Source: Flavobacterium tiangeerense (GTDB lineage Bacteria > Bacteroidota > Bacteroidia > Flavobacteriales > Flavobacteriaceae). From it: a stretch of DNA of 64,000 nt. Of this stretch, positions 1-64,000 are shown one piece after another. Both the position numbers and the translations under genes were made by a program. A model generated the notes under the pieces. The model made no database searches. It saw only the letters and a list, made by a program, of their open reading frames with translations, and was not told where the DNA came from. The stretch lies in the NCBI RefSeq assembly GCF_007830355.1, contig NZ_VLKO01000006.1, positions 186,001 to 250,000 of the forward strand, given 5' to 3'. How positions within the stretch are numbered: the first letter of the stretch is position 1; each line of letters starts with the position of its first letter.

Positions 1-1
1 T

Positions 2-1849
2 TCTGATTTAAGTGTTGAGAATTTTACCTTCAAAAAAGATACTATTGGCAATGTAAAACTTCAAGTAAAAAACACCATTACAAATCAGTATGATGCCATC
101 GTAGAAATCACAGGTCAAGGGAATCAAGTAAATCTAGAGGGGAATTATAAAACTACCAACAGTAGTTTTGATATGAATTTAATTATTGATAAATTAAATC
201 TTAAAAGTATTCAAGGATTTACTTTAAATAATCTAACGGAAAGTACTGGTTTTTTAAACGGAAAATTATCGATTACGGGAAGTGCAAGCCAACCTAATGT
301 ACAAGGTGAAATCGGTTTTAACGATGTTGGTTTTAAGGTTACCCCACTTAATGCCAAATTCAAATCTATTAATGATAAAATAGTTTTTCAACCCAACACA
401 ATTGTTTTTGAAACCTTTACCATAAAGGATGAAAATGACAATGATTTGAACGTTAACGGTACAATTGACACCTCCACTTTTAGTAATTTCGGATTTAATC
501 TAACCGTTGATGCTAAAAATTTTAAAGCAGTAAATTCAAAAGCAAAAGACAATGATTTATACTACGGTGAATTATTTCTGGATAACAACATCAGGATAGC
601 TGGTAGTATTGATAATCCAATAATTGATGGTACAATAAAAATCAATAAGGACACCAAGTTTACCATTGTATTACCACAATCTGATCCATCCATTGCTGAT
701 CGAGAGGGAATTGTTGAATTTATTGATCATGATAATCCTCAAATAATTACGAATACAAATCTTGAAACTATAAGTAGTGAATCAACCGTAAAAGGTATTA
801 ATGCATCAGTAAATATTGAGATAGATAAAGATGCAGAGCTTTCACTGGTTATTGACAAAGCAAATGGAGATTATTTAAAATTAAAAGGCGAGGCTCAATT
901 AACTGGCGGCATAGATGCATCAGGGAAAACGAACTTAACAGGTCGATATGAGTTGAATGAAGGAAGCTACGAAATGAATTTTAACGGTATTAAACGAAAA
1001 TTCAATATCAAAGAAGGTAGTTACATTTTATGGACTGGCGAACCAACTAGTGCAGATATTAATATTACAGCTATTTATAAAACTAATGCTGCGCCTATTG
1101 ATTTAGTAAACGATCAATTGGGTGACATAACAGCTACGGTAAGAAATACATACAAAGAAAAAATTCCTTTTGAAACAGCCCTAAAAATGAATGGCGAACT
1201 AATGAAACCCAACATTTCATTTGATATCATTTTACCTGATGGCAACAACAATGTTTCTACTGAAATTATTAATACCACTCAAGCTAAACTTAGTCAATTA
1301 AGAGAACAACAAGATGAGTTGAACAAGCAAGTTTTTGCGTTGTTGTTATTAAATCGTTTTATTGGGGAGAATCCTTTTACTAGTGAAAACGGTGGTACAA
1401 CCGTTTCTTCATTAGCTAGAGAAAGCGCTAGCAAAATTTTATCGCAACAACTCAACAACTTGGCAGGAGATTTAATTCAAGGTATCGAATTGAATTTTGA
1501 TTTAAATACAACTGAAGATTTCACATCAGGACAACGTCAAAACAAAACTGATTTGAGTGTAGGTGTTTCCAAAAAACTACTCAATGACCGACTTAAAATT
1601 ACCGTAGGAAGCAGTTTTGGTATTGAAGGTTCTCAACAAGCCAATCAAAATGCAAATAATATTGCTGGTGATGTTTCTATAGATTATCAACTTACAAAAG
1701 ATGGAAGATACAAAGTAAGAGCTTATCGTGTCAATAAATACCAAGTAGCACTTCAAGGTGAAGTTGTAGAAACTGGAGTTGCATTTGTAATCACAATGGA
1801 TTACAACAAGTTCAGTGAATTATTCCGAAAAAATGGATCAAAAAAATAA
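2..1849 (+). CDS. tamB: TamB/DUF490-type translocation and assembly module protein (5'-truncated)
   Basis: This is the C-terminal part of a TamB (DUF490) family protein, a long periplasm-spanning beta-strand protein that works with a TamA-like Omp85 partner in outer-membrane assembly or lipid transport. The reading frame is open from base 2, so the gene enters from outside the window; the first in-frame ATG at 173 is internal. The visible 615 or so residues are strand-rich, with repeated short hydrophobic/polar patterns, and end in the usual C-terminal TamB module (a stretch with LLLLNRFIG, then a beta-rich end). The next gene, 66 bp downstream on the same strand, encodes the Omp85 partner, which is the classic tam pair. 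Family assignment is by sequence feel and context; N-terminal anchor not visible. Confidence 0.85.
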   Translation, partial: SDLSVENFTFKKDTIGNVKLQVKNTITNQYDAIVEITGQGNQVNLEGNYKTTNSSFDMNLIIDKLNLKSIQGFTLNNLTESTGFLNGKLSITGSASQPNVQGEIGFNDVGFKVTPLNAKFKSINDKIVFQPNTIVFETFTIKDENDNDLNVNGTIDTSTFSNFGFNLTVDAKNFKAVNSKAKDNDLYYGELFLDNNIRIAGSIDNPIIDGTIKINKDTKFTIVLPQSDPSIADREGIVEFIDHDNPQIITNTNLETISSESTVKGINASVNIEIDKDAELSLVIDKANGDYLKLKGEAQLTGGIDASGKTNLTGRYELNEGSYEMNFNGIKRKFNIKEGSYILWTGEPTSADINITAIYKTNAAPIDLVNDQLGDITATVRNTYKEKIPFETALKMNGELMKPNISFDIILPDGNNNVSTEIINTTQAKLSQLREQQDELNKQVFALLLLNRFIGENPFTSENGGTTVSSLARESASKILSQQLNNLAGDLIQGIELNFDLNTTEDFTSGQRQNKTDLSVGVSKKLLNDRLKITVGSSFGIEGSQQANQNANNIAGDVSIDYQLTKDGRYKVRAYRVNKYQVALQGEVVETGVAFVITMDYNKFSELFRKNGSKK

Positions 1850-1915
1850 TTTCAAATCATAAATAAAGCCGTACTTACAAATCAAAATAGTCTTTATTTT
1901 ACAAAACGAATCGTA

Positions 1916-4210
1916 ATGAAAGGGAAAGGTATTATAAACTTATTTTTTTTATGTCTGCTATTTCAATCCTGTAGCAACACCCGTTTTTTACCTGAAGGTG
2001 AATTGTTGTATACAGGTGCCGATGTTACTATTGAAAAAAATGACAGTACTAAGAAATCAAGAAAAGAACTCAAAAACAATTTAGAAGCATTAGTCAGACC
2101 CAAGCCCAATAAATCTATCTTAGGGTTAAAACCAAAATTATACATTTATAACCTTGCTGGAACTCCAAAAAAAGAAAAAGGATTGCGATACTGGCTTAAA
2201 AATAAAGTGGGAGAACCGCCTGTATTATATAGCCAAGTTGATTTAGAGTATAACAAAAGTGTCTTGCAAAACTACATTGAAAATAATGGATACTTTAACG
2301 GAAAAAGCAAAGCCGATTCAACACGTAGTGATAAAAAAGCTAGCGCTACATACACGGTAACTACAGGAAAACAGTATACAATTAATGAAGTAAAGTTCCC
2401 AATAGACTCCTCAAAAATAGGAATTGAAATACACAATACGCAACGAAGATCCAGATTAAAAAAAGGAGATCCATACAGTTTAGAGGTCATAAAAGAGGAA
2501 AGAATTAGGATAGATGCAAGATTAAAAGAAAAAGGTTTTTTTTACTTTAATCCTGACAATATTATTGTTCAAGTAGACTCAACTGTTGCAAAAAATAAAG
2601 TAGACCTCATAGTCAAAATCAAATCTGATGCATCAAAACTTGCAACAACACCTTACAAAATAAATAAAATAGTAGTGTTTTCTAATTATACTCTTGATGC
2701 TGAAAACAAAGCCCTAAAAATTGATACCATTAAAAAACAAAATGGACGCGCTATTATTGATCCCGAAAATTTATTTAAACCCCGCATTTTTGATAGAGCT
2801 TTGTATTTTAAAAAAGAGGATTTATACAACCGTACCAATCATAATTTATCTCTAAACAGACTAGTTAATCTTGGCGTTTTTAAATTTGTAAAAAATCAAT
2901 TCAAAGTTTCGGATACTACAGGAAATTATCTCGATGCTTATTATTATCTAACACCATTACCTAGAAAATCTATTCAATTAGAGCTTTTGGGTAAAACCAA
3001 TTCAGCCAATTATACCGGGACAGAATTAAACCTAAACTGGAGCAATCGCAACACTTTTAGAGGTGCTGAGTTGCTAACTATTTCAGCATTTGGTGGTGTT
3101 GAAGTACAAGTTTCTGGACAAAACAATGGCTTTAATGTATACCGTTTTGGTACTGAAGCTAATTTAATTTGGCCCAGAATTATCGCTCCTTTTAAATTTA
3201 AATCGCCTTCAGGTTTTGTACCAAAAACGAAAGCAACAATAGGCTATGAGTTTCAAAATAGAACAAAACTATATTCTTTGCAAACCTTCAAAGCCTCTTT
3301 TGGATACCTTTGGAAAGAAAACGAAAGAAAAGAACACCAACTTAATGTTAGTGAAATAACATACGCAAGTCCTCAGAATGTTACCGAATTGTATTTAGAA
3401 AAAATTGCAGAAAATCCATCTTTAAATAAAGTAATCGAAAAACAATTGATTTTTGGTCCTACCTATTCTTATACGTATACCAATACTACTCAAAAACGTA
3501 GAAAAAATACCTTTTACTACAAAGGAACTGTTGATTTAGCTGGAAATATTGCAGGATTAGCCACAGGTGCAAATGCAAAAAAAGAAGACCCAATTACCGT
3601 ATTTGATGTTCCTTTTAGTCAATTTATCAAAATAGAAAATGACTTTAGGCATTATTATAAATTTTCAGAAAATTCCCAATTGGCAACCAGAATCATTGCG
3701 GGCGCAGGTATTGCATACGGAAATTCAAGAGAAATGCCTTTTATTAAACAATTCTTCATTGGCGGAACCAATAGTTTACGTGCTTTTAGAGCTCGATCTG
3801 TAGGACCAGGAAGTTTCAAAAATGAAAACCAAAATACAAATTCTTTTTTACCCGATCAATCAGGTGACATTAAACTTGAGTTCAATACAGAATATCGTGC
3901 ACAAATTTACGGACTCGTAAAAGGAGCTTTATTTATTGATGCAGGAAACATTTGGTTATTACATGAAAATACAGAAAAACCAGGCGCTAAATTTTCGAAT
4001 AAATTTATGAGTGAAATGGCCGTTGGAGCGGGTGCGGGATTACGCTTTGATTTGTCTTTTTTAGTATTGCGTACTGATCTTGCTTTTCCTTTACGAAAAC
4101 CAAATTTACCCTCAGAGAACCGTTGGGTTTTAGACCAAATCAATTTTGGTAGTGGTCCATGGAGAAAAGAAAATTTAATTTTCAACCTAGCTATTGGTTA
4201 TCCTTTTTAA
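1916..4210 (+). CDS. tamL: TamL: lipidated TamA/BamA-like Omp85 outer-membrane protein
   Basis: A 764-residue outer-membrane beta-barrel of the Omp85/surface antigen D15 family. The N-terminus is a lipoprotein signal (hydrophobic run then LLFQSC, Cys19), a feature of the Bacteroidetes TamA variant called TamL. Residues of about 30-330 look like POTRA-type domains; the remainder is a 16-strand-type barrel with a family-like motif GGTNSLRAF near residue 620 and an aromatic C-terminal residue (IGYPF). It follows tamB by 66 bp, so the two are probably co-transcribed and form the inner-to-outer membrane TamB-TamL bridge. A strong hairpin terminator follows the stop codon. Confidence 0.88.
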   Translation: MKGKGIINLFFLCLLFQSCSNTRFLPEGELLYTGADVTIEKNDSTKKSRKELKNNLEALVRPKPNKSILGLKPKLYIYNLAGTPKKEKGLRYWLKNKVGEPPVLYSQVDLEYNKSVLQNYIENNGYFNGKSKADSTRSDKKASATYTVTTGKQYTINEVKFPIDSSKIGIEIHNTQRRSRLKKGDPYSLEVIKEERIRIDARLKEKGFFYFNPDNIIVQVDSTVAKNKVDLIVKIKSDASKLATTPYKINKIVVFSNYTLDAENKALKIDTIKKQNGRAIIDPENLFKPRIFDRALYFKKEDLYNRTNHNLSLNRLVNLGVFKFVKNQFKVSDTTGNYLDAYYYLTPLPRKSIQLELLGKTNSANYTGTELNLNWSNRNTFRGAELLTISAFGGVEVQVSGQNNGFNVYRFGTEANLIWPRIIAPFKFKSPSGFVPKTKATIGYEFQNRTKLYSLQTFKASFGYLWKENERKEHQLNVSEITYASPQNVTELYLEKIAENPSLNKVIEKQLIFGPTYSYTYTNTTQKRRKNTFYYKGTVDLAGNIAGLATGANAKKEDPITVFDVPFSQFIKIENDFRHYYKFSENSQLATRIIAGAGIAYGNSREMPFIKQFFIGGTNSLRAFRARSVGPGSFKNENQNTNSFLPDQSGDIKLEFNTEYRAQIYGLVKGALFIDAGNIWLLHENTEKPGAKFSNKFMSEMAVGAGAGLRFDLSFLVLRTDLAFPLRKPNLPSENRWVLDQINFGSGPWRKENLIFNLAIGYPF

Positions 4211-4221
4211 TAAACAAAAAA

Positions 4222-4245
4222 AGCACGAATCAACGTGCTTTTTTT
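4222..4245. terminator. Bidirectional intrinsic terminator between tamL and M14 peptidase
   Basis: A 6-bp stem AGCACG (4222-4227) pairs with CGTGCT (4234-4239) around a 6-base loop, extended on both sides by A and T runs that can also pair. It lies between two convergent genes and has a T run on either strand, so it can serve both. Confidence 0.8.
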
Positions 4246-4265
4246 GTAAAAAGATATTCTTGTGA

Positions 4266-6773
4266 TTAATCCACAAGAAATAGTGCATTGCTAAATAAGA
4301 GAATTCCACTTTCCCAAAAACCTCTAAACAAGGGATTATCAATCATGTATACAACGGATCCAGCCCCTTTTGATTCTACTGCAAAACTTACTGTATTATT
4401 TAGTTTTTTCTTGATTTTACTACCTACAAATCCGTAACTTTTGTAATCAGTAGGAACATATATTACATTAGATGCATTTTTTAATAATGAATAGCGTTTA
4501 TCATCTGTTTTTAAACTAAAATAGCGATCTCCTAGTCCAAAACTTAAAGGATGTGATTGATCTAATTTATTTTCAATGATTGCTCCTGGAATTGCTTTAG
4601 AAATAAACCTACGCTCTGCATTTTGATAATCAAGTGTTCTTTCTAATAAAACATCCTCATCAGCCTCTTTTTCTGCTAAAAGTTTTTCTTCTTCTGTTGC
4701 AAATGGTGTCAAAGCGTAACCTTCTTTTCCATCAAAAAGGGAAATAGCATTATTCATGGCGATCACTTTTCCGCCATTGTTAATCCATTCTGATATTTTT
4801 TTTTGCTGTGCCTCAGAAAAATCATAATAGCCATCTGCTAAAATCATTGTATTATACGAAGCCAAATTCAATCTGTTAAAATTATTGGTTTCAACAACAC
4901 TCACAGGATATCCTAATGTTTCTTGCATATAATACCAAGTGGCTCCAAACTCTGTTGGACTCACTCCTTTTCCAGAAAGTAATACCACTTTCGGAGCTTT
5001 TAAAAGACTAAAATTTTCACCACCAATATCCCTAGCATTCGATGAAAAACCTGTTGAAATAGTATTAAAATCAGATTTGTCTTTGATTAAATTAGAAATG
5101 GTTTGTTCAAAATTTGATATTTGTGGATTATCCGTTTTGGTCACTATTAATCCTCCCGGAGCTACAGTAACAGTGCCAAAAATGGCTTCTTTTGCAGCTG
5201 TTCTAACTTTAATATTATTTTGATGTAAAACCGATAAAACTTGCGCTGAAACTCTGTTATTCCAAGGAATATGAAAAGCATATACATTTTTTGAAACTTC
5301 ACGAACTGGAGTTTTTACGGATGTCTTAGTTGAAATGGCTACATCATTTTTTACAGCATAACCTTGAACTCCATAAGCAAGTGGCAAAGCCCAAGCCGTT
5401 ATGTCATAGGACAAACTATCATTTAGTTTTTGATTGGGTTCAAAAAGAATTTGTGTCAATACTGCCTTTGGTTGATCCACTTTTACAATTAAATCATTAG
5501 GTTCTATTGTAAAACTGGTTTCCTTCTTTGTGGTATAATTGTAACCTATTGTTTTTGCACTTGCTACAGCAAAACTAAATTCAATTTTGTTTTTTGAAAG
5601 TAAATCAGTCATTTGAACTAATTTTGGATTGCTTTTCATGACATACGTTTTGTAAGCTCCCTTAACTGTTTTTCTGGAATTGTTCATAAATCCACGAAAA
5701 CCCTTTAGTAATTCCTCTGCTTTATTAGAAGCCGACTCGACTACTGTTAGAACCGCAGTTGCATGATGTGCTACTCTATCTTTAATGGTCAATATAGATC
5801 CATTACTCATTTGTATTGCGCGCCCAGCTCCTATTCCGCCCTGTTCTAGGGTCATACCCACAGCTCCGTTGTACGTAGGATAAGTATCGCCGTAACTTGG
5901 GTAAAACAAGTCAAAACGTTCTCCTGTGTTGTACATCCAGTTTTGCGCATCAAATTTTTTAGAAATGTTTTGACCTAAAGTTTGGTGAAAATCCCGCTGA
6001 TATTTTTCAATAAATTCATGTAAAGGTTCAGCTGACGGAGGAAAAAAATAAGGAGAGTCATACCCCATTTCATGTACATCAGTATGAACTTGAGGCATCC
6101 ACTGGTGGTACAAAGCAATGCGTTGTTGAGACTCTAGCTGTGTTTGCCAAGCCCAATCTCTATTTAAATCAAAAAGATAATGATTGAATCTTCCGCCTGG
6201 CCAATCCTCCATGTGTTCTCTATCGGATAGTTCAGGATGTGTTTTCTTTCCGGAAATTTCTCTTAGCCAATTACCGTATCGAGAATATCCATCGGGATTA
6301 ATACACGGATCTAGAATTACAATGGTATTCTCTAACCATTTTTTGGTTGTTGTATTGGAAGGATTTAGCAATTCATAAGCAACAGTCATCGCACTTTCTG
6401 TTCCAGCAAACTCATTGCCATGAACATTAAAACTCAACCAGACAATGACTTTATCACCTACAGTTTGATTTTTCTTTGGCGAAAGCCCAATTGATGCCAG
6501 ATTATTTGTCCTGATTTCTTCAAGATTCGCTAAGTTTTCTGGGGTTGAAATATAGTAAACATTTAAATCTCTTTGCTCAGCCGTTACTCCGTATTTATGT
6601 TTTACAATGGCAGAAGAATTATCAATAAGCTGTTTGAAATAGTTTTCAACTTGATGGTAATGCGAAATTTGCTTGCCATAGTTAGGCAAATATTGCTCAG
6701 GAGATTGAATTTGAGCATACGCTTGCAGCACCATTACTGCACTGAACAAAACTGAAAAAACGATTTTTTTCAT
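4266..6773 (-). CDS. Secreted M14 family zinc carboxypeptidase
   Basis: An 835-residue protein with a signal peptide (cleavage near AYAQ, residue 20) and an N-terminal M14 zinc carboxypeptidase domain. The zinc ligands are visible as HGNE (His118, Glu121) and a later His in the VHTDVHEM stretch (His230 or His234). NPDG (159-162), the DLNRDW stretch (202-207) and the catalytic Glu310 in GMTLEQGG also fit the family. The C-terminal half (about 360-835) resembles the long accessory region, partly glutamine-amidotransferase-like, found in Bacteroidetes members. It should hydrolyse peptides in the periplasm or outside the cell. A Bacteroidetes promoter lies just upstream. Transcribed convergently to tamL. 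Confidence 0.88.
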   Translation of the reverse strand: MKKIVFSVLFSAVMVLQAYAQIQSPEQYLPNYGKQISHYHQVENYFKQLIDNSSAIVKHKYGVTAEQRDLNVYYISTPENLANLEEIRTNNLASIGLSPKKNQTVGDKVIVWLSFNVHGNEFAGTESAMTVAYELLNPSNTTTKKWLENTIVILDPCINPDGYSRYGNWLREISGKKTHPELSDREHMEDWPGGRFNHYLFDLNRDWAWQTQLESQQRIALYHQWMPQVHTDVHEMGYDSPYFFPPSAEPLHEFIEKYQRDFHQTLGQNISKKFDAQNWMYNTGERFDLFYPSYGDTYPTYNGAVGMTLEQGGIGAGRAIQMSNGSILTIKDRVAHHATAVLTVVESASNKAEELLKGFRGFMNNSRKTVKGAYKTYVMKSNPKLVQMTDLLSKNKIEFSFAVASAKTIGYNYTTKKETSFTIEPNDLIVKVDQPKAVLTQILFEPNQKLNDSLSYDITAWALPLAYGVQGYAVKNDVAISTKTSVKTPVREVSKNVYAFHIPWNNRVSAQVLSVLHQNNIKVRTAAKEAIFGTVTVAPGGLIVTKTDNPQISNFEQTISNLIKDKSDFNTISTGFSSNARDIGGENFSLLKAPKVVLLSGKGVSPTEFGATWYYMQETLGYPVSVVETNNFNRLNLASYNTMILADGYYDFSEAQQKKISEWINNGGKVIAMNNAISLFDGKEGYALTPFATEEEKLLAEKEADEDVLLERTLDYQNAERRFISKAIPGAIIENKLDQSHPLSFGLGDRYFSLKTDDKRYSLLKNASNVIYVPTDYKSYGFVGSKIKKKLNNTVSFAVESKGAGSVVYMIDNPLFRGFWESGILLFSNALFLVD

Positions 6774-6795
6774 AGAATTAAAATTAGTTATGCTC

Positions 6796-6826
6796 CAAAT
6801 TTAACTATAAAATTGGTTTTCTACAA
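6796..6826 (-). promoter_or_regulatory. Bacteroidetes-type promoter of the M14 peptidase
   Basis: On the minus strand TAAATTTG (6803-6796) matches the TAnnTTTG -7 consensus and a TTG (6826-6824) sits 20 bp upstream, as expected for a -33 element. The predicted start of transcription lies shortly before the ATG at 6773. Confidence 0.6.
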
Positions 6827-6990
6827 TGCACCTTTAATTAAGGAAATGAAAAAATTGAAAGTACTATTGCTCCAAAAGATATCGAAATGTACGATGTTTC
6901 AATTTTAATAAAAATGAATAAAAACGACATTCTCATTGTTAAAAAAGCACTTTTTGGAGTTCAGAAATTCGTTTCGTTGCAACATTCTAT

Positions 6991-6998
6991 TATATTTG
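6991..6998 (+). promoter_or_regulatory. -7 promoter element of L-serine dehydratase
   Basis: TATATTTG matches the Bacteroidetes -7 consensus exactly, 22 bp before the start codon at 7021. I see no well-placed -33 TTG, so this is only half of the motif. Confidence 0.45.
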
Positions 6999-7020
6999 CA
7001 GTAAACAAAATTAAATCTAG

Positions 7021-8448
7021 ATGGAAGAATGTATCTCTGTTTTTGACATGCTAAAGATTGGTGTTGGTCCTTCAAGTTCTCATACATTAGGCCCTTGGAG
7101 AGCAGCTGAACGCTTTTTAGAAGAACTAAGAACTGAAAATTTACTCTCAGCTGTGAGTCGTGTACAAATAGATTTATACGGTTCACTTTCCTTAACTGGA
7201 AGAGGCCATGCAACAGATTTAGCAGTCATGCTAGGATTAAGTGGCCAAGATCCAGAATACATTCCCGTTGAAAATATCGATAGCATCATTAAATCTATCG
7301 AAAATAAAAACGAAATCAATTTAGGGAACGAAAAAAACATTCCTTTCTATTTTTTACAAGACATTGTTTTCAATAAAAACTTCCTTCCCTTTCATGCAAA
7401 TGGGTTGACCTTTACAGCATTTCTAACTGACGATTCAAACTACACAGCTACATTTTATTCCATAGGTGGTGGTTTTGTTGTAAAAGAAGAACGCACCAAT
7501 GCTAAAAAGAAAACACAAGTAAAATGTGCATTTCCCTATCCGATTGATAAGGCATCTGAATTACTAGAAATTTGTACCAAAGAAAAAAAATCAATCTCAG
7601 AAATTGTTTTTGAGAATGAGAAATCAATGCGCACTGAGGAGGTAATTGATCATGAACTCATGCGCATTTGGAAAACCATGCTAGAATGTATGTACATCGG
7701 TTGCCACTCTGAAGGGATTCTCCCAGGCGGACTCAATGTACGCAGACGCGCCTTTGATATGCATCAAAATTTAATTGGCTTGGCAAATTATGATTCGCCA
7801 CAATCTTGGTTAGAAGAAATCAGAAAAACGGAGGTGAAATTTCGTCAAATTCTAAAATGGGTTTCTTGTTTTGCACTGGCCGTTAACGAAGTTAATGCTG
7901 CTTTAGGTCGCGTAGTTACTGCCCCTACAAATGGTAGTTCTGGAGTAATTCCAGCAGTTTTAATGTACTATTTAGTAATAGAAAATCATAACGCAGGCAA
8001 CACAGAAATCAAACAATTCTTGATGGTGGCTGGCGAAATAGGCAGTATTTTCAAGAAAGGTTCTACAATATCAGCTGCTATGGGTGGCTGTCAAGCAGAA
8101 ATAGGAGTATCATCAGCTATGGCAGCGGCGGCACTTTGTGAAGTAATGGGTGGCACACCTGAGCAAGTACTTATGGCTGCCGAAATTGCAATGGAACATC
8201 ACTTAGGTTTAACTTGTGACCCAATAGGAGGCTTAGTTCAAATTCCGTGTATTGAACGCAATACTATGGGAGCCATCAAAGCCATTAATGCTGCTGAACT
8301 TGCTCTTGAAACTGATCCAAAGAATGCAAAAGTTCCATTGGATAAAGTAGTTGACACGATGTGGCAAACTGCTAAAGACATGAATAATAAATACAAAGAA
8401 ACATCTGAAGGTGGACTTGCCATTGCAGTAAACATGGCTGATTGTTAA
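7021..8448 (+). CDS. sdaA: L-serine dehydratase, iron-sulfur type, single chain
   Basis: A 475-residue L-serine ammonia-lyase converting L-serine to pyruvate and ammonia in the cytoplasm. The N-terminal beta domain opens with the family motif [17 protein letters not shown] (about 10-26) and the alpha domain contains PTNGSSG (302-308). The cysteines expected to hold the oxygen-sensitive [4Fe-4S] cluster are Cys357 (MGGCQAE), Cys399 (LTCDP) and Cys410 (IPCIE). Both domains are fused in one chain, as in E. coli SdaA, and the length is normal. A -7 promoter box lies directly upstream; the next gene (FAH family) follows on the same strand after 51 bp. Confidence 0.95.
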
Positions 8449-8499
8449 CCTTGAAATAAATATTTAAGCTACAATAATAAACTCATAAACAAATTCTAA

Positions 8500-9486
8500 A
8501 TGAAATTAGCTTCAATTGACAATAAAACCAGAGATGGACAATTAGTTGTTGTAAATAAAGATTTAACAAAAGCAGTTACAGTACCCGAAATTGCAGCAAC
8601 AATGCAATACGCAATTGATAACTGGAAAGAAACAGAAACTAAATTAGAAAGTGTTTATAATGACTTAAACTCTGATAAGTTGCCTAATGCGTTTCACTTT
8701 TCTTCTGTTAGAGTTTTAGCGCCAATTCCTCGAGCGTATCATTGGGCTGACGGGAGTGCTTATGTAACTCACGTAGAACTAGTCCGCAAGGCTAGAAATT
8801 CTGAATTACCCGAATCTTTTTGGACAGATCCTTTAATGTATATGGGAGCTTCTGACGCATTTATTGGAGCGAATGATGACATTGAAATCGAAAATGAAGA
8901 TTGGGGTATTGACTTTGAATCTGAAGTAGCTGTTATTACAGATGATGTTCCGGCAGGAACTAATTCAGAAGATGCTTTGAAACATATTAAGTTAATTACC
9001 ATTATTAACGATGTATCTTTACGTAATTTAATACCAAATGAGCTTTCCAAACAATTTGGATTCTATCAATCTAAACCTTGGACATCATTTGCTCCTGTGG
9101 TTGTAACTCCAAATGAACTTGCTGACAGCTGGAAAAATGGAAAACTTCATTTGCCACTACATTCAACCTTAAACGGAAATCTTATTGGTTCTCCAAATGC
9201 TGGGATTGATATGACTTTTGACTTTGGTCAATTAGTTGCACATGCTTCTAAAACTCGTTCATTAATGGCTGGAACAATTATTGGTTCAGGAACAGTTGCA
9301 AATCAAGGAAGTCTCAATGGTTCAAGCTGTCTAGCAGAGGTAAGATGTTTAGAAATAATAAAAGATGGAAAAGCATCTACTCCATTTATGAGTTTTGGGG
9401 ACAGAATAGAAATTGAAATGAAAGATAATGATGGTAAGTCAATTTTTGGTAAAATAAATCAAATTATAAAAGAGTATAAAAAATAA
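8500..9486 (+). CDS. Fumarylacetoacetate hydrolase family protein
   Basis: A 328-residue protein of the fumarylacetoacetase (FAH) family, metal-dependent C-C bond hydrolases and isomerases. The acidic metal site is suggested by the FESEVAVITDDVP stretch and by the conserved NDVSLRNL and GTVANQ segments. FAH of tyrosine degradation cleaves fumarylacetoacetate to fumarate and acetoacetate, but related enzymes act on other substrates, so the exact reaction is not settled by sequence alone. No other tyrosine-degradation gene is beside it. It probably shares a transcript with sdaA. Confidence 0.85.
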   Translation: MKLASIDNKTRDGQLVVVNKDLTKAVTVPEIAATMQYAIDNWKETETKLESVYNDLNSDKLPNAFHFSSVRVLAPIPRAYHWADGSAYVTHVELVRKARNSELPESFWTDPLMYMGASDAFIGANDDIEIENEDWGIDFESEVAVITDDVPAGTNSEDALKHIKLITIINDVSLRNLIPNELSKQFGFYQSKPWTSFAPVVVTPNELADSWKNGKLHLPLHSTLNGNLIGSPNAGIDMTFDFGQLVAHASKTRSLMAGTIIGSGTVANQGSLNGSSCLAEVRCLEIIKDGKASTPFMSFGDRIEIEMKDNDGKSIFGKINQIIKEYKK

Positions 9487-9503
9487 CTGTTGTAAAAAGG
9501 CAT

Positions 9504-9592
9504 TTGGCAAGTTTGGGTTTTAAAGATGATTTTTTCTTTCAAGTTTAGTTTTTCATTTTAAAAAAAAGTTTTCATAATACCAAACTTGCCAA
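9504..9592. repeat. Inverted-repeat element downstream of FAH gene
   Basis: TTGGCAAGTTTGG (9504-9516) is repeated as a perfect reverse complement at 9580-9592, 63 bp apart. The space between is A/T-rich and non-coding. It could form a long hairpin ending the FAH transcript or be a small palindromic repetitive element; a T run does not directly follow, so a plain terminator is less convincing. Confidence 0.6.
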
Positions 9593-9665
9593 GAGCCGAA
9601 ACAGTGCGTTACTTTTTGTGATGATTTTAATTATACTTTCTCATAAATTAATACCTATCAAGATC

Positions 9666-9836
9666 ATGAAAATCAACTGGACAATACTTATTGGATTAGC
9701 TATAGTGATTCTAGTTTTAATTTGTTTTTTGATAAGAAAAAACAATAAAGACAAAAAAGACTATACTGATTTCTTAAACCAAGATTTTAAAAAACAAGAA
9801 GAACAAGAGTCCGACTTAAACGATGAAAGTTACTAA
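9666..9836 (+). CDS. Small single-pass membrane protein
   Basis: A 56-residue protein with one strongly hydrophobic helix (about residues 4-23) followed by a lysine-rich cluster and then a charged, soluble tail rich in Lys, Glu, Gln and Asp. The Lys-rich side predicts the tail is cytoplasmic. I prefer the ATG at 9666 to the upstream ATG at 9618, because the extra 16 residues are a second hydrophobic stretch not needed for the clear N-in helix; the longer form remains possible. I do not recognise a family. It ends convergently with the next gene. Confidence 0.55.
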   Translation: MKINWTILIGLAIVILVLICFLIRKNNKDKKDYTDFLNQDFKKQEEQESDLNDESY

Positions 9837-9916
9837 GTTTTTTTAAACAACAACTTTAATTGATACTACTTTCTATTTGAGTACCATTCGACCAAAAAAA
9901 CTCTCAAAATCATCTA

Positions 9917-10360
9917 TTATTTTAGGCGAGTATCAATTAAATGGATGATTTTCCAATTTGAAGTTTCGGCAACCTGATCTCTAAACAAGGTGAATGAATT
10001 AACTCCTTTGTGACTCAGTTTGCCGTTAATATAAAATTCATAAGGCGTCCAGACGTGCGCTAAACTTCCTTCTATTTGAACTGCAAAAGTCAATATTTTT
10101 TCATGAAATACTGTTCCTTTTGGGATACTAGCTATTGATTTAAAAAACGTATCTGGATCGCTATTCTCTAATTTACCACTTCCTTCTTTTTCTGAAATGG
10201 TTTGTAAAATCATTTTTTTATCACAAAGAGATTTTAACGTCATCGTATCTTTGGCATGAAAAGCCATGAAAAATTTTTCAATTGCATTTTGCGCTTCCTT
10301 ATTTTGTGCTTGAATACAGTTACTTACAACTAGAAAAAATAATACAATAATAGTTCTCAT
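9917..10360 (-). CDS. Secreted NTF2-like protein (SnoaL/DUF4440-type)
   Basis: A 147-residue protein with a signal peptide ending near IQAQ (residue 19) and one NTF2-like cone-fold domain. Visible signs are the amphipathic N-terminal helices (AIEKFFMAFHAKDTMTLKSLC), the central strand AHVWTPYEFYING, and the terminal WKIIHLIDTR strand typical of the fold. NTF2-like proteins may be enzymes or ligand binders; nothing here identifies a substrate. It is transcribed divergently from panB. Confidence 0.75.
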   Translation of the reverse strand: MRTIIVLFFLVVSNCIQAQNKEAQNAIEKFFMAFHAKDTMTLKSLCDKKMILQTISEKEGSGKLENSDPDTFFKSIASIPKGTVFHEKILTFAVQIEGSLAHVWTPYEFYINGKLSHKGVNSFTLFRDQVAETSNWKIIHLIDTRLK

Positions 10361-10459
10361 AGCAGATGATTTACGAGTTTTTGAATAGAAAAACTTTAGT
10401 TAGACATTAAAGAATAAAAATATTCATTTTAGTACCTTTACAAACTTAAATATAAAATT

Positions 10460-11278
10460 ATGTCTGTAGCTAAAAAAGATTATAAAAGAATTACAACTAA
10501 ATCGTTGATTGAAATGAAAGCCAATGGCGAAAAAATTTCAATGCTAACAGCTTATGATTTTACAATGGCAAAAATTGTAGATACAGCAGGAATTGATGTG
10601 ATTCTTGTAGGTGATTCGGCATCAAATGTAATGGCGGGTCATGAAACGACATTGCCAATTACACTTGACCAAATGATTTACCATGCTTCATCTGTTGTGC
10701 GCGCTATAGAAAGAGCACTTGTTGTGGTTGATTTACCTTTTGGAAGTTATCAATCAGACCCAAAAGAAGCCTTACGATCTGCTATTAGAATCATGAAAGA
10801 AAGTGGTGGTCATGCCGTAAAACTTGAAGGTGGTAAAGAAATAAAAGACTCTATAAAAAAAATATTGAATGCGGGAATTCCGGTTATGGGACATTTAGGT
10901 CTTACGCCGCAATCAATTTATAAATTTGGTACATATACCGTTCGAGCCAAAGAAGAAGAAGAAGCAGACAAACTAATAGAAGATGCTCAATTACTTGAAA
11001 AATTAGGCTGTTTTGCATTAGTTCTTGAAAAAATACCAGCTCATTTAGCCGAAAAAGTAGCGCAAAGCATTTCTATTCCGGTTATCGGTATTGGTGCTGG
11101 TGGAGGTGTAGACGGCCAAGTACTTGTAATTCATGACATGCTAGGGATGAATAATGAATTTAGTCCACGTTTTTTAAGACGCTATATGGATTTATACAAA
11201 GAAATGACAGCTGCTATCGGGCAATATGTTGCTGATGTAAAGTCAAGTGATTTCCCTAATGCAAACGAACAATATTAA
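10460..11278 (+). CDS. panB: 3-methyl-2-oxobutanoate hydroxymethyltransferase
   Basis: A 272-residue ketopantoate hydroxymethyltransferase, the first committed step of pantothenate and coenzyme A biosynthesis: 5,10-methylene-tetrahydrofolate plus 2-oxoisovalerate gives ketopantoate. Family signatures are [17 protein letters not shown] near the N-terminus, the metal-binding [21 protein letters not shown], and the C-terminal [19 protein letters not shown]. Length is normal. TACCTTTA at 10433-10440 resembles a -7 promoter box, with the start codon 20 bp further on. Confidence 0.96.
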
Positions 11279-11305
11279 ATATAGACTACTTAGATTATCA
11301 GACTA

Positions 11306-11319
11306 TTTAGATTGTTAGA
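11306..11319 (+). repeat. Left inverted repeat flanking the S23 gene
   Basis: TTTAGATTGTTAGA is an exact reverse complement of the sequence at 11773-11786. It sits in a run of related TTAGATT/TAGACT motifs between panB and the S23 gene. Confidence 0.6.
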
Positions 11320-11332
11320 ATAAAAAAATGAA

Positions 11333-11683
11333 ATGCATCGATTTAAAGATTTAGAAATTTGGAAAAAAAGTAGATTTTTTTGTTCAAAAATTTACACAGT
11401 GACTTCGTCTTTTCCTAACGAAGAAAAATTTGGACTAACAAATCAATTAAGAAGAGCTTCTGTTTCTATTCCTTCAAATATAGCCGAAGGATCGTCTAGG
11501 CAATCAAATAAGGACTTTACACGATTTTTAGAAATTGCCATCGGTTCAGCATATGAAATTGAAACACAAATTCTTATTTCATCCGATTTAGGTTTCATCA
11601 CTCCGCAAGATTTAATAGAATTAACAAATATGTTAGAGGAAATTATTAAGATGACTTCAATGTTTAGAGCAACTTTATTATAG
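11333..11683 (+). CDS. Four-helix-bundle protein (S23 / 23S rRNA intervening-sequence family)
   Basis: A 116-residue protein of the S23 (four-helix bundle) family, first known from the intervening sequences of 23S rRNA genes and related to the Avd protein of diversity-generating retroelements. Family hallmarks are the start FKDLEIWKKSR, the segment NQLRRASVSIPSNIAEGSSR and the RFLEIAIGSAYEIETQ helix. Function is unknown beyond a likely homopentameric nucleic-acid or protein-binding bundle. The gene lies between panB and a pseudouridine synthase, and is bracketed by a 14-bp inverted repeat and clusters of short TTAGATT repeats, which suggests it arrived as a small mobile cassette. It is not inside an rRNA gene here. 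Confidence 0.9.
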   Translation: MHRFKDLEIWKKSRFFCSKIYTVTSSFPNEEKFGLTNQLRRASVSIPSNIAEGSSRQSNKDFTRFLEIAIGSAYEIETQILISSDLGFITPQDLIELTNMLEEIIKMTSMFRATLL

Positions 11684-11772
11684 TCTTTCTTAATTTTTAT
11701 TGTTTTTAGACGGCAAAAATTGTTTAGAATCTAAACATCTAACAAAGTCTAACTTGTCTAAAAATCTAATAA

Positions 11773-11786
11773 TCTAACAATCTAAA
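11773..11786 (-). repeat. Right inverted repeat flanking the S23 gene
   Basis: TCTAACAATCTAAA, the exact reverse complement of 11306-11319. Bases 11720-11786 contain several variants of TCTAA/AATCTAA in tandem, mirroring the left side. Confidence 0.6.
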
Positions 11787-11794
11787 AAATCCAA

Positions 11795-12484
11795 ATGAAA
11801 ATAGTTTCTGATAAAAATAATTTGCAAATTCTACACGAAGACAACCACTTAATTGTGGTTAACAAACGTGTGGGCGATATTGTGCAAGGCGATAAAACGG
11901 GTGACAAACCTTTATCTGATGTGGTTAAAGAATACATCAAAGACAAGTACAACAAACCAGGAGAAGTATTTCTAGGAGTGGTACATAGGCTTGACCGACC
12001 TACAACAGGAATTGTAGTTTTTGCAAGAACCAGCAAAGCGTTGACTAGAATGAATGAGTTGTTTAGCAATCGCGAGACTCAAAAAACCTATTGGTGTGTG
12101 GTAAAAAATAAACCCTTACATGATGCAGATAAACTGGTACATTATTTAAAAAGAAATGAAAAGAACAACAGCTCAAAAGCACATTTAAAAGAAGTTCCTG
12201 ACAGCAAATTAGCTAATTTAGATTATAAAATCATCAAGGAACTCAATAATTATTATGCGTTAGAAATAAATCTTCATACCGGCAGACACCACCAAATTAG
12301 AGCCCAACTCGCTGCCATAAATACGCCCATAAAAGGGGATTTAAAATATGGTTTTGACAGAAGTAATCCAGACGGTGGAATTCATTTGCACGCCCGAAAA
12401 TTAGTATTCACTCACCCAGTCTCTAAAGAAGTAACTACTATTATTGCTCCCACACCAAATGATGTAATTTGGAATGCCATTTAA
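11795..12484 (+). CDS. RluA-family RNA pseudouridine synthase
   Basis: A 229-residue pseudouridine synthase of the RluA/RluD family that isomerises uridine in rRNA or tRNA. The catalytic aspartate is Asp67 in HRLDRPTTG (64-72); the LHTGRHHQIRAQ segment and GDLKYG near residue 180 are also family features. No N-terminal S4 domain is present, so the protein starts directly at the catalytic domain, as in RluA and short relatives. The exact target base cannot be read from sequence. It is separated from panB only by the S23 insertion. Confidence 0.92.
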   Translation: MKIVSDKNNLQILHEDNHLIVVNKRVGDIVQGDKTGDKPLSDVVKEYIKDKYNKPGEVFLGVVHRLDRPTTGIVVFARTSKALTRMNELFSNRETQKTYWCVVKNKPLHDADKLVHYLKRNEKNNSSKAHLKEVPDSKLANLDYKIIKELNNYYALEINLHTGRHHQIRAQLAAINTPIKGDLKYGFDRSNPDGGIHLHARKLVFTHPVSKEVTTIIAPTPNDVIWNAI

Positions 12485-12628
12485 TGAGCACTTCATGAAA
12501 TTTAAAGCGTAACAAATTTGATACTTATGCTACTAACACCAAGAGAAGAATCTTGTAGATTTCTATGGTAAAGACCTTTTGCGATATTTTGTTTCTAAAA
12601 TAATACTGTAATATTTAAAATCTAAATT

Positions 12629-13954
12629 GTGAATCAATCTGACATAAGTACTCGTAAAGAATCTTTGAAAAAATTACTGCAAGTCATCATAAACCATGAA
12701 GAAGCAATAATAAAAGCTTTGTATGATGATTTTAAAAAACCTGCTTTTGAGGCTGTTTTAACTGAAACTAATTATGTTATCAGCGACTTAAAAGAAACTA
12801 TTAAAAATATAAATTCTTGGGCAAAGCCAAAAAAAGTTAGGTCTTCCATACTTAATTTTCCTTCCTCAGATTATATTTACAGTGAACCTTACGGACATGT
12901 TTTAATTTTAGCTCCTTGGAATTATCCTTTTCAACTCGCCTTATGTCCTCTTGTAGCAGCTGTAGCCGCAGGAAATAAAGTAACACTAAAACCCTCTGAG
13001 CTTACTCCTAATACTTCGCACATCATTTCAAAAATTATTAGTGAAGCCTTTGCCGTAAAAGATGTCGTTGTCATAACTGGCGATGCCACCGTGGCAACAC
13101 AATTATTGAGCAAACGTTGGGATTATATCTTCTTTACAGGAAGTGTTCCTGTAGGGAAAATTGTCGCTCAAGCAGCTGCTGTTCATCTTACACCGGTTAC
13201 CTTAGAACTAGGAGGAAAAAGCCCTTGTATTGTAGATGAAACGGCTGATTTACAACTTAGCGCGCGCCGAATTGTATGGGGAAAAATCATCAATGCTGGA
13301 CAAACCTGTGTAGCACCTGATTATATTTTGGTTCACCAAAAAGTAAAAAAAGAATTCACAACTTATTTGATTCAAGAAATTGAAAAAGCACTAGGTACAA
13401 ATCCTGAGCAATCACCAGACTTTGCTCGAATTGTAAATTTGAAAAACTGGCAACGTTTAAAAGATTTATTAGATAACGAAACCGTTTTATTCGGAGGACA
13501 AACAAATAAAGATTCCCTATACATTGCCCCTACTTTACTTGATGAACCTAAAAGTACAAGTCCAGTAATGAATGAGGAAATTTTTGGTCCAATATTACCT
13601 ATCCTATCTTACCAAACTACTTCAGATTTGGAAAGAGTAATAAAAAGTTATGAAAAGCCTCTAGCTCTTTACATTTTTAGTACTAATAAATCATTCACTG
13701 ATGAAATACTTCAAAAGTATTCATTTGGTGGAGGTTGTGTCAATGACACCGTTGTACATCTGGTAAACAATAGATTGCCATTTGGTGGTGTAGGTCATTC
13801 AGGAATGGGTGCCTATCACGGTAAATTAAGTTTTGATATTTTTTCGCATAAAAAAGCAATTGTAAAACGAGGAACATGGCTTGACTTACCTTTGCGCTAT
13901 GCTCCTTACAATGAAAAACTAAAAACGATTCGGAAATTTTTAAAACTGATGTAA
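12629..13954 (+). CDS. Aldehyde dehydrogenase, ALDH3-like
   Basis: A 441-residue NAD(P)-dependent aldehyde dehydrogenase of the class 3 group. Catalytic features: WNYPF (substrate channel Asn), TLKPSE, ELGGKSP (general-base Glu) and GQTCVAPDY (nucleophile Cys). The C-terminus has a long hydrophobic/basic segment typical of ALDH3 forms. The start is GTG: an in-frame TAA at 12623-12625 excludes anything earlier. Compared with relatives, the first helix is about 12-15 residues short. The substrate is unknown, presumably medium or long-chain aldehydes. Confidence 0.9.
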   Translation: MNQSDISTRKESLKKLLQVIINHEEAIIKALYDDFKKPAFEAVLTETNYVISDLKETIKNINSWAKPKKVRSSILNFPSSDYIYSEPYGHVLILAPWNYPFQLALCPLVAAVAAGNKVTLKPSELTPNTSHIISKIISEAFAVKDVVVITGDATVATQLLSKRWDYIFFTGSVPVGKIVAQAAAVHLTPVTLELGGKSPCIVDETADLQLSARRIVWGKIINAGQTCVAPDYILVHQKVKKEFTTYLIQEIEKALGTNPEQSPDFARIVNLKNWQRLKDLLDNETVLFGGQTNKDSLYIAPTLLDEPKSTSPVMNEEIFGPILPILSYQTTSDLERVIKSYEKPLALYIFSTNKSFTDEILQKYSFGGGCVNDTVVHLVNNRLPFGGVGHSGMGAYHGKLSFDIFSHKKAIVKRGTWLDLPLRYAPYNEKLKTIRKFLKLM

Positions 13955-14000
13955 AATTTTTAAACTTTAAACTAATTAATAACCAATAACCTATTTTAAA

Positions 14001-14798
14001 ATGAATGCACCTGTTAAAAAACGTATGGACGAAATTAAATCACAAGGCTACAACATTGATTTTGGCGATGTATTTAATCAAACTATAGAAAACTATAAAA
14101 AAATTGCTATGTATGGCGGTCTAGTACTCTTTATGTTTTTTGTTGTTTTTATATTGGGACTTGCTGGAATTTTCGCAGTAATTTTTGGAACCGATGAAGC
14201 ATTAACTGTTTTAAAAGCCGAAGATTTTAAACCTGAAAACTTGGACCTTTACGGCTTATTGATTTTATCCTTAATAAGCATTGCAATAGGTACACTAATA
14301 AGTCCTTTTATAGCTGGATTATTTAAAATGGCTCACAACGCAGATAAAGATGAAGAATTTCATGTATCAACTATGTTTCATTATTACAAAGCACCTTATT
14401 TTCAAGAAATTATCATTGCTACATTTTTAATTGCTGTAGTAGATAGTTTCATTCGTGGAGTAATAAACTATGCAGAAATACCCGTTTTAGGCGCCGTATT
14501 ATCAGCTATATTATCATTATTCACTTTTTTAACTATTCCTTTAATAATTTTTGGAAATTCAAAGGCGTTGCACGCCATAGAAACTAGTATAGTTATTGTT
14601 GCTAAACAACCATTTATGTTGTTCGCACTCTTAATTGTGGGTGTTATAGCAGTTTTCTTAGGATTTTTTGCGTGTTGTATTGGGATTCTTTTTACTATTC
14701 CGTTTATTTATTCCATGAGCTATATCATTTACAAATACATCATTGGTTTTCCAGAAAATAAAGAAGAGGAAGTATCTACAAATTTTGAAACTCTGTAA
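14001..14798 (+). CDS. Multi-pass integral membrane protein of unknown function
   Basis: A 265-residue hydrophobic protein. After a short cytosolic N-terminus (about 35 residues) there are about six membrane segments, near 36-62, 83-107, 126-147, 152-178, 200-216 and 218-245, followed by an acidic tail. The layout resembles small inner-membrane proteins that many Flavobacterium genomes label only as hypothetical or, unreliably, as a carotene oxygenase; I see no catalytic motif to support that. A very strong hairpin follows the stop codon. Confidence 0.7.
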   Translation: MNAPVKKRMDEIKSQGYNIDFGDVFNQTIENYKKIAMYGGLVLFMFFVVFILGLAGIFAVIFGTDEALTVLKAEDFKPENLDLYGLLILSLISIAIGTLISPFIAGLFKMAHNADKDEEFHVSTMFHYYKAPYFQEIIIATFLIAVVDSFIRGVINYAEIPVLGAVLSAILSLFTFLTIPLIIFGNSKALHAIETSIVIVAKQPFMLFALLIVGVIAVFLGFFACCIGILFTIPFIYSMSYIIYKYIIGFPENKEEEVSTNFETL

Positions 14799-14807
14799 TA
14801 AAAAATA

Positions 14808-14853
14808 AAGCCAAAATTGATTTTGAAATCGATTTTGAAATCAATTTTGGCTT
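14808..14853 (+). terminator. Long perfect hairpin after the membrane protein gene
   Basis: A 16-bp perfect stem (14808-14823 with 14838-14853, starting AAGCCAAAATTG) around a 14-base loop lies 10 bp after the stop. The T run after it is weak (TATTCA), but the position and stem strength fit a transcription terminator. Confidence 0.65.
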
Positions 14854-15006
14854 ATTCAAATAAAAGTAGTAATTTGTTGTTTTTTATTTAATAAAATAAC
14901 TAACTCAATTTAAGAAAATTTGAATCATTACTGCGGATACTTACCCTCAATCCCATTAAGCTACCTTTCAACAAGTTGGTTCACAACAACTATTTCAAGT
15001 AAATTA

Positions 15007-18000
15007 ATGATGCTTTTTGATAAATTAGCAGTAGATAATAATTTATTTCGGGTAATTAATCCATTTATCTTTTTATTGTTTTTTTTGCTAATTTTTAAAT
15101 TCTCAAAAATTAGAACTTTATTGTATCCGGGATATATTAAAAATTACCCTCTTAAGGATTCAAAGAGTGAAGAATATCAACTGTATTTTTTATTTTTGGG
15201 TTTAGTTATACCCGTTTTAGAAATTGTATTCGAAATATTTAAAGTAAGAACAAAAAGTCTTTTAATACCTAACTTAATATTAGGAAGCCTTTTATTTTTG
15301 ATTTATTTCCTAAGTCTTAAATCAAAATATATTTATCATTACATCCAAAAGATTTTTAGAGTTGCATTCCTAATATCGTTTGTTGTTATTTCACGAAATT
15401 TAATACTATTTCCAAATGATAAAATTCCCTTTGTCGCATACATAATTACATTCTTTTTCTCCTATTCTATTATAAAATCTCAAAAATGGTATTGGTTTTT
15501 TATTAGTTTAAATTTTATCTATATATCTACTCTTTTATTATTTGAAATCATCCCTTTTGACTCAGCTGTTCTACTCTTTAATTATTGCATTATAGTTGTT
15601 ATCATTAATTATATTAGACATCTTTCAATAATCAACTTAAAAAGTAAACTGTCATTTCACAATCAAATTATAAACAAGGGAAACTCTCTGGTTTTGGCAA
15701 CAAATGTAAAAGGAGAGGTTGTTTTTTGTAGCGATAATATAGTTTCTATTTTAGGATATACTGTAGAGGAAGTATTGGGTTATGGATATTGGGAACGCAC
15801 TGGTGACTATGATTTATATAATGAAAAAGAAATTCAAGACTTTATAGATGATAAAATATTTGTAAGAAAATTAAAATGTAAAAATGGAGAATACAAATAC
15901 ATTCAATGGAATGATAAAAAATTCTCAAATAATTTAATCATAGGAATTGGCCAGGATGTTACAAAAGAAGTTCTGATTCAAGAGCAATATAAAAATGCAA
16001 TTGAAGGGGCTATTGATTTAATTTATGAAGTGGATTATAAAGGTTATTTAACTTTTGTTAATGATTTTACAATCAAAGCTCTGGGTTTTGATTCAAATGA
16101 ACTCATTGGACAGCATTTTTCCAAATTCATACATACTGACTATTTAAATGAAATAGTTCTATTTTACTCTAGATTAGATAAATTTGAAAATCATTTCCCT
16201 ACTATTGAGTTTCCTTTATTCAAAAAGAATCAGAAAAAAATATGGATCTCTCAAAAAGTAACAGTCCGAAAAAATAAAGATGGAAAAATAGTAGCTTTCT
16301 CTGCAATTGCGCGAGACATTACAATACTAAAAAACATTAAAAAAAATACAAAAATAAGACATAAAAAAGTAAACGAATATAACAGAACAATTACACAATT
16401 GTCTACTACCAATTTTAGCAGCTATGTCAATTTAGAAACTCGATTAATGAAAGTACTAGAAACTGCATCTATCGTGTCTAAATGCGATCGCGTGAGTTAC
16501 TGGAAATATGAAAAGGACCAAATTAAGTGTCAAAATTTATACAATTTAGAAAGCCAAACTTTTGATAAAGGTACTATATTAGAAAAAAAAGATTATCCTA
16601 TTTACATTGATTCCATTCAAAGTAAGAAACAAATTTGTGCATCTAATGTTTTTAAAAAGCATGAATTATCAGAGTTTATAGAAGAGTATTTTTTAGTATT
16701 AAATATAAAATCTGTACTCGATATTCCATTTTTTATTGATGGTGATTTAATAGGAATAGTATCTTTTGAAACCATAAAAAATAAAAGAAAATGGGATAAT
16801 GAAGATATCAATTTTGCAAGAGCAATTGCAGATATCATATCATTAACATTAATATCACAAAGTAGATTTGAAACAGAAAAAAAATTAGAGTACAAAAGTG
16901 AATTACTATCTGCAATGACACTTTGTACTGAAAAGTTTTTAAAAAGTAATAATATTGATGCTATTTTCTCTGATGTTTTAGTGATTATGGGGAAAGCGAC
17001 AAAATCACACAGGACTTATTTTTATGAAAATAATGATATAACAAAAACGATCAGTCAAAAATACAGATGGATTATACAAAATGACACATTAAATGAAGTC
17101 AATCAAAAACTACAGGAGCTGCCTCATAAATATTTTGAAGAATTACTAACTCCCTTGTTATCCAATAGTATTTACACTGCTGTAGTACCCCAAATTGAAA
17201 ACACATCTCTCCGACAGAAATTAGAAAGTATTAACGTTTTTTCCATCATTCTTTTTCCAATTTTTGTGCGGGATAAATTTCACGGTTTCATTGGTTTTGA
17301 TGATACAGAGACTGAAAGATTTTGGTCTGATGATGAAATAAATATTTTGCAAACATTAGCTCAAAACATTAGTTTTTCATTAGAGAGAATTACAAATGAA
17401 AATGCAATTTATGAAAGCGAAGAAAAATTTAGGTTGCTTGCCAATAATATTCCAGGAACTGTTTACCTCTCTAATTATGATGCTAAGAGTACAAAAATTT
17501 ATATTAATGATGAAATAGAGAATCTTACAGGTTATGACAAGTCAGATTTCTTAAGCAATAAAGTTTTATTTATAGATTTGATTCATCCAGATGATAAAAT
17601 TAAAACTATCGAAGCCCAAAAAAAAGCGATCGACTCAAAAAAACCAATTCACCTTACCTATAGAATTATTCATAAAAAAAACCATATTGTATGGGTTGAA
17701 GAGTTTGGCGATACTATTTACAAAAACGGAAAAATTGTATTTATAGAAGGTATATTTATTGATATCACCGAAAGAAAACAAGCCGAAACAATTGTTAAAG
17801 AAAAAGAACTTGCCGAAGCAGCAAATAAAGCTAAATCAGATTTTTTGGCAAATATGAGCCACGAAATAAGAACTCCCTTAAACGGTATTATAGGTTTTAC
17901 TGATTTGTTAATGAGTACAAATCTAGGTGAAACTCAGGGAAAATACATGACCACAATAAGTCAATCAGCACATTCATTACTAAATATTATCAATGATATT

Positions 18001-18990
18001 CTTGATTTTTCTAAAATTGAAGCTGGAAAACTCGAGTTGTATTTTGAAATTTGCAATTTAAAAGATATGCTTTTGCAAGTTTTTGATTTGATACACTATG
18101 AAGCAAACCAAAAAAAACTACACCTAGATTTAATTGTAGACAAAGACATTCCTTTACATTATTTGATAGACAGTGTTCGATTAAAGCAGGTACTTATCAA
18201 CTTACTTGCCAATGCAGTAAAATTTACTGATACTGGATCAATAAAATTAATTGTTTCTGCAGTAAAACCTATAAGTAACGGATACGCAACAATTCGTTTT
18301 GCAGTAGTTGATACTGGTATTGGGATATTAGAAGAAAATAAAAAGAAGATCTTTAAGGCTTTTTCACAAGAAGATGGATCCACTACTAGAAAATTTGGAG
18401 GTACAGGACTTGGATTAACAATATCCAATCAATTATTAGGTCTTATGAACAGTCAATTAAAGCTAGAAAGTGCTGTCAATGCAGGAAGTACTTTTTATTT
18501 TGACCTGAAGTTAAAAGTTACTGATAACGTCATTAAACATAAACATTTAGTAAAAAATAGCCCTAATATTAATAACAATCCCAAATTAGTAAACGATTTA
18601 AATATTAAGGTAATACATATTTTGATAGCAGAAGATAACAAAGTAAATATGTTACTCTTAAAAACCATTTTAAAAAATGAACCCTATCAAACTCAAATCC
18701 ATGAAGCAATCAACGGTTTAGAGGCTGTTAAAAAATTTGAAAACACTCCAATTGATATTATTTTTATGGATATACAAATGCCTATCATGAATGGATACGA
18801 AGCCTCTCAATGCATTAGAAACTTACAAAATGGAAAAACAGTTCCTATAATAGCCATAACTGCAGGTACAGAAAAAGAAGAAAAAGAAAAATGTATTGCT
18901 TCTGGGATGAATGATTACATATCAAAACCAATTATAAAAGGAATAATAGGCGACACTATTACAAAGTGGATAATCCAAAATAAAAAGTAA
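15007..18990 (+). CDS. Membrane-bound hybrid sensor histidine kinase with PAS and GAF domains
   Basis: A large hybrid histidine kinase. An ATG at 15007 is the likely start (1,327 residues); a TTG at 14920 would add 29 residues. In the longer numbering: about seven membrane helices (40-240), PAS domains at about 255-350 and 360-470, two GAF domains (about 505-640 and 665-825), a third PAS (830-950), HisKA with His981 ([10 protein letters not shown]), HATPase with [16 protein letters not shown] and GGTGLGLT, and a C-terminal receiver with phospho-acceptor Asp1284 (FMDIQMP). No output domain follows, so it probably passes phosphate to a separate regulator. The signal sensed is unknown. Confidence 0.88.
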
Positions 18991-19054
18991 TGTTGCTAAT
19001 GTTAAAATAATATGTAATTTTAAATTTTAAATCAATTAATTAAAAAAATAATTT

Positions 19055-19915
19055 ATGAAATGGAGTGGCAGACGTTCAAGCGAAAATTTTGAAGACAGAA
19101 GAGGAATGTCTTCTGGTGGAAAAACTATAGTAGGCGGGGGAATAATAGGTATTGTTATCCTTTTACTAAATACTTTTGGTGGAGAAAATGCTCAAATGAT
19201 AACACCTATTCTTGAGCAAATGAATCAAGGACAAAGTGCACCCACAGAAAAAAGAGCCTTAACCGCTGAAGAAATAGAAGAAGGAAAATTTGTTGAAGCT
19301 GTATTAGTTGATTCAGAGGATGTATGGGATAAAATTTTTAAGGATAATAATATGCAGTACAAAAGACCTAAATTAATTTTATTCACACAAGGAGTAAATA
19401 CAGAATGTGGAAGCGCAACCTCGGCCTCTGGACCATTTTATTGTCCTGCAGATCAAAAAGTGTACATGGATTTAACATTCTTTAATGAGTTGAAAACTAA
19501 ATTTGGTGCTCAAGGTGGTGATTTTGCAACAGCCTATGTAATTGCGCATGAGATTGGACATCATGTACAAACCTTACTTGGAACTTCGTCTAAAATGAGA
19601 CAAATGCAAGAAGGCAAAAGTCAAGCTGAAGCAAATGCATTATCTGTGGCTCTAGAATTACAAGCAGATTTTTATGCTGGCGTTTGGACCCATTACAATC
19701 AAAAAATGAAAAATATTCTTGAAGAAGGCGATCTAGAAGAAGCATTAAGCGCCGCTCACGCTGTAGGTGATGATGCTATTCAAGCCAAAATGCAGGGGCA
19801 TATTGTTCCGGAATCCTTTACTCATGGAACTTCGGCTCAAAGAAAAGCTTGGTTTATGAAAGGTTACAAAACTGGCGATATCAAACAAGGTAATACTTTT
19901 GAAGAAATTAATTAA
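19055..19915 (+). CDS. YpfJ-type neutral zinc metallopeptidase
   Basis: A 286-residue protein of the YpfJ/KPN_02809 zinc metallopeptidase family. It has a short basic, glycine-rich N-terminus (MKWSGRRSSENFEDRRG), one membrane segment (about 24-42), then the conserved domain with the zinc-binding HEIGHH (165-170) and the third-ligand region ELQADFYAG (about 201-209). The family is widespread in bacteria and is predicted to be an inner-membrane-anchored peptidase; no substrate is known. Length is normal. A hairpin with a T run follows. Confidence 0.9.
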   Translation: MKWSGRRSSENFEDRRGMSSGGKTIVGGGIIGIVILLLNTFGGENAQMITPILEQMNQGQSAPTEKRALTAEEIEEGKFVEAVLVDSEDVWDKIFKDNNMQYKRPKLILFTQGVNTECGSATSASGPFYCPADQKVYMDLTFFNELKTKFGAQGGDFATAYVIAHEIGHHVQTLLGTSSKMRQMQEGKSQAEANALSVALELQADFYAGVWTHYNQKMKNILEEGDLEEALSAAHAVGDDAIQAKMQGHIVPESFTHGTSAQRKAWFMKGYKTGDIKQGNTFEEIN

Positions 19916-19920
19916 TACAT

Positions 19921-19958
19921 TATGGCATGTAGTATTGCAACTGCATGCCATATTTTTT
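19921..19958 (+). terminator. Intrinsic terminator after the zinc metallopeptidase
   Basis: A 9-bp stem TATGGCATG (19921-19929) pairs with CATGCCATA (19944-19952) around a 14-base loop, followed by six T residues. Confidence 0.82.
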
Positions 19959-20271
19959 CTATTGGACTTGATCCAAAAATAAATTGGCAGGTTTGACTCA
20001 AAAATGTTCTTATTAGTGAAAAGAACATCATTTTTAAGGAATTGTTATCTAATTATTGTTTTCATTTTCATCATTATATAGTGTTTTCACAAGCAACAAA
20101 GTGATTAAAAAGCCTATACAAAACCCTCTTTGTACTGTAAAACAGTACTTTACACAAGTATCTTGAACAAAGAAAATCTATCAATCAAGAGATATCAAAA
20201 AAAATGACATACCTTTGCACCAAATTAAAGGAGCAAAATATATAAATGTGTTTGCTTCGTAAATACAATTT
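19959..20271 (+). promoter_or_regulatory. Intergenic leader with -7 box upstream of DEAD-box helicase
   Basis: No gene is seen in these 313 bases. TACCTTTG at 20210-20217 matches the Bacteroidetes -7 consensus, giving a leader of about 45 bases before the helicase ATG. A clear -33 TTG is missing at the expected distance. Nothing else stands out in the more distal, A/T-rich part. Confidence 0.5.
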
Positions 20272-21558
20272 ATGTCATTCAATTCATTAGGTTTATCTGA
20301 TTCTTTACTCAAAGCAATCAGCAAAAAAGGGTACACTACCCCATCTCCAATTCAACAAAAAGCAATACCTCCAATACTTAAAGGCCAAGATGTTTTAGCA
20401 TCTGCTCAAACTGGAACAGGAAAAACAGCAGGTTTTACGCTCCCAATATTGCAATTGTTATCTCAAACACAACCCGTTCGCAATCGTCCAATTCGATCGT
20501 TGATATTAACACCTACAAGAGAATTGGCAGCTCAAATATTAGCAAATATCAAAGAATACAGCGAATTTTTAGATTTAAAAAGTACGGTTATTTTTGGTGG
20601 AGTAAATCAAAATCCACAAGTAACACAATTACGTCAAGGCATTGATATTCTGGTAGCAACACCAGGAAGACTTATAGACTTACACAATCAAGGTTTAATT
20701 TCACTTGCAAAAGTTGAAATTTTAGTACTTGATGAAGCCGATAGAATGCTGGATATGGGATTTTTACGTGATATTGAAAGAGTATTGAAAGTTTTACCTC
20801 AAAAAAGACAAAACTTACTTTTCTCTGCAACTTTTTCAAAAGATATCAAGAAACTAGCAATGGGAATTCTTCAAAATCCTATTCAGGTTGAAGCAACTCC
20901 TGAGAACACTACTGTTGATGCCATAACCCAACTTATTTATCCTGTTGCCAAAGAGAAAAAAACGGAATTAATCATAAAACTGATTACCGAAGGTAACTGG
21001 AAACAAATTTTAGTATTTACAAGAACCAAACAAGGTGCTAATAAACTAACTGAATTTATGAATGATGCTGGCATTAAAGCAGCTGCAATTCACGGAAACA
21101 AAGGTCAAGGCGCTAGAACAAAAGCTTTAGAAGGTTTTAAAAATGGAAGTTTAACGGCTCTTGTTGCAACAGATATTGCTGCACGTGGATTAGATATTCC
21201 ATTATTACCTCATGTTGTAAATTTTGAATTACCTAATATTCCGGAAGATTACGTTCATAGAATAGGTAGAACAGGTCGTGCTGGTGCAAATGGTAAAGCA
21301 ATTTCATTGTTTAGTCCTGATGAGACTGTTTTTTTAAGAGATATCGAGAAATTAGTTGGGTTAACAATCCCAAAAGAAAATATAAAAGGTTTTGAGCCGG
21401 ATCCTAACGCATCAAAAGAGCCTATTAAACAAGGCCAAGGTAGAACACAACGTTTTTCTGCACCCAAACAACCAAAAGTAGATGCTGCCAAAAAAACAAA
21501 TAATTTTGGAAATAGACGTACTACTAGCTCAACCAACGAAAGACGAGTAAATAGGTAA
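20272..21558 (+). CDS. DEAD-box ATP-dependent RNA helicase (RhlE-like)
   Basis: A 428-residue DEAD-box RNA helicase with all core motifs: Q motif ([10 protein letters not shown]), AQTGTGKT (45-52), PTRELA (81-86), DEAD (154-157), SAT, then domain 2 with ARGLDIP and HRIGRTGR. The last 55 or so residues are basic and Gln/Asn/Arg-rich, as in RhlE-type helicases that act on ribosome assembly or structured mRNA. Length is normal. It has its own promoter and is followed by a strong terminator. Confidence 0.94.
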
Positions 21559-21593
21559 TTACTATATGAAAACCTATAATTACTAGAAACAAT

Positions 21594-21632
21594 AAAGACC
21601 GTAAATCAAAACATGATTTACGGTCTTTTTAT
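21594..21632 (+). terminator. Intrinsic terminator after the DEAD-box helicase
   Basis: A perfect 15-bp stem (21594-21608 with 21614-21628) around AAACA, ending in a T run. It lies 36 bp after the stop. Confidence 0.9.
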
Positions 21633-21697
21633 TTGATTACGCTGATAATCTTTAAGAATGAAAAAATAATGATTTTTGATAAAGATTTTTGACACAA

Positions 21698-21726
21698 AAA
21701 ATCCGCTATTCAAATTAGCGGATTTT
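21698..21726 (-). terminator. Intrinsic terminator after purC
   Basis: An 11-bp stem AAAATCCGCTA (21698-21708) pairs with TAGCGGATTTT (21716-21726) around a 7-base loop, 12 bp past the purC stop on the minus strand with a T run. Confidence 0.85.
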
Positions 21727-21738
21727 ATATTTTGATCG

Positions 21739-22692
21739 TTATTTACGAGACAAATAGTCTACTACATTAGCTTCAATTCTTGCATCAATGTTAGTGATAT
21801 CTGCTTTTATAAACTTTTCACCTAGAATGTTTTCATACAATTCTATATATCTTTCAGATACAGATTCTATATAATCATCAGACATTTCAGGAATTTGTTG
21901 TCCCTCAAGTCCTTGAAAACCATTTTCTATCAACCACCTTCTTACAAACTCTTTTGACAATTGTTTTTGTTCGGTACCATTATTTTGACGGTCTTGATAT
22001 CCATCTGCATAAAAATAACGAGATGAATCTGGTGTATGTATTTCATCAATCAACACAATTTTGCCTTCTTTAGTTTTACCAAACTCATATTTGGTATCCA
22101 CCAAAATAAGACCTCTACCCGCTGCAATCTCTGTGCCTCTTTGATACAAATCTCTGGTATACTTTTCTAAAACAAGGTAATCCTCAAGAGATACAATACC
22201 TTTACTTAAAATTTCTTCTCTTGAAATATCGGCATCGTGCTCTCCATTATCTGCTTTAGTTGTAGGTGTAATTATTGGTTCAGGAAATTTATCGTTTTCT
22301 TTTAAATCATTAGGCATTGAAACGCCACAAATTTCTCTTTTACCAAGAGCATATTCACGAGCCGCATGTCCTGAAAGATAACCTCTAATAACCATTTCTA
22401 CCTTAAATGGCTCACATAATTTCCCAACAGCTACATTTGGATCTGGTGTATCAAGCAACCAATTTGGCACAATATCCGATGTTAGTTCCATAAATCGGGT
22501 AGCAATTTGATTTAAAATTTGACCTTTGTACGGAATTCCTTTTGGTAAAACCACATCAAATGCAGAAAGTCTATCAGTAGCAACCATAACCAATAGTTCA
22601 TCATTTATGGTATATACTTCTCTTACTTTACCGCGGTAAACTGCTTTTTGATTGGGGAAATTGAAATTTGTAGTTGTAATTGTGTGGCTCAT
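21739..22692 (-). CDS. purC: Phosphoribosylaminoimidazole-succinocarboxamide synthase
   Basis: SAICAR synthase, joining aspartate to CAIR with ATP in purine biosynthesis. The true start is the ATG at 22692 (317 residues); it leads straight into the motif [10 protein letters not shown]...YRGKVREVY. The 28 in-frame codons upstream run through the GT microsatellite and the predicted promoter and are not protein. Conserved features include [10 protein letters not shown] (about 47-56), [24 protein letters not shown] and the later [12 protein letters not shown]. It is the longer (about 310 residue) form found in Bacteroidetes. It stands alone, without other pur genes. Confidence 0.95.
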
Positions 22693-22728
22693 TTTTTTAG
22701 TTGTGTGTGTGTGTTTATATTGTAGCTG

Positions 22729-22760
22729 CAAATTTAAAACTATTTCATAAAGTATAGCAA
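22729..22760 (-). promoter_or_regulatory. Promoter of purC
   Basis: Minus-strand TAAATTTG (22736-22729) is a perfect -7 box and a TTG (22760-22758) lies 21 bp upstream. The predicted transcript would begin just before a (GT)6 tract at 22702-22714 in the leader, supporting the start at 22692. Confidence 0.6.
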
Positions 22761-22797
22761 TGAATACCTCATTCAATTGTTTGATATTACAGGAAAA

Positions 22798-25143
22798 CTA
22801 TTTTTTGAGTAAGGTTTGATTGAATAAATCTAAAATCCTGCTGTACTCATCAACCCATGAATACGTTTCTTTGAATCCGTGTGCTTCAACAGGAAAACTA
22901 GCTAAACTCCATTTTTTCTTACCCAATTCAATAAAACGCTGAGACAAACGAACAATATCCTTATACTCTACGTTATCATCAACCATTCCGTGCAACATCA
23001 ATAAATTTCCTTGAAGATTATTTGCAAAATATATTGGAGAACTTTTTTTATACGCATCTGGATCCGTTTCAGGAAAATTTAAAATATTACCCGTATAACC
23101 GTGGTTGTAGTGTGCCCAATCTGTAACTGAGCGTAATGCTGCACCCGATGCAAATTCGCCCGGCGTAGTAAGCATTCCCATCAGGGTAATAAACCCTCCG
23201 TATGAACCTCCGTATATTCCAACTCGAGCTGGATCAATACCTAAATTGTTTACTAAGTATTTTTTGCCATCAATTTGATCTGTTAAATCTTTCCCTCCCA
23301 TAAAACGGTAAATTCCGGTTCTTAAATCGCGCCCGTAGCCGTCGCTACCTCTGTAATCAACATCCAAAACGGTGTATCCTAAATCGACCAAAAGGTTGTG
23401 AAACATATATTCTCTGTGGTAAGAACTCCAGAAATTGTGTGCGTTTTGCAAATATCCTGCACCATGAACGAAGATAACCGCTGCTTTGTTTGCATTTGCA
23501 GCTTCGGGTTTATACAAACGTGCATTTACAGGAGTTCCATCTTGTGCTGTAATAGTGATCACTTCAGGTTCGCGCCAAGCGTATCCGTTGAAAGCTGATG
23601 TAGTTGAATTCGTAATTTGTTGCAACTTTGGATTGGTAGTATTTGGACCAATAAATAATTCCCAAGGTTTATTTTTGAAAGAATAACGAACTAACAAAGT
23701 ACTTTCGTCTGGAGAAAGTGATACTTCATAAGCTCCATCTTTTACCAAAATAGGCTGTAAAACTGGTTTATTCGAATCTAATTTGTAAAAACTTCTGTTT
23801 CCAGGATGCGTTGTTGTGGTAGTCAAGTAAAATGTCTTTTCGTCTTTGGCCAATACCGCAGAGCGAACTTCCCAGTTGCCTTTTGTGAGTTGCGATTTAT
23901 TTTTACTTTTTAAATTATAAGAGTACAAATGCGAATAACCCGAGGCTTCTGATTGAAAATAAATAGTTTCATTATCTGCTAAAAAACCAAGTGTCCCTCT
24001 CCCAAATGCGTTCGAAGGAATTCCAGGCCCTCCTATCCAAGCTTCATCGTGTTGGTGTTCTATTTCTTCAAAAGTTCCGTTTTCTAAATTCAAACTCACA
24101 ATCCAACGGTCTTTGTTGTCTTGGCTGCGAATGTCGCATACCGCAAAAGTTCCTTCGTCATTGTAAACGGGTTCTTGTACCACGATTAACTTATCCTTTT
24201 TATCCGCAGGTTTTGTAGCAGGATAATCAGCTAAATATTTAGGGACATCTTGAATGTGGCTTAATTTTGAAAAATTAACAAAATAAACCGAATCCTTTAC
24301 CACGTTGTAAATTCCGAATTTGGTATTCACAAAATTGGCCGTTGACACTTTTTCTTTGGTGTTTTCAATATCATTATAGCCATCATCGGTGATAAAAACT
24401 TCCATCTTCTCCGACTTTCGTTCTGCATCCTCCACTAATCGAAAAGTAGCGTAGGTTCCTTTTGGATGCGCTTTTAAACTTCCTAAAGTGTTTTTTCCGT
24501 AAAAATAAGGTTTTGCAAAATCCGATTTTGTTGTTTTGGCTGCATTCCATTTTTTCAACGCCTCTTGATCTCTAACAAATTGGAACAACTCCGTTTGCTG
24601 TTTTTTCAAGAACGATTCTTTTTCTGTTGCTTGCTCCTCTCCTCTTCCTTTTCGGAAATTGGTCAATTGCACCACAGATCCTTCTTTTTGATTGTATTGA
24701 AAAATATTATCTCCTTGTCTAAAAAACAAAACAGCCGACTCAGAACCCAATTGTAAGTTTGCAATTGGCGTGCTCATTTGAACTAGCTTCTTAGTTGTTT
24801 TCGATTTTGCATCGTAGGAAAACAAACGCCCTTTGTCTAAATAAAAAGACAAATCAGAGTTATTTGCTTTTTTTAAATCCATTCTCGAAAAGCTGGCTTG
24901 GGCTGCTGTTGCTAATTCGGGCTTACTCATTCCTTTTTTCCAGAAATAAGTTGAAGTTCCTAATTCGTTATTGGGATTCCATTCAAAGAATACTTGTTGC
25001 CCATCTACAGACCAACGTTCGCCTTCGGGTGAAACACCAATAAAGCCATTACCTTTCATAATTTCTTCCATCTTAAGCTTTTGCCCTTGCATAGACGAAA
25101 AGCAAAGCACTCCAAAAAGCAAAAGTATTTTTTTGTTTATCAT
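22798..25143 (-). CDS. Secreted S9 family prolyl oligopeptidase-like serine peptidase
   Basis: A 781-residue serine peptidase of family S9 (DPP4/prolyl oligopeptidase type), with a signal peptide (to about residue 20, SMQGQ). The N-terminal 480 residues form a beta-propeller; the C-terminal alpha/beta hydrolase has Ser647 in GGSYGGF, Asp722 in HGMVDDNV and His755 in EAHGF. It should cut short peptides, often after proline, in the periplasm or on the surface. Length matches the DPP4-like group. It ends 26 bp from the next upstream gene (HAD phosphatase), which is probably in the same transcript. Confidence 0.92.
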   Translation of the reverse strand: MINKKILLLFGVLCFSSMQGQKLKMEEIMKGNGFIGVSPEGERWSVDGQQVFFEWNPNNELGTSTYFWKKGMSKPELATAAQASFSRMDLKKANNSDLSFYLDKGRLFSYDAKSKTTKKLVQMSTPIANLQLGSESAVLFFRQGDNIFQYNQKEGSVVQLTNFRKGRGEEQATEKESFLKKQQTELFQFVRDQEALKKWNAAKTTKSDFAKPYFYGKNTLGSLKAHPKGTYATFRLVEDAERKSEKMEVFITDDGYNDIENTKEKVSTANFVNTKFGIYNVVKDSVYFVNFSKLSHIQDVPKYLADYPATKPADKKDKLIVVQEPVYNDEGTFAVCDIRSQDNKDRWIVSLNLENGTFEEIEHQHDEAWIGGPGIPSNAFGRGTLGFLADNETIYFQSEASGYSHLYSYNLKSKNKSQLTKGNWEVRSAVLAKDEKTFYLTTTTTHPGNRSFYKLDSNKPVLQPILVKDGAYEVSLSPDESTLLVRYSFKNKPWELFIGPNTTNPKLQQITNSTTSAFNGYAWREPEVITITAQDGTPVNARLYKPEAANANKAAVIFVHGAGYLQNAHNFWSSYHREYMFHNLLVDLGYTVLDVDYRGSDGYGRDLRTGIYRFMGGKDLTDQIDGKKYLVNNLGIDPARVGIYGGSYGGFITLMGMLTTPGEFASGAALRSVTDWAHYNHGYTGNILNFPETDPDAYKKSSPIYFANNLQGNLLMLHGMVDDNVEYKDIVRLSQRFIELGKKKWSLASFPVEAHGFKETYSWVDEYSRILDLFNQTLLKK

Positions 25144-25169
25144 AGTTCGTTTTTTTTTAGTTTAGTTTT

Positions 25170-25994
25170 TTAATTAGTAACCGGCAGTAATACGTGCTCT
25201 TTTAAATGTTTTGCAACACTTTCTTGAACATTATCCCCTATCACTTCTAAATGAGCCAATTTGGTTTGAAGGCTTTCAGGTGCATTGCCCATAATTTTTC
25301 CTTGAGCGGCAGCGCATAACATTTGCTCATCATTATATCCGTCGCCAAACGCAATTACATTTTCGAATTTCAAGTTCTCTAATTCTAGGATCTTGTCAAT
25401 TGCTGTCTTTTTATCTACCGATTTCTCCATAAACTCTAAGCAATACGGCAAACTAAAGGCATGACTGAAACGCCCTTCGTGCTGTTCTAAAATTTGTTCC
25501 CGCAATTCTAAAAGCTTGCTGTGTTTGTGATGGGTAAAAAATACTTTAATAGCCGTAAAATCCTCAAGAGTTGCAAAATCAACTAGTTCAGGATGGTAAT
25601 GAACCTCTGGCTGAAAAGCATTTAGTTGATCGTTGTGCTTATTTGTCAACCATACTTTTTCTCGAAAGAGTACCGTAGTAATTTCAGGATCAACTGCTGC
25701 TGAAAGAAGCGATTGAACGGACTCACTGGGCATATTTACCGAAAAAAGTAATTCTTGATTGAGATCATGAATTCGTGCTCCATTTGATGTAACCAAATAA
25801 AAAGGCAATTCAAGTTTGGACACGATGGGCAGTGCATCTAAATGATGGCGTCCTGTTGCTATGACAATTAAAAAATTTTGGCGGTGTAACTCTTGAAAAA
25901 CACTCTTGGTGTAGGGTGCAATTTGGTGGTGTTCATTTAATAGCGTACCGTCGAGATCTGTGACCACGACTTTTATATTGTGTTGTAAACCCAT
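25170..25994 (-). CDS. Cof-type HAD-IIB sugar/flavin phosphatase
   Basis: A HAD-superfamily hydrolase of the IIB (Cof/YidA) group, 274 residues from the ATG at 25994. Motif I DLDGTLL, the cap domain, a SNGA motif and the terminal GDGYNDEQML (Mg-binding Asp pair) are all present. Such enzymes dephosphorylate sugar phosphates, FMN or pyridoxal phosphate; the substrate is not known here. The start at 25994 is preferred over 26042 because a perfect -7 box TAAATTTG (26029-26022) lies inside the longer frame, so the extra codons would not be transcribed. It shares a transcript with the S9 peptidase. Confidence 0.85.
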   Translation of the reverse strand: MGLQHNIKVVVTDLDGTLLNEHHQIAPYTKSVFQELHRQNFLIVIATGRHHLDALPIVSKLELPFYLVTSNGARIHDLNQELLFSVNMPSESVQSLLSAAVDPEITTVLFREKVWLTNKHNDQLNAFQPEVHYHPELVDFATLEDFTAIKVFFTHHKHSKLLELREQILEQHEGRFSHAFSLPYCLEFMEKSVDKKTAIDKILELENLKFENVIAFGDGYNDEQMLCAAAQGKIMGNAPESLQTKLAHLEVIGDNVQESVAKHLKEHVLLPVTN

Positions 25995-26021
25995 TAGTAA
26001 AAAAGACGTTTTTATTCTTTT

Positions 26022-26029
26022 CAAATTTA
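26022..26029 (-). promoter_or_regulatory. -7 box upstream of the HAD phosphatase
   Basis: TAAATTTG on the minus strand, 27 bp upstream of the chosen ATG. No well-spaced TTG was found. Confidence 0.45.
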
Positions 26030-26111
26030 TTGCATTTTTCATAGAAATAAAAAGATTGCAACAGCTTTTATTGATGATTTTAAAATGGAATATCGAACAC
26101 TGTTAAAATTC

Positions 26112-26152
26112 AAAAAGCGTTTTTGATTTCACTTGAATCAAAAACGCTTTTT
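26112..26152 (-). terminator. Intrinsic terminator after phoH
   Basis: A perfect 17-bp stem (26112-26128 with 26136-26152, centred on AAGCG) around a 7-base loop. It lies about 25 bp past the stop codon of phoH on the minus strand. Confidence 0.88.
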
Positions 26153-26177
26153 TATCACAATGGCGTCAACCACTAAG

Positions 26178-27128
26178 TTAATCGTTGTTCTCGATCATTT
26201 TATAGGCATCTATTACTTTTTTAACCAAACGATGACGCACAATATCTTTATCATCTAGGTAAATAATTCCTATTCCATCAATATCTTTTAAAACTAACAA
26301 AGCTTCTTTAAGTCCAGATATGGTTCGCCTTGGTAAATCTACCTGACCCGGATCACCAGTAATCATAAACTTAGCACTTTTACCCATACGCGTTAAGAAC
26401 ATTTTCATTTGAGAATGCGTTGTATTTTGAGCTTCATCTAAGATTACAAAAGCATTATCAAGTGTTCTACCCCTCATGAAAGCAAGTGGAGCAATTTGAA
26501 TAATGCCTTTTAAAATATAATCTTCTAATTTTTCATTAGGCAACATGTCTCGTAGCGCATCATACAATGGCTGCATGTATGGATCCAGTTTTTCTTTCAT
26601 ATCGCCGGGTAAGAAACCGAGATTTTCTCCAGCTTCAACCGCAGGTCTAGTCAAAATAATTCTTTTAACCTGTTTTTCTTTCAATGCTTTCACAGCCATG
26701 GCAACACCAGTATATGTTTTCCCTGTTCCTGCTGGACCTACTGCAAAAACCATATCGTTTTTTTCAAGCGTATCAACAAGCAACTGCTGGTTAGGAGTCA
26801 TGGCTTTAATTATTTTGCCACCCACACCATGTACTAAAATTTTGTCACTCCCTTGAAATTTGCGATCTTCTTGTGCATCTCCCATAATAACTCTTTCAAT
26901 AACATTATTATCTATGTTGTTGTAACGCGTAAAATGAAGCATCAATCGCTGAAATCGTTTTTCAAATTCGTCTAAAACTTCCTTTTCACCAAAAGCCTTG
27001 AGTGTAGTTCCTCTTGCAACGATTTTTAATTTTGGATAATATTTTTTTATGGATTCAAGATGAGTGTCTTGAGCGCCCCAAAAGTCTTTTGGAGCGATGT
27101 CTATGAGCTCAATTATTCTTTCGTTCAA
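26178..27128 (-). CDS. phoH: PhoH family ATPase
   Basis: A 316-residue PhoH/YbeZ-type ATPase. The Walker A motif GPAGTGKT is at 131-138, the Walker B VILDEAQNT is at about 227-235, and the TGDPGQVDLP segment completes the family pattern. An N-terminal KH-like region is suggested (about 20-90). In bacteria YbeZ-like proteins act with YbeY in rRNA maturation and ribosome quality control; that role is inferred from the family. It follows a small gene with a 21-bp gap, probably as an operon. Confidence 0.93.
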   Translation of the reverse strand: MNERIIELIDIAPKDFWGAQDTHLESIKKYYPKLKIVARGTTLKAFGEKEVLDEFEKRFQRLMLHFTRYNNIDNNVIERVIMGDAQEDRKFQGSDKILVHGVGGKIIKAMTPNQQLLVDTLEKNDMVFAVGPAGTGKTYTGVAMAVKALKEKQVKRIILTRPAVEAGENLGFLPGDMKEKLDPYMQPLYDALRDMLPNEKLEDYILKGIIQIAPLAFMRGRTLDNAFVILDEAQNTTHSQMKMFLTRMGKSAKFMITGDPGQVDLPRRTISGLKEALLVLKDIDGIGIIYLDDKDIVRHRLVKKVIDAYKMIENND

Positions 27129-27149
27129 GTGGTTGTATGTTTAGTTGTT

Positions 27150-27666
27150 TTATTTTAAAGTTAATGGAAGTCCTACAACGTTTGAATTGGTTATCAAATC
27201 TACTTTGGTGCTTTCAAACTGCTTGTTACCTATAGCGTTCTGGTTGTTATAGTCAGTCACTACATTTTTAATTTTCTTTGAGAAACCAATTTTGACAGGA
27301 ATGGTTATTAAAAGAGCTGCAAGACCTGTTCCCATAATTATTATAGGAATACTTTTATTGGGTTTACCCTCAAATTCTGGATTCATACCCTGATCAAATC
27401 CTGAAATTACGTAAGCCATTGTACCTGTAAATAAAAGCACCGGCCCCGAAATAAGCAATATGTTACCTACTGTTTTCTTTGTTCTCCCAATATTGTAATC
27501 AGCTAATAATTGTTGATTATCTTTTAACAATTCCCTTACTTGATTAGGTGTGATTTTTTCCCTTTCAGAATCTAAAATATTTCCATTAGACTTGTACACT
27601 AATTTTTGAGAATGCAATTGTATACTACAAAAAAAAAGTAAAAGAAAAAAAAAACGGTTTGATCAT
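27150..27666 (-). CDS. Small secreted/membrane protein with out-of-frame signal peptide
   Basis: A reading frame of 155 residues begins only at a TTG (27617). Translating upstream in the same frame gives a clean secretion signal (FFFLLLFFCSIQLHSQ) but no start codon. The ATG at 27666 opens MIKPFFF in a different frame, and the two join perfectly if a run of ten A/T bases (27645-27654) were nine. The mature part has two membrane segments (about 50-70 and 78-100 of the short form). The gene therefore has an apparent +1 base in a homopolymer: a sequencing error, an inactive allele, or slippage control. The family is unknown. phoH follows after 21 bp. Confidence 0.6.
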
Positions 27667-27721
27667 TGGTTTGTTTTAAATTGAAATTAAAATTCTGTTT
27701 AATTTAAAGCTTAAAATACTT

Positions 27722-27744
27722 TAGCTTTGCGTTTCTCAAATTTA
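27722..27744. promoter_or_regulatory. Facing -7 boxes between the small secreted gene and the SAM hydrolase
   Basis: TAGCTTTG (27722-27729, plus strand) fits a -7 box for the SAM hydrolase, and TAAATTTG (27744-27737, minus strand) fits one for the leftward gene. They overlap so closely that only one may fire at a time. -33 elements are poor on both sides. Confidence 0.35.
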
Positions 27745-27788
27745 GTGAAAATTAGGTTTACAAAACAGCAATAGTTATAAACAAATTT

Positions 27789-28616
27789 ATGTCAATAATT
27801 ACCCTTACTACCGATTACGGCTTGAAAGACCACTTTGTAGGTGCGTTGAAGGGAAAAATTTTATCTCAATATGCTGAGGCAACAATTATTGATATCTCAC
27901 ATGAAATTGACCCCTTTAATACCGTAGAGGCCAGTTATTGTGTGAGTGCAGCATACAGCAGTTTCCCTAAAGGTAGCATACACCTCATAGGAGTAGATAT
28001 GGAGCGGAATAAAGAAAACCAACATGTAGCAATGCAGTGGAATGATCATTACTTTATTGCTGCTGATAATGGTATTTTGAGTATGCTTTCGCAAAAATTA
28101 TATCCGCAAGAAATTGTAGCCATAGACATTCATGATCAATTAGACCAAGATGCTGTTGACCTTGATGCATTTGTAACCGTAGCATGTCATTTATCTAAAG
28201 GTGGCACTCTAAAAACCATAGGCACTCCCATTGATACACTAAAAGAAGTAACAGATTTAAATGCGGTTTTAGCTGTTGATGGAAATTCGTTAAAAGGACA
28301 TGTAGTTTATATAGATCACTTTGGGAACGTTGTTACTAATATTTCCAAAGAATATTTTAATCAAGTAGCACAAGGAAGACCTTATGAAATTGTTTTAAAA
28401 ACTAAAAATATTAAAAACATATTGCCAAATTATTCTGCTATTGCAAAAAATGACAAATATCCCATTAAATCCTATGAAGGTGAAAAACTAGCTATCTTTA
28501 ATGAAGCAGGCTTCTTAGAAATTGCTATTTTTAGAAGTAATCCTTCAAAGGTAGGATCGGCAAGTAGCTTATTAGGATTGAATTATAGAGATGTTATTAT
28601 TATAAAATTTATATAA
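27789..28616 (+). CDS. S-adenosylmethionine hydrolase / SAM hydroxide adenosyltransferase (DUF62)
   Basis: A 275-residue protein of the DUF62 family, related to fluorinase and chlorinase, which cleaves SAM with water to give adenosine and L-methionine. The N-terminal motif LTTDYGLKDHFVGALKG, the central ISHEIDPFN and the IGVDMERN stretch are typical, and the C-terminal domain contains YIDHFGNVVTNIS, which lies in the substrate pocket. The halide-specific insertion of fluorinase is absent, so SAM hydrolysis is the expected reaction. The biological role is unclear. The next gene begins after 18 bp. Confidence 0.9.
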   Translation: MSIITLTTDYGLKDHFVGALKGKILSQYAEATIIDISHEIDPFNTVEASYCVSAAYSSFPKGSIHLIGVDMERNKENQHVAMQWNDHYFIAADNGILSMLSQKLYPQEIVAIDIHDQLDQDAVDLDAFVTVACHLSKGGTLKTIGTPIDTLKEVTDLNAVLAVDGNSLKGHVVYIDHFGNVVTNISKEYFNQVAQGRPYEIVLKTKNIKNILPNYSAIAKNDKYPIKSYEGEKLAIFNEAGFLEIAIFRSNPSKVGSASSLLGLNYRDVIIIKFI

Positions 28617-28634
28617 AGTTTAAACTAAAATCTA

Positions 28635-28931
28635 ATGTTTGTACGCATAGTAAAATTAAGTTTTCATGAGGAGCATATTCCGGCATTTTTAGAAAACTTT
28701 GAGTTAATGAAAGATAAAATACGAAATGCGCCTGGAAATCGTTTCTTAGAATTGTATCAAGATAAAAACAACAAAAGTATTTTCTTTACTTACAGTTATT
28801 GGGAAACCGAAGCTGATTTAGAAAATTACAGAAATTCTAAACTATTTTATAATGTGTGGACTTTTACCAAAAAATTATTCAACGATAAACCCGAAGCGTG
28901 GAGCGTAGATAAATTAGTTACTTTAGAGTAA
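28635..28931 (+). CDS. Antibiotic-biosynthesis-monooxygenase (ABM) domain protein
   Basis: A 98-residue single-domain protein of the ABM dimeric ferredoxin-like fold. The family pattern is seen in VRIVKLSFHEEHIPAFLENFE, then APGNRFLELYQDKNNKSIFFTYSYWETEADLENYRNS. Members include heme-degrading and quinone monooxygenases, but many have unknown roles and no strictly conserved catalytic residue identifies this one. It follows the SAM hydrolase by 18 bp and is probably co-transcribed. Confidence 0.85.
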   Translation: MFVRIVKLSFHEEHIPAFLENFELMKDKIRNAPGNRFLELYQDKNNKSIFFTYSYWETEADLENYRNSKLFYNVWTFTKKLFNDKPEAWSVDKLVTLE

Positions 28932-28935
28932 AAAA

Positions 28936-29005
28936 TAGTTTAAAGTTTAAGGTTTAAAGTTGTTGAATTGGGAACTTTAAACATTAAACATTTAAAACTT
29001 TAAAC
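28936..29005. repeat. TTTAAA-rich inverted repeat between the ABM gene and gldF
   Basis: GTTTAAAGTT (28952-28961) pairs with AACTTTAAAC (28973-28982) around an 11-base loop, flanked by further GTTTAA/TTAAAC motifs on both sides. It may be a terminator-like hairpin or a short palindromic repeat; it lies just before the gliding operon. Confidence 0.55.
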
Positions 29006-29015
29006 AAAAAAACAA

Positions 29016-29741
29016 ATGAAATCAATAGTTTTACGAGAAATAAAATCCTTTTTCGGTTCGCCAATAGGTTATTTAGTAATTGCCATTTTTTTAATCATTA
29101 ACGGATTATTTCTTTGGGTTTTTGAAGGAGAATACAACATCCTTAATTCTGGTTTTGCTGATTTGACTCCCTTTTTTACTTTGGCACCTTGGATTTTAAT
29201 TTTCCTGATTCCAGCTGTAACCATGCGCAGTTTCTCAGATGAGAAAAAACAAGGAACCTTAGAATTATTATTAACAAAACCATTAAGTATTTGGCAAATT
29301 GTAAACGGGAAATTTCTTGGAGCTTTGCTTTTAATTCTAATAGCCATAATTCCAACCTTTATTTATGTAGCCGTAATTTATGACCTAGGAATGCCTGAAG
29401 GCAATATCGATATGGGAAGCACAATAGGTTCGTATTTTGGATTAGTGTTCCTAATTGCAGCCTATTCTTCTATTGGGATATTCACCTCTACATTATCGGA
29501 CAATCAAATTGTTTCTTTTATTTTGGCAGTTTTTATTTGCTTCTTTTTTTATTTTGGGTTCGAAGGTATAGCAACAGTGGTTCCAAGTTTATCTCAAATT
29601 ATTGCTTCATTGGGTATGCAAGATCATTTTAAGAGTATGAGTCGCGGAGTACTAGACACGAGAGACATTCTTTATTTTACAAGTATTACCGTTGTCTTTC
29701 TTTCATTTACTGTATATAATCTAAAATCTTTCAAATCGTAA
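29016..29741 (+). CDS. gldF: Gliding motility ABC transporter permease GldF
   Basis: A 241-residue membrane permease of the ABC-2 type with about six helices (near 16-34, 53-72, 100-123, 143-161, 168-190 and 217-235). The motif FSDEKKQGTLELLLTKPLS in the first cytoplasmic loop is the conserved feature of this family. In Flavobacterium GldA, GldF and GldG form an ABC transporter needed for gliding and for efficient T9SS-dependent surface motility. The stop codon overlaps the gldG start by one base. The ATPase gene gldA is not in the window, which is normal because it lies elsewhere. Confidence 0.94.
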   Translation: MKSIVLREIKSFFGSPIGYLVIAIFLIINGLFLWVFEGEYNILNSGFADLTPFFTLAPWILIFLIPAVTMRSFSDEKKQGTLELLLTKPLSIWQIVNGKFLGALLLILIAIIPTFIYVAVIYDLGMPEGNIDMGSTIGSYFGLVFLIAAYSSIGIFTSTLSDNQIVSFILAVFICFFFYFGFEGIATVVPSLSQIIASLGMQDHFKSMSRGVLDTRDILYFTSITVVFLSFTVYNLKSFKS

Positions 29742-31426
29742 TGACTACTTCTAAGAAAAAAAACCTGAAATCAGTATTGATTATTCTTGCCGTTGTATTA
29801 GTTGTTAATACAATAGGAAGTTCCGTTTTTCATCGTTTTGATTTAACAAAAGATAAGAGATACACCCTTTCCCATACCTCATTAAAAATTATTGATCAGG
29901 TTCAAAATCCGCTTGTTATAAAAGTATACATGCAAGGCGATTTACCTCCAGAATTCAGACGCTTACAACAAGAAACAAAGCAACTTTTAGAAGAATTTCA
30001 AGCTTATAATTCTAATTTAGTGTTTGAATTTGTAGATCCTTTGGAAAACAAGGACGCAAGCATGGACAACATCAAAGAATTGTATCGAAAAGGCTTAACT
30101 CCTGTAAACATAACTGTTGATGACAAAGGAAAACAGTCACAAGCTATGGTTTTCCCGTGGGCAATTGCTGTTTATGATAACAAAGAAGTCAACATTCCTT
30201 TGCTAAAGAATATTATGGGAGCCTCAACAACCCAAAAAGTGATAGGATCTGTACAACATTTGGAATATTCTATTGCAGAAGGTATAAATAAAATTACAAA
30301 AGCCAAACAGAAAAAAATAGCGGTCATCAAAGGGAATGGCGAACTACAAGATATTTTAATGGCCAAATTTTTATTGCAAGTACGAGAAAGTTACTTTATT
30401 GCGCCGTTCACGCTTGATTCAGTAGCAAAAAATCCGTTGAAAAGTTTAGAATCTCTTAAAGAATATGACCTAGCACTCATTGCAAAACCAACCGAAACTT
30501 TTACAGATCAAGAAAAACAAGTACTAGATCAATACATCATGCATGGCGGTAAAACGTTATGGCTTGTAGACCAAGTTGTAGCAGAAATGGATAGTTTATA
30601 CAATCCTGCAGGAGCGACCCTAGCCTACCCTAGAAATTTGAACTTGAATGACATGTTTTTTAAATATGGCTTTCGTATTAATCCAGATTTGATAAAAGAT
30701 GAACAAGGAAGCCCTATAAAACTCGCTACTGGCGAACAAGGAAGTGCAACTCAATTTCAAGAATTCAACTGGAAGTTTGCACCGCAAGTATATCCTACAA
30801 GCACGCATCCGATTGTAAAAAATTTAGGCGGAATCAAATTTGACTTTGCTAATCCTATTGATACCTTGAAAAACGGCATCAAAAAAACGGTACTGCTACA
30901 GTCCTCTCAATATTCAAAAAAGATAGGAACGCCATCAGAAGTAAATTTAGAAAGTGTTACCGAAGAAACTTCACCAGCTGATTATGCAGTAAAAGGAAAA
31001 CTTCCATTATCCGTATTACTCGAAGGTAGTTTTGAATCGATGTATAAAAACAGAGTATTGCCTTTTGAACAAAAAACATTTTTAGACCAAGGAAATGCAA
31101 ATAAAATGATTGTCATAGCTGATGGAGATCTAATTAAAAACCAATTGGATAAAAACTTTCAACCTGTTGAATTAGGTTATGATCAGCGTTCAGGAAATTT
31201 ATATGACAACAAAGATTTTTTAATAAACTGTGTCAATTACCTCTTAGATGATAATGGACTTATTAACATTCGAAGCAAGGATCTAGATTTACCTTTATTA
31301 GACAAAGAAAAGGTTTATGAAAACTATAGCAGTACCCCAATACTAACTATCGGGTTACCAATTCTTATTTTAGGGATCTTCGGTTTTGTGTTTACTTTCA
31401 TTCGTAAAAGAAAATACAGCAAATAG
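29741..31426 (+). CDS. gldG: Gliding motility ABC transporter substrate-binding-like protein GldG
   Basis: A 561-residue protein with a single N-terminal membrane helix (about 11-28), a large extracytoplasmic domain of the GldG/IFT52-like fold (with the family start HRFDLTKDKRYTLSHTSLKII), and a second membrane helix near the C-terminus (about 533-555). It is the partner of GldF; in F. johnsoniae loss of either abolishes gliding. It shares a base with gldF and the stop/start coupling suggests translation is linked. Confidence 0.94.
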   Translation: MTTSKKKNLKSVLIILAVVLVVNTIGSSVFHRFDLTKDKRYTLSHTSLKIIDQVQNPLVIKVYMQGDLPPEFRRLQQETKQLLEEFQAYNSNLVFEFVDPLENKDASMDNIKELYRKGLTPVNITVDDKGKQSQAMVFPWAIAVYDNKEVNIPLLKNIMGASTTQKVIGSVQHLEYSIAEGINKITKAKQKKIAVIKGNGELQDILMAKFLLQVRESYFIAPFTLDSVAKNPLKSLESLKEYDLALIAKPTETFTDQEKQVLDQYIMHGGKTLWLVDQVVAEMDSLYNPAGATLAYPRNLNLNDMFFKYGFRINPDLIKDEQGSPIKLATGEQGSATQFQEFNWKFAPQVYPTSTHPIVKNLGGIKFDFANPIDTLKNGIKKTVLLQSSQYSKKIGTPSEVNLESVTEETSPADYAVKGKLPLSVLLEGSFESMYKNRVLPFEQKTFLDQGNANKMIVIADGDLIKNQLDKNFQPVELGYDQRSGNLYDNKDFLINCVNYLLDDNGLINIRSKDLDLPLLDKEKVYENYSSTPILTIGLPILILGIFGFVFTFIRKRKYSK

Positions 31427-31465
31427 ATGTTAATAAAAAAGTTTCCAAACTAGAATAGTTTACGA

Positions 31466-31473
31466 TATATTTG
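31466..31473 (+). promoter_or_regulatory. -7 promoter element of dnaN
   Basis: TATATTTG matches the consensus exactly, about 56 bp before the dnaN start codon. A matching -33 TTG is not evident. Confidence 0.45.
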
Positions 31474-31529
31474 TAACATGTAACGTATTTCACAAATAAA
31501 GAAATACCTTAAAAAATAAAATAAAACAG

Positions 31530-32648
31530 ATGAAATTTATAGTATCGAGTTCATACTTATTGAAACAATTACAAGTTTTAGGGAATGTAATCAACAGCAG
31601 CAATACATTACCTATTTTAGACAATTTCTTATTTGATCTAGATCATAATGTATTAACCGTATCTGCCTCTGATTTAGAGACTACTATGTCTGCAACCTTA
31701 TCAATCGATTCAGAAAGTAAAGGTAGCGTTGCCGTTCCTGCAAAATTACTTTTGGAAATTCTTAAAACATTTCCAGAGCAGCCCTTAACATTTACTATAG
31801 AAGATAATAGCACCATAGAAATAAGTTCAAACTCAGGTAAATATGCTCTAGCGTATGCTCCTGGTGAGGAATTTCCAAAATCAGTAAACCTTGAAGATCC
31901 ATCTGTAACACTTGTTCCTGCTGATGTTTTGGCTACAGCTATAAGTAAAACTATTTTTGCTGCAGGTAATGATGATTTACGTCCTGTAATGTCTGGAGTG
32001 TTTTTTCAATTCTCGCCAGAAGGTTTAATTTTTGTGGCAACTGATGCGCACAAATTGGTAAAATATGCTCGAACTGATGTGACAGCCTCTCAAGTTGCTG
32101 ATTTTATTATGCCAAAAAAACCATTGAACATCTTAAAAAATATTTTAGGATCTTCGGATGCAGAGGTAAAAATAGAATACAACGATTCGAATGCTACTTT
32201 CTCTTTTGACAATTACATCTTAATGTGTCGTTTAATTGATGGAAAATATCCAAATTACGAGGCCGTAATACCAAAGGAGAATCCAAATAAGTTAATGATT
32301 GATCGTACTCAATTTTTAAGTTCTGTGCGTCGTGTAGCTATCTTTTCAAACAAAACTACTCACCAAATTAGATTGAAAATCGCTGGTGCTGAGTTAAACG
32401 TATCTGCAGAGGATATCGATTATTCAAACAAAGCCGAAGAAAGATTGACTTGTGATTACCAAGGTGATGATATGCAAATAGGATACAACTCTCGTTTTTT
32501 AACTGAGATGTTGACCAACTTACAATCGGATATGATTATGCTTGAAATGTCTTTACCTAACAGAGCTGGAATCTTAACTCCAGTTGATGGATTAGAGGAA
32601 GGTGAAACTGTTACCATGCTTGTAATGCCAGTAATGCTTAACAGCTAA
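31530..32648 (+). CDS. dnaN: DNA polymerase III beta sliding clamp
   Basis: The 372-residue beta clamp that encircles DNA and tethers polymerase III and repair proteins. Three similar domains are present; the N-terminal MKFIVSSSYLLKQLQVLGNVI and the terminal VMPVMLNS (hydrophobic pocket end) are recognisable. Length is normal. It is not next to dnaA or recF here, as is usual in Flavobacteria. A terminator follows. Confidence 0.97.
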   Translation: MKFIVSSSYLLKQLQVLGNVINSSNTLPILDNFLFDLDHNVLTVSASDLETTMSATLSIDSESKGSVAVPAKLLLEILKTFPEQPLTFTIEDNSTIEISSNSGKYALAYAPGEEFPKSVNLEDPSVTLVPADVLATAISKTIFAAGNDDLRPVMSGVFFQFSPEGLIFVATDAHKLVKYARTDVTASQVADFIMPKKPLNILKNILGSSDAEVKIEYNDSNATFSFDNYILMCRLIDGKYPNYEAVIPKENPNKLMIDRTQFLSSVRRVAIFSNKTTHQIRLKIAGAELNVSAEDIDYSNKAEERLTCDYQGDDMQIGYNSRFLTEMLTNLQSDMIMLEMSLPNRAGILTPVDGLEEGETVTMLVMPVMLNS

Positions 32649-32697
32649 GATTACCATTTAACATACGCTATTAACCAAACCATTTTTATATTGAAAG

Positions 32698-32728
32698 AAA
32701 CCGTCTCTATTTGGAGACGGTTTTTTTT
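32698..32728 (+). terminator. Intrinsic terminator after dnaN
   Basis: A 10-bp stem AAACCGTCTC (32698-32707) pairs with GAGACGGTTT (32714-32723) around a 6-base loop, ending in eight T residues. Confidence 0.92.
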
Positions 32729-32896
32729 CTTACGGCTGTTTCTGATTTTTATGAGTTTACTTTTTCACTACTTATAGATGTGGAGGATTAAAGAAGTCTA
32801 AACTTTCTGTTAAGTATTGACTTTAATGTACAAAATCAATATTTAATTAAACCAATATCCCAATCGCAACAAACTGCTTTTGGTCGACCGGTTTTC

Positions 32897-33340
32897 TTAT
32901 TCATATTCAACTATTTGTTTTAAATGATGTTCTAAATGGTCAACATAGTCTGCAATCAAAAATTTTAAGGTAAAAATATTTTCCCCTATTTTTATTTCTC
33001 TTTTTAAATATTCAATAGGTATTCTTTTAATAATTTCAAGAAGTTGTTTATTATATATTGTCCAAAATGAAATAATCTGCTCTGAATTTATTTGTTGGTA
33101 AAAACTAAATTCATTCCACTTATTTTGGTTGTAACTAATTTCAGGAGTCATTTCAAATTGTCCACGAACAAATCTTTGATGATTATTTGTTGCACTGTCA
33201 ATTAAATGGCCAATAATTTCTTTTTTACTCCATTTATCTTTTGATATTTTTAAAGAAAAACTTTCTTCACCAATTTCAGTTATCAGACTTGGAATTATAT
33301 CAGTTAAATATTCTAACCTTTTTATTGATTGCTCCACCAT
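32897..33340 (-). CDS. DinB-family four-helix-bundle metalloprotein
   Basis: A 147-residue protein of the DinB/YfiT-like group. Metal-ligand histidines of the usual pattern are His45 (IIGHLIDSA) and His135 with His139 (DHLEHH). Some members are thiol transferases that use bacillithiol or mycothiol, others have unknown roles; the partner thiol here is not known. The gene stands alone; a 123-bp non-coding gap precedes it on its 5' side. Confidence 0.82.
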   Translation of the reverse strand: MVEQSIKRLEYLTDIIPSLITEIGEESFSLKISKDKWSKKEIIGHLIDSATNNHQRFVRGQFEMTPEISYNQNKWNEFSFYQQINSEQIISFWTIYNKQLLEIIKRIPIEYLKREIKIGENIFTLKFLIADYVDHLEHHLKQIVEYE

Positions 33341-33463
33341 TTTATTCTGTTTTAGTTTCCATTAGTACAAACTGTCACCAAACATAAAAATTATCACATT
33401 TAAAATCAAATTTAATTGATGCTCTTGTAAGACTAGTTTTAATCTCGAGTAGATACTTTAAAT

Positions 33464-35236
33464 TTAAATCACTCCCATTTTTTTCATTAAAAAAGTAGCG
33501 CTTTTGTTTTTACAAATTCCGTCACGAAGTTTGTAATCAAAATGGAGCTCATCATTGACAATCTCTACTTCAAAACATTTATTTACTAAGGTTTCAGGAT
33601 ATTCATTTGTAGTAAGGCAAACTTCAATATCATGCGTAGCAATGGCACCAATAGCATTTTTAGCAATCACTTTCTTAACTACTTCTATGGTACCGTTTCG
33701 CTTGTCATCAGAATTTGTACCGCGTAAAATTTCATCTAGTAAAATAAAAGCTGGTGTATGATGCAATTCGTCCATGATTTGTTTTAAGCGTTTTATTTCA
33801 GCAAAAAAATACGATTCACTATCTGCTAAGGAATCAGACAATCTCATGGATACTAGCACTGGTAAGGGATGAATATTAGCTTGTAATGCACATACAGGAG
33901 AACCTATTCCTGCAAGAACCATATTGATACCTAGACTTCTTAAAAAAGTACTTTTGCCAGACATATTAGATCCCGTTAATATCATAAAAGACTGTGGATA
34001 AAAACAAACGTCATTGCCAATTCTAGTTTTTTTGTTCAACAAAGGATGACTTAGTCCTTTAAAATCAACTTCATACTTGGTATTTAAACTTGGATAAACA
34101 AAATCTGGATTGTTGTACCCAAAATTTGCTAAACTGTTGAGCATTTCCATTTCGCCAATAACGTTCAACCATTGCTCTAGCGCGGCACCATTGTTGTTTT
34201 TCCATTTTAATAAAGCCTTAAAAACATGCAAATTAAAAAGGAAAGTTCCGTTAAAAACGGTTGCAGTTACAAAATTTCCAATACTATCCATATTAGAAAA
34301 CAATTCAGATAATTTTTTTAAATGCGTGCTGGCATTTCCATTTTCAATTTTTAATTGCTGTTGCAACTGAATTAGTTTTTGAGATGTAAAAGGCTCCTTT
34401 TCAATTTTTTCTAATAGTAAACTGTATTGGTGAATTGTAATATCAATATTTGTTGAGGTGGCTACTTCGGCTAGAATTCGTTTGACAAACCTTCCTAAAA
34501 CCATCAAATTAAATATAAAAACATAACCCAGAATTGAGGCGAAAATAAGTTTTGAAGTTACAGCATACAATATCAAAAAAGTAATAAAAAGTAGCGGTGA
34601 TAGGTATGAAATTAAAACAGTCATTCGCGAAAGGGGTGTACTATTAAATGTAGTCCAACGCATTAAATTTTCGTAACTAGTTGCCGTGTCCTCACCTACT
34701 TTGGCCACAGCCAAAAACTCTTGACGCCACTCTATTTTAGCAGACAACTCCCTCACTGCCTCTTGATTTTGCTCAATCTCAGTATTGGGTGCTATGGATA
34801 ACAATCGTTTTGCAAACGTTTTTTTTCCTATGTAAGTTGCTGTTCTATTTAAATTTTGAAACAAAGAATGCGCACCAAAAATATCTAAATCATACGCATA
34901 CGGATGATGAAAATCATTAAATTCAATTCCATTTTCAAACGGAATAGCTTTACCCTCTAAATAAGAAATCTCATTAGTATTAATGTCAATTAAAGCCTTA
35001 TTTATCTTTCTTTTAGTATTTATAGACGTATGCAAACGCATTAAAATAATAAACAAAGCCAGAAAAAAAACAGCTGCCATATTGTACAGTAAAGCATTCG
35101 TTTTTAAATAGTAATAAATTGAAACAAAAAAAAGCACCATAGCCAGTAATCTACTTATACTGATACTATTGTACTTTTTTGTTAAGGTTGATGCTACTTG
35201 AGAAAATTGAGCAACTCTTGATTTATAAATTTCCAT
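33464..35236 (-). CDS. Membrane-anchored MutS-like ATPase
   Basis: A 590-residue protein from the ATG at 35236 with a C-terminal MutS-type ATPase domain. Walker A is TGSNMSGKST (about 421-430), Walker B/signature ILLDEILRGTNSDD, and the family THDIEVC follows. Unlike true MutS, it lacks the mismatch-binding domains and has two membrane regions (about 33-69 and 207-250). This layout is known from Bacteroidetes but its role is unproven. The start at 35236 is preferred: a -7 box TATATTTG (35263-35256) lies between it and the upstream ATG at 35284. Confidence 0.85.
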   Translation of the reverse strand: MEIYKSRVAQFSQVASTLTKKYNSISISRLLAMVLFFVSIYYYLKTNALLYNMAAVFFLALFIILMRLHTSINTKRKINKALIDINTNEISYLEGKAIPFENGIEFNDFHHPYAYDLDIFGAHSLFQNLNRTATYIGKKTFAKRLLSIAPNTEIEQNQEAVRELSAKIEWRQEFLAVAKVGEDTATSYENLMRWTTFNSTPLSRMTVLISYLSPLLFITFLILYAVTSKLIFASILGYVFIFNLMVLGRFVKRILAEVATSTNIDITIHQYSLLLEKIEKEPFTSQKLIQLQQQLKIENGNASTHLKKLSELFSNMDSIGNFVTATVFNGTFLFNLHVFKALLKWKNNNGAALEQWLNVIGEMEMLNSLANFGYNNPDFVYPSLNTKYEVDFKGLSHPLLNKKTRIGNDVCFYPQSFMILTGSNMSGKSTFLRSLGINMVLAGIGSPVCALQANIHPLPVLVSMRLSDSLADSESYFFAEIKRLKQIMDELHHTPAFILLDEILRGTNSDDKRNGTIEVVKKVIAKNAIGAIATHDIEVCLTTNEYPETLVNKCFEVEIVNDELHFDYKLRDGICKNKSATFLMKKMGVI

Positions 35237-35255
35237 ATTTTGAATTGATGATTTA

Positions 35256-35289
35256 CAAATATAGTAAATTAGTTCCCTATCCATCTCAA
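35256..35289 (-). promoter_or_regulatory. Promoter of the MutS-like ATPase gene
   Basis: Minus-strand TATATTTG (35263-35256) with a TTG at 35289-35287, spacing 23 bp, slightly longer than usual. It excludes the upstream start at 35284. Confidence 0.5.
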
Positions 35290-35349
35290 TTAAAAGCAGT
35301 GGCGCCGCTGTACTACAAGACGATTGGAAAAATCAAGAGCTGTATGAAG

Positions 35350-36183
35350 TTATTCAACTGGGATGGCTAGAATAGGAATTTCTAGATTCCTAGCCATCTT
35401 CTTGGTTAAACTAGGATTGAAAATTCCCTCAAAAAAACTTCTTTTATACGGTAGCATAGTCAAAACATCAATCTCTTTATACTGAATAAAATCTTCAATT
35501 GAAGTTGCTACCTCATCACTGTGAATCACGTGAAATTGAACTGGATCAGCACTAAACTCCTCTTCCCATGCTGCAATCGTTTCTTTAGTAACGTCAGAAT
35601 TTGACGTTTTAACGTATAGGCATTTCACTATTGCATTGGTTTTTCTAGCAATGTTAAGTACTTTTTTTAAGGCTTTTTTGTCTTTAGTTCTAAAACGTGT
35701 GGTAAAACCAATTACCGAAATGGGTTTAAAAATCGCCTGCTCAGGCACACATAGTAAAGGAACATTTGTTGCTGATATACTGTTTGCCGTATGTGTTCCC
35801 ATAAAAAAAGCATCCCAACCCGAAGCACCAGCCGTTCCCATAATTATAAAATCAATGTGCTCCTCTTGAATAATAGCAACAATATTTGAAAGTAAATCGC
35901 CCTCAGTCAGGCGGTGTGATAGCTTGATGTTTTGTAAATTTCGACCTTCGGCAAGTTCACGAAGCATAGGAACCTGCTCTTTGAAGGCATCAAACTGAGA
36001 CAAAGCCAAAGAATCATAAAGTATTGCATAGTTTGCCGGAAAAAACTGTGTGTCATACATTGGTATCTCAAAAGTATGCAACAAAACAATCTCAGCATGG
36101 ACTATTTTTGCAAATTCCAAAGCATGGATGAATGCATTAGTGGCAACGGTAGAAAAATCGGTAGGGAAAAGAATCTTTTTCAT
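35350..36183 (-). CDS. Universal stress protein with two UspA domains
   Basis: A 277-residue cytoplasmic protein with two tandem UspA-fold domains (about 1-145 and 150-277). The first has KKILFPTDFSTVATNAFIHAL and a nucleotide-loop-like IIMGTAGASGWDAFFMGTHTANSI; the second lacks a clear G-loop. Such double-Usp proteins bind ATP or respond to stress and starvation, with uncertain mechanism. It has its own upstream -7 box (minus strand TAAATTTG, 36223-36216). Confidence 0.9.
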   Translation of the reverse strand: MKKILFPTDFSTVATNAFIHALEFAKIVHAEIVLLHTFEIPMYDTQFFPANYAILYDSLALSQFDAFKEQVPMLRELAEGRNLQNIKLSHRLTEGDLLSNIVAIIQEEHIDFIIMGTAGASGWDAFFMGTHTANSISATNVPLLCVPEQAIFKPISVIGFTTRFRTKDKKALKKVLNIARKTNAIVKCLYVKTSNSDVTKETIAAWEEEFSADPVQFHVIHSDEVATSIEDFIQYKEIDVLTMLPYKRSFFEGIFNPSLTKKMARNLEIPILAIPVE

Positions 36184-36215
36184 AGCTTTAATTAATTGTT
36201 TATTAGTAGTTTAGT

Positions 36216-36223
36216 CAAATTTA
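36216..36223 (-). promoter_or_regulatory. -7 promoter element of the universal stress protein
   Basis: TAAATTTG on the minus strand, 33 bp upstream of the ATG. No clear -33 TTG. Confidence 0.45.
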
Positions 36224-36305
36224 CAATTAAAAATTTACAGAAAAAATGACATTTATCAGTAACCCTAATTTTAAAAATAAATAGGTATCCTAAAACCATC
36301 AATTC

Positions 36306-36335
36306 TTGTAGACCCATCATTTTTAGTTACTTTTG
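36306..36335 (+). promoter_or_regulatory. Promoter of mnmE
   Basis: TTG (36306-36308) and TACTTTTG (36328-36335) match the -33 and -7 consensus with the ideal 19-bp spacing. Transcription would begin about 10 bp before the ATG at 36352, so the leader is very short. Confidence 0.7.
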
Positions 36336-36351
36336 TAAAAAATAAATCAAA

Positions 36352-37755
36352 ATGATTCCTCAAGACTCCATTGTTGCCCTTGCCACTCCATCTGGCGCCG
36401 GAGCAATTGCTATAATACGAATTTCTGGTCAAGATGCTATTCCTATTGCTGATAGTGTTTTTAAATCGATAAAAAATAAAAATCTAGTCTCTCAAAAAAC
36501 CCACACCCTACATTTAGGTCATATTGTGGATGGTTCCAAAACGCTCGATGAAGTATTGGTTTCTGTTTTTAAAGGACCTAATTCCTATACCGGCGAAAAT
36601 ACCATAGAGATTTCTTGTCACGGATCAACGTATATTCAGCAGCAAATTATTCAATTATTGCTTCGAAAAGGATGCCGAATGGCCGATGCAGGTGAGTTTA
36701 CCCTACGCGCTTTCTTGAACGGAAAACTGGATTTATCACAAGCCGAAGCTGTAGCCGATTTGATTTCGTCAGACAATGAAGCCAGCCATCAAATTGCGAT
36801 GCAGCAAATGCGTGGTGGTTTTTCTAATGAAATTGCCAAATTGAGAGAAGAACTTTTAAACTTTGCTTCACTTATCGAACTCGAATTAGACTTTGCCGAA
36901 GAAGATGTAGAGTTTGCAGACAGAACCCAGTTTCACGAATTGTTGAATCGAATTGAATTTGTCCTAAAACGCTTGATTGATTCCTTTGCGGTGGGTAACG
37001 TAATTAAAAATGGAATTCCAGTTGCTATTGTGGGTGAACCAAACGTAGGAAAATCGACGCTTTTGAATGCTTTACTCAATGAAGAACGCGCCATTGTATC
37101 TCACATTGCAGGAACAACGCGTGACACCATCGAAGACGAATTAGTCATTGGCGGCATTGGTTTTAGATTTATTGACACAGCTGGTATTCGGGAAACCAAA
37201 GACTACGTCGAAAGCATTGGCATTCAAAAAACTTTTGAGAAAATAGAACAAGCGCAAGTGGTTTTGTATTTGAGCCCCCTAACCCCCAAAGGAGGAACTC
37301 TTGATGCTGAAAATATCAAAGAGGTTCAGATTGAATTTGAGAAAATTAAGAACCAATTTCCCTTGAAGCCCTTGATTATTATCGGAAATAAAAAAGATTT
37401 ATATTCCGATAATGAGATTGAGCATATCAAGAAAGAAATTCCAGAAATACTACTTTTGAGCGCCAAAAATAAAGAAGGGGTTGACGAACTCAAAAACCAA
37501 TTGCTTTCCTTTGTCAACACCGGTGCGTTGCGCAACAATGAAACGATTGTAACCAACACCCGTCATTATGATTCCTTATTAAAAGCTCTTGATGAGATTA
37601 GCAAAGTAAAATACGCTCTTGAAACCAACCTTTCTAGCGACTTGATGGCGCTTGACATCCGCGAAGCCTTATACCATTTTGGGATGATTACCGGTCAGGT
37701 AACTAATGATGAATTGTTAGGGAATATATTTGCGAATTTCTGTATCGGAAAGTAA
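36352..37755 (+). CDS. mnmE: tRNA uridine-5-carboxymethylaminomethyl(34) synthesis GTPase MnmE
   Basis: The 467-residue MnmE (TrmE) GTPase, which with MnmG modifies the wobble uridine of certain tRNAs. The N-terminal formyl-THF-binding domain begins MIPQDSIVALATPSGAGAIAIIRISG, the G domain has VGEPNVGKSTLLN, DTAGIRE and a NKKD motif, and the C-terminus ends in FCIGK with the catalytic Cys464. The 3' end is immediately followed by a 148-bp repeat and an accessory region. In Salmonella genomic island 1 the 3' end of this gene is an integration site, but no integrase or matching att repeat is visible here. Confidence 0.97.
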   Translation: MIPQDSIVALATPSGAGAIAIIRISGQDAIPIADSVFKSIKNKNLVSQKTHTLHLGHIVDGSKTLDEVLVSVFKGPNSYTGENTIEISCHGSTYIQQQIIQLLLRKGCRMADAGEFTLRAFLNGKLDLSQAEAVADLISSDNEASHQIAMQQMRGGFSNEIAKLREELLNFASLIELELDFAEEDVEFADRTQFHELLNRIEFVLKRLIDSFAVGNVIKNGIPVAIVGEPNVGKSTLLNALLNEERAIVSHIAGTTRDTIEDELVIGGIGFRFIDTAGIRETKDYVESIGIQKTFEKIEQAQVVLYLSPLTPKGGTLDAENIKEVQIEFEKIKNQFPLKPLIIIGNKKDLYSDNEIEHIKKEIPEILLLSAKNKEGVDELKNQLLSFVNTGALRNNETIVTNTRHYDSLLKALDEISKVKYALETNLSSDLMALDIREALYHFGMITGQVTNDELLGNIFANFCIGK

Positions 37756-37782
37756 TTTTATCAGCACTTTACTCCAAACATT

Positions 37783-37930
37783 CTGGCTGCCCATTCCTGC
37801 TATTCACTACAAGTCCGCGGGAATCGCCTTAAAAACATAAACCCAAAACGAGCTTCCGTTGGTCGCTGTTTTGGGTTTTGTTTTTATAGGGCTCCTACCC
37901 TTGCAGGCTTTTCGTTGCTATCAGGGGCAG
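37783..37930 (+). repeat. 148-bp dispersed non-coding repeat, copy 1
   Basis: This stretch matches 62860-63007 over all 148 bases with six substitutions and no gap (about 96%), in the same orientation. It holds a strong hairpin (AAACCCAAAAC at 37839-37849 with its complement at 37868-37878), and its ends CTGCCC and GGGCAG are complementary, so the whole element can fold. A weaker match extends left to about 37765. It is G+C-richer than its surroundings and has no coding potential. The hairpin plus T run might end mnmE transcription. Confidence 0.85.
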
Positions 37931-38270
37931 GGAGAGTTACGTTTCATTCATAAATTAAACTAGAGATGACGAGTAGCCTTAGCTGATGATATTGGGACTG
38001 TAGTCGCGTTCCTTTGTTCTGCTGACTCCAAGTGGATCAATGCACAACGAATAGAAGTTTCGGGTAGATTTGAATTAGCTGTTTTACATCTAAATCATAA
38101 TTAAATCCCAATGAAATAATTGCAATTAAAAAGAAGCTTGAAAATGAATACTGTTTATTGTATTCGCTCCACTTTACACATTTTCTTCTACTTTCTTCTA
38201 CTTTCTTTAATTTTTCTCTTAGTGATATCTCTACTTTTCTTACATTTACAGTGAAAGATAAAATCATTAA
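37931..38270 (+). other. Non-coding stretch upstream of hsdR
   Basis: No convincing gene. At 38181-38210 a 10-bp unit close to CTTTCTTCTA is repeated three times in tandem. TACATTTA at 38241-38248 resembles a weak -7 box 22 bp before the hsdR ATG. A minus-strand frame of 76 codons (38037-38267) lacks any sign of being real. Confidence 0.4.
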
Positions 38271-41200
38271 ATGAAATTCAACGAAGATTCAAGAGTAAAA
38301 ATCCCTACCATATTGCATTTGATGCGGTTAGGTTATGAATATTTGTCTTTAAATAGTCAAAAATGGGATCAGTCTACTAATATTTTTACCGATATTTTCA
38401 ATCAAAGTATTAAAAGACTTAATCCAGAAATGAATGATGGTGATGTCTCTAGGTTTTATGATGAAGTTGCGCTTAGTTTAGAGAATGAAGATTTAGGAAA
38501 AGTTTTCTTTGAAAAACTAACTAATAAGTCAGGTGTTCGATTAATCGATTTTGAGAATTTTTATAATAATACTTTCAATGTTGTTACTGAGTTAACTTGT
38601 AAAAAAGATGATGAAGAATTTCGACCAGATATAACACTTTTAATCAACGGGATGCCATTGGTTTTTATTGAAGTTAAAAAACCAAATAATCAAGATGGTA
38701 TTTTAGCAGAACATAAACGCATCCAATCACGTTTTCAAAATAAGAAATTCAGAAAGTTTGTCAATATTACGCAACTAATGGTTTTCTCCAATAATATGGA
38801 GTATGACAATAGTTCACCTACACCAATTGAAGGCGCTTTTTATGCAACAGCTTCTTATGATAAACCATCCTTTAATTATTTTAGAGAAGAAGAAAAATTC
38901 GATTTAAATACCATCCTTTCTGAAGTAAACGAATCAGAAGAAAATTTTGTTTTAAAACACACTAATTTAGTTGGCATTAAAAATTCACCTGAATTTATTA
39001 CTAATAAAAATCCTGATACACCTACAAATAGAATTTGTACTTCTTTATTTCAAATGGAACGTTTGCAATTTATGTTGCAGTACTCTATAGCTTATGTTAA
39101 AGGTTCTAAAGGTTTGCAAAAACACATCATGCGCTATCCGCAGCTTTTTGCTACCAAAGCTATTGAAGCCAAGCTAGAAGAAGGTGTAAAAAAAGGAATT
39201 ATCTGGCATACACAAGGAAGTGGGAAAACGGCTTTGACATTTTATAACATTAAGTATCTAACGGATTATTTTCAGAAAAAAAATGTAATACCAAAGTTTT
39301 ATTTTATTGTAGATAGATTAGATTTATTAATACAATCGGCTAAAGAATTTAAAAGTCGTGGATTAGTAGTTCATGAGATTAGTTCCAGAGAAGCTTTTGC
39401 AAAGGATATAAAATCTACAAGTGTTATTCATAATAATTCAGGTAAAGCTGAAATTACGGTCGTTAACATACAAAAATTTCAAGATGATCCAGACGTAGTT
39501 AGAAATACAGATTATCAATTAAACATTCAACGAGTATATTTCTTAGACGAAGTACACAGAAGTTACAATCCAAAAGGTAGTTTCTTAGCGAACCTTAACG
39601 AATCTGATCCCAATGCGATTAAGATTGGTTTAACAGGAACACCACTTTTAGGTAACGATTACAACTCGAAAGCTTTGTTTGGAGGTTATATTCATAAATA
39701 TTATTACAATTCATCTATTGCAGATGGATATACTTTGCGTTTAATTCGTGAAGAAATTGAAACCAATTATAAGCTTACTTTAAAACAAGCTTTAGAAGAA
39801 ATTGAAATTCTAAAAGGAAATGCCGACAAGAAAATTGTTTACTCACATCCTAAATTTGTAGAGCCAATGTTGGATTATATTGTTCAAGATTTTGAGAAGG
39901 CAAGAATTTCTATGAACGATAATTCTATTGGTGGTTTAGTGGTTTGTGATTCATCGGAACAAGCTAAAATGTTGTTTGAAATATTTGAATCAAAATACGC
40001 TCCTAAAGAAATGCTTCCTAGTGATCTTCTTATGGCTGCCGAACCGCAAAAATCTTATGGAGAGAAAAAGAGATTAGAAAGTAAAGCTACCACTGCAGCT
40101 ATAATCTTACATGATATAGGAACTAAACAAGATAGAAAAGATAAAGTAGAGGAATTTAAAGACGGAAATATTGACTTTTTGTTTGTTTACAACATGTTGC
40201 TTACAGGTTTTGATGCACCAAGATTAAAGAAATTATATATTGGCCGTGTAATTAAAGCACACAATTTATTGCAAACCTTAACTCGTGTAAATAGAACTTA
40301 CAAAGATTTTAGATACGGTTATGTGGTTGATTTTGCTGATATTCAAAAAGAATTTGATAAAACCAATCAGGATTATTTTAATGAGTTGCAATCGGAGTTA
40401 GGGGATGAAATGGAACATTATTCCAACATCTTCAAGTCGCAAGAGGAAATCAATGCGGAAATCAAGGAAATAAAAGACGTTTTGTTTCATTTTGATACCA
40501 TGAACGCTGAGATTTTCTCGCAACAAATTACCCAAATCAATGACCGAAGTGAAATCCTGAGAATCACGCGGGTGTTGAATAATGCCAAGAGTTTGTATAA
40601 TTTGATTCGACTTTCAGGAAATTACGAATTGTTGGAACAACTCGATTTTCATAAGCTGACAGTATTATCCCGTGATGCTAATAATCGTTTGGCATTGATT
40701 AATGCAAAAGAAGCTCTGGAAAGCAATATTGATACCTCAAACCTATTGAACATTGCTTTAGAAGATGTTATTTTTGCATTTGTAAAAGTGAAGGAAGAAG
40801 AAATGGTTTTGGCAGATCAACTCAAGAACATTCTTCAAAAAACCAGAGAAATGCTGGGCGGTAATTTCGATCAAAAAGCACCCGAATTTATTTCGTTGAA
40901 AGAGGAACTGGAACGCTTATTCAAAAAGAAAAATTTGAATGAAGTGACCAAAGAGGAAATGGAACGCAACATCAAGGAACTTGAAAAGATATACACGCAA
41001 GCCAAAGAATTGGAACGCAAAAACCAATTGCTGAGAGCCAAATATGATAACGACGAAAAATACGCCCGCTTGCACAAACGATTAATGGAAAAAGATCCCT
41101 TGACGGATAGCGAATCCAAACTTTTTGAAGCCTTAAACGGATTGAAAATAGCCGTTGATGCACAAATTATTCAAAATTCTAAAATGCTTGAGAACGAAAG

Positions 41201-41348
41201 TTTTGTGGAACGTATGGTAATGCGATTGGTGATTGACCAGTTCAAAAATAAACAGCATTTGGAATTGGATGCAACCACAACCAAGCGCATCAACGGAATG
41301 ATTGTCAAAGAATACATGAATGAGTTTTATGGACGAACAGCCTACTAA
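38271..41348 (+). CDS. hsdR: Type I restriction enzyme R subunit (endonuclease/translocase)
   Basis: A 1025-residue HsdR. The PD-(D/E)xK nuclease is near the N-terminus (Asp120, then Glu134 and Lys136 in FIEVKK). The SF2 helicase has Walker A HTQGSGKT (313-320), the DEVH box in FLDEVHRS, TGTPL, and the motif LLTGFDAPRL. With HsdM and HsdS it forms the complex that translocates DNA and cuts unmodified DNA far from its target. Length is normal. The codon and base use in the last third looks different from the first part. The next gene starts 2 bp after the stop. Confidence 0.96.
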   Translation: MKFNEDSRVKIPTILHLMRLGYEYLSLNSQKWDQSTNIFTDIFNQSIKRLNPEMNDGDVSRFYDEVALSLENEDLGKVFFEKLTNKSGVRLIDFENFYNNTFNVVTELTCKKDDEEFRPDITLLINGMPLVFIEVKKPNNQDGILAEHKRIQSRFQNKKFRKFVNITQLMVFSNNMEYDNSSPTPIEGAFYATASYDKPSFNYFREEEKFDLNTILSEVNESEENFVLKHTNLVGIKNSPEFITNKNPDTPTNRICTSLFQMERLQFMLQYSIAYVKGSKGLQKHIMRYPQLFATKAIEAKLEEGVKKGIIWHTQGSGKTALTFYNIKYLTDYFQKKNVIPKFYFIVDRLDLLIQSAKEFKSRGLVVHEISSREAFAKDIKSTSVIHNNSGKAEITVVNIQKFQDDPDVVRNTDYQLNIQRVYFLDEVHRSYNPKGSFLANLNESDPNAIKIGLTGTPLLGNDYNSKALFGGYIHKYYYNSSIADGYTLRLIREEIETNYKLTLKQALEEIEILKGNADKKIVYSHPKFVEPMLDYIVQDFEKARISMNDNSIGGLVVCDSSEQAKMLFEIFESKYAPKEMLPSDLLMAAEPQKSYGEKKRLESKATTAAIILHDIGTKQDRKDKVEEFKDGNIDFLFVYNMLLTGFDAPRLKKLYIGRVIKAHNLLQTLTRVNRTYKDFRYGYVVDFADIQKEFDKTNQDYFNELQSELGDEMEHYSNIFKSQEEINAEIKEIKDVLFHFDTMNAEIFSQQITQINDRSEILRITRVLNNAKSLYNLIRLSGNYELLEQLDFHKLTVLSRDANNRLALINAKEALESNIDTSNLLNIALEDVIFAFVKVKEEEMVLADQLKNILQKTREMLGGNFDQKAPEFISLKEELERLFKKKNLNEVTKEEMERNIKELEKIYTQAKELERKNQLLRAKYDNDEKYARLHKRLMEKDPLTDSESKLFEALNGLKIAVDAQIIQNSKMLENESFVERMVMRLVIDQFKNKQHLELDATTTKRINGMIVKEYMNEFYGRTAY

Positions 41349-41349
41349 T

Positions 41350-42192
41350 ATGAAACAGCAAGAAGCCATTCAATTATTTGAAGAAAAAAAAGTAAGAACC
41401 CTTTGGAATCAAGACGAGGAAAAATGGTATTTTTCTATTGTTGATACCGTGAGTGTACTAACTGATAGTCCTAATCCACGAAAGTATTGGAGTGTACTAA
41501 AAACAAGATTAAAAAAAGAAGGAAGTCAGTTGACTACAAATTGTAGTCAACTGAAAATGCAGTCAGCTGATGGAAAATATTATAAAACCGATGTTGCTGA
41601 CACCGAACAACTTTTCAGGTTAATTCAGTCGATACCTTCGCCTAAAGCGGAACCTTTTAAAGTTTGGTTGGCGCAAATAGCTGCAGAACGTTTAGACGAA
41701 ATGCAAGATCCTGAATTGACTATTGACAGAGCATTGGAACAATATATGAGTTTGGGTTATTCGGAAAATTGGATTAACCAACGCTTAAAAAGTATTGAAA
41801 TCCGAAAAGAATTAACGGATGAATGGAAAAGTAGAGGATTGAAAGAAGGGCTACAGTTTGCAACACTTACTGATATTATTTCTAAAGCCTGGTCGGGGAA
41901 AACAACTAAAGAATATAAAATGCTCAAAGGCTTGAAAAAGGAAAACCTGAGAGATAATATGACCAACACCGAATTGATCTTAAATATGTTGGCAGAAGCT
42001 TCGACCAAAGACATTTCGAAAGCGACCAATCCTGAAACCTTTGAAGGTAATAAGGAAGTAGCCCAACAAGGCGGTAATGTTGCCAAAGTAGCCATGAAAG
42101 AATTAGAATCCAAAACAGGCAAAAAAGTAGTGACTGCATTGAATGCAAAAGACAGTTTAAAACAAATCGAAGACAAAAAGAAGAAAAGATAA
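41350..42192 (+). CDS. BRO-N / DinD-like protein inside the restriction operon
   Basis: A 280-residue protein from the ATG at 41350. The N-terminal 110 residues resemble a BRO-N (phage antirepressor-like) DNA-binding domain (KVRTLWNQDEEKWYFSIVDTVSVLTDSPNPRKYWSVLKTRLKK). The C-terminal part has GLKKENLRDNMTNTEL, close to the matching region of E. coli DinD, an SOS-induced protein that disturbs RecA filaments. It lies between hsdR and hsdM, 2 bp after one and directly abutting the other, so it is surely co-transcribed. Its role here is unknown; modulation of restriction or response to DNA damage is inference. An upstream ATG at 41320 would overlap hsdR by 29 bases. Confidence 0.85.
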   Translation: MKQQEAIQLFEEKKVRTLWNQDEEKWYFSIVDTVSVLTDSPNPRKYWSVLKTRLKKEGSQLTTNCSQLKMQSADGKYYKTDVADTEQLFRLIQSIPSPKAEPFKVWLAQIAAERLDEMQDPELTIDRALEQYMSLGYSENWINQRLKSIEIRKELTDEWKSRGLKEGLQFATLTDIISKAWSGKTTKEYKMLKGLKKENLRDNMTNTELILNMLAEASTKDISKATNPETFEGNKEVAQQGGNVAKVAMKELESKTGKKVVTALNAKDSLKQIEDKKKKR

Positions 42193-43818
42193 ATGACCAC
42201 TACAATACAATTTGAAAAGCAAACCAAAAACCTCATCGACGATTTAAAAAGCGTTTGTGCCAATTACGGTTTGGGAAATGACGGAAACGAATTCAAGATT
42301 ATCACCCAAGTATTTTTATATAAATTTCTGAACGACAAATTTGTTCATGAAGTAAAACAACTCGACGAAAAAATAGCCACAGCCGACAATTGGGAAGCGG
42401 TTCTTAGAGAATACAATGACAACGACTATGAAATGCTGATGATGCAAATGAGCGAAAGTACCGCCCGCCTGCAACCCAAACATTTTATTTCCAGTTTGTT
42501 TGAAAGACAAAACGAAGCCAACTTCTCGGATATATTTGACAATACCTTACTGGATATTGCAAAAGAAAACAGTGATTTATTCTCAGTATTGACAGAAGGC
42601 GGCGAGAAAATTGTCCTGTTCGAAAACATCAGTAAATATGTTACAGACAAGCGTGATGATTTTTGTAAAGCCATTATCAACAAACTGATTAATTTTAGTT
42701 TTGAGAATATTTTTCACGAAAAGTTTGATTTTTATGCTACCATTTTCGAATATTTAATCAGTGATTATAATACGAATAGTGGTGGGAAATACGCCGAATA
42801 TTTTACACCGCATGCCGTAGCCAAAATCATGGCACGTTGTTTAGTAGATGGCGAAGTAAGCAATGTAACGTGTTACGATCCAAGTGCGGGATCTGGAACC
42901 TTGTTGATGAATTTAGCACACCAGATTGGTGAAACAAAATGCACCGTATATTCTCAGGATATTTCGCAAAAGTCCTCGAACCTACTGCGACTGAATTTAA
43001 TCCTGAACGATTTGGTACACTCAATACCGAATATTGTAAAAGGAAACACGATTCTAGAACCGTATCACAAAGACAAAAACGGACGCCTGCAACAGTTTGA
43101 TTACATTGTGAGTAATCCACCGTTTAAATTGGATTTCTCGGATTATGTGGCAGATTTGGACAGCAAGGAAAACCACGAACGCTTTTTTGCAGGAATGCCT
43201 AATATTCCCAAAGCTAAGAAAGACAGCATGGCTATTTATCCTTTGTTTGTGCAACACATTATGTATTCGCTTACCGCAAAAGGGAAAGCGGCTATTGTTG
43301 TACCCACAGGATTTATAACGGCACAAAGCGGAATTGAACGTAAAATACGTGAGCAAATGGTGGAGCGTAAAATGTTACGTGGTGTTGTAAGTATGCCAAG
43401 TAATATTTTTGCTACTACAGGAACCAATGTTTCTATTTTGTTTTTAGATAAAGAAAACACTAAAGGCGATATTGTTTTGATGGATGCTTCTAAACTAGGA
43501 ACTACGGTAAAAGAAGGTAAAAATCAAAAAACGTTATTATCACCCGAAGAAGAAGATTATATTATTGATACATTTAATAAGCACGAAGCTAAGGAAGATT
43601 TTTCAGTAGTAGTTTCTTATGACGATATTAAAGCCAAAAACTACAGTTTGAGTGCTGGGCAATATTTTGAAGTAAAAATTGAATATACTGATATTACGGC
43701 AAAGGAATTTGAAGATAAAATGAAAACCTTTGAAACTAATTTAAGTGAACTTTTTAAGGAAAGTAAGACCTTGGAAATGGAAATTCAGAATAATTTGAAA
43801 GGGTTAAAACATGCTTAA
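42193..43818 (+). CDS. hsdM: Type I restriction modification M subunit (N6-adenine methyltransferase)
   Basis: A 541-residue HsdM. The SAM-binding motif I is DPSAGSGTLL (229-238) and the catalytic motif IV is NPPF (308-311), typical of gamma-class N6-adenine methyltransferases. The N-terminal helical domain (about 1-170) matches the HsdM_N family. It starts immediately after the DinD-like gene and overlaps hsdS by 8 bp. It methylates the target chosen by HsdS and protects host DNA. Confidence 0.96.
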   Translation: MTTTIQFEKQTKNLIDDLKSVCANYGLGNDGNEFKIITQVFLYKFLNDKFVHEVKQLDEKIATADNWEAVLREYNDNDYEMLMMQMSESTARLQPKHFISSLFERQNEANFSDIFDNTLLDIAKENSDLFSVLTEGGEKIVLFENISKYVTDKRDDFCKAIINKLINFSFENIFHEKFDFYATIFEYLISDYNTNSGGKYAEYFTPHAVAKIMARCLVDGEVSNVTCYDPSAGSGTLLMNLAHQIGETKCTVYSQDISQKSSNLLRLNLILNDLVHSIPNIVKGNTILEPYHKDKNGRLQQFDYIVSNPPFKLDFSDYVADLDSKENHERFFAGMPNIPKAKKDSMAIYPLFVQHIMYSLTAKGKAAIVVPTGFITAQSGIERKIREQMVERKMLRGVVSMPSNIFATTGTNVSILFLDKENTKGDIVLMDASKLGTTVKEGKNQKTLLSPEEEDYIIDTFNKHEAKEDFSVVVSYDDIKAKNYSLSAGQYFEVKIEYTDITAKEFEDKMKTFETNLSELFKESKTLEMEIQNNLKGLKHA

Positions 43819-45058
43819 AGTTATAACTATAAATAATGTTGTTCAATATTCTAAGAAAAGAATAAACTCAGAAAAAGTAACTTTAGAAAATTTTATTTCT
43901 ACAGATAATATTCTTCAAAATAAACTTGGTATAACTCAAGCTTCAAATTTACCTCCAAATGGTCAAGCTATGCCTTTATATGAGCAAGAAGATATTCTAA
44001 TTGCAAATATCCGACCTTATTTAAAGAAAATTTGGTTTGCAAATAAAAGTGGAGGTTGTTCATCGGATGTATTAGTATTGGAGGCAAAATCAGGTTATTT
44101 TCCAAAGTATGTATATTATAATTTGTTCAAAGATGATTTTTTTGACCATGTCATGAAGGGGTCTAAAGGAACAAAAATGCCACGTGGTGATAAAAATCAA
44201 ATTCTAGATTTTTTAATACCTGATTTTGAATTTTCAATTCAACAAAAAATAGCCAAAGTCCTTTCTGATCTAGATGCCAAAATCGAGTTGAACAACAAAA
44301 TCAATGCAGAGTTAGAAGCGATGGCAAAAACGCTTTATGATTATTGGTTTGTACAGTTTGATTTTCCAGATGCTAATGGTAAACCATATAAAACTTCTGG
44401 TGGTAAGATGGTTTGGAATGCAGAGTTGAAAAGAGAGATTCCTGAAGGTTGGGAAAGTGGTGTTTTGAGCGACATTGCAAATATTACTATGGGGCAATCT
44501 CCTCCTGGTGAAAGTTATAATGAGGAAGGTGATGGAATGATATTTTACCAAGGTTGTACAGATTTTGGTAATAGATATCCAACGATCAGAAAATTTACAA
44601 CTTCACCAACGAGATTTGCAAAGCAAGCTGATATTTTATTAAGTGTTAGAGCTCCTGTTGGAACTTTAAATATTTCAAAAGAAGATTGTTGCATTGGTCG
44701 TGGATTAGCCTGTATGAATAGTAAGAATAATGCTATTACCTATTTGTTCGGTGTAATGGTCAATCTAAAACAAACTTTTGATAGAAGAAATGCTAGTGGA
44801 ACGACTTTCGGTTCAATTACCAAAGATGATTTGTTTTCTTTACCAGTTATAATTCCAAATGAAAAAACAGTTCGAGCATTCCAAAATTTAGTATTTCCAT
44901 CTTTTGAAAAACAAAACAAAATTGAATTAGAAAATATAGAACTCGCTTCGCTTCGTGATTGGTTGTTGCCAATGTTGATGAATGGTCAGGTTAGTGTGGG
45001 TAATGTTGCTGAAGAGTTGGGAATGGTTGCGGAGGAAAGTGCACGTTATGGAAAATAA
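43811..45058 (+). CDS. hsdS: Type I restriction specificity subunit
   Basis: A 415-residue HsdS with two target-recognition domains. The first runs from the start to about residue 150; the central conserved spacer helix is DLDAKIELNNKINAELEAMAKTLYDYWFVQFDFP; the second begins near IPEGWESGVLSDIANITMGQSPPG; the C-terminal spacer is KIELENIELASLRDWLLPMLMNG. The two domains each recognise half of a bipartite sequence. The 3' end has a decayed second copy at about 45361-45425 (see the pseudogene entry). The target sequence cannot be read from this alone. Confidence 0.95.
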   Translation: MLKVITINNVVQYSKKRINSEKVTLENFISTDNILQNKLGITQASNLPPNGQAMPLYEQEDILIANIRPYLKKIWFANKSGGCSSDVLVLEAKSGYFPKYVYYNLFKDDFFDHVMKGSKGTKMPRGDKNQILDFLIPDFEFSIQQKIAKVLSDLDAKIELNNKINAELEAMAKTLYDYWFVQFDFPDANGKPYKTSGGKMVWNAELKREIPEGWESGVLSDIANITMGQSPPGESYNEEGDGMIFYQGCTDFGNRYPTIRKFTTSPTRFAKQADILLSVRAPVGTLNISKEDCCIGRGLACMNSKNNAITYLFGVMVNLKQTFDRRNASGTTFGSITKDDLFSLPVIIPNEKTVRAFQNLVFPSFEKQNKIELENIELASLRDWLLPMLMNGQVSVGNVAEELGMVAEESARYGK

Positions 45059-45344
45059 AAGTACACATCCTGAGATCACACTGAAACTGCAATCAGGAGG
45101 AATGATTGAATTTGAAAAAACGGGTATTCTACCTAATTATTTGGTATTCAATTCCCGAGAACTGCTAAGAACATGGCGGTTAAAACTAAAAGAAGATACT
45201 CAAAATGGAGTTTTAAAAGTGAATGGGCAAGTTGCTTTTTATTACTTTTTTGATGGTTTGGGTTGTAAAATTCAATCTTTAAAGGATGGTACAATAACTG
45301 AAGAATGGGAGATTGAAGAAATATTGATGGAGTTGAGAGATTAA
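45048..45344 (+). CDS. Small protein of unknown function downstream of hsdS
   Basis: A 98-residue soluble protein starting at an ATG that overlaps the hsdS end by 11 bp, a coupling that suggests it belongs to the operon. It begins MENKSTHPEITLKLQSGGM and has a mixed alpha/beta pattern with a hydrophobic core strand (QVAFYYFFDGLGC). I do not recognise a family. Its 3' side is followed by the decayed hsdS-tail repeat, so it may have entered as a short cassette. An in-frame start at 44982 would overlap hsdS much more and is less likely. Confidence 0.65.
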   Translation: MENKSTHPEITLKLQSGGMIEFEKTGILPNYLVFNSRELLRTWRLKLKEDTQNGVLKVNGQVAFYYFFDGLGCKIQSLKDGTITEEWEIEEILMELRD

Positions 45345-45360
45345 TTATCGTATAGGTTTG

Positions 45361-45425
45361 GTAATATTAAGGTAAGTGTTGGTGAGGTTTAGAGAGAGTT
45401 GAGAATGGTTGCGGAGAGTAGAGAA
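45361..45425 (+). pseudogene. Decayed second copy of the hsdS 3' end
   Basis: This stretch resembles the last 60-70 bases of hsdS. The best block, 45396-45416, matches 45014-45034 at 20 of 21 bases. It contains stops in every relevant frame and cannot be translated. It forms a direct repeat that encloses the 98-residue gene. Confidence 0.6.
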
Positions 45426-45456
45426 AATTATAATAAATAACAAATAATAAGTAAAC

Positions 45457-45960
45457 ATGAAAAAATTAATAACAATTATGCTCATCGGTTTTAGTTTTTG
45501 TTCTTTTGGACAAGAAATTAAGGAAAAAAAACAAAACAAAACAGAAATTGAAACGCTACTAAAAAATGGTATTAAACCAGAACTAGCATTTTTTTGGGAA
45601 ACAAAAGATACGCTTATCGTAGCACGCACAAATTTCAGGGAAACAATTCAGTTTGATTTAATAAATAAAAAATGTATCATTCGAAATATGTTTAGTGAAC
45701 AAGAAATTCAACTTACAAAAGATTTTAAACTCAACGACAGAAATACTCTTGATTCTCAACGTGATTTTGAGTATAATTTCGATATTGTAGGGAATGTTTT
45801 TATCGTTGCAGAAATGTATCAATACAAAATTTACTTTGATAAGAATAAACAAAATATACTAAAAATTGAAAACATAAATGATAAACATGTGTTCATTCCC
45901 AAAGAATATGAATATTACATGAGCCCTGTAGCACCTATTAGCTCAGGACCAAATGATTAA
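45457..45960 (+). CDS. Secreted protein of unknown function
   Basis: A 167-residue protein with a clear signal peptide (hydrophobic core, cleavage near SFGQ, residue 19). The mature part is hydrophilic and rich in Lys, Asn, Asp and Glu, with beta-type segments (NVFIVAEMYQYKIYFDKNKQNILKI). It has no recognised motif. It lies between the restriction operon and the HipA remnant and appears to be an orphan in the accessory region. Confidence 0.65.
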   Translation: MKKLITIMLIGFSFCSFGQEIKEKKQNKTEIETLLKNGIKPELAFFWETKDTLIVARTNFRETIQFDLINKKCIIRNMFSEQEIQLTKDFKLNDRNTLDSQRDFEYNFDIVGNVFIVAEMYQYKIYFDKNKQNILKIENINDKHVFIPKEYEYYMSPVAPISSGPND

Positions 45961-46245
45961 GTTGGTAATTATTTAGGATTGATTGTTTTAAAATGAGTTC
46001 AATTAGGCTTAACGAACCAAGTTTTTTGAAAAATACAATGAATTAAAATAAATACTACTCCATAAAAGTATTATTAGCAAAAGCACCTAAATCGGATCTG
46101 GGTGATTGGCTTAATAGGATGGTCTTGTATTTGGGGTGACTTGCTTCGCTTGTTCGCTATAACTTGGCTGGCAAATTCGAATACAGCTTAATTAAGTTCA
46201 AAACTTAATTTAGATTCTGAATAATATGCAGTAAAAAATCAACTT

Positions 46246-46269
46246 AATCACCGCGTTTTGGCGGTGATT
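46246..46269 (-). terminator. Hairpin at the end of the HipA remnant
   Basis: AATCACCGC (46246-46254) pairs with GCGGTGATT (46261-46269) around a 6-base loop. Minus-strand T runs lie about 8 bases on. It overlaps the stop codon of the HipA remnant. Confidence 0.5.
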
Positions 46270-46612
46270 ACCAAAACATCCCCACCCTACTTTCCAATAA
46301 CTCCAAATACCTCTCTTTCAAATCATCTGAAAGAAAAGAAATTTCAAGTAGCTCCTTCCATTTAGGAGTTGCTTTTTTCATTTGTTCGAGAATACTTGCT
46401 ATCGTTTTTTCGTTGAGCTGTAATATTTCCTTTCCATAGTAATCTATAAAATCAGTTGCTTTTAAATTACTTTTTTTCCCCTTTAAGGTCAGTGCAATTT
46501 CCTTTTCTGGCTTTTTAATCGCTATGGTAGAATTTAGAAAGTCGTAAATTGGTGCCAGTGTTGTTTTTCCATTTTTGGTAATTAGAGAGAAATCTTCTAT
46601 AAGAAATATTAA
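46268..46612 (-). pseudogene. C-terminal remnant of a HipA-like toxin kinase
   Basis: On the minus strand an open frame with no start codon gives about 115 residues that match the C-terminal part of HipA kinases, including the stretch DFSLITKNGKTTLAPIYDFLNST and an end region with FIDYYGKEILQL. A stop precedes it at 46615-46613. HipA phosphorylates a tRNA synthetase and is neutralised by HipB; here most of the toxin and all of hipB are missing, so it is a dead fragment. Confidence 0.7.
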
Positions 46613-46882
46613 TTATTATAAGGGTAATAAATTAAAGTTGAAAGTCTATATATGTTAGTACACAATTATGGCAACAACTGCAACTCACAACATAAAAGCC
46701 TCTGAGATACATTCTAAAATAGGAACATAAGAAGAGATAAAACTGATATTAAAAAAGAGGTCTTCCTAAAAGGAAAAGCCTCTTTCTAAAGTTATATTTT
46801 GAAGAATTCAATTCGAACCATCACTGTTAGCTACAACATAAATAGCTGTAATATTTCGGAATCAGCTTTCTCTACTTATCAA
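46613..46882. other. Non-coding stretch between HipA remnant and GH16 gene
   Basis: No gene is seen. It contains the terminator of the GH16 gene (46755-46786) and a short open frame of 20 codons (about 46668) that I cannot relate to anything. Confidence 0.35.
46755..46786 (-). terminator. Intrinsic terminator of the glycan-locus GH16 gene
   Basis: AAAGAGG (46755-46761) pairs with CCTCTTT (46780-46786) with further inner pairing. On the minus strand it ends in a T run and lies about 97 bp past the GH16 stop. Confidence 0.65.
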
Positions 46883-47806
46883 TTAGATTGGTCTTTTGTA
46901 AACCGTTACATCATCTACCCACATCATTACTGATGAAAATAAGTTGATTTTATTCGGGTTGATAAAATTAGCGTCGTTAGATCCTACATTCATATTGAAA
47001 ATAATAGAATGGGTTCCAAAATTATTGAAATTTAGATTCGCCGCGCTACTGTTCGTATAAGTTGCAACAGTTGCATTGTCAACCTTTATGGTTACTGTTA
47101 CCACATTGTTTTTCATTCTCCAGAAGGATTCATATAAATGCCATCCGTTGTTTCCGTTGAGATTAAAAGTACTCGGATAACTTCTTTCGGCAGCATTACC
47201 TAGTAAGTTTGTTCCAGCAGTAGTTCCGTAAAAAATATTTGAAGTATAACGGCTTGCATTAGGTGCAAAAGAGTAGCCTTCGAGAATATCAATTTCTCCT
47301 TTGGTTGGCCATCCATTTCCTTGCACGGTCCAAAAAGCTGGCCAGGCACCATAAGTATCAGAGAAAGATTTGTATGTTCCGCCATCCATCGCTACTAATT
47401 TAATATTAGCAGAGAGCATATATTCTGTATTGTTCTCTGGTTTGTATTGGTATTTAGAAGAAATGAAACCAGATTGATATTTCAAACTACTTACTTTGGT
47501 TGTTTTGATTTCTAGACATTGTTTTCCATCTCTTAATTGTGTAGTAGGTACTGAACTATTATAGTCACAATATTTGGAGTTATAATCTGTTCGTTGTTCT
47601 TTAGTCCATTGTGCCAAATTTGAACCTACATTAAATGTATCTTCAAATTGTTTTACCCAAGGGGCAGCGGCTATTTTACTTGTACTTTCAGAGGTATTAA
47701 CGCTTGCCAATTTTTCTTCTTTCAATTCAGAGGGTGTATTGTCTGAGCAAGATGTAAGTACTAAAACAGATGACAATACTGCTGATAACAAATTTAATTT
47801 TTTCAT
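46883..47806 (-). CDS. GH16 family surface lipoprotein endo-beta-glycosidase
   Basis: A 307-residue secreted lipoprotein (lipobox LVLTSC, Cys20). The GH16 catalytic signature ExDxxE is EIDILE (Glu171 nucleophile, Asp173, Glu176 acid/base). GH16 enzymes cut internal beta-1,3 or beta-1,4 linkages in laminarin, mixed-linkage glucans, agars or carrageenans; the exact target cannot be fixed. It ends the glycan-locus transcript with GH10 49 bp upstream and has a terminator. Confidence 0.9.
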   Translation of the reverse strand: MKKLNLLSAVLSSVLVLTSCSDNTPSELKEEKLASVNTSESTSKIAAAPWVKQFEDTFNVGSNLAQWTKEQRTDYNSKYCDYNSSVPTTQLRDGKQCLEIKTTKVSSLKYQSGFISSKYQYKPENNTEYMLSANIKLVAMDGGTYKSFSDTYGAWPAFWTVQGNGWPTKGEIDILEGYSFAPNASRYTSNIFYGTTAGTNLLGNAAERSYPSTFNLNGNNGWHLYESFWRMKNNVVTVTIKVDNATVATYTNSSAANLNFNNFGTHSIIFNMNVGSNDANFINPNKINLFSSVMMWVDDVTVYKRPI

Positions 47807-47855
47807 AATTTTTTGTGGTTAATTAATAGTATAAAAAAGTGTTATGCTTTAAAAT

Positions 47856-49256
47856 TTAATCTAAACCTTCTAGAAATCCGGTATGCGAACTTTTGATAGT
47901 AAAATTTGAGTCATACAATAACGGCCAGTCATTTCCTGGGTGGTTCAACTCAGTACTAAACGGAATCCAAGATTCATTATCTTTCATTCCCCAAACGGTT
48001 AAGGCATATTTATTTGCTTTAGGTAATGCATTGTATATTTTAACGATCTCTTTATATTTAGCTTTTTGAGCTAATCGTAATTCGTTTGTAAAAGTTGCGG
48101 TTAAGTTTGATTGTGCATTACCCGGGTTTACTTGCATATCCAACTCTGAAATGTGAATTTTTAAACCTTTAGTAACGGCTCTATTTATATCTGTTTCAAT
48201 TTGGATTTTTGAAGGAGCGAATATTGTATTATGCATTTGAAAACCAACTCCATCAATCAATTTATCTGTAATCAGTTTATCAATAAGCGTGTAAACTGCA
48301 TTTTGCTTGTTGCTGTTATCTGAAGTTGCATAATCGTTATATAATAATAATAATTGTGTATCTGCTGCGGCGTTTGCTGCTTCTCTGGCCCATTTAAAGC
48401 AATCGTTAACATAATTTGGCCCCATTCGTCTTAGGAACACTGTGTTTCTCATGGATCCATTATCTGCTATAGACTCATTAACTACGTCCCAAGATTTCAC
48501 TTTCCCTTTATAATGGGTAACTACATCTGTAATGTATTTTTTTACCTCTAGACTAAATTCTGCATCAGTACCAGCATAGTTTGCTAACCAAGATGGAACA
48601 GAATTGTGCCATACAAGCGCATGCCCGTGCACATTAATATTGTTAGTGTTACCGTAGGCTACTATTTTATCTGCTACAGTCCAATTGTAAACACCGCTAG
48701 CAACAGAAATTTGATCCATTTTCATTTCATATTCTGCTGAAATACTACTGAATTCATTTTTTAAAATAACGTCATATGGGCTACCAGCATTCAACTGATT
48801 CGCTTTGACTGCCATACCTACAAAAAATGGATTTGCTACTTTATTTACTTTTACTTTTAAAAAAGTAGGATCCTCAGGAACGTTACTTGTACCCGTAGTT
48901 ACAACACTTATCACATTTGAATAACCCGAAGTTTGAGACTCTGATTTAGCCCTTACTCTGTAATAATATTGCGTGCCTCCTGTTAAACCAACTACAACTT
49001 CATTTAAATCAGTGACTTCTTTTGAATTGTAATTGGGCACAAATGCTGAAAAATTCTCGGTTGTAGAAACATCTAGAAGGTAGCTTTTAGACTTGGACAC
49101 ATAATTCCATTTGGCTCTAAAACCATTATCATTAACATCTTTGGGTGCGTTTGCAAGTGGATTTTCTAAATTATCGATCACAGTACTGTCCTCTTTAGAA
49201 CAGGCATTTAAAAAAAAGAATAGACTGCTGAGCAGCAGTAAAAATTTAATTTTCAT
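47856..49256 (-). CDS. GH10 endo-beta-1,4-xylanase lipoprotein with N-terminal Fn3-like domain
   Basis: A 466-residue lipoprotein (Cys19 in FFFLNACS). Residues of about 35-120 form a fibronectin type III-like module; residues from about 135 to the end are a GH10 barrel. The acid/base is Glu261 in WDVVNES and the nucleophile Glu371 in HISELDMQV. It hydrolyses internal beta-1,4 xylosidic bonds. It sits between a binding lipoprotein and GH16, with a strong hairpin just upstream. Confidence 0.95.
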   Translation of the reverse strand: MKIKFLLLLSSLFFFLNACSKEDSTVIDNLENPLANAPKDVNDNGFRAKWNYVSKSKSYLLDVSTTENFSAFVPNYNSKEVTDLNEVVVGLTGGTQYYYRVRAKSESQTSGYSNVISVVTTGTSNVPEDPTFLKVKVNKVANPFFVGMAVKANQLNAGSPYDVILKNEFSSISAEYEMKMDQISVASGVYNWTVADKIVAYGNTNNINVHGHALVWHNSVPSWLANYAGTDAEFSLEVKKYITDVVTHYKGKVKSWDVVNESIADNGSMRNTVFLRRMGPNYVNDCFKWAREAANAAADTQLLLLYNDYATSDNSNKQNAVYTLIDKLITDKLIDGVGFQMHNTIFAPSKIQIETDINRAVTKGLKIHISELDMQVNPGNAQSNLTATFTNELRLAQKAKYKEIVKIYNALPKANKYALTVWGMKDNESWIPFSTELNHPGNDWPLLYDSNFTIKSSHTGFLEGLD

Positions 49257-49338
49257 ACTATTTTTTATTATAGAATATCTTCTAGTAGGGAAAACACTCC
49301 TATTTATAATTTCTTTTATATTGTTTTTGCTTACTTAG

Positions 49339-49380
49339 TTCTAAAAAAAGATTGCTTTTGATAACAAACTTTTTTTAGAA
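49339..49380 (-). terminator. Hairpin between the glycan-binding lipoprotein and GH10
   Basis: TTCTAAAAAAAG (49339-49350) pairs perfectly with CTTTTTTTAGAA (49369-49380), 18-base loop. It lies just past the stop of the binding lipoprotein gene, so it could end the susCD part of the transcript or set the ratio of binding proteins to enzymes. Confidence 0.6.
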
Positions 49381-49403
49381 GCGAAGTAGAACATAAACCT
49401 TTA

Positions 49404-50507
49404 TTATTGGTAACGAATTTTTATATTGTCAAATTTTATTACGCTAGGATTTGGCGTATCACTCTGTACAATTCCCACTTTAATTTCGTTGACTTTAGAT
49501 GCATCAATTGTACTAGCATTGTTTGCTCCGAAACCATAATTCTCTTTAAAATCAGCTAAGGAGATGGTTTTTGTTGTCCAATTTACATTGGTTACTTTAA
49601 AATTATAACCATATTCTTTCCCATCAATAGTATTTAATTGGATCGCAAATTGAGCCCCTATAACATTTGCACTTACATCAATATCAATAAAAGTTTTTGT
49701 AGCATCATTGTTAGAGCTGCTTAGAAAACTGGTTCCTCCACCAGCGCTGCTGCCATTGTATCCATTGGCAGTTGAGCCAGACCAAGTAAGTGCTGCATAA
49801 TTACCTGTTGGACCGCCCGCAGTACTTGTACTAAAAGAAGCTACATCACCATAAGAGTTCCAAGATTCTCTGGAGCCACCTCCATCAAAATTAGATACAA
49901 GAACTAGTGTGGCAAAATTTATTGTTTTTTTTGCTGTACCTCCCGGAGTTGTGATGGCTATTTCTGATCCAGAAACTGCATCTGTAGGCAAACCAATAAT
50001 AATTGCGGAAGAAGATTTTACGGTATAACTCAGTGCTTTTCCGCCTAAAGTGATCGAAGAAATATTAAAAAACCAAGTTCCTTCAATTTCTAATGGAAAT
50101 CCCGGAGTTGCCACAGCAGGAATTGTTTTTGTAATAGTAGGAACGGGTTGTAAAATCTCAATATTTTTGGTTACAGATCCGTTTCCAGTTATAAAAGTGA
50201 TTGGCTGTACCCCAAATCTGCTTCCTAGTTTTTCATCAAAGGGAATCGTAAAAATAAAAGACTTATCTGAATTGTAGTTGGGATTAAAACTGATATCAAT
50301 TTTGTTGTCTAGTGTGATTTTTTTTAATCCCATTAAACCCTCACCTTCCACTCTGACTTTATTTTGTGGAAAAGCTTGATTAAGCAAATCTCCAGGTTCA
50401 GCAACCATGGCCTCTATATTTGCAGTAGGTACATCGTCATTTTGACAAGCTGTAAAAGAGGCCAATGCCAAAAGAATTATAATTCTATATTTTATTTTAT
50501 TGATCAT
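49404..50507 (-). CDS. Surface glycan-binding lipoprotein with IPT/TIG-like domains
   Basis: A 367-residue lipoprotein (lipobox Cys21 in ASFTAC). The N-terminal part has immunoglobulin-like IPT/TIG repeats (about 30-200, with PVPTITKTIPAVATPGFPLEIEG); the C-terminal part is a beta-rich domain ending VIKFDNIKIRYQ. Its place directly after SusD and its architecture match the surface glycan-binding proteins that hold chains for SusCD in Bacteroidetes. The glycan bound is inferred from neighbours. Confidence 0.8.
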   Translation of the reverse strand: MINKIKYRIIILLALASFTACQNDDVPTANIEAMVAEPGDLLNQAFPQNKVRVEGEGLMGLKKITLDNKIDISFNPNYNSDKSFIFTIPFDEKLGSRFGVQPITFITGNGSVTKNIEILQPVPTITKTIPAVATPGFPLEIEGTWFFNISSITLGGKALSYTVKSSSAIIIGLPTDAVSGSEIAITTPGGTAKKTINFATLVLVSNFDGGGSRESWNSYGDVASFSTSTAGGPTGNYAALTWSGSTANGYNGSSAGGGTSFLSSSNNDATKTFIDIDVSANVIGAQFAIQLNTIDGKEYGYNFKVTNVNWTTKTISLADFKENYGFGANNASTIDASKVNEIKVGIVQSDTPNPSVIKFDNIKIRYQ

Positions 50508-50513
50508 AAAAAT

Positions 50514-52037
50514 TTAATTAAAGTTAAAAGGAACCGGAGGCTCTAATAATGATGGATTTGTATCAATAGCAGACTGAGGTAAAGGCAATTCAAAATAATT
50601 GGCTCCTGGAGTGATTTTTCGAGAAACTAAAACTGTTCTTTCATCATCAGAATAAAAACCAACTTCTTGCTGCGAGATAATTGCTGTAGCTTCTGCAAGA
50701 CCACGGCGTTTTAAATCAAAGAAATATTGTCCTTCAAGTGCAAATTCAACTCTTCGTTCATTAAATAAATCGTTTCTGGTAAGTATTGTTTTTGGTGGTA
50801 ATCCAGCTCTTAATCTCACTTCATTAAAAGCGTTTAAAGCAACCGTAGAACTAGTAGAACCTGCTCCAGCCAAAACCGCTTCGGCATGCATTAATAAAAT
50901 ATCAGAGTATCTTAGTATAATGGTGTTTTGTGAAGTTCTCATAAAAAACACATCATTTCTTTCAGCAGCAGATCCTACAATGTACTTCCTAAAATTTGCT
51001 CCTGTAGAAGAGAGTATTTTTTTATATCTGAATCCTCCTTTATCTTTTAACAGTTCTGGATAAAAGTCACCCTCGGTCATGATAGTATTTTTCTTTCTCT
51101 TATCGTTTGGTTCAAAGCCGCTTTGCAGTGAAATAGATGGCAGGTAAACTCCCCAACCGTCACCGCCACCAGTTATCCCCGTACCATTAGGAACAATGTA
51201 AGCTTGATTTGTGTTTTGCGTCCCCCATTCTGTAGCAATAGCTTTCCATTGTAGCGCAAACATACTTTCTCCACTATTGTTATTTTCAGGACTGCTAAAT
51301 AAGTTGCCGTATTCCTGAATTAAAATATATTGATTTCCAATAATTTTTTGTGTTAATGCAGCGCACTCTGCGTATTCATTTAAAGTTAAATGCACTTTTG
51401 CAAGAATACCCATCGCCGCAAATTTGGTAACATATCCTTTTTTTACTGAAGTTTCAGGCAAATTTTCGATAGCATATGTTAAATCTTGTTTTATGAATTT
51501 GTAAACATCTGTAACAAGATTTCTTTTTGGCTGTGCAGCTGAACCCGCTTTACTAATAATAGGAACAGCTCCAAAAGTTCTAACGAGATAGAAGTAAGCA
51601 TTTGCTCTCATAAACCTTGATATTGCGATCGCTTTTTTATAGGATGCTTCAGGCAATTCGCTTTTTCTTTCTTCAACCAGACTCATTAAATTATTGGATT
51701 GATCGATCACCGAAAATAGCGCAACGTAACCTTCTGTGAGAATTGGATTTTGAGAGGTTACTTGAGCATCTTTAAATTGAGAATAAGCACCATCAAATGT
51801 AAAAGCATTTCCAGCATACATGTCACCTACTGCAATCAGAAATTTATCATTAACCAAAAACCACGGCTTAAAGTACAAGCTCTCAGCGATTCCGTCAAAA
51901 GCAGTAACTCCTTCGGGTAAATCGCCCGGGGTTAATTGATTTTCAGATGGTGCATTCAAAAAATCATCTGAACAGGAAAATAAAGACAGTAATGGTATTA
52001 GCATTCCCGTCATAAAAAGTTTAAAAAAAATTTTCAT
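50514..52037 (-). CDS. SusD/RagB family outer-membrane lipoprotein
   Basis: A 507-residue lipoprotein (LLSLFSC, Cys22). It has the TPR-rich SusD fold, with the start DFLNAPSENQLTPGD and the C-terminal RKITPGANYFELPLPQSAID typical of the family. SusD sits as a lid on the SusC barrel and binds oligosaccharides. It follows susC by 61 bp and is the standard partner. Confidence 0.95.
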   Translation of the reverse strand: MKIFFKLFMTGMLIPLLSLFSCSDDFLNAPSENQLTPGDLPEGVTAFDGIAESLYFKPWFLVNDKFLIAVGDMYAGNAFTFDGAYSQFKDAQVTSQNPILTEGYVALFSVIDQSNNLMSLVEERKSELPEASYKKAIAISRFMRANAYFYLVRTFGAVPIISKAGSAAQPKRNLVTDVYKFIKQDLTYAIENLPETSVKKGYVTKFAAMGILAKVHLTLNEYAECAALTQKIIGNQYILIQEYGNLFSSPENNNSGESMFALQWKAIATEWGTQNTNQAYIVPNGTGITGGGDGWGVYLPSISLQSGFEPNDKRKKNTIMTEGDFYPELLKDKGGFRYKKILSSTGANFRKYIVGSAAERNDVFFMRTSQNTIILRYSDILLMHAEAVLAGAGSTSSTVALNAFNEVRLRAGLPPKTILTRNDLFNERRVEFALEGQYFFDLKRRGLAEATAIISQQEVGFYSDDERTVLVSRKITPGANYFELPLPQSAIDTNPSLLEPPVPFNFN

Positions 52038-52098
52038 AACTATTATTTTTATTTAATGACTGTGAATATTTAAATTAATTTGTGTTATTGCATAAATT

Positions 52099-55000
52099 TT
52101 AAAATTCTACATTTAAACCCATTGAGGTCGTTCTTGGCACTGGATATCTACCCAGATCAATGCCGCTTAGGGTGATGTTTTGATCTAAATTTCCTAAAGC
52201 TGGATCAAAACCGGAATATTTAGTCCACGTATATAGGTTTTGAACATTGACATACAATCTCACTTTAGATATGATAGATTTTTCGAATATTTTCTTTGGT
52301 AAATCGTAGCTCAAAGAAACATTCTGAATTCTTAAATAAGATCCGTCTTCTACAAACCTACTTGAGATTCTGCCATTCCCATTTGGATCATTTAGACTAA
52401 TTCTTGGTTCATTTGTATTTTCATTTACCCCAGCTTCAAACGAATTTAAAGCTCTTGCGCTTATATTGGCGAATCGATCTCCAAATCCAGGATAAATACC
52501 GTCTGTGTAATGACGGGTAAAATTGTAGATTTCATTGCCCTGACTACCAGTTAAAACAACTGATAAGCTCATGTTTTTATATTTAAAGTTATTCGTTAAA
52601 GAATAGGTAAAATCCGGAATTGCGCTTCCTAACGCTGTTTGGTCTTTGGCATCGATTTTTCCGTCGTTATTCAAATCCTTAAAACGGATATCTCCAATGC
52701 CTGTTCCTGTTTCCTGAATTGGTCCTGCCGCTAATTCTGTAGCATTTTTAAACAAACCATCAGTAACATATCCATAGAATTGTCCAACCGGCTCGCCTTC
52801 TGTTGTTCGAGTCACGTTATATAAATCGAATTGTACTTTACCCAATAACGATTTACCCTGACCTTGAAAACTAGTTAGCTCATTATTATATTTTGAAAAA
52901 ATAATAGTACTGTCCCAATTAAAATTTTCGGTTGAAATATTTCTAGTATTTAAGCTAAGATCGATTCCTTTAGTTACAATTTCACCTGTGTTCAAAAAAT
53001 AATTCAGCGCGCTTTGATTTGATTCATCATTGATTTGTTTCGTCAGGAAATTATAGGAATTTTTAACGTAATAATCAAAATCTAATTTTACTCTGTTATC
53101 AAGCATTCCTAATTCAAAACCAACATCAAAAGATTTAAGTGATTCCCATTTAATATCTGGATTTCCTAAATTATCAATTGTTGGAGATACGCCACCAAAT
53201 GGAGATGCTGTCAGCGAAAGAATTGTCTGGTATCTATTCGCTGGAATATTTTGATTTCCTACTGAACCGTAACCTGCTCTGAATTTTAAATAATTAACGG
53301 TAGTCGATAAAGGCTCAAAAAACTTTTCGTTACTTACTGTCCAACCTCCAGCAAATGATGGAAAATAACCCCACTTATTATTGGGTCCAAAGTTGGAAGA
53401 CGCATCTGCTCTTACAGAAGCCGAGAAAGAATACTTGTCTGAAAAACTATAATTTAATCTCGAAATATAAGATGCCATAGACCATCTGCCAGAACCATTT
53501 CCGTTAATAGCAGTATCAATATCACCTATGTTTAAGTTGGTGAAATCCTTATTTAAAAATTCACCCGTTCTGTAACCACTTAAATACTCGTATTGGCTTT
53601 CTTGTGATTCCTGACCTAACAAAAAGGTAAAATTGTGTTTTTCATTAAAAGATTTATTATACGTCAAATAATTTTTTAAACTCCAATAAAAGCTTTGATC
53701 CTGCTGTTTGAATGATTTGTTTAAAAGTTCAGACACATTTCCTAAAGTATACTTTGGTACAAAAGAGCTACTTTTTGCAAAATTCAAATCATATCCCAGT
53801 TCTGATCTAAAAACCAACCCTTTTATAAGAGTGAAATCAGCAAATAAGTTACCATTGATTTTGTATCGGTCTGATCTTGCATTATTGTATTCCGCCAAAG
53901 CTATTGGGTTCGTTGCTTCAGTGGCCGAAGTTCCTAAACCAGTTGTAGGACCAGCAAAAGAACCATCAGGAGTTCTAACCGGCAGCTCTGGCGATTGTCT
54001 TAAGGTATTCATCACTAAACCGCCTCTGTCGTCGTTTCTGACAACTTGTTGAGATGACTTACTTATTGACATGTTATTACCCATTTTTAACCATGATTTT
54101 ACATTTGAATCTACGTTTAATCGCAAAGACATTCTGTTGAAATCTGAATTCAAAACAATTCCTTCCTGATCAAAATAATTTAAAGACGTGTAATATCTTG
54201 TTCCTTCTTTTTCGCCTGAAAATGATATTTGATGGTTGTACATAGCAGCATTTCTAAAAAGTTCATCCTGCCAGTTTGTACCATTTCCTAATAAATCAGG
54301 TTTTTGATATTGAAATGGAATTGGCTCGCCATTTAGTTTGAAAATTTTTGCTTGATAAGCCGCATATTGTGGCAAGTTTAAAACATCAACTGAATTTGTC
54401 ACTTGCTGCGTTCCTAAATAGGTTTCATATGAAAAAGTCGATTTTCCTCTCTTCCCTTTTTTGGTTGTAATCAAAACAACTCCATTTGCACCATTTGCAC
54501 CATATATTGCTGTTGAGGATGCATCTTTTAAAATATCAATAGTTTCGATATCCGAAATATTCAATCCCGCCAAAGCAGAATTTTTAGTTTGTCCGCTTCC
54601 TCCTCCTAAAGCGCTAAACGAAAAGGAATCGTTATTTCTGTCCGCAAAAACAGGAGTTCCATCAATTACATACAAAGGTTCGTTACCGTTAATAGAAGTA
54701 ATTCCCCTAATTTGAACAGAAATTCCACCTCCTGGCGTTCCTGAATTTTGAGTAACATTTACACCTGCAGCTTTACCTACAAGAGCCTGATCAATAGAAG
54801 TGAAGGGTTTGTCTTGAATTTCGGATGCTTTAATAGAAGTGACGGCACCATTTATATCTTTTCTTTTTGAAGTTCCATATCCTATTACAACTACTTCATT
54901 TAACTTTTCAAGTTCATTAACCATTTCGATTTTCATTACTGACTTTGTATCTGCTGGCATGGAAACATTTTTATAACCTATATAGCTAAAGATCAATGTA

Positions 55001-55203
55001 CTTTTTGGATCTACATTATTTAAAATAAAACCTCCATCAAAATCAGTAGTTGTTGCATTTTTTGTTCCTTGTACAAGTACACCAACACCAGGTAAGCCCT
55101 GCCCTCCTGATGATACTTTTCCTTTAACAGTTTGAGCAAAGAAAAAATTCCCCCACATACACACTATCAAACACAATAGTATTTTTATTGTTCTTTTCTG
55201 CAT
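52099..55203 (-). CDS. SusC/RagA family TonB-dependent outer-membrane transporter
   Basis: A 1034-residue TonB-dependent receptor. After a signal peptide comes a carboxypeptidase-regulatory-like domain (about 28-105), a plug domain with GYGTSKRKDINGAVTSI, then a 22-strand barrel ending in an aromatic residue (LNVEF). It imports oligosaccharides powered by TonB. No TonB-like or FecR-type N-terminal signalling extension is seen, in line with control by the neighbouring hybrid two-component regulator. Confidence 0.95.
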   Translation of the reverse strand: MQKRTIKILLCLIVCMWGNFFFAQTVKGKVSSGGQGLPGVGVLVQGTKNATTTDFDGGFILNNVDPKSTLIFSYIGYKNVSMPADTKSVMKIEMVNELEKLNEVVVIGYGTSKRKDINGAVTSIKASEIQDKPFTSIDQALVGKAAGVNVTQNSGTPGGGISVQIRGITSINGNEPLYVIDGTPVFADRNNDSFSFSALGGGSGQTKNSALAGLNISDIETIDILKDASSTAIYGANGANGVVLITTKKGKRGKSTFSYETYLGTQQVTNSVDVLNLPQYAAYQAKIFKLNGEPIPFQYQKPDLLGNGTNWQDELFRNAAMYNHQISFSGEKEGTRYYTSLNYFDQEGIVLNSDFNRMSLRLNVDSNVKSWLKMGNNMSISKSSQQVVRNDDRGGLVMNTLRQSPELPVRTPDGSFAGPTTGLGTSATEATNPIALAEYNNARSDRYKINGNLFADFTLIKGLVFRSELGYDLNFAKSSSFVPKYTLGNVSELLNKSFKQQDQSFYWSLKNYLTYNKSFNEKHNFTFLLGQESQESQYEYLSGYRTGEFLNKDFTNLNIGDIDTAINGNGSGRWSMASYISRLNYSFSDKYSFSASVRADASSNFGPNNKWGYFPSFAGGWTVSNEKFFEPLSTTVNYLKFRAGYGSVGNQNIPANRYQTILSLTASPFGGVSPTIDNLGNPDIKWESLKSFDVGFELGMLDNRVKLDFDYYVKNSYNFLTKQINDESNQSALNYFLNTGEIVTKGIDLSLNTRNISTENFNWDSTIIFSKYNNELTSFQGQGKSLLGKVQFDLYNVTRTTEGEPVGQFYGYVTDGLFKNATELAAGPIQETGTGIGDIRFKDLNNDGKIDAKDQTALGSAIPDFTYSLTNNFKYKNMSLSVVLTGSQGNEIYNFTRHYTDGIYPGFGDRFANISARALNSFEAGVNENTNEPRISLNDPNGNGRISSRFVEDGSYLRIQNVSLSYDLPKKIFEKSIISKVRLYVNVQNLYTWTKYSGFDPALGNLDQNITLSGIDLGRYPVPRTTSMGLNVEF

Positions 55204-55624
55204 AAAATTTGGTTTAGAGTTGAATTATTTAATTAGTTTTTTTAAGTTGATTAAAATATTTGGTGGATTGTTTTTTTTCAAGCCTAGTATTTAATTTTTG
55301 ATAAAAAAACTATTTCTTAAATATTTCTTAACGAAAGTAAAATCTACAGCAGTAAAACTGTAGCACAGATGAAGCAAATCATGCATCATTTGATGCAAAA
55401 CAGCATTTGAGACCATTGGTTTTAGGTAATACTAGCCAAACAACAATAAAGTATTAGCAAAAAATTATCATTTAAAATATATTTAGCAATATTTTATAAG
55501 AGTATTTTTAGTAGAATAATAATTTTAAGCAAATCCAAATAATACGTTCCGCAAAAGGTTAAAAAAAAGCCCCGATTTAAAATTGAAGCTTTCTAAACTG
55601 CAGTATTTATGGATTTTTTCCTTT
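55204..55624 (-). promoter_or_regulatory. Control region upstream of susC with palindromes
   Basis: No gene is seen in these 421 bases. A perfect palindrome TGCATCA-TT-TGATGCA (55382-55397) lies about 180 bp upstream of the susC start, and a 6-bp-stem inverted repeat CTACAG/CTGTAG is at 55344-55363. A weak -7 box (minus strand TAGGCTTG, 55286-55279) could be the susC promoter. The palindrome is a good candidate for the binding site of the regulator's AraC domain. A terminator for the regulator gene lies at 55566-55592. Confidence 0.5.
55566..55592 (-). terminator. Terminator of the hybrid regulator gene
   Basis: AAAGC (55566-55570) and GCTTT (55588-55592) form a short stem; on the minus strand the hairpin is followed by a run of T. 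It lies about 33 bp past the stop. Confidence 0.5.
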
Positions 55625-58600
55625 CTACTCTTTTGATCCTGCTTGTTGTGTTGGCAAATGACCGTATTTAATTTTATAACATTTGGCAAAATAGGAAGGC
55701 GATGTAAATCCTACTTTATAACTAATCTCATTGATATTTACATTTTTATTGCCTTGTTCGAGCAATTGTTTTGCTTTTTCTAATCTTACATTTCTAATAA
55801 ACTCATTTACTGAAACACCCGTTAGTGTTTTTATTTTTCGATACAATTGACTTCTACTCAGGAAAACTTTAGAAGAAAGCAACTCTACACTTAACTCAGA
55901 TTCACTCAGATTCTCATTAATAAAATGAAGAATTTTTTGAATGAAATCATTATCTAAAGATGTTGTTTTTTCCTTCCCTTGTTTGGTGATACCGGTATAA
56001 AACTTTTTAAACATTATTTGCCTACTTGTAATAAGCTGTGCTAGGCTTGATTTTAAAATATCCAATTCAAATGGTTTGCTCAAATATATATCAGCTCCGG
56101 AATCGATACCTTCAATTCTGTCCTGTACCATTGCTTTTGCAGATAGCATTAATAACGGAATGTGACTTGTTTTCAAATCTCCTTTTATATTTTTGCACAT
56201 CTGTAATCCATCCATTACAGGCATAATAACATCCGTAATTATGATATCTGGCAATTTCTGGGCGGCCATTTCGTAACCTTTTTTACCATTTTCGGCGGTA
56301 ATAACTTTATATGATTTACTCAATTCCATTTTAAGATAATTCCGTAATTCAAGGTTGTCCTCAACAATCAAAACGGTGTAAGCTTTTGCTGTATCTGTAA
56401 CAATTTCTTTTATTGACTCGTTAGTAACATCATCAGCCTGATATTTATTCGACTCAAACAAGAACTTATTTTTATTTTTTTCTATTTCAAAAACTTCATT
56501 CACTACTTCATTTTCCTTATAAAAAGAATTGCCTAACGGAAATGTTACTATGAATTTTGTTCCTTCTCCCAATGTGCTTTCAACATCAATATTTCCTTTG
56601 TGAAGCTCTACAAATTCTTTAACAACCTCTAAACCTATTCCGGTGCTTCCGTAGTAATCTTTATTGAGGTTATTGACCTGATAAAATCGATCAAAAATTC
56701 TTTTCAAATCTTCTTTGTGGATTCCTGAGCCAGTGTCTGAAATTGTTATTGAAAAAGATGGAACTTTATTTCCATTAATTAGTAATGAATGATCTGAATC
56801 TGATTCATCTATATAAATGGTAATAAAGCCATTATCAGGAGTAAATTTAAAAGCGTTTGAGATGATATTAAATATTATTTTTTCAAGCATTTTAGGATCT
56901 AACCAATCTTCAAGTTTTTCCAGTTCTGAATCGAAATCAATAGTTATGTTTCTCGCAGCTGCTTCCTCATCAAAATAGCCAATAATTTCTTGTACAAACG
57001 CAATTACTTCAATTTTTTTAACCTGAAGGAAAATTTTATTGAACTCTAATTTGTTAAAATCCATCAGCTCATTAATAAGTCTCGAAAGCCTATCTGAACT
57101 TTTGTGTACAATTTTTAATTTATTATGTATTTCGCGCGATAAGTTCTTACTTCTTAAAATATCTTCAAGAGGATTAATAATCAAGGTTAACGGTGTTCTG
57201 AATTCATGCGAAATATTAGTAAAAAACTGTAATTTTTTATTATTTAATTTCTCTAGCTGAATTGTTTTTTCTCTTTCTAAAATTATGGCTTGTTTGGCTT
57301 TAAAACGATTTTGATAAATTTTATTGAAATATTTAATCAAGAAAACTAATATCGCTGCATATATTAAATAAGCCCAAATGGTTTTCCACCAAGGAGGAAG
57401 GATTTTTATTTTTAGCTCTAATTGAACATTGCTCCAGGAACCATCTGCATTGGCCGATTTTACTTTAAAAACATAAGTACCAGGCTCCAGATTGGTGTAT
57501 GTAGCTGTTCTGTTATTGCCTACATAATTCCAGTCTTTCTCAAAACCTTCAAGGTAATAGGCATATTGGTTTTTTTTAGAATAATTATAGTTTATCCCAA
57601 CATATTCAATCGTAAAAACAGATTGTGCATGATTGAGAACAATTTCTTTTGTTTGAGAAATTACTTTGGTTAACGGAGCATTTTCTTCATTTGGTTTTAC
57701 AGATTTATTAAATAATTTGAAATCACTAAAATACAGACTTGGAGCTTTTTCTGTTTTTTTAATTTCATTAGGATTAAAATAATTTACTCCTTCGTAACCA
57801 CCAAAATACAGCTCGCCATTTCCATCTTTAAAAACCGCATTATTATTAAATTCGTTATCAACAAGACCATCATCTTTATTGAAATTGGTGCTTTGTTTCT
57901 TTTTAAAATCGAGTTTTGTTAAACCAGATCCACCGCTTATCCATAAAGATCCATTATTATCCGAAATGATAGCACGAACGGATTTTTCTTCAAAACCAGG
58001 AAAATCATCATAATTAGAAAATATCTTGCTTTTTTTAGTATAACTAAACAGTCCTTCTCCATCTGTGCCTATCCATATTTTTTTATCGTTTGACTCATAA
58101 ATTGATAAAATGGTCTGTATACCATTATACTTCGTTTTATCGTTGAACATTTGATCCCGCATTTTTGTAACTCTAAAACTGGAATCGGCAAGCAAGTTTA
58201 CCTGATAGAGTCCTAAAATCGTTCCTACCCATAAGATATTATCAGAGTCTACAAAAACTTTTCGAATAAATGCTTGGTCCAAAGCATTTTCAATAAATGG
58301 TTTCGTGTTGCAATGCACAAAAGTGTTGCTTTTATTGTCAAAATAATGAAGTCCTTTTATAAAAGTTCCTATCCAAATTCGCCCTCTTGAGTCTTCAGAA
58401 AAACTAAAAATCCTATTCGATTTCAATCCAGCTGTATTTGTCGTATTGTAGTTTATGAATCGGGTAGTTCCATTTTTCAAAAAATAGATACCACGATCCC
58501 AGCTTCCTACCCAAATATTTTGTTTACTATCTATAAAAATCGTCTGGATATCAACGGCATCCAGACCTGAAAAGTAGTTTTGATTATTTTTGTTAACATG

Positions 58601-59779
58601 GATATAAGTTTTAGCAGAAAGATTATAAATATCAAGTCCACCACCTTCGTTACTTAGTATCAGATTGCCCTTTTTATCTTTTACAATTGAAGTTACATAG
58701 CTAGTCTGCAAGGAATTATCATTATTAACCAGCGACTCCAATGAATTGAATTTATTATTAGGCTTATCGAATACGCCAAGCCCTTTATTGAAATAACCCA
58801 GCCAAAGTCTTTTTTCTTTGTCTTCGTATAATGACCATACTGAATTCGACTTTAAACTAAAATTATTGTATTTACTGTGAAGGTATTTTTTCAGTACTTC
58901 TCCTTTGCTATTTACAACCAATAAGCCATCATTTTCGGTACCGCAAAGTATGTAATCCTGACTGCTTTGTACAATGGATAGAATTTTATTTTTGGTAATA
59001 AAAAAATTCTCAAATTGATAATTATCTGTTTCAGGTTTAATCTTTATAAGCCCATTTTGAGTGGTTCCCAGCCATAAATATCCAAATTTGTCTATGACAA
59101 GACTTTCTATATCATCTAATAAAGGTTCTCTTTTAAACTTGTCTTTATAAACCTGCTTTACTTTTCCGTTTAGATCGATCTCTAAAACACCGTAACTGGT
59201 TCCTAAATAAATAATTCCCTGTTTGTTTCTTGCGGAACATTTAATTAACAAATTTGGTTTTCCTAGAACTTTTGAGTGAAATAAGGATGCTTTTAAGGTT
59301 TTTACATGTAGTTTAAATAATCCAAAACCATACGATCCTAGAATGATATTGCCGTTGTTATCCTCAATGATTGTTTTAATGGTAATTGGCTGTTCGTAGC
59401 CTTTTACAATTGCATCCTGAATATTGATTTTAGTAAAGTTATCCAGATCCCGATTGTATAAACACAAGCCTACATCAGTACCAATCCATAAATTATTCTT
59501 AGAATCAATAAAAGTGGCATAAATAAAATTACTGTTTACTGAACCTTGTTTTTTATCATGTTTGTATCCAAAATAATTTACCCCGTCATATCGATATAAA
59601 CCTGCGCCATTTGTACCTACCCAAATAAAACCATTTTTATCCTGAACTATAGAAGAAATAGCTCTTTTTGAAGTAGTTTCCTGTATACTTCTAAATTGAT
59701 AATTTTCAAATTTATCCTGAGAAAACAAACAATTTATAAGACCAAAACAGCACAGAAGAATATATTTGATATTTTTCAT
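55625..59779 (-). CDS. Hybrid two-component system regulator (HTCS) of the glycan locus
   Basis: A 1384-residue one-protein two-component system. A signal peptide (to about residue 20) precedes a periplasmic sensor of two beta-propellers (about 30-690), a Y_Y_Y domain (about 710-790) and one membrane helix (about 800-817). Cytoplasmic parts are HisKA with His858 (NISHEFRTPL), HATPase (about 960-1085), a receiver with Asp1183 (IIITDVIMP), and an AraC-type DNA-binding domain (about 1282-1384). It should sense an oligosaccharide breakdown product and switch on the susCD, GH10 and GH16 genes. Confidence 0.95.
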   Translation of the reverse strand: MKNIKYILLCCFGLINCLFSQDKFENYQFRSIQETTSKRAISSIVQDKNGFIWVGTNGAGLYRYDGVNYFGYKHDKKQGSVNSNFIYATFIDSKNNLWIGTDVGLCLYNRDLDNFTKINIQDAIVKGYEQPITIKTIIEDNNGNIILGSYGFGLFKLHVKTLKASLFHSKVLGKPNLLIKCSARNKQGIIYLGTSYGVLEIDLNGKVKQVYKDKFKREPLLDDIESLVIDKFGYLWLGTTQNGLIKIKPETDNYQFENFFITKNKILSIVQSSQDYILCGTENDGLLVVNSKGEVLKKYLHSKYNNFSLKSNSVWSLYEDKEKRLWLGYFNKGLGVFDKPNNKFNSLESLVNNDNSLQTSYVTSIVKDKKGNLILSNEGGGLDIYNLSAKTYIHVNKNNQNYFSGLDAVDIQTIFIDSKQNIWVGSWDRGIYFLKNGTTRFINYNTTNTAGLKSNRIFSFSEDSRGRIWIGTFIKGLHYFDNKSNTFVHCNTKPFIENALDQAFIRKVFVDSDNILWVGTILGLYQVNLLADSSFRVTKMRDQMFNDKTKYNGIQTILSIYESNDKKIWIGTDGEGLFSYTKKSKIFSNYDDFPGFEEKSVRAIISDNNGSLWISGGSGLTKLDFKKKQSTNFNKDDGLVDNEFNNNAVFKDGNGELYFGGYEGVNYFNPNEIKKTEKAPSLYFSDFKLFNKSVKPNEENAPLTKVISQTKEIVLNHAQSVFTIEYVGINYNYSKKNQYAYYLEGFEKDWNYVGNNRTATYTNLEPGTYVFKVKSANADGSWSNVQLELKIKILPPWWKTIWAYLIYAAILVFLIKYFNKIYQNRFKAKQAIILEREKTIQLEKLNNKKLQFFTNISHEFRTPLTLIINPLEDILRSKNLSREIHNKLKIVHKSSDRLSRLINELMDFNKLEFNKIFLQVKKIEVIAFVQEIIGYFDEEAAARNITIDFDSELEKLEDWLDPKMLEKIIFNIISNAFKFTPDNGFITIYIDESDSDHSLLINGNKVPSFSITISDTGSGIHKEDLKRIFDRFYQVNNLNKDYYGSTGIGLEVVKEFVELHKGNIDVESTLGEGTKFIVTFPLGNSFYKENEVVNEVFEIEKNKNKFLFESNKYQADDVTNESIKEIVTDTAKAYTVLIVEDNLELRNYLKMELSKSYKVITAENGKKGYEMAAQKLPDIIITDVIMPVMDGLQMCKNIKGDLKTSHIPLLMLSAKAMVQDRIEGIDSGADIYLSKPFELDILKSSLAQLITSRQIMFKKFYTGITKQGKEKTTSLDNDFIQKILHFINENLSESELSVELLSSKVFLSRSQLYRKIKTLTGVSVNEFIRNVRLEKAKQLLEQGNKNVNINEISYKVGFTSPSYFAKCYKIKYGHLPTQQAGSKE

Positions 59780-59913
59780 TTTACATTTTAATATTTATCA
59801 ATTCCATTTGAAACAAACTTTACAATTGATTTATTTAACCATATCGAAAACAATATTAATAAAACTAAACAGAAAACTTAATCTTTTTTACTGATTTACC
59901 ATATTGCTAAAAA

Positions 59914-59955
59914 CCTGAATAGATTAATAACCTCATAAGGGTTAATCTACTCAGG
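59914..59955 (-). terminator. Imperfect hairpin between GH3 and HTCS genes
   Basis: A 14-bp stem with one mismatch (59914-59927 with 59942-59955) around a 14-base loop, 67 bp past the GH3 stop. No T run follows, so it might be a terminator or a regulatory palindrome for the HTCS gene. Confidence 0.4.
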
Positions 59956-60021
59956 CTATAAATTGATTAAAAACAAATTAAATCATGAAGATTATCTTTT
60001 TGTTTTTAAGTTCGTTAGTAA

Positions 60022-62325
60022 TTATTTTAGTTCAAATTTACTCGTAAGTCCTTCATTAGAATTCCAGCCAACCATAACATTAAACAAACCCGATTCTGTC
60101 AAAAATTTACCAGTATTGTCATAAAATCCAAGTTCCTTATCTGTTAAAGTAAACTGAACGGTTTTCGTCTCTCCTTTTTTCAATGCAATAAGTTCAAAAC
60201 CTTTTAATTCTTTAACAGGTCTAACTAAACTGGCGGCTACATCATTTATATACAACTGAACTACTTCCTTCCCATCAACATCTCCGGTATTCGTAACATC
60301 AACACTTAGTTCAATTTTTTCTCCTTTTTGGAAGGAAGTTTTTGCTAATTTCAGATTTTTATATTCGAAAGAAGTATAGCTTAATCCATAACCAAATGGA
60401 TATAATGGTGTTTTTTCTACATCAATATAATGAGACCAAAAAACATTTTGATCTTTATTGGTTGGTCGTCCCGTATTGTACAAATTGTAATAAATTGGAC
60501 ATTGCCCAACGTTTCTCGGGAACGACATTGTTAGTTTACCACTTGGGTTGTAATCTCCGTACAAAACCTGAGCAATTGCATTTCCAGCTTGAGTTCCTAA
60601 ATGCCACGCTTCAACAATAGCAGGAATATTTTCTTGTGCCCAAGGTAACGCCAACGGACGCCCGTTATTTAAAACTAAAATGATATTAGGATTTACTTTA
60701 TAAACTTCCTCTAATAATTGCTGCTGATTTCCCGGCAGACCTAATTCAGTTCTACTGCGTCCTTCACCGCTTTGAAAACCAATTTCTCCTAAAACCATGA
60801 CCACAACTTCTGCTTGTTTGGCTGCATTTTTTGCGGCTTCAAATCCAGAAAAATCAGTGGTGTTAATTTGGACTTCATCAACAAATAATTGTTTATTTAA
60901 AGCCACATCAGTTCCTTTTTCATAAACTAATGTATTGTTTTTATAGTATTGCATTCCTTCAAGAACGGATACTGCTGTATTATCATCAGCGGCAATTCTC
61001 CAACTTCCGAGTGGACTATTCTTGTCATTTGCCAAAGCACCAATTAAAGCGATTTTTACTCCTTCTTTTTTTAATGGCAACAGTTTTTCATTCTTCCCAG
61101 ACGGACTTGTATTCTTCAATAAAACAATTGATTTTTTAGCCATATCCAAAACAGCATCGTTGTTGGCCTTGTTTCCAATACTTGATTTTTCTCGGGCTTC
61201 ATCACAATATTTATAAGGATTATCAAACAAACCTAATTCAAATTTTACTCTAAGAATTCTACGAACAGCATCGTCGATCACACTTTCTTTCACCAATCCT
61301 TTTTTTACCAACTGAGCTAATTCAGTTACATACACATTAGATTCCATATCCATATCAGAACCGGCAATAGCAGCTTTTTGAGCGGCATCGGCTCCATCGG
61401 TTGCATAACCGTGTGTAACCATTTCGGCTATAGAAGCCCAATCAGAAACAACAAAACCATTAAATTTCCAAGCTCCTTTTAAAATGTCTCTTTGCAAAAA
61501 ACTATTTCCCGTTGCTGGAATTCCGTTTAAGGTGTTGAATGAATTCATGAAAGTACGAATTCCTGCATCGACTGTCGCTTTAAAAGGTGGCAATACACTA
61601 TTGTACAACTTAGAATTACTCATATCAACACCATTATATTCTCTTCCTGCTTCTACAAAACCATAGCCTGCAAAATGTTTGGCGCAAGCAATAATAGCCG
61701 TAGTAGCGCTTAAGCTCTCTCCCTGAAATCCTTTAACTCTGGCGGTCGCAATTTTGCTGCCCAGATAAGGATCTTCTCCTGCACCTTCCATCACTCGTCC
61801 CCATCTTGCATCATTGGAAATGTCTACATTAGGTGCAAAAGTCCAGTTTAATCCTGAAGCAGAAGCTTCGACAGCAGCAATATGTGCCGACTTTTTAATG
61901 GCTTCTAAATCCCAACTTGCAGCTTCTGCTAATGGAATAGGACTTATCGTTTTATAACCATGTATCACATCAAAACCAAAAAGCAATGGAATCCCAAGAC
62001 GGGTTTCTTCAACTGCCATTTTTTGCACGGCTCTTACTTCTTTAACGCCTCTAATGCTTAGCATAGAACCTACCAAACCTTTTTTTATATTATTATATTT
62101 TTCTTCGTTAGAACCTGATTCCGGTTTTGGACCTGTAACATCCCATGATCCATTGTATTGATTCATTTGACCTATTTTTTCTTCTAACGTCATTTCTTTC
62201 ATCAAGAGTGAAATCCGATCTTCAATTGGTTTATTGGCATCCAAGTGTTTTTTTGATTGGGCATATCCATTTCCTAAAACGATTAGCATTAGAAATGCAT
62301 AATTCTTAAATTTTCTTTTCATCAT
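60022..62325 (-). CDS. GH3 family beta-glucosidase/beta-xylosidase (BglX-like)
   Basis: A 767-residue glycoside hydrolase family 3 enzyme, starting at the ATG at 62325 (MMKRKFKNYAF, signal peptide ending near GYAQS). The nucleophile is Asp306 (GFVVSDWAS; numbered from a longer start at 62358, or 295 from this one). The C-terminal Fn3-like domain is present (VTNTGDVDGKEVVQLYI). It releases single glucose or xylose units from oligosaccharides in the periplasm. It lies just outside the HTCS gene and is part of the locus by content. Confidence 0.92.
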   Translation of the reverse strand: MMKRKFKNYAFLMLIVLGNGYAQSKKHLDANKPIEDRISLLMKEMTLEEKIGQMNQYNGSWDVTGPKPESGSNEEKYNNIKKGLVGSMLSIRGVKEVRAVQKMAVEETRLGIPLLFGFDVIHGYKTISPIPLAEAASWDLEAIKKSAHIAAVEASASGLNWTFAPNVDISNDARWGRVMEGAGEDPYLGSKIATARVKGFQGESLSATTAIIACAKHFAGYGFVEAGREYNGVDMSNSKLYNSVLPPFKATVDAGIRTFMNSFNTLNGIPATGNSFLQRDILKGAWKFNGFVVSDWASIAEMVTHGYATDGADAAQKAAIAGSDMDMESNVYVTELAQLVKKGLVKESVIDDAVRRILRVKFELGLFDNPYKYCDEAREKSSIGNKANNDAVLDMAKKSIVLLKNTSPSGKNEKLLPLKKEGVKIALIGALANDKNSPLGSWRIAADDNTAVSVLEGMQYYKNNTLVYEKGTDVALNKQLFVDEVQINTTDFSGFEAAKNAAKQAEVVVMVLGEIGFQSGEGRSRTELGLPGNQQQLLEEVYKVNPNIILVLNNGRPLALPWAQENIPAIVEAWHLGTQAGNAIAQVLYGDYNPSGKLTMSFPRNVGQCPIYYNLYNTGRPTNKDQNVFWSHYIDVEKTPLYPFGYGLSYTSFEYKNLKLAKTSFQKGEKIELSVDVTNTGDVDGKEVVQLYINDVAASLVRPVKELKGFELIALKKGETKTVQFTLTDKELGFYDNTGKFLTESGLFNVMVGWNSNEGLTSKFELK

Positions 62326-62370
62326 TTTTTTAGTTTTTTGTAGCGTTGTTAAAAACACCTAGTAAAGTGT

Positions 62371-62457
62371 AGATTGTAATTTTTTACTATTATGTATTTT
62401 GAATAAAATAATTTTACAATCTTATTTGTACGAAATCAGTAAATTCTTAGATTGTAA
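62371..62457 (-). promoter_or_regulatory. Three AGATTGTAA motifs upstream of GH3
   Basis: AGATTGTAA occurs at 62371-62379 and 62449-62457, with its reverse complement at 62414-62422. The spacing is 43 and 35 bp. These might bind a regulator in the GH3 promoter region; no clear -7 box was found. Confidence 0.35.
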
Positions 62458-62642
62458 ATGTAGATTTCAGGGAATAGATAGCATATAACATTTGAAGCAT
62501 TCTATACTACAAATGGTGTATTTACATAAATCTAAACATCATAGTGATTCCTTTTACTGGCATCAATGAACACTATTTGAGATTCGCTGTATTTTTTTAG
62601 TAGTGCTATAAATGTGAAAAAAAGTTAGTTTTAAAATTTTGA

Positions 62643-62804
62643 AAAAACTGTAATTGCAAGATCCATAAAGACAAGTATAAAAGAACAATTGGTTATTTAG
62701 TTTTAAAAGATACAAGTGTTTTGAATGAAATAATGAGACCTAAAGGCTATGCAAATCCACGTTTATTTAATGTTTTCGGCTGTCAAATCTTCAAAAAACA
62801 TTAA
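62643..62804 (+). pseudogene. Remnant of a staphylococcal-nuclease-like (SNase) domain
   Basis: An open stretch of about 53 codons between a TGA and a TAA, without a start codon, encodes KIHKDKYKRTIGYLVLKDTS followed by LNEIMRPKGYANP. This resembles the C-terminal core of SNase-type thermonucleases (D-x-Y-x-R-T-x-G-Y-v-x-L ... GYA). The front half of the domain is missing. It is a decayed fragment beside the second long repeat. Confidence 0.5.
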
Positions 62805-62859
62805 CAATTTAAAGTATTGCATGCGAAATAATTTGTAACAACACTTTATACCATTAACT

Positions 62860-63007
62860 CTGGCTGCCTATTCCTGCTATACACTACAAGTCCGCGGGAA
62901 TCGCCCTAAAAACATAAACCCAAAACGAGCTTCCGTTGGTCGCTGTTTTGGGTTTTGTTTTTGTAAGGCTCCTACCCTTGCGGGCTTTTCGTTGCTATCA
63001 GGGGCAG
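62860..63007 (+). repeat. 148-bp dispersed non-coding repeat, copy 2
   Basis: Direct copy of 37783-37930 with six substitutions in 148 bases. The inner hairpin is at 62916-62926 with 62945-62955. It lies between the SNase remnant and the catalase-family gene. Confidence 0.85.
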
Positions 63008-63197
63008 AGTGACGAAATAGTGTAGAAAACTATCTGATATTCGTTTCTTATCTCATTTTTAAACTACAAATCAGTGCTGCTTTATTTTCTTAGAATTAAA
63101 AATTTATTCTGTTTTCTAAAAATCAAGTATTTATACGCAAGGATAAGCTAGTTAAAAATGCTTTCTTTGGTTTGCAAAAAAACTAATCAAACAATTT

Positions 63198-64000
63198 ATG
63201 GCTAAAAAAGCAAACAAACCAGAAAAACCAAGCACTATAAGTACAGCTGAAAATAAATCAGCTTTATTAAAAACAAAACCTACAGCTAATAATGTTGCCT
63301 GTTGGGATAGTGATGGCAACCTAAAAATAGTAACGCAACGACTCGAGGAAATGTTTGTCGAACTAGGACAAAAAACCCGTATCGAAAGCGGACAGCAACC
63401 AGCTGAACGTCCCGTTTTTCGCAAACAACACGGCATTGGTTACGGAACATTTACAATAAATAAAAATATTGATCCAAAATATAAAATCGGCATTTTTGCA
63501 GGTAGCTCTATTATGAATGTGCTGTTCGTTTCTCAAGCGATACCAGCCCTTCTTCACCAGACTTACACTCCACTTTAGGTATTGGCTTAAAGCTATTTGG
63601 CGTCGATGGTCCTAAACTTTTGGGAACAGGAACTAACGCTGATTTCATTTTCCAAAACATAGATCGTTTTTTTGCTCGTGATGCACAACAAATGTGCAGT
63701 TTTACTACCGCTGGAGTTATCGACAAAGATTACGATTCGTACATCAATAAACATCCTAAACTGGCGTCTATTCTAAACGCCATGAACAAAGAAGAAGCCA
63801 GCTGTTTGAGTGCTACATATTGGGCAATTCTTCCTTTTAAGTTAGGAGAACAACAAATTGTAAAATACCGGCTAGTTCCCGAAGATACTTACCAGGGAGC
63901 ACCTTTTGACGATAATAATTATTTAGCACTCGACTTACAGCAACGCCTCCGAACTAAATCAGCAAAATTTCGTTTTGAAATTCAGTTACGCACAAATGAC
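63198..64000 (+). pseudogene. Catalase-family heme protein, frameshifted and cut by the window end
   Basis: The first frame (63198-63578) begins with a Lys-rich, disordered N-terminus and then the catalase-family motif RPVFRKQHGIGYGTF. The homology jumps to another frame near 63519-63521: the second frame carries VRFSSDTSP, STLGIGLKLFGVDGPKLL, TYWAILPFKLGE and VKYRL, all of this family, and stays open to base 64000. One missing base around 63520 explains it. The family is the small catalase-related heme proteins (peroxidases). The gene is therefore inactive or carries a sequencing error. Confidence 0.85.

Follow-up and report, generated by a model that had tools for sequence, protein, structure and literature searches.

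The window, i.e. the whole 64-kb stretch of DNA that was analysed, contains a type I restriction-modification operon, in which hsdR, hsdM and hsdS occur together and were all matched by both Pfam and PADLOC. The genes follow each other in the order hsdR, Bro-N gene, hsdM and hsdS, and the whole operon lies 3' of mnmE. The features of the region are as follows:

38271 to 41348, plus strand: hsdR, type I restriction subunit (Pfam HSDR_N, SWI2_SNF2 and ResIII; PADLOC REase_I)
41320 to 42192, plus strand: Bro-N gene, embedded between hsdR and hsdM (Pfam Bro-N; PADLOC PDC-S13, E 1e-138)
42193 to 43818, plus strand: hsdM, type I methyltransferase (Pfam N6_Mtase; PADLOC MTase_I)
43811 to 45058, plus strand: hsdS, specificity subunit (Pfam Methylase_S; PADLOC Specificity_I), starting within the end of hsdM with an overlap of 8 nt
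44939 to 45058, plus strand: tail 1, the C-terminal conserved region of the present hsdS, from the ELASLRDW codons to the stop
45048 to 45344, plus strand: gene98, a gene of 98 residues, overlapping the hsdS stop (45058) by 11 bp
45336 to 45440, plus strand: tail 2, remnant of an hsdS tail, with its clear part at 45363-45440, an internal TAG and first codons that are the end of gene98
45457 to 45960, plus strand: gene of 167 residues, directly 3' of the remnant and 16 bp past its stop

The gene of 167 residues matched no Pfam family and shows by eye a signal-peptide-like N-terminal stretch. Among 100 relatives searched it was found in one, which was its own genome.

The first-pass annotation had described a decayed second copy of the hsdS tail with a gene of 98 residues enclosed between the two copies, based on a match of 20 of 21 bases between 45014-45034 and 45396-45416. 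This match was confirmed, and it is the sole such 21-mer pair at a spacing of 100-599 bp in the window. The enclosed gene and the second tail were borne out as well, while the assigned feature start at 44982 is merely the first ATG of an open frame and the real gene, gene98, lies at 45048-45344. A local alignment of 44941-45060 with 45341-45460 reached a score of 48, while 5000 dinucleotide-shuffled versions of the second stretch gave 35 at best. Furthermore, a profile built on 12 hsdS tails of other genomes, with the window excluded, matched 45336-45440 with an E value of 1.3e-4 (26 sequences, six frames). The translation of this stretch reads RD*LSYRFGNIKVSVGEV*RELRMVAESRENYNK*, and judged by its sequence it represents the C-terminus of an HsdS, interrupted by a stop and apparently in decay. 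The further similarity claimed around the repeat is present, but modest, comprising about 45-84 aligned bases depending on the partner. This short length and the internal stop could be taken as signs of a chance similarity between two unrelated stretches, which is nevertheless extremely improbable, since it is contradicted by the shuffles, the profile search, the single 20/21 pair and the reversed sequence, for which no profile match of at least 14 bits was obtained in 465 kb.

The first-pass annotation had also connected the repeat with a change of specificity. This link found no support, since the target-recognition regions do not include the repeat and gene98 is all that the two tails enclose. 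The open reading frames from hsdM to the remnant are hsdS and gene98, and no recombinase gene is encoded between the two tails, so that the recombinase gene in the hsdS region that marks a tvr-type locus is missing at this locus. A search with the integrase of G030 (genomes and loci are given by G and L numbers) yielded no match in 38000-47000, and the minus strand of the same region contains neither a central hsdS segment nor a tail, as would be expected for an invertible locus. Loci that look like invertible specificity loci do occur among the relatives: L045 (G031), L046 (G030), L062 (G570) and L110 (G995) comprise a second hsdS piece and, between the pieces, a 330-residue gene of the phage integrase family, and these integrase genes show a mutual identity of 91-93%.

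The remnant was compared with 41 tails, 33 of them taken as hsdS tails and 8 of them lone tails. The best scores were determined for lone tails of G065 (69/84 bases) and G955 (48/54), while the tail of the window's own hsdS took only rank 7 (40/45). Since the own tail is only the seventh nearest, the remnant is probably no recent copy of it, although the order of its relatives is uncertain for a tail as short and decayed as this one. A local duplication of the own hsdS tail at the insertion of gene98, followed by decay, is therefore very unlikely in the window. Likewise, the own hsdS tail took ranks 17, 8, 5 and 23 when the lone tails in G065 and G030 were compared in this way. The exception is G431, in which the lone tail is nearest to the own hsdS tail (111/125) and both comprise a common internal insertion. 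Together with a lone hsdM tail in G132, which matches the end of its own hsdM in 48 of 50 bases, this case fits a local duplication better than the displacement of a foreign tail, and for these two a duplication is likely. The insertion in both hsdS tails of G431 (L097) is in frame and reads QAQDDK; we take it to be perhaps a dispersed repeat lodged in coding sequence.

Within the genus, clear relatives of gene98 are present in seven genomes, and in six of the seven the gene lies beside hsdS (window, G066, G958, G363, G358 and G570). The place at which it overlaps the hsdS stop is identical in three of them (window, G066 and G958), while in G363 a 124-residue ORF separates the two genes. In G358, gene98 lies 56 bp from an hsdS of a different kind, and in G570 beside an hsdS piece on the opposite strand. 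In G226, it was found 3' of a PLD-like gene, and a second, partial copy (residues 63-98, 50% identity) lies about 4 kb from the full one (L004, 1501-1608). At the level of the genus, 3 of 249 genomes searched contained a relative, compared to 4 of 395 for the order and 5 of 296 for the phylum, whereby these sets overlap and the own genome is counted in each; G958 entered via the tail search. No NCBIfam, PADLOC or above-cut-off Pfam family was found for gene98, nor any match in plasmid and phage records. An assignment to DUF6896 was rejected at 13.9 bits compared to the Pfam cut-off of 27 (E 0.061), and no paper with the word DUF6896 was found. The predicted fold is all-beta, with a mean pLDDT of 85.2 for the best of five models and of 68.5 to 45.1 for the other four; its comparison with the PDB gave 425 matches at E values up to 10, none reaching 0.001. 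Altogether, gene98 is read as an accessory gene of type I systems that is linked to hsdS.

Among the five gene98 loci of the window's hsdS family, a tail 3' of gene98 is present in the window only and in none of L107, L040, L062 and L063. Relatives with the small gene and without the repeat, together with an insignificant similarity, had been named beforehand as evidence against a second tail; the first half of this holds, whereas the similarity is significant by shuffles and profile. The four relatives suggest that the tail is part of the recipient locus rather than of a fixed cassette of gene plus tail. The earlier proposal of a cassette insertion at the hsdS end is retained in part: an exchange or insertion is the best reading, while a fixed cassette disagrees with these four loci. 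The idea that gene98 arrived together with a 3' tail and was inserted by recombination between tails, for which integron cassettes offer a comparison, does draw on the stack in G065, comprising hsdS, gene, tail, gene, tail and ATPase, and on a stack of YhcG and RhuM genes in G997, each of which is also found as a single insert with a tail elsewhere (G132 and G030). For the window it is nonetheless unlikely, considering the four loci, the lack of an encoded recombinase between the tails and the silent sites of the tail core. These differ by 0.494 compared to 0.458 for hsdM (351 pairs, 27 loci), and since they are as variable as those of hsdM, a conserved DNA site is not indicated. A fixed attachment or recombinase site at the tail is thus unlikely, and a DNA core conserved beyond the need of the protein, as it would mark site-specific insertion at a 3' end, was not observed.

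In the stretches matched, HsdR and Bro-N of G129 are 99% and HsdM is 95% identical to those of the window, but gene98 is missing, the hsdS frame extends by about 200 residues, and the DNA similarity ends within the tail at 45033. In G958, gene98 is present, the DNA similarity ends at its stop (45342), and no tail follows. Thus, operons that are almost alike up to hsdM differ 3' of the hsdS tail. Extended hsdS frames with an extra C-terminal part past the tail were observed in L043 (G129) and L049 (G005), comprising 639 and 588 residues.

In the genus, the tail profile, here with 16 rows of which two are lone tails, matched in 46 of 398 genomes. Besides the window, seven clear lone hsdS tails were found in five genomes, namely two each in G065 and G030 and one each in G431, G955 and G196, while one weak lone tail is common to G215 and G965. 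Not counted were L113 and L102 (contig edges), L115 (a 384-aa frame of another hsdS type) and the weak single matches L103, L104, L114 and L116; L100 and L101, whose 3' genes are identical, were set aside as weak. Every clear lone tail is followed by a gene on the same strand, which starts at or shortly past the end of the tail and sometimes within it. In G065, one of these genes encodes an ATPase that is 58% identical over 632 aa to the ATPase directly 3' of hsdS in G308, and in G030 one encodes an ATPase that is 30% identical over 794 aa to the one 3' of hsdS in G225. In G955, the lone tail is followed by the same kind of ATPase, with a type ISP gene and Thoeris-like genes upstream. In these three genomes, the gene after the lone tail is therefore of the ATPase kind that lies directly 3' of an intact hsdS elsewhere. 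Since the cargo 3' of hsdS in G308 (an AAA_21 ATPase, an HNH protein and McrBC genes) comprises defence genes, defence modules sit 3' of such tails.

Traced by eye, the similarity extends upstream to about the codons ENQELASLRDW in five of the clear lone tails, while it begins later for the tail of the window and one tail of G065. No lone central hsdS segment turned up (0 of 34 matches in 248 genomes, 0 of 36 in a survey of 45 loci), compared to four lone tails among 34 tail matches at the same cut-off, of which two are themselves rows of the profile; this comparison is rough, as one query sequence was searched in 248 genomes and a profile in 398. In the 45-locus survey, 10 of 44 tail matches were lone and none occurred in reversed sequence, but these shares are not frequencies, because 20 of the loci had been fetched for their tail matches, lone ones included. 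The 'lone' hsdR matches of L043 and L048 in this survey result from fetched stretches that start within hsdR, and an N-terminal hsdM match in L040 reflects a frameshifted hsdM; the HsdR_mid profile comprised three sequences only.

A loss of a second hsdS copy had been considered as well. According to this explanation, two complete hsdS genes once enclosed gene98, and of the second only the final 100 bp or so escaped the deletion, which are indeed all that is left of any such copy. The remnant is in frame to an hsdS-type stop, and a second, partial hsdS on the same strand exists in G030 and G031. Random deletions should also leave longer pieces, whereas all lone remnants are short tails. Moreover, tails of hsdM are copied while the whole hsdM stays, and the loss of a second hsdM would be the less simple account, so that a deletion appears improbable.

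Among these copied hsdM tails, the two of G997 were observed in a control with hsdM ends. In this genome (L111, 725-2874), the order is hsdM, YhcG nuclease gene, lone hsdM tail, RhuM gene, lone hsdM tail and hsdS; every start codon sits in the preceding tail, and the two lone tails are alike in 36 of 37 bases. G132 comprises a YhcG gene with an hsdM tail and G030 a RhuM gene with an hsdM tail. At the hsdM/hsdS junction of the window's family, all four inserted genes, from three loci, are thus followed by a copy of the last 35-50 bp of hsdM that contains the next start codon, and a copy of the upstream gene's 3' end between insert and next gene is common to these four inserts and the window. 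Without an insert, hsdS starts within hsdM in 24 of 25 loci, of which 21 show an overlap of 8 nt and three of 4 nt, while one locus was not resolved. An overlap of hsdM and hsdS with translational coupling is described for EcoKI in the available part of the respective paper (PMC3510504). For the hsdR/hsdM junction, no hsdR end adjoining hsdM was found in any of the eight loci with a gap of more than 60 bp; the best alignments of an hsdR end before hsdM (window, L043) lie inside the Bro-N gene and were rejected with a score of 27 compared to 50 and 90 for the hsdM copies. L148 and L164, from another type I family, contain a gene between hsdM and hsdS with adjoining or overlapping ends and show no tail copy. 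Hence, the rule is not general, and it applies to some families only or is one of several solutions.

The stretch 45363-45440 is best explained as the 3' end of an earlier hsdS that was displaced. The arrangement as a whole is probably a scar, left by a gene exchange or an insertion where two genes are tightly joined, and a recombination step would have joined the new gene to the old tail. The present hsdS, together with the overlapping gene98, would have come to lie ahead of an older hsdS tail, which remained immediately ahead of the next gene and would now be decaying. We infer the reason from the gene joints: where the end of a gene carries or touches the next start signal, an insertion would break one of the two unless a copy of the end is kept, and with a kept copy both the upstream gene and the downstream start would stay whole, so that such insertions would survive best. 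This would explain why inserts at these places precede a tail copy. The lone tail may accordingly be required for the translation of the next gene, as a constraint by coupling. Two origins of the copy are conceivable. For the window, an exchange with a foreign hsdS and the gene attached to it is favoured, in which the resident tail stays behind; for G431 and G132, a duplication in the course of the insertion is favoured. A point against the displacement is that the pre-exchange state of the window's locus was not seen in any genome.

In a wider sense, a leftover hsdS tail looks like a fossil of gene gain in defence clusters. Tentatively, and with less confidence than for the scar itself, the 3' ends of hsdM and hsdS might act as portable joints, by which units of gene plus tail are stacked through recombination between tails and without a dedicated integrase. 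If true, growth of the operon would resemble that of an integron, with stretches of coding sequence in the role of the sites. Since joints are rarely visible in fast-changing defence islands, copied gene ends would record where and in what order genes came. A testable constraint is suggested, namely that an insertion between tightly joined genes persists if it leaves the joint behind as a copy, and the scars draw attention to type I accessory genes worth testing, gene98 among them.

Elements that insert at the 3' ends of genes, such as tRNA genes and mnmE, leave the old 3' end at the far side. The window shows the same order, with a new 3' end joined to the gene and the old one past the insert. 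It differs in that neither an integrase nor a DNA-conserved site was seen and the insert is one small gene.

The nearest known arrangements, as far as the available parts of the sources describe them, are the pneumococcal tvr locus and defence genes between hsdS and hsdR. The tvr locus (PMC6265443) likewise comprises, in a type I operon, hsdS pieces with direct repeats on their flanks, but according to the part available a recombinase moves target-recognition parts via circles by excision and reintegration, whereas in the window the repeat is the hsdS 3' end, an accessory gene is enclosed and no recombinase gene lies between the tails. In an E. coli island (PMC12255303), DarTG2 lies between hsdS and hsdR, so that extra defence genes occur 3' of hsdS there as well, and the authors call this site a potential recombination hotspot; the available part of the paper does not mention copies of the hsdS end, while in the window's genus such copies mark the joints. 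Recombinase-associated invertible hsdS loci, as described for Streptococcus pneumoniae in the available part of PMC4948785 and observed here in G030, G031, G570 and G995, share second hsdS pieces with the window, but these are long, partly inverted and accompanied by an integrase gene, which the window does not have there. In the titles and abstract openings among the literature matches listed, copied hsdS or hsdM ends behind inserted genes were not found.

The region 3' of mnmE (window 36352-38271; L147-L166) differs among the relatives and contains type I genes, integrase-like genes or others, so that it is likely an insertion hotspot. HsdM and HsdR matches occur together in 4 of 20 stretches 3' of mnmE, which were hand-picked out of 236 genomes with a match, and integrase-like genes were recognised by eye in several of them (checked for G241). 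A repetition of the mnmE 3' end as a downstream attachment site was rejected, since no exact 14-mer of 37691-37775 recurs later in the window. On the minus strand at 46271-46612, a truncated gene shows a HipA_C-like fragment (E 2.3e-6; 27.8 bits compared to the Pfam cut-off of 30.5), which shares 78-81% DNA identity with the mnmE loci of G036, G005 and G029 and in G029 lies directly 3' of mnmE. Within hsdS, the central conserved segment (window 44270-44455, 27 loci) showed silent differences of 0.366, a lower value than determined for hsdM and the tail core, and this pattern is as if it resulted from frequent exchange among loci.
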